Shown here piece after piece: positions 1-13,129 of a DNA stretch of 13,129 bases. Below the pieces are notes generated by a model. The model worked only from the letters and a program-made list of their open reading frames with translations, was not told the origin of the DNA and did not search any database. Source of the DNA: an uncultured Campylobacter sp. GTDB lineage: Bacteria > Campylobacterota > Campylobacteria > Campylobacterales > Campylobacteraceae. The DNA is taken from positions 1-13,129 of the forward strand of contig CAJPSJ010000022.1 of NCBI GenBank assembly GCA_905373295.1, given 5' to 3'. Each line of letters begins with the position of its first letter. Position 1 is the first letter of the stretch. The translations under genes and the position numbers were made by a program.

Positions 1-872
1 AAATTTCAAAGCCACAGGAAAAATTTAAAAAATATACTGACAATCCCAACGATTATATGGATGTTACTTTTGATTTCGAAATAGATGATAAACTTCCGTC
101 CGCGCCTGAAATCGCTAAAGAAACAAAGCAAGGCGAGTTTGAAAATAAGAATGTTAAGGATGTGCCGGAGGATAAAATTAAGACTACGGCGCAAGTAGTT
201 CCGCCACCTCCGGTGCAGGCAAAGCCGAAAGAGCCCGAAAAGCCGAAGGAAGAGCCGAAGCCGGAACCTAAAAAGGACGAGCCTAAAGCTGAGCCCAAAA
301 AAGAGGAGCCAGAGCCTAAGTTGGAAGATAAACCTTCCGAAAAAGTAGTAGAGAAAAAAGAGGAAGCTAAGCCGGAGCCGAAAAAAGAGGAAAAACCGAG
401 CTTGAGCGATCTTTTTTCGGATACGACTAAGGACAATAAGAAGCTTGAGGAGAGCGCTAAAGCTAGCGACGCCGTTCAGAGTAACAAAAAGTCCGATAAA
501 GAAACCGCCACCTCTAGTGCTAAGGATAAAGCAGCATCTAAAAATGCTGTCGTCAAATCCGATAAGCTTGGCGGCAGGACGCAAAGGACGGGTGAGTATA
601 ACGCCTATTACGGCGCTATCGAGAAAAGGCTTCAAGTTCTATGGAGTAGATATGTGGCGACCGCGAAGGACGACGCAAAGATTAAAATAGTCTTTAGTGC
701 AGATGGGCGAGTGACGGATTATACTATTATAGAGCTGGGGCGAGAGACGGAATTTAACCAGAAGTTGCGAGATTTTTTGGATAATCTATCGACTCAGACT
801 TTCCCGAAGTCTCCCGACGGAGCGTCGCACGAGATTGATACTAGAATGTCCGATGTGATGAAGACAAATTAG
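1..872 (+). CDS. tolA: TolA/TonB-like energy-transducing envelope protein, 5'-partial
   Basis: The frame is open to the left edge: complete codons run from position 3 and the methionine at 57 is internal, so the true start and the expected N-terminal membrane anchor lie outside the window. After a short N-terminal part comes a long Pro/Lys/Glu-rich linker (about 200-430, PEPKKEEP-type repeats), then a Lys/Ser/Ala-rich stretch. A folded C-terminal domain of about 93 residues follows from about 591, with LQVLWSRY, GRVTDYTIIELGRETEF and FPKSPDG. This is the layout of TolA: inner-membrane anchor, periplasm-spanning stalk, and a C-terminal domain that contacts TolB and Pal and is driven by TolQR (ExbBD-like) proton-motive force. 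The neighbours tolB, pal and cpoB favour TolA over a TonB for iron uptake. The tolQ/tolR partners should lie just upstream. The domain is copied in the next gene. Confidence 0.9.
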   Translation, partial: ISKPQEKFKKYTDNPNDYMDVTFDFEIDDKLPSAPEIAKETKQGEFENKNVKDVPEDKIKTTAQVVPPPPVQAKPKEPEKPKEEPKPEPKKDEPKAEPKKEEPEPKLEDKPSEKVVEKKEEAKPEPKKEEKPSLSDLFSDTTKDNKKLEESAKASDAVQSNKKSDKETATSSAKDKAASKNAVVKSDKLGGRTQRTGEYNAYYGAIEKRLQVLWSRYVATAKDDAKIKIVFSADGRVTDYTIIELGRETEFNQKLRDFLDNLSTQTFPKSPDGASHEIDTRMSDVMKTN

Positions 873-890
873 AATTTTGCAAGGAAAAAA

Positions 891-1286
891 GTGAAGAGAC
901 TTTTTTGTATTTTTGCGTTTTGCTGTATGCTTTTTGCGGCGGATTCGGAACAGAATTTTATTTATGAAAGAAATTCCGTTTCGCAAGAATCTGGTAAAAT
1001 TCAAATTTCAAAGGAGCTAGATGCTTATTTTTCGCAGATGGCGTCGAAATTGCAAGCTCTATGGACGAAGTATCAAGCAGGTATTTCCGATGAGGCTAGA
1101 GTCCGCATAGAATTTAGCAACAATGGACGAGTTTTAAATTATCAAATTTTAGAGCTTGGGCGTAGCACAGAATTTACCCAAAAGCTAAGAAAATTTTTAG
1201 ATGAGCTTCCTAAGCGAAGCTTTCCAAAATCACCGGATAATAAATCTCACACATTTGAAATGGTATTATCCGACGTAGCAAATTAA
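891..1286 (+). CDS. Small secreted paralogue of the TolA C-terminal domain
   Basis: This 131-residue protein starts at GTG, preceded by AAGGAA at good spacing, 18 bp after tolA. Residues 1-16 form a signal peptide (MKRLFCIFAFCCMLFA, then AD). Residues 43-131 align without gaps, until the last few residues, to the C-terminal domain of the preceding TolA; about half the positions are identical, including GRV, ELGR, TEF, QKLR, FLD and FPKSPD. There is no Pro/Lys stalk and no retained membrane anchor, so it should be a free periplasmic TolA-III-like domain. Its signal peptide closely resembles that of TolB (KKLLLILAFCSSIFAAD), and the spacers before both genes are alike, which suggests origin by tandem duplication across the tolA-tolB junction. 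A role in binding TolB or Pal, or in modulating TolA, is inference only. There is no sign of decay. Confidence 0.85.
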   Translation: MKRLFCIFAFCCMLFAADSEQNFIYERNSVSQESGKIQISKELDAYFSQMASKLQALWTKYQAGISDEARVRIEFSNNGRVLNYQILELGRSTEFTQKLRKFLDELPKRSFPKSPDNKSHTFEMVLSDVAN

Positions 1287-1301
1287 ATTTAAGGAGAAAA
1301 G

Positions 1302-2549
1302 ATGAAGAAACTACTTTTGATTCTTGCATTTTGTAGTAGCATTTTCGCGGCAGATGCGACTATGTCTATCGTAAACGAAGGGGTAAATCTCCCTAAGATC
1401 GTCGTTCAAGATGCATCAAATCTTGCAAATTCAGAATTTGGCAACAAATTCTTTAAACTTATGGTGGGCGATCTAAAGGTTGGCGCGACTTTTGAAGTCA
1501 GCGACGAGTATCTACAAAGCAGCTATGATGCGGGCGCTTCCGACAATCTAGGCTCTAGCGGTGCCGCTCTTATCGTGCGTTACGCAGTAAGTGATAAAAG
1601 CTCGCCGATGAGCCTAAAAGCCAAAGTGCTTGAGGCAAACAGCGGCAGGGTGATGTACGAGAAGAGCTTTACGCTTTCAAATGCCGAGAAATATCCATTT
1701 TTAGCCCATATGGCGGTATCTGAGATCGTCAAGCAGTTAGGCTATTCAAATGTCGATTGGATGAAGGAGATGATTTTGCTCTCTCGCTACACTTCGACGC
1801 GTGAGAGCGAGATCATGGTGGCTGACTATACGCTTACCTACCAGCAGGTGGTGCTTCGCGGCGGATTAAATATCTTCCCTAAATGGGCAAGCGCGGCGCA
1901 GAACGAATTTTATTATACCTATTACGTCAATAAAAATACGCCTGCTATCTATAAATTTAATCTATCCAACGGTAGCAAAAGTAAAATTTTTACCGGTCAT
2001 GGCATGACGATAGCTTCAGATGTAAGCGCCGACGGCAGAAAGCTTTTAATCACCAATGCGCCTAAAGATCAACCTGATATTTATTTGTATGATATAGCCT
2101 CGGGCAGCGCTAAGCAAATTACTGATTATGCTGGCATTGATGTAAATGGAAATTTTATCGACGGCGATTCGCGCGTGGCTTTTGTGAGCGATCGTTTAGG
2201 TTATCCAAACGTATTTGCCACTAGCATAAATGGCGGCAACGTTCAGCAGCTCGTGTATCACGGCAAAAACAATAACTCCATCAGCACAAATGGCAATTAC
2301 GTTACTTACTCTAGCCGCGACGGCGGGGGCGGATTTAATATATATTTAATCTCTACTCAAACCGATATGATTCGCCAGTTAACGGCTAGCGGCAAAAATA
2401 TGTTTCCTAGATTTTCTAGCGATGGCGGCAGCATTATGTTTATCAAGCAAGACGGCGGCGGAAGCTCGGTAGGTATTATCAGAGTTAACGAGAATAAAAG
2501 TTTCCAATTTCCGTTAAGAGTGGGTAAAATTCAATCGGTTGATTGGTAA
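1302..2549 (+). CDS. tolB: Tol-Pal system periplasmic protein TolB
   Basis: This 415-residue protein starts at ATG after a strong AAGGAG (1291-1296), 15 bp after the preceding gene. A signal peptide (about residues 1-17, ending IFAAD) is followed by an N-terminal alpha/beta domain to about residue 165. A WD40-like beta-propeller of repeated strand motifs comes next, for example SADGRKLLITN, DIYLYD, FVSDRLGYPNVFA and FPRFSSDGGSIMFIK. Length and layout match TolB, which links the TolA C-terminal domain to the Pal lipoprotein and peptidoglycan during outer-membrane constriction at division. The position between tolA and pal is the classical order. The propeller blades carry several Gly-rich insertions (GGGG). 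No damage is seen. Confidence 0.95.
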   Translation: MKKLLLILAFCSSIFAADATMSIVNEGVNLPKIVVQDASNLANSEFGNKFFKLMVGDLKVGATFEVSDEYLQSSYDAGASDNLGSSGAALIVRYAVSDKSSPMSLKAKVLEANSGRVMYEKSFTLSNAEKYPFLAHMAVSEIVKQLGYSNVDWMKEMILLSRYTSTRESEIMVADYTLTYQQVVLRGGLNIFPKWASAAQNEFYYTYYVNKNTPAIYKFNLSNGSKSKIFTGHGMTIASDVSADGRKLLITNAPKDQPDIYLYDIASGSAKQITDYAGIDVNGNFIDGDSRVAFVSDRLGYPNVFATSINGGNVQQLVYHGKNNNSISTNGNYVTYSSRDGGGGFNIYLISTQTDMIRQLTASGKNMFPRFSSDGGSIMFIKQDGGGSSVGIIRVNENKSFQFPLRVGKIQSVDW

Positions 2550-2566
2550 AATATTAAAAAATCTCG

Positions 2567-2575
2567 TGATATAAT
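2567..2575 (+). promoter_or_regulatory. Extended -10 promoter for pal
   Basis: TG-A-TATAAT is a perfect extended -10 element, with TG at 2567-2568 and TATAAT at 2570-2575, in the 55-bp gap between tolB and pal. Campylobacter sigma-70 promoters typically rely on the -10, often with an upstream TG, and lack a clear -35; the sequence just upstream is A/T-rich (TAAAATATTAAAAAATC). Transcription would start near 2582, leaving a short leader with AAAGGA before the pal ATG. This would let the abundant Pal lipoprotein be made in excess of TolA and TolB. Confidence 0.65.
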
Positions 2576-2604
2576 GACTTCAATTTTTTTTGAAAGGATA
2601 GAAA

Positions 2605-3078
2605 ATGAAACATTTAGTTTTATCTTCGATAGCAGTTGCTGCTCTATTATTGAGCGGTTGTTCTAAAAAGACCCCAGAGGCCGATACTACAAGCACAAGT
2701 GACGCAGATAGACTAGCTGCTTTGGCATCTCAGATCCAAAGTGAAGTTGGCACTGTTTATTTCGACTTTGATAAATTTAATATTAGAGCCGATCAGCAAG
2801 GCACAATCAATAATAACGCAGCTCTATTCAATCAGGCAGGCGCAGAGTCTCTAACTGTTAAAGTTGAGGGTAACTGCGATGAGTGGGGTTCTGATGAGTA
2901 CAACTATGCTCTTGGTCTAAAGAGAGCTACTGCAGCTAAAGATGCATTGGTTGCTCAAGGCGTAAATGAGAGCAGAATTTCCGTAGTAAGCTACGGCGAG
3001 AGCAATATGGCTTGCACAGAGCATTCTAAAGAGTGCGACGCTCAAAACAGACGCGACGAATTCAAAGTTGGATTCTAA
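2605..3078 (+). CDS. pal: Peptidoglycan-associated lipoprotein Pal (Omp18-like)
   Basis: This 157-residue protein has a lipoprotein signal ending LLLSGC, so Cys19 is the lipidation site. A short Ser/Thr/Asp-rich tether follows, then an OmpA-like peptidoglycan-binding domain from about residue 49: VYFDFDKFNI (51-60), GNCDEWGSDEYNYALGLKRA and a C-terminal NRRDEFKVGF. The pattern D-E-x-G-x-x-E-Y-N-x-x-L-G-x-x-R-A is the diagnostic Pal motif that binds meso-diaminopimelate. Asn-Cys replaces the His-Ala of the E. coli motif (GNCDEWG rather than GHADERG); I recall the same variant in C. jejuni Omp18. Three cysteines besides the lipidated one (91, 137, 144) could form a disulfide. AAAGGA precedes the ATG. 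It anchors the outer membrane to peptidoglycan and partners TolB. Confidence 0.95.
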   Translation: MKHLVLSSIAVAALLLSGCSKKTPEADTTSTSDADRLAALASQIQSEVGTVYFDFDKFNIRADQQGTINNNAALFNQAGAESLTVKVEGNCDEWGSDEYNYALGLKRATAAKDALVAQGVNESRISVVSYGESNMACTEHSKECDAQNRRDEFKVGF

Positions 3079-3079
3079 T

Positions 3080-3898
3080 TTGAAATTTAAAAATTTCACG
3101 GTGGCGGCTCTTTTGGGAGTCGCCACTTTTTTAAATGCAGAAACTTCCGCATTTGATGCTGGCAATATTGATTCGGGCAGCTCTTACGGGCTAACCGAAA
3201 ACGAACAAGTATTACGCGATAACCGCAAACGTATAAGCGAGATGCAAACTAGTGTAGATAATACACGCGAGAGTGTCGAAGGTTTGCGAAGCGTCCTTGA
3301 AGGAACAAATTCTAAAATTTCGAACCTGGAAAACAGGGTGGCGGATCTAGAAATTCGTACTACGGGCAAAAGCCAAGGCAACAGCGAGCTAGATCAGATG
3401 AAACGAGATATCGCAACTATAAAAGCCCAAATCGCTGAAATCAATAAAAAATTAGGTAGCGGCAGCAGCGTAAAAAAAAACGCTGAATTAGACGCAGGTG
3501 CTGCTTCAACCCCCGCTAGTACAAAATCAGACTCCGATTTTAAATTAAAAGATCAAGCATCAGTATTGAAAGAGGCTGACGCTTTATATGCCAAAAAAGA
3601 CTATTCCAGCGCAAAAGAGCGCTACAATTATTTAGTATCTAAAAATTACAAGCCGGCAAAGGCAAACTATATGCTGGGCGAAATTTCATATTTCTCCGGC
3701 TCATACGCAGAAGCGATAAACTATTATAAAAAGAGCATTTCGCACAACGAGAGCCAAGACTACACCCCAAAGCTCCTCTATCACACCGCGATCAGCTTCG
3801 ATAAGATCGGTGATAAAGACAGCGCAAATAAATTCTACAAAGCGCTAAAGGCTTCATACCCGGACTCCAAAGAAGCTAAAGCCGCGCCCACTAGATAA
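3080..3898 (+). CDS. cpoB: Cell division coordinator CpoB (YbgF) with coiled coil and TPRs
   Basis: This is a periplasmic Tol-Pal accessory protein. The frame is open from a TTG at 3068 that overlaps the end of pal by 11 bp. I prefer the TTG at 3080, because it gives a normal signal peptide (KFKNFTVAALLGVATFLNA, then ETS) and has a GGA about 7 bases upstream; with it the protein is 272 residues. A coiled coil follows (about residues 40-125, with heptad-like runs such as ISEMQTSVDNTRESVEGLRSV), then a low-complexity Ser/Ala/Thr linker. The C-terminal domain has TPR motifs (ADALYAKKDYSSAKERYNYL, LGEISYFSGSYAEAINYYKK, and a third unit to the end). This is the YbgF/CpoB layout; in E. coli the protein binds TolA and coordinates outer-membrane constriction with septal peptidoglycan synthesis. 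A non-ATG start directly after pal suggests translational coupling. Confidence 0.88.
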   Translation: MKFKNFTVAALLGVATFLNAETSAFDAGNIDSGSSYGLTENEQVLRDNRKRISEMQTSVDNTRESVEGLRSVLEGTNSKISNLENRVADLEIRTTGKSQGNSELDQMKRDIATIKAQIAEINKKLGSGSSVKKNAELDAGAASTPASTKSDSDFKLKDQASVLKEADALYAKKDYSSAKERYNYLVSKNYKPAKANYMLGEISYFSGSYAEAINYYKKSISHNESQDYTPKLLYHTAISFDKIGDKDSANKFYKALKASYPDSKEAKAAPTR

Positions 3899-3948
3899 CC
3901 TAAATTTAAATACAAACTCAAAAATAAAATTCTAAACAGGAGAAAACT

Positions 3949-4557
3949 ATGGCTAACAACCGAGTTATAAAGATGCATTATGAGCTAAAAGACGGTAAAA
4001 CCGGCGAAATTTTAGAGTCAAATTTAAACTCCGATCCGATCGCCTTTCTTAGCGGCAAAGATCAAATAATCCAAAAGCTGGAAGATGAAATTTTAAATCT
4101 ACAAGCGGGCGAGAGCAAAACGGTTCTAATAAGCCCGAGCGACGGGGTCGGCGAGTATAAGCAGGACGCCGTGCAGATCCTGCCTAAAGAGCAGTTTGCG
4201 GGTATCGACCTGGTCGTTGGTATGGAGCTTTTCGGCCAGGCAGAGGACGGCGCGACTACCCGCGTGAGCGTCAAGGCTATCGGCGAGCAGGATGTCACTA
4301 TCGACTTTAACCACCCGTTTGCTGGCAAGGAGCTGGAATTTAATATAAAGATCGTCGAAAATCGCGAAGCGACGGCAGATGAAATTCTTACCGGCCAGCC
4401 GGAGGGTGCTCACAGCTGCGGCTGCGGACACAACCATCATCACGAGGGGCACGAGTGTTGCGGAGGTCATGGGCATGCAGACGGTCATGAATGCTGCGGA
4501 GGTCACGATCACGAAAAAGATCACGAGTGCTGCGGCGGGCACCACCACGAGCATTAG
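3949..4557 (+). CDS. slyD: FKBP-type peptidyl-prolyl isomerase, SlyD family, with His/Cys tail
   Basis: This 202-residue protein starts at ATG after AGGAG. Residues 1-140 are a SlyD-type FKBP with an insert-in-flap domain: an opening strand VIKMHYELKDGKTGEILES, SGKDQIIQKLEDEILNLQAGE, then DGVGEYKQDAVQILPKEQF and NHPFAGKELEFNIKI. It should catalyse proline cis-trans isomerisation and act as a cytoplasmic chaperone; no signal peptide is present. The tail from residue 155 holds 16 His and 8 Cys in 48 residues, including three HECCGGH units at a 12-residue period (168, 180, 192). This is typical of SlyD tails that bind nickel and feed hydrogenase or urease maturation; nickel as the ligand here is inference. 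A gap of 50 bp separates it from cpoB, so it is probably in the same transcription unit. Confidence 0.92.
   Translation: MANNRVIKMHYELKDGKTGEILESNLNSDPIAFLSGKDQIIQKLEDEILNLQAGESKTVLISPSDGVGEYKQDAVQILPKEQFAGIDLVVGMELFGQAEDGATTRVSVKAIGEQDVTIDFNHPFAGKELEFNIKIVENREATADEILTGQPEGAHSCGCGHNHHHEGHECCGGHGHADGHECCGGHDHEKDHECCGGHHHEH
4450..4555 (+). repeat. Three tandem 36-bp units encoding HECCGGH metal-binding repeats
   Basis: Within the 3' end of the SlyD-type gene, the coding sequence repeats about three times at a 36-bp period, each unit encoding H-E-C-C-G-G-H plus a variable H-x-H spacer. The units have diverged at silent positions (for example GAGTGTTGCGGAGG versus GAATGCTGCGGAGG), so this is an old expansion kept by selection on the protein rather than a fresh slippage product. 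Copy number could vary between strains. Confidence 0.75.
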
Positions 4558-4566
4558 GATTTTTTT

Positions 4567-5511
4567 ATGAAATTTGCTTTTATCTTCCCCGGACAGGGCT
4601 GCCAAAGCGTAGGCATGGGCAGGGAGTTTTATGAGAACTCCGATCCTGCGCGCGCGCTTTTGGATGAGGCTTCAAGTTTTACCGGTATCGATTTTAAAAA
4701 TTTACTGTTTGAGCCTAACGACAAACTTGACGTTTCGGAATTTACGCAGCCTGCGATTGCATTAAATTCCATGATGGCGCTTGCGGCGCTGCAAGAAAAG
4801 CTGGATCAAGAAAAGCTTAACATCGCTCCGCAGTTTTTGCTCGGACATTCGCTGGGCGAGTTTAGCGCACTAAGCGCTGCGGGAGGTATAGAGCCGAAGC
4901 AGATGTTAAAGCTAGTAAATATTCGCGGCAGGCTCATGCAGAGCGCCTGCGAGGGCAAATGCGCCGGAATGATGGTGATCTTGGCTCTTGCCGACGAGGC
5001 GGTCGAGAAAATTTGCGCGAATGCGAGAAGCGCCGGTAAGCAGGTGTGGGCGGCGAATTATAACTGCGACGGGCAGATCGTAGTCGCTGGCAAAAAAGAT
5101 GATCTCGCAGCACTCGAGGGCGAGTTTAAGGCTGCGGGTGCAAAGCGCGCGATGCTACTTAATATGAGCGTCGCGAGCCACTGCCCGATGCTACAAAGCG
5201 CCAGCAACGAGCTTTTGGAATTTTTGCGCCCCGCGCTAAAAGAGAGCTTTGCCCCCGTCATCGCTAACGCCACGGCGCGCGCATATAGGACGAAATCCGA
5301 AGCGCTAGAGCTGCTTAAAGCCCAGCTTATCAGCCCCGTGCTTTACAAGCAAAGCATCAAAAATTATGAGGGCGAGGCAGACTGCTTCGTCGAATTTGGC
5401 GCGGCGGTTTTAAAAGGTATAAACAAAAAGATCACGCAGAAGCCGACCTTCAGTATCACGGATCTTGCGAGCTTAGACGAGTTTGTAAAATTTGCAAAGG
5501 AGAATGGATGA
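4567..5511 (+). CDS. fabD: Malonyl-CoA:ACP transacylase FabD
   Basis: This 314-residue protein transfers malonyl from CoA to acyl carrier protein, the entry step of type II fatty-acid elongation in the cytoplasm. It shows FPGQGCQ (residues 7-13, with the oxyanion Gln10), the nucleophile elbow GHSLGEFSAL (Ser95), IRGRLMQ (Arg120, which binds the malonyl carboxylate) and SVASHCPML (catalytic His205). Length matches the family (about 305-315). The ATG lies 10 bp after the SlyD-type gene, with AGGA overlapping the end of that gene. The stop overlaps the start of mtnN by the ATGA at 5508-5511. The fabD-mtnN pairing follows the gene order I recall from C. jejuni. Confidence 0.96.
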   Translation: MKFAFIFPGQGCQSVGMGREFYENSDPARALLDEASSFTGIDFKNLLFEPNDKLDVSEFTQPAIALNSMMALAALQEKLDQEKLNIAPQFLLGHSLGEFSALSAAGGIEPKQMLKLVNIRGRLMQSACEGKCAGMMVILALADEAVEKICANARSAGKQVWAANYNCDGQIVVAGKKDDLAALEGEFKAAGAKRAMLLNMSVASHCPMLQSASNELLEFLRPALKESFAPVIANATARAYRTKSEALELLKAQLISPVLYKQSIKNYEGEADCFVEFGAAVLKGINKKITQKPTFSITDLASLDEFVKFAKENG

Positions 5512-6206
5512 AAGTTGCAATCTTAGGCGCCATGCCCGAAGAGATCGAGCCGCTGCTATCTGCGCTGCGCGAGCGGGGCGTGAGCGTGGAGGCTGTGGAG
5601 CACGCGAATAATAAATTCTACGCCGCTAAGCTTAACGGCCACGATCTCGTGATCGCATATTCGAAGATCGGCAAGGTAAATTCCGCCCTGACCGCTACGG
5701 TTATGATCGAAAGATTCGGCGCGCGCGCGCTCATTTTTACGGGCGTCGCGGGGGCTTTGAAGCGTGGCATTAAGATCGGCGAAATTTTATACGCCACCTC
5801 GCTCGTGCAGCACGATCTGGACATCACGGCGTTTGGGCATCCGCACGGATTCGTGCCGGGAAGTAAAATTTCGGTTCAAACCGACGCGAAGCTAAACTCT
5901 ATCGCGCAAAGCGTCGCCGAGCAGCTAGGCATCACGCTAAAATCGGGCATCATCGCTAGCGGCGATCAGTTCGTGGGCGATGAGGAGCGCAAGAGCTGGA
6001 TCGAGCGGACGTTTGACGCGAGCGCGGTCGAGATGGAGGGGGCGAGCGTGGCACAGGTGTGCGACGCGCTGGGCGTGCCGTTTTGCGTGCTGCGCGCGAT
6101 AAGCGACGAGGCGGGACACAAAGCCGAATTCGATTTTGACGAGTTTATGGTAAAAAGCGCGCAAACGAGCGCAAATTTCGTCCTAAAAATGATCGAAAGG
6201 TTATGA
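5508..6206 (+). CDS. mtnN: MTA/SAH nucleosidase, probably also aminodeoxyfutalosine nucleosidase
   Basis: This 232-residue protein is of the MtnN/Pfs family. The key residues are present: Glu12 in GAMPEEIEPL, the VEMEGASVAQV segment (Glu175, Met176, Glu177) and catalytic Asp200 in RAISDEAG. It cleaves 5'-methylthioadenosine and S-adenosylhomocysteine to adenine plus the thioribosyl product, serving methyl-cycle recycling and supplying the substrate of LuxS where that enzyme is present. In Campylobacter and Helicobacter this enzyme is also known to cleave 6-amino-6-deoxyfutalosine in the futalosine route to menaquinone; that this copy does so is inferred from taxonomy. AAGGAG (5497-5502) lies inside the end of fabD, and start and stop overlap (ATGA), as they do again with ttcA downstream, so translation is coupled. 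Confidence 0.95.
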   Translation: MKVAILGAMPEEIEPLLSALRERGVSVEAVEHANNKFYAAKLNGHDLVIAYSKIGKVNSALTATVMIERFGARALIFTGVAGALKRGIKIGEILYATSLVQHDLDITAFGHPHGFVPGSKISVQTDAKLNSIAQSVAEQLGITLKSGIIASGDQFVGDEERKSWIERTFDASAVEMEGASVAQVCDALGVPFCVLRAISDEAGHKAEFDFDEFMVKSAQTSANFVLKMIERL

Positions 6207-6952
6207 TAAACCTCTCCAAAAAACTACTTCGTCGCGTCGGACAAACCAACGCCAAATACAAGATGTTCGAGCGCGGCGATAAAATTTTACTAGCTCTTAG
6301 CGGCGGCAAGGACAGCATGAGCTTGGCGCACGTGCTGAAGCACTTCCAAAGCGTAAGCCCGCTTAGCTGGGAGTTTCGAGCCGTTACCGTCACCTACGGC
6401 ATCGGCGAGGATCTGCGCGAGATAAGCGCCCATTTTAAAGAGCACGAGATCCCCTACGAGATAATCGATACTAAAATTTTTGAATTCGGCAAGGAAAAGA
6501 TCCGCGCGAACACCACGTTTTGCAGCTTTTGCTCGCGTATGAGGCGCGGATACATCTACTCCTACGCGCTCGAACACGGCTTTAATAAGATCGCCATCGC
6601 CCACCACCTCGACGACGCCGCGGAGAGCTTTTTTATGAATTTTACCTTCAACGGCGCGCTGCGCACCCTCGCTCCGCGCTACGTCGCCGAAAACGGACTT
6701 GTGATCATCCGTCCGTTCATTCTCACGCGCGAGCGCCAAATCGCCGCCTGCGCCAGAGATAACGAGCTTCCGATCATGCGCGAGGAGGAGGTTTGCCCCG
6801 CGAGGCAATACGGCGGCAAGGAGCCCACTGCGCGCGCCGCTACGAAGGAGCTTTTGGCGCAGTACGAAAAGACCCATCCGAGGTTTTTTATCAGCCTGCA
6901 AGCCGCCTTTGCCAACATCCACGAAGAGACTTTTTTCGAGCCTAAATTTTAA
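6203..6952 (+). CDS. ttcA: TtcA-family tRNA 2-thiolation protein
   Basis: This 249-residue ATP-pyrophosphatase of the PP-loop superfamily has the P-loop motif ALSGGKDSMSLAHVL (SGGKDS at residues 33-38). It also has Cys107-x-x-Cys110 (TTFCSFCSRMRRG), the motif AHHLDDAAESFFMN, and Cys198 in EEEVCPA. The CxxC pair plus the distal Cys is the TtcA pattern that holds a [4Fe-4S] cluster for 2-thiolation of cytidine 32 in certain tRNAs. The CxxC separates it from TilS, which lacks it, although other CxxC-type PP-loop enzymes of related substrate cannot be fully excluded. The start overlaps the mtnN stop as ATGA (6203-6206), with AAAGG upstream. The stop codon lies inside an AAATTTTAAAATTT palindrome (6944-6957), and this gene ends the long + strand run. 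Confidence 0.88.
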   Translation: MINLSKKLLRRVGQTNAKYKMFERGDKILLALSGGKDSMSLAHVLKHFQSVSPLSWEFRAVTVTYGIGEDLREISAHFKEHEIPYEIIDTKIFEFGKEKIRANTTFCSFCSRMRRGYIYSYALEHGFNKIAIAHHLDDAAESFFMNFTFNGALRTLAPRYVAENGLVIIRPFILTRERQIAACARDNELPIMREEEVCPARQYGGKEPTARAATKELLAQYEKTHPRFFISLQAAFANIHEETFFEPKF

Positions 6953-7039
6953 AATTTTAAGCGGTTTGCGCCCCCCCTGCCAAACGAATTCAAAGCGCGC
7001 ATTTCTTGCGATAACATGAATTTCGTACATCTAGTTCGA

Positions 7040-7330
7040 TTTTTTGGCCTGAATGAGCCTGACGCACGCAGAGCAGTCATCCTCTCCTGTGCTCAAACGA
7101 GCCGCGAACCGCAGCGCGAGCAGTTGGATCACTGTGTCTAAATTGCGGTGCGGGCGATTGCGCTCTTGAGTATGAGTTGTGCACGAGCCGCAGCGAACAG
7201 TTGCCCCCGCGTCCGACTGCGCGCTAGAGTGGTGTACTTCTGCGTCCGAAGCTGTGCACGCAAGTGATTGCACTCCTACATTAAGTCGTGCGTATGAGCG
7301 ACTGTGCCCTCTGCGCCCGAGAAGCTACGA
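7040..7330. repeat. Degenerate GC-rich repeats, roughly 110-bp spacing
   Basis: Similar segments recur. CGATTGCGCTCTTG at 7154-7167 resembles TGATTGCACTCCTA at 7265-7278, and each is followed by a TGTGC/CGTGC word, GAGC and an AGTTGC or CTGTGC segment, then GCGTCCGA or GCGCCCGA. An earlier segment (about 7070-7140) shares the pattern ACGAGCCGC then GCGAGCAGTTG with ACGAGCCGC at 7183-7191 and GCGAACAGTTG at 7193-7203. The match is by eye, with several gaps, so unit length and copy number are uncertain. Confidence 0.35.
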
Positions 7331-7470
7331 GATATAGTAGGTTGTGCGTTGCTGTATCTGTTTTTGCGAAACAGCCGCGGCTACTTTCAGTGCCGTGCTT
7401 TCATCCTACTCGGGCGCTGCTCAAGCGAGCTTAACGGGTGAGCGTTATGGGCTTGCAAAGCTTGCGCGAG

Positions 7471-7546
7471 AGATGGTTTTAGAAATTTCATCTCAAAAAA
7501 TGTTTTAGAAATTTAATCCTACAAAATTTTAAAATTTTATCGGAGG
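7471..7546. repeat. AT-rich 75-bp imperfect direct repeat, copy 1
   Basis: It begins AGATGGTTTTAGAAATTT and ends with AAATTTTAAAATTT (7524-7537) plus TATCGGAGG. It aligns along its whole length, at roughly three quarters identity by eye, with 7620-7693. Its last 22 bases (7524-7545) also recur exactly at 7719-7740, giving a third, partial copy. Confidence 0.6.
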
Positions 7547-7619
7547 CTTCCTTTCGGGCTGCGGGTGCGGACTCGATCGTCGCGCGCCGTAAATTTAAAC
7601 CGCCCGCCCGCTCTGCAAA

Positions 7620-7693
7620 AGATAGTTTTAGAAATTTATTTCGGAAAATGTTTCTAAAATTTTACCTCGCAAAATTTTAAAATTTTAACGAAG
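7620..7693. repeat. AT-rich 75-bp imperfect direct repeat, copy 2
   Basis: It begins AGATAGTTTTAGAAATTT and ends with AAATTTTAAAATTT (7672-7685) plus TAACGAAG. It is about 150 bp downstream of copy 1, with GC-rich sequence between them. A partial third copy follows at 7719-7740. Confidence 0.6.
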
Positions 7694-7986
7694 CCGAATT
7701 CAAAATCCAGGCGGAGCCAAATTTTAAAATTTTATCGGAGCGAAATTCTAAAATTTCGCGCAGCCAAATTTCCGCTCTCGTTTCATAAATGTTACCTTTT
7801 GAAATTTCGCCGCTTGCGCCGGCTTAAATTTCGCGCCGCTTCAAAACTCCTCAAAACCTCCGCTGTCGCGCACGCAGATCAAATTTTAAAATTTCGCCCG
7901 CGCCGCGGTACTTCTTAAATTTACACACTACGAAATTTTAACCGATTTTCGCTCCGAAATTTATGCCGCATTAACCGCCGTGGATA

Positions 7987-7992
7987 TATAAT
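7987..7992 (+). promoter_or_regulatory. Probable -10 box for the aldehyde dehydrogenase gene
   Basis: TATAAT lies 31 bp before the ATG at 8024, followed by a short leader and a strong AAGGAG at 8013-8018. No convincing -35 is seen, as is usual for Campylobacter promoters. The gene has a long gene-free stretch upstream and its own terminator downstream, so a dedicated promoter is expected here. Confidence 0.55.
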
Positions 7993-8023
7993 AGCGAATG
8001 TCATATTTCACAAAGGAGTAAGC

Positions 8024-9490
8024 ATGGCTACAATCCAACCAAGCTATAAGCTTTTCATCGACGGCGAGTTTGTGGGTGCCGAAGGCGGCGCGAGCCTAGA
8101 CGTTTTTAATCCCGCTACTGGCGAGAAAATTTCAAAGATCGCAGATGCTAGCAAGGCGGACGTCGATAGAGCGGTCGCCGCGGCGCGCAAGGCGTTTGAG
8201 AGCTTTCGCCGCACTAGCGTTTATGAGCGCAGCGCGCTGCTAAATAAGATCGCCGACGTCTTAGAGCAAAACGCCGAGTTTATCGCAACCGTAGAGACTA
8301 TCGACAACGGCAAGCCGATCCGCGAGACGCGCGCGGTCGACGTAGCGTGGTCGATCGAGCATTTCCGCTATTTTGCGGGCGTGATCTTGGGCGAGGAGGG
8401 CAGCGCCAATATGCTAAAAGAGCGCTATCTATCCGTCGTTTTGCGCGAGCCGATCGGCGTAGTAGGACAGATCGTGCCGTGGAATTTCCCGTTTTTGATG
8501 GGCGCGTGGAAGCTCGCTCCGTTACTTGCCGCAGGCGATACGTGCGTGTTTAAGCCAAGCTCCGAGACCAGCCTTAGCATTTTGGAGTTCATCCGCCTAA
8601 TCGCGCCGCTGCTTCCAAAGGGTGTCATCAACGTAGTAACCGGCAAGGGAAGTAAAGCAGGCGAGTTCGTCCGCACTCACAAAGGGCTCGATAAGCTCGC
8701 ATTTACGGGCTCTACCGAGGTCGGCAGAGGCATCGCGCTAGCCGCAGCGCAAAAGATCATCCCTGCTACGCTTGAGCTCGGCGGCAAGAGCGCGAATATC
8801 ATCTTTGACGATTGCGACTTCGACGTTGCGATCGACGGCGTGCAGCTGGGAATTCTTTTCAACCAAGGCCAGGTCTGCTGCGCGGGAAGTAGGATCTTCG
8901 TGCAGGAGGGCATCTACGATAAATTCGTACCGGCGCTCGTGGAGAAATTTAAGCGCATCAAGGTGGGCGATCCACTCGATCCGAATACTCAGATGGGATG
9001 CCAGATCAACAAAAAGCAAGCCGATAAAATTTTAGAGTACGTAAAAATCGGCGTAGAGGAGGGCGCTAAGATCGCCGTGGGCGGCAAGCGACATAGCGCG
9101 GGAGAGGCTTTCGTCGAGCCTACGTTACTCGTGGACGTGCGCAACGACATGCGCGTGGCGCAGGAGGAGATCTTCGGTCCTGTGGGCGTCGTGATTAAAT
9201 TTAAAGATCAAGATGAGCTCGTCCGTATGGCAAACGACAGCCTCTACGGACTAGGCGGCGCCGTATTTACGCGCGATATCGCAAAAGCGCTCACGGTCGC
9301 ACGCCTGCTTGAGACGGGTCGCGTGTGGGTCAATACCTACAACCAGATCCACGCCGGCGCGCCGTTTGGCGGCTACAAAGAATCGGGCATCGGTCGCGAG
9401 ACGCACAAGATGATCCTGGATCACTACACCCAGACCAAAAACATCTACATCGACACAATCTCTAAACCGAGCGGTTTTTACGAGCAGTAA
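8024..9490 (+). CDS. NAD(P)-dependent aldehyde dehydrogenase
   Basis: This 488-residue protein is of the class 1/2-like aldehyde dehydrogenase superfamily and oxidises an aldehyde to the acid in the cytoplasm. It shows PWNFP (oxyanion Asn154), FKPSSETS (Lys177), the Rossmann signature FTGSTEVGRG (227-236), ELGGKS (general base Glu251), FNQGQVCCAGSR (catalytic Cys285), EEIFGPV and the C-terminal FGGYKESGIGRETH. The C-terminal segment HKMILDHYTQTKNIYI and the DNGKPIRET and AIEHFRYFAG-like segments resemble the acetaldehyde dehydrogenases AldB and ExaC more than betaine or succinate-semialdehyde enzymes, but the substrate cannot be fixed from sequence. Cys286 directly follows the catalytic Cys, where Thr is common. 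The gene is transcribed alone, between its own promoter and terminator. Confidence 0.93.
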   Translation: MATIQPSYKLFIDGEFVGAEGGASLDVFNPATGEKISKIADASKADVDRAVAAARKAFESFRRTSVYERSALLNKIADVLEQNAEFIATVETIDNGKPIRETRAVDVAWSIEHFRYFAGVILGEEGSANMLKERYLSVVLREPIGVVGQIVPWNFPFLMGAWKLAPLLAAGDTCVFKPSSETSLSILEFIRLIAPLLPKGVINVVTGKGSKAGEFVRTHKGLDKLAFTGSTEVGRGIALAAAQKIIPATLELGGKSANIIFDDCDFDVAIDGVQLGILFNQGQVCCAGSRIFVQEGIYDKFVPALVEKFKRIKVGDPLDPNTQMGCQINKKQADKILEYVKIGVEEGAKIAVGGKRHSAGEAFVEPTLLVDVRNDMRVAQEEIFGPVGVVIKFKDQDELVRMANDSLYGLGGAVFTRDIAKALTVARLLETGRVWVNTYNQIHAGAPFGGYKESGIGRETHKMILDHYTQTKNIYIDTISKPSGFYEQ

Positions 9491-9503
9491 GGCTTAGCGC
9501 GGT

Positions 9504-9537
9504 ATTTCGGGCGGTTTATGCCGCCCGAAATTTTATT
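9504..9537 (+). terminator. Rho-independent terminator after the aldehyde dehydrogenase gene
   Basis: A perfect 11-bp stem, ATTTCGGGCGG (9504-9514) pairing with CCGCCCGAAAT (9521-9531), has a 6-base loop TTTATG and is followed by TTTATT. It starts 14 bp after the stop of the aldehyde dehydrogenase gene. The hairpin also lies directly after the stop of the convergent lipoprotein gene, but in that direction it lacks a T run, so it acts mainly on the + strand. Confidence 0.9.
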
Positions 9538-9916
9538 CTGCCTGACTCGATTGAGTATTTAATTTTAAGATTAATATAGGCTCATCATTTGGTGGTAAAT
9601 TTTTATTTGCCAACCTTATGCCTTTATAAACATTTATCGTGATTTTAACATTTGGTATGTCGGTAACTTTTGAAAAATTATTTAAGAGCAACTTTATATC
9701 ATCATCTCTAGCGCCATAAATGTTTACTATGCTCTCATATCTATCGGTAATTTTTCCACAAGACCAAGAACCGCCTAGATGATTTAAATCTCTTATTCCT
9801 TCAAATATTATTTCTTCTGCTTTGTCGCTATACTGATTCCGACATTCCCTACCGTCGCAGCCGAATAATATAAATGCGGCGACTATCAAAAAGAAACACT
9901 TTGTAAATTTCAGCAT
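9533..9916 (-). CDS. Small lipoprotein of unknown function (paralogue 1)
   Basis: This 127-residue protein starts at the ATG ending at 9916, 7 bases after AAGGAA. Residues 1-20 are a lipoprotein signal ending AAFILFGC, so Cys20 should be lipidated. The mature part begins CDGRECRNQY and has a second conserved Cys pattern (WSCGK), which could form a disulfide, and an IPNVKITINVYKG strand near the end. The family is not known to me. The same scaffold occurs in the next gene upstream (paralogue 2): CDGxECRNxYxxKA, W-S/T-CG, then IPNVKITIxVY. It is the last gene of a four-gene minus-strand cassette with much lower GC than its flanks. Confidence 0.8.
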   Translation of the reverse strand: MLKFTKCFFLIVAAFILFGCDGRECRNQYSDKAEEIIFEGIRDLNHLGGSWSCGKITDRYESIVNIYGARDDDIKLLLNNFSKVTDIPNVKITINVYKGIRLANKNLPPNDEPILILKLNTQSSQAE

Positions 9917-9926
9917 TTCATTTTCC

Positions 9927-9995
9927 TTAATTTGATTTTGTGTCTAATTTTACGGTTAATATATTCTTGCTAAATGGTGGCGGAGTTTTGCTGCC
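9927..9995 (-). pseudogene. Homologous tail cut off from lipoprotein paralogue 2 by a TAG
   Basis: Reading on in the same frame past the TAG at 9996-9998 gives 22 codons, GSKTPPPFSKNILTVKLDTKSN (written here only once; 22 codons in 9930-9995), before a TAA at 9927-9929. By position and pattern these match the end of paralogue 1 (NKNLPPNDEPILILKLNTQSS). The TAA sits at the ribosome binding site of the downstream lipoprotein gene, the tight spacing seen elsewhere in this cassette. This is a remnant of a once longer reading frame, unless the TAG is read through. Confidence 0.7.
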
Positions 9996-10340
9996 CTATT
10001 TCCAATATCTCTCATAAACCGATATAGTAATTTTGACATTTGGAATTTGTGCCGCTTCTGCTATATTCTTTAATAAAGTTTCTAAATCATCGTTGCTAGG
10101 TACGTAAAAATTTATGAAGTATTCATAGTTGTCAATAGACCCGCACGTCCAATCTTTATTTTCCTTATCCTTTAAATTATCAGTTATAATAGAAAACGCC
10201 TTATTATTGTATTCGTTGCGGCATTCATTACCGTCGCAGCCGAATAGAACAATCGCAAAAAATATTGCAACAAGAAATTTTATGGCGAAATTAAAAAACC
10301 CGCCTGTTTTTATAGTTTGATAACTACGATAGCAACCCAT
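9996..10340 (-). CDS. Small lipoprotein of unknown function (paralogue 2), likely C-terminally truncated
   Basis: This protein has 114 residues. The ATG at 10340 is supported by GAGGAG (10346-10351) and has no in-frame alternative nearby. The N-terminal region before the hydrophobic stretch is unusually long (MGCYRSYQTIKTGGFFNFAIK). The hydrophobic core then ends IVLFGC, with lipidation at Cys35. The mature part matches paralogue 1: CDGNECRNEYNNKA, DWTCG, and IPNVKITISVYERYWK at the end. Paralogue 1 continues for about 25 residues beyond this point; here a TAG stops the frame, although the following 22 codons still resemble the missing tail. The protein may be non-functional or work in a shortened form. 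The upstream membrane-protein gene ends inside its Shine-Dalgarno, so the two are co-transcribed. Confidence 0.75.
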   Translation of the reverse strand: MGCYRSYQTIKTGGFFNFAIKFLVAIFFAIVLFGCDGNECRNEYNNKAFSIITDNLKDKENKDWTCGSIDNYEYFINFYVPSNDDLETLLKNIAEAAQIPNVKITISVYERYWK

Positions 10341-10349
10341 TTTCGCTCC

Positions 10350-10820
10350 TCAGATAAAATCCCTGTATTCGATATTTTTGTTACTCATTAAAATTTTTAA
10401 TTTTTCAAAATCCTCTTTTGTTATATAGCTTAAAGGCAAAATAATCGAGCTTAGATTAAATACGATATTTGCCAAATTAAATTTTAGTTTTAGGCAAAGT
10501 GTTTCGCCTCCAGGCAGATATGCAAATGTAGCAATATATTTAATCTCATCATATTTTAGAATTCTTTGCCAAAAGATATATCTTACTATCACTTTATCAT
10601 CGTAGCATGCAATAAATTTAAAGCAATTCGGGATAACCGCCGTATAAAAAAGACCGATTAGCGTTATCCAGCCTACGATAGGCGCATAAGGCTTGTCAAG
10701 CATTATAAAAATAATGGCGAGATAAAATTGCAAAATTTTAACTACCGCATAAAAAGGTCCGTAAAAACGCCTCGCCCTTTTTACGATTAGTAACGCCTCA
10801 TCCGGTTTCATATCGCTCAT
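10350..10820 (-). CDS. Membrane protein with two helices and a PH-like C-terminal part, unknown function
   Basis: This 156-residue protein starts at ATG after AAGGAA. A short basic cytoplasmic-type N-terminus (VKRARRFYGP) leads into two hydrophobic helices (about residues 23-41 and 46-64). A soluble C-terminal part follows, with alternating strands and a last helix: DDKVIVRYIFWQRILKYDEI, KYIATF, LCLKLKF, then TKEDFEKLKILMSNK. Strands with an EI-x-x-I turn and a final E-x-F-x-x-L helix resemble the small bacterial PH domains often fused to two membrane helices. This is pattern reading, not a family assignment. Its TGA overlaps the ribosome binding site of lipoprotein paralogue 2, and it lies 24 bp from the membrane-protein gene upstream. 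Confidence 0.75.
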   Translation of the reverse strand: MSDMKPDEALLIVKRARRFYGPFYAVVKILQFYLAIIFIMLDKPYAPIVGWITLIGLFYTAVIPNCFKFIACYDDKVIVRYIFWQRILKYDEIKYIATFAYLPGGETLCLKLKFNLANIVFNLSSIILPLSYITKEDFEKLKILMSNKNIEYRDFI

Positions 10821-10844
10821 TTGGAATTCCTTGATTTTCCAAAT

Positions 10845-11111
10845 TTAATAAACAAATATTTTTAATATTAATGCAAAAAGTCCCAAATAAATGCAAAAAT
10901 AGGCAATAAATGAGATTGCGCAATAAAATACGCCTACAAATTTGTGTGCAAAGCCTAAATTTTCTTTGGTTTCTTTCACAGACTCAATCAATACATTAAA
11001 ATCAAAAAAATGCTTTATATAATTACCCTTTACATAAACGCTATTGAGCAAAATTACGCCAAGTAGCAGAAACATAAACCAGCCTCTAGCCAGATCATAA
11101 TAAATGCCCAT
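10845..11111 (-). CDS. Small two-helix membrane protein, unknown function
   Basis: This 88-residue protein starts at ATG after a strong GGAGGG, the first gene of the minus-strand cassette. There are two hydrophobic segments (about residues 10-26, FMFLLLGVILLNSVYV, and 57-86, FVGVFYCAISFIAYFCIYL and onward). They are joined by a charged loop (FNVLIESVKETKENLGFAHK). I do not recognise a family. Tight packing with the PH-like membrane protein and the two lipoproteins suggests a joint envelope role, but nothing in the sequence says which. Confidence 0.7.
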   Translation of the reverse strand: MGIYYDLARGWFMFLLLGVILLNSVYVKGNYIKHFFDFNVLIESVKETKENLGFAHKFVGVFYCAISFIAYFCIYLGLFALILKIFVY

Positions 11112-11436
11112 TTGCCCTCCGTTTATATAAAATATTCAGGCGAATTTTAACTTCGCTATGCTTACGCAGCGTTTAAATTTAATCTCGTCAGCGACTACGC
11201 TAAATTTTAAAATTTCAAGCTTGCCGTTTTAAAGAGCCGTCATCTGCGGGAGTGCGCATAGGCGGGTGCATGCAAGAGATAGCCTCGGGCGCTGTTTTAT
11301 CGCGAGCCTCCGTCCGTATCAAGTAGTCATACCGAGCCACGCCCAAGCCCCAAAACTCATGCGATTGCCGATTTTGTTATCGAGCCGTACGCAACCCGCG
11401 CCCAAACTCGTGCAGCTTACGAACGTCGCTCGGTAG
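11112..11436. other. Intergenic region, no gene seen
   Basis: It holds the cassette promoter region and one AAATTTTAAAATTT palindrome (11202-11215), followed by GC-rich sequence. The frame used by the downstream TPR-like gene is open here from 11233 to a TAG at 11434-11436. However, the encoded residues show no signal peptide or family pattern, and an ATG at 11359 has no ribosome binding site. Confidence 0.55.
11122..11134 (-). promoter_or_regulatory. Possible -10 region for the minus-strand cassette
   Basis: On the minus strand the sequence before the first cassette gene reads TATTTTATATAAAC, directly upstream of GGAGGG and the ATG. It contains -10-like words (TATTTT, TATATA) but would leave a very short leader. 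No other good candidate is seen between 11112 and 11200. Confidence 0.35.
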
Positions 11437-11655
11437 AATTTTAAAATTTCATCTGGGCTAGCTCGTCGCTCTGCGCAGACGCAGGCTCCGCCGCCCGCCG
11501 AAAACACCCGTGCCGTAAACGGCGCCGTCGTAAAGGATGCCGCCAATTCTACCGGTGCAAGCAATGCCGCCAAAAATTCCGCCCCGTCCGAGATTTCCGC
11601 GCCAAAAAACACAGCCTCCGCGAATGCTGCCGCTAAAAATTCCACCGCGTCTTCT
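11437..11655 (+). pseudogene. Startless coding-like 5' extension of the TPR-like gene
   Basis: The frame of the gene at 11656 stays open back to the TAG at 11434-11436 but has no ATG, GTG or TTG. From about 11473 it encodes SAQTQAPPPAENTRAVNGA followed by an Ala/Asn/Ser/Lys-rich stretch with repeated NSTGASNAAKNS-like words. That composition is typical of the linker after a signal peptide or lipobox Cys in an exported protein, and not of random DNA. The signal peptide that should precede it is absent: the sequence there is an AAATTTTAAAATTT-like word (GAATTTTAAAATTTC) joined to GC-rich DNA. The 5' end of the gene is probably lost or frameshifted. Confidence 0.5.
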
Positions 11656-12795
11656 ATGCGCGAAATTTGGAAGTTGCTAGAAAATGCCGATCGAGCGCTG
11701 CTTGCCAAAGAGATCTCGCGCGCCGAAGAGCTCGCCGCGCGGGCACAGCAGCTTAGCGAGCTAAAGCGCATCGAAGTAGGGCGGGTTTTTAGCAGATTTG
11801 TCCGCGCGCGCATCGCGCTGCAGCGCGGCGATACCGACGCCGCGATTTCGCTGGCGACGGACGCGAGCTCCATGCGAAGCGGCGTAGCGGAGATATATGC
11901 CGATGCCGTAAATTACGAGAGCGCTTATACATTCGGGCGCATATACGAGGCTCGCGGCGATCGTAAGGGCGCTGCGCGCGAGTATGGGCGGGCGCTGTTT
12001 ATTTGGACTATGTTTTTGCAGAGTGATCCCGTGCGCGCGGAGGAGATTTTCGCCCGACTGCAAACGCTCACCCCCGATCCCTACGAGGCCGAAGGCAGAG
12101 CTAGCGGCGCGTGCGAGTATCTGCGCGCTAAGGCTAGCTTCGCTTTTGATGAGCCGGCGCCCGAGCCCAAGCGTCGTGCACTGCGAGATTTGGCCGAATG
12201 GGAGGCGCACTGCTCGCATCTGCGCCCGTTTATAGATGACGGATCGGACGAGCGCGCGCGTAGGGCTTCGCTCGCGCGGGATTACGCGCAGCTGTATGCG
12301 GGGCTGGGCGAGTGTGCCGCCGCGCTAGAGCATCTGCTTGCCGCAGCGGAGCTTTCGGATGCGACGGAGCCCGATACGGGTGGGCTTTATCTACAGATCG
12401 CGCGACAATTTTTGGCTATTTACAAAGAGGCGGGCGCGAGTAAAATTTCTGCGAGCTATGCGCAGAAAAATCTAGCCGCGGCGCAGGATTACGCGAACAG
12501 ATCGGTAAAGCTCTACGAGGGCATGCGCGGCACCGCCTACGAGCACTCGGGCTACGACGGACACGAAATTTTAGGCGAGATCGCGATGATACGCGGCGAT
12601 CCGTCTGCGTCGCTGAGACATTTCGCGGCGATGAGAGACGATGCGGCGGCACTTTTGGCATATCAGCAGCTGCCGGCTTACAAGCAGGCTCTGGCTCACG
12701 CGCTAGAGCTTCTCGCGCAGTGCTACGATGCGCTAAGGGATAGCAAGAGCAAGGAGGCGGTTCTGCGTGAGCTTAGGAAGCTAAAGAAGGGCTAG
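11656..12795 (+). CDS. TPR-like helical repeat protein, probably missing its N-terminus
   Basis: It has 379 residues from the first in-frame ATG. The protein is almost wholly helical, with TPR-style helix pairs: AEELAARAQQLSELKRIEVG, RARIALQRGDTDAAISLATD, YTFGRIYEARGDRKGAAREY, YAQLYAGLGECAAALEHLLA, and a last pair AHALELLAQCYDALRDSKSK. I cannot assign a family; TPR proteins scaffold other proteins, and a periplasmic role would fit if the lost upstream part was an export signal. No Shine-Dalgarno precedes the ATG (the bases before it are CCGCGTCTTCT), and coding-like sequence continues upstream without a start. As it stands it is likely a 5'-damaged gene or one started in an unusual way. GC content is high, like the aldehyde dehydrogenase gene and unlike the adjacent cassette. 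Confidence 0.65.
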   Translation: MREIWKLLENADRALLAKEISRAEELAARAQQLSELKRIEVGRVFSRFVRARIALQRGDTDAAISLATDASSMRSGVAEIYADAVNYESAYTFGRIYEARGDRKGAAREYGRALFIWTMFLQSDPVRAEEIFARLQTLTPDPYEAEGRASGACEYLRAKASFAFDEPAPEPKRRALRDLAEWEAHCSHLRPFIDDGSDERARRASLARDYAQLYAGLGECAAALEHLLAAAELSDATEPDTGGLYLQIARQFLAIYKEAGASKISASYAQKNLAAAQDYANRSVKLYEGMRGTAYEHSGYDGHEILGEIAMIRGDPSASLRHFAAMRDDAAALLAYQQLPAYKQALAHALELLAQCYDALRDSKSKEAVLRELRKLKKG

Positions 12796-13129
12796 CGGGC
12801 TTTCGGGCGGCGGCGTTTCGTGAAATTTCGTCGCTGCGCTGCGATGAAATTTGGCTCGGGGGTTGCGCGGTTTGAGCGCTTAGGGCGCGGCAGAATTTCA
12901 TGTCGTTTGAAGGCGGTGCGGGCTTGCGGTGGATTAAGACCGCACGGCGGAGCTTGCGCTTTTGAAGCCCCATTTTGAAAGCAAAATTTTGTACCCGCGC
13001 CGTAGATTTGAAGTAGCATCTGTGCCTGCGCGGCGATTTATCTTTGCATCTCAGCCATTAAAAGCCTCAATTTTGCTAGCATATGAAGCTTTGTGGGCGA
13101 TTTGAGTGCGCTATGAACGCGGTTCGGTG
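12796..13129. other. Intergenic region to the window edge, no gene supported
   Basis: The minus-strand frames at 12773-12973 and 12792-13019 have no ribosome binding site and an Arg/Pro/Ala-rich, unstructured composition, so I do not call them. An ATG at 13083 opens a frame running off the edge, but it has no Shine-Dalgarno. One clear inverted repeat lies just after the TPR-like gene. Confidence 0.55.
12823..12852. repeat. 12-bp inverted repeat after the TPR-like gene
   Basis: AAATTTCGTCGC (12823-12834) and GCGATGAAATTT (12841-12852) pair with a single G-U, around the 6-base loop TGCGCT, 28 bp after the stop. No T run follows on either strand, so it is not a standard intrinsic terminator, although it could stabilise the 3' end of the transcript. 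Confidence 0.55.

What the first reader, a model, noticed from the sequence alone, without database searches (positions are those of the whole stretch)
597..1361. A secreted TolA-domain gene that looks born from one tandem duplication across the tolA-tolB junction
The gene at 891-1286 joins a TolB-like signal peptide to a TolA-like C-terminal domain. By eye the first 20 residues match TolB at 11 positions, and the domain matches TolA at about 44 of 89. The spacers before the gene (with AAGGAAAAAA) and before tolB (with AAGGAGAAAAG) also look alike. Duplicating one segment from the tolA C-domain (597) to the end of the tolB signal peptide (950) in tandem would create exactly tolA / chimera / tolB; copy 2 spans 1017-1361, and its 9-base length difference is explained by the two-residue tail and 3-bp spacer differences. 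The product would be a free periplasmic TolA-III domain able to compete with or support TolA at TolB and Pal. I know of no described role for such a protein.
Basis: partly seen in the sequence, partly recalled or inferred. Interest (0 to 1): 0.72.

Follow-up and report, generated by a model that had tools for sequence, protein, structure and literature searches.

The report
Exported TolA domain between tolA and tolB
A small Campylobacter gracilis-type gene for a free-floating copy of the TolA tip domain seems to have arisen when the tolA-tolB junction was copied in tandem; its relatives share the export signal but vary strongly in the domain, which may mean it baits whatever hijacks TolA.

Summary
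ORF 891-1286 joins a tolB-like signal peptide to a TolA-III domain, in frame between tolA and tolB. The junction repeat aligns collinearly (score 64; best of 2000 shuffles 19). Among 2700 candidate starts in 800 kb of a C. gracilis-size genome, tolB's leader is the best match after the gene itself (26; next 10). One of 14 genus genomes has the gene; the other 13 have no room. The domain groups with C. gracilis-complex TolA (95/86), though AU tests reject no rival placement. The birth story is well supported, with adjusted breakpoints and an unexplained 16-codon linker.

New: 79 protein clusters form one family with signal peptides 86-92% alike, while domain elements share 0-65% between types A, B and C. 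Contig-length coincidences (8; 0.54 expected) put all three types beside tolA; one linked A, B, C trio has TolAs 97-99% identical. This looks like a hypervariable one-gene slot.

Function is inferred: a motor-less periplasmic TolA-III that titrates TolA-III ligands, most plausibly hijackers such as phage adsorption proteins or bacteriocins. A fusion fold did not support TolB docking.

The parts
3..872 (+). tolA (5' end cut off by the window; proline-rich stalk plus C-terminal domain)
   Evidence: PF13103 TonB_2 at residues 199-278, 28.9 bits over cut-off 22; first gene of tolA-S-tolB-pal-cpoB
573..869 (+). TolA-III (C-terminal) domain of tolA: parent of the S domain
   Evidence: similarity to the S gene begins here; 49% identity over 95 aa
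873..890 (+). 18-nt tolA-S spacer with presumed ribosome-binding site (GCAAGGAAAAAA)
   Evidence: aligned with the tolB leader; AATTTTGCAAGGA shared with the sister genomes' tolA-tolB spacer
891..1286 (+). S gene: TolA-III-only protein with signal peptide, 131 aa, GTG start
   Evidence: (PF13103 31.1 bits over cut-off 22)
891..944 (+). signal peptide derived from tolB (codons 1-18)
   Evidence: tolB is the top match of 2700 candidate starts after S itself; unchanged between window and G008; no lipobox by eye; export not tested
945..992 (+). linker of unresolved origin (codons 19-34, SEQNFIYERNSVSQES)
   Evidence: no match to tolB or tolA above shuffles; low-confidence strand at residues 23-25
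993..1283 (+). TolA-III domain of S: H36-59, b67-75, b81-88, H93-108, b120-128
1287..1301 (+). 15-nt S-tolB spacer with presumed ribosome-binding site (AAGGAGAAAAG)
   Evidence: aligned with 873-890
1302..2549 (+). tolB
   Evidence: NF003124 579.5 bits, cut-off 428
1302..1355 (+). tolB signal peptide: parent of the S leader
1356..1391 (+). TolB N-terminus after the signal peptide (ATMSIVNEGVNL), presumed TolA-binding segment by position
   Evidence: position only; removal of the N-terminal 12 residues of TolB stops TolA-III binding in the review seen in passages (PMC7391070)
2605..3078 (+). pal
   Evidence: Pal_lipo 115.5 bits, just below its 125.35 cut-off; OmpA domain 62.6 bits over cut-off 27.2
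3068..3898 (+). cpoB/ybgF-like TPR gene
   Evidence: tol_pal_ybgF E 1.5e-13, 51.3 bits, below cut-off 90.1

Best explanation
Well supported: in the C. gracilis lineage a tandem duplication across the tolA-tolB junction made a third gene, S, carrying tolB's leader and signal peptide fused to a TolA-III domain, without TolA's membrane anchor and stalk, so the product should be a free periplasmic TolA-III (export itself is inferred). Supported by inference: the gene is a one-copy slot between tolA and tolB whose domain is hypervariable between strains (types A, B, C and recombinants) while signal peptide, tolA and tolB stay conserved. Proposed: S is a motor-less bait. It offers the edge strands of TolA-III to ligands that use it. 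TolB binds TolA-III weakly and anchored TolA is energised, while known hijackers can bind more tightly, so modest amounts of S would titrate hijackers (filamentous-phage adsorption proteins, bacteriocin translocation domains) more than TolB. Rapid diversification follows because S, unlike TolA, need not keep TolB binding. Confidence: origin about 0.85, hypervariable slot about 0.65, bait role about 0.35.
For: Origin. Presence: 14 of 14 genus genomes match S, only G008 twice. With query P0042, 86 of 153 family genomes match and only G008 twice. In 13 of 14 genus genomes TolA ends 59 nt or less before tolB or overlaps it by one base. Fold: TolA-III. Diversity: 79 clusters; mean pairwise identity A-C is 89% for the signal peptide but 4% for strand 1 and 23% for strand 3; B-C is 89% for the linker but 15-41% for helices and strands (66 of 79 clusters). 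Linkage: 8 exact longest-contig coincidences between 79 S and 79 TolA clusters (A 4, B 3, C 1) against a mean of 0.54 (maximum 3) over 120 shifts; only 1 S-S coincidence (chance 0.33). TolAs linked to one A (P0115), one B (P0130) and the C (P0127) are 97-99% identical. Fast change: 17 nonsynonymous and 7 synonymous differences between window and G008, dN/dS 0.61, against 0.03-0.10 in the eight other genes compared; Fisher against tolB (counts rounded) p 1.5e-6, against tolA p 0.003. Plausibility: TolB-TolA-III Kd 40-200 uM (PMC7391070, passages) against colicin N 1 uM (PMC4339652, passages); M13 g3p and colicin N use the TolB site. G008 carries a Zot-family gene, and a zot-bearing prophage of C. 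gracilis strain RM3268 is in print (PMC5025632, passages).
Against: No binding, expression or phenotype data exist. dN/dS of S does not differ from 1 (p 0.30), so relaxed constraint is possible over short times. In the fusion model the TolB N-terminus was disordered (pLDDT 32-37), so docking is unsupported. Zot-family genes occur in 9 of 14 genus genomes, and 8 of those 9 lack S, so exposure to such phages does not by itself predict S. Linkage of B and C to tolA rests on contig lengths, not on DNA read here; the other two B-linked TolAs (P0138, P0143) are only 84-88% identical to the A-linked ones, so part of the A/B difference may follow lineage. I saw no phage or bacteriocin of C. gracilis reported to use TolA in the listings.
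Confidence: 0.4

Rival explanations
1. Tol-Pal tuner: S binds the TolB N-terminus by strand addition, so that its level sets how often anchored TolA engages TolB-Pal, tuning envelope constriction or vesicle release.
For: It lies within the tol cluster. It keeps the TolA-III fold with the third strand, the strand used by TolB in other species (PMC7391070, PMC4339652, passages). An engineered signal-peptide-TolAIII fusion is used to release periplasmic protein from E. coli; at the lower inducer level release was seen only with TolAIII, at the higher level also without it (PMC6195910, passages). So a free TolA-III can probably act on the envelope.
Against: TolB and TolA hardly vary (99% and 98% between window and G008) while S varies strongly; a partner of conserved TolB should be constrained. 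TolB docking was not seen in the fusion fold. S is absent from 13 of 14 genus genomes.
Confidence: 0.3
2. S is a paralogue under relaxed constraint, kept by chance, with little function; its variety reflects drift and gene conversion with tolA.
For: dN/dS 0.61 is not different from 1. Recombinants such as P0035 (B front, TolA tail) and P0074 (B front, A tail) show exchange.
Against: Open frames persist over more than one change per site between types (tree), where a decaying gene should have collected stops or shifts. The signal peptide is unchanged between window and G008 and 86-90% identical between types. Positions W58, G79, K98, F111 and P115 are invariant over 34 rows (20 S, 14 TolA). Caveat: protein databases hide broken copies; P0034 has an internal deletion.
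Confidence: 0.2
3. Tandem array rather than alleles: A, B and C are co-resident paralogues that expanded by unequal crossing-over, and each genome or assembly shows a subset.
For: Shared leaders and hybrid genes fit unequal crossing-over.
Against: G008 and the window hold a single copy. S-S contig coincidences are near chance (1 against 0.33) while S-TolA coincidences are not (8 against 0.54).
Confidence: 0.2
4. The chimera was not made by one tandem duplication: a TolA-III copy and a tolB leader were joined in separate events, or came by transfer.
For: The linker (codons 19-34) matches neither parent. AU tests do not reject S outside gracilis plus G001/G014 TolA (p 0.117; p 0.345) or outside all TolA (p 0.303).
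Against: One collinear alignment runs through domain, stop, spacer and signal peptide, in place and in frame. The larger tree groups S with gracilis-complex plus G001/G014 TolA at 100/99.
Confidence: 0.12

Closest known systems
TolA (Tol-Pal force transducer), C-terminal domain III (PF13103 here; PF06519 is Pfam's other TolA C-terminal model)
   Same: Domain III fold and sequence; same gene cluster; local paralogue
   Different: No membrane helix or stalk, own presumed cleavable signal peptide, so it cannot be coupled to the TolQR motor; strongly variable between strains
Engineered signal-peptide-TolAIII fusion (plasmid pTA3Y, ribose-binding-protein signal plus TolAIII, E. coli)
   Same: Same architecture: export signal plus lone TolA-III
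   Different: Artificial and overproduced to release periplasmic proteins (PMC6195910, passages; the two primary papers were seen only in its reference list)
TonB C-terminal domain proteins, including H. pylori TonB-CTD
   Different: TonB rows of G008 and G014 lie on a long separate branch, though AU does not exclude S beside them (p 0.293); G008 has one separate TonB at 762 kb
Bait or receptor-mimic proteins against phages and bacteriocins (general concept, recalled)
   Same: Proposed way of working: a soluble copy of the receptor domain titrates the attacker
   Different: No such protein based on TolA-III was seen in the searches made (listings); binding untested

Membership tests
TolA-III / TonB_2 domain (PF13103) | Profile match over the curated cut-off | tested here: met
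   31.1 bits against cut-off 22 for S. Most type C clusters carry no precomputed Pfam domain; P0064 and P0066 do.
TolA-III / TonB_2 domain (PF13103) | TolA-III fold | tested here: met
TolA (full protein) | N-terminal membrane helix and stalk for coupling to TolQR | tested here: not met
   The 131-aa frame has only a tolB-like signal peptide, a 16-codon linker and the domain
TolA (full protein) | Domain III binds the TolB N-terminus | tested here: inconclusive
   Fusion fold: TolB N-terminus disordered, pLDDT 32-37; such fusions can miss weak complexes
Paralogue born by tolA-tolB tandem duplication | Collinear repeat from TolA domain through spacer to tolB signal peptide | tested here: met
   Score 64 against shuffle maximum 19; leader null
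Paralogue born by tolA-tolB tandem duplication | Domain groups with local TolA | tested here: inconclusive
   95/86 with gracilis-complex TolA, 100/99 with G001/G014 added; 93/87 and 80/39 in the smaller tree; alternatives not rejected by AU
Known anti-phage defence systems (PADLOC) | Convincing match to a catalogued model | tested here: not met
   S: PDC-M44A E 0.018; P0042: none; P0049: Cas6 E 3.8e-4, 18 bits, judged spurious because its type is related to B at E about 1e-32
Bait against TolA hijackers | Binds hijacker domains more tightly than TolB | not testable with these tools
   Needs binding assays

The most novel reading that the evidence does not exclude
The C. gracilis complex carries a hypervariable, one-gene slot between tolA and tolB encoding a soluble copy of the TolA receptor domain. 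The slot is under diversifying selection as a periplasmic bait that protects the Tol machine from filamentous phages or bacteriocins: an immunity strategy built by duplicating the receptor domain onto its neighbour's export signal.
Probability: 0.28. Interest if true: 0.82.

Novelty: new variant of a known kind. Interest (0 to 1): 0.56.

Why it matters
It is a clean natural case of a new chimeric gene made in place by what looks like one junction-spanning tandem duplication. It is also nature's version of a construct that engineers built (signal peptide plus TolA-III). If the variable slot is real, it makes a concrete question testable: do bacteria evolve soluble copies of a receptor domain to decoy hijackers of a motor they cannot afford to change? 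It would also give a natural probe of how much free TolA-III a Tol-Pal system tolerates.

Tried and rejected
Set aside: a TonB or unrelated origin of the domain (TonB rows lie on a long separate branch, but AU could not exclude S with TonB, p 0.293, or outside all TolA, p 0.303). A lipoprotein: no lipobox by eye. The idea that the S linker is a retained TolB TolA-binding segment: no DNA match above shuffles. TolB docking by a fusion fold: negative. Self-pairing of strand 23-25 with strand 3: only a low-confidence hint, no coordinates available, and reduced to a single residue in the fusion model. A phage-borne copy: viral-contig scans with P0042 and P0049 found no relative; S itself was not scanned there. 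Defence catalogue: nothing convincing. No RNA family or tRNA in the window. No terminator-like site between 550 and 1450 (0.8 expected) and two promoter-like sites on the minus strand (1.6 expected). PDB sequence search: only weak TonB rows (E 0.49-0.73) below unrelated ones. Passages of PMC13367063 and PMC10666116 held nothing on a small TolA gene. Rows left out: TonB_G001 (miscut) from both trees; also the other TonB rows, S_P0018 and the recombinants P0035 and P0074, and the root was set on TolA_G015, 13 of 79 clusters that lack the first residues. Types A, B, C were assigned by eye from the alignment. (PF13103, 397 class genomes, 373 with a match) printed only its best matches, so it cannot say whether small TolA-III genes arose elsewhere. 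In one search, 67 of 153 genomes gave no match at all, so absence there is untested.
Full report
What is there. The window is from a Campylobacter close to C. gracilis: TolB is 99% identical to that of G008, an unnamed 2.28-Mb genome, and two named database entries for close relatives of S (P0024, P0027) are C. gracilis. That G008 is a C. gracilis genome is my inference from its size (P0027's longest contig is 2,281,730 bases, G008's contig 2,281,652). The order is tolA (5' cut), S (891-1286), tolB, pal and a cpoB-like gene, all on the plus strand; tolA, S and tolB share one frame.

Check of the observation. S aligns with the window's own TolA domain at 49% over 95 residues and with the TolB signal peptide (10 of 18 residues). 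A local DNA alignment runs from the second half of the TolA domain (687) through its stop, the spacer and the S signal peptide, against the S domain (1107), its stop, the spacer and the tolB signal peptide. It scores 64; 2000 codon-block shuffles reach at most 19 and 226 other stretches of the window at most 15. The first half of the domain aligns only as protein. The weak link was whether signal peptides look alike anyway. Scoring the 76-nt start region of S against 2700 candidate starts (189 signal-peptide-like) in 800 kb of G008, G008's own S scores 66, its tolB 26 and the next 10. The tolB starts of G001 and G014 also score 26 and share AATTTTGCAAGGA with the S spacer; those of the 11 other genus genomes score from -3 to 22.

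Breakpoints. Base by base, tolB similarity is 31 of 45, then 20 of 45, then 10 of 45, so it stops near codon 18-19. TolA similarity starts at about 573/993 (13 of 30 bases, against 4 of 30 just before). The linker between them is at chance against both.

Distribution. With S as query, 14 of 14 genus genomes match, but only G008 has two matches. Reading the interval in those 14, 13 have TolA ending 59 nt or less before tolB or overlapping it by one base. With P0042 as query, 86 of 153 family genomes match and only G008 twice; 67 gave no match and are untested. G008 also has one TonB at 762 kb.

Tree. In the first tree S is one clade (89/87) beside gracilis TolA (93/87), and G001/G014 join them with only 80/39. 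With 11 more TolA rows from metagenomes and no TonB, gracilis-complex TolA is one clade (98/95), S is one clade (92/85), the two are together (95/86), and adding G001/G014 gives 100/99. AU tests do not reject TolA of gracilis plus G001/G014 excluding S (p 0.117; p 0.345), S outside all TolA (p 0.303) or S with TonB (p 0.293). The domain is short; I lean on place, collinearity and leader as much as on the tree.

Family. Two database searches give 79 clusters; every row with an organism name says Campylobacter. By eye they fall into A (like S), B and C. Over 66 clusters with full N-termini, mean pairwise signal-peptide identity is 86-92% in all comparisons, while A-C strand 1 is 4%, A-B helix 1 is 41%, and B-C linker is 89% but B-C strands are 15-31%. 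The linker of A shares only 12-14% with B and C. Hybrids exist: P0035 (B front, TolA tail), P0074 (B front, A tail), P0022 (A with a B-like leader). TolA domains of the same lineage found by the third search are 82-99% identical to the window's (79 clusters at E <= 1e-10).

Slot or array. DNA of B and C was not available. As a proxy, exact coincidences of the longest-contig length between S and TolA clusters were counted: 8 (A 4, B 3, C 1) against a mean of 0.54 and maximum 3 over 120 shifts; above 2 kb, 7 against 0.33; for S-S pairs 1 against 0.33. So all three types probably sit near tolA (a 2452-bp contig for C), and co-residence of types looks rare. TolAs so linked to A (P0115), B (P0130) and C (P0127) are 97-99% identical in full; the other two B-linked TolAs (P0138, P0143) are 84-88% identical to the A-linked ones. 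So the slot varies within a tight lineage in at least one trio, and between lineages too. This is inference, not read DNA.

Rates. Between window and G008, S has 17 nonsynonymous and 7 synonymous changes (dN/dS 0.61), tolB 5.5 and 41.5 (0.03), tolA 0.09, pal 0.04; the signal peptide has none. S differs from tolB at p 1.5e-6 and from tolA at p 0.003, but its own ratio is not different from 1 (p 0.30).

Mechanism. Papers seen in passages: TolB and M13 g3p add a strand at strand 3 of TolA-III; TolB binding is weak, 40-200 uM; purified TolA-III does not bind Pal (PMC7391070). Colicin N binds the same site at 1 uM (PMC4339652). A signal-peptide-TolAIII fusion is used to release periplasmic protein from E. 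coli (PMC6195910). From these I infer a window of concentration in which a free TolA-III titrates tight hijackers and spares TolB. One C. gracilis strain is in print as carrying a zot-bearing prophage (PMC5025632, passages), and G008 has a Zot-family gene, but so do 9 of 14 genus genomes, G008 included, so exposure alone does not explain S. That Zot-family proteins are pI-like assembly ATPases of filamentous phages is recalled; the word filamentous does not occur in that paper.

Novelty. A 2025 paper on TolA/TonB evolution has no occurrence of Campylobacter or of the phrase between tolA and tolB in its main text (PMC12204202, passages). Searches of the open library (listings only apart from the papers named) showed no such gene. 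Subscription journals are largely not covered.

Verdict. The function is open. The strongest new lead is the conserved-leader, variable-domain slot beside a conserved tolA.

Noticed in passing
window 9533-9916 and 9996-10340, minus strand: Two adjacent small putative lipoproteins (FGCDG[RN]ECRN motif) are clear paralogues of each other (local score 222), with no convincing Pfam match and no PADLOC match: a second tandem duplication in the window.
   Followed up: partly
window 573-869 and TolA clusters P0127, P0130, P0138: TolA's own domain varies between strains in the first two strands (IKIVFSADGRVADYTIIELG against ISITFGADGRVVDYKIIELG); the second form resembles S type B, which hints at exchange between tolA and S.
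   Followed up: partly
P0115, P0127, P0130: TolA stalk carries an alternative segment (DLFGGI-DMKKVEQ for DLFSDTTKDNKKLEE) shared by TolAs linked to S types A, C and B.
   Followed up: no
P0073 and P0065: A type B and a type C cluster have the same longest contig length (1001 bp); could be a tandem pair or chance (0.33 expected).
   Followed up: no
window 6953-8023: About 1 kb without a plus-strand ORF of 60 aa or more between the ttcA-like gene and an aldehyde dehydrogenase-like gene (names by eye); no tRNA or Rfam match.
   Followed up: no
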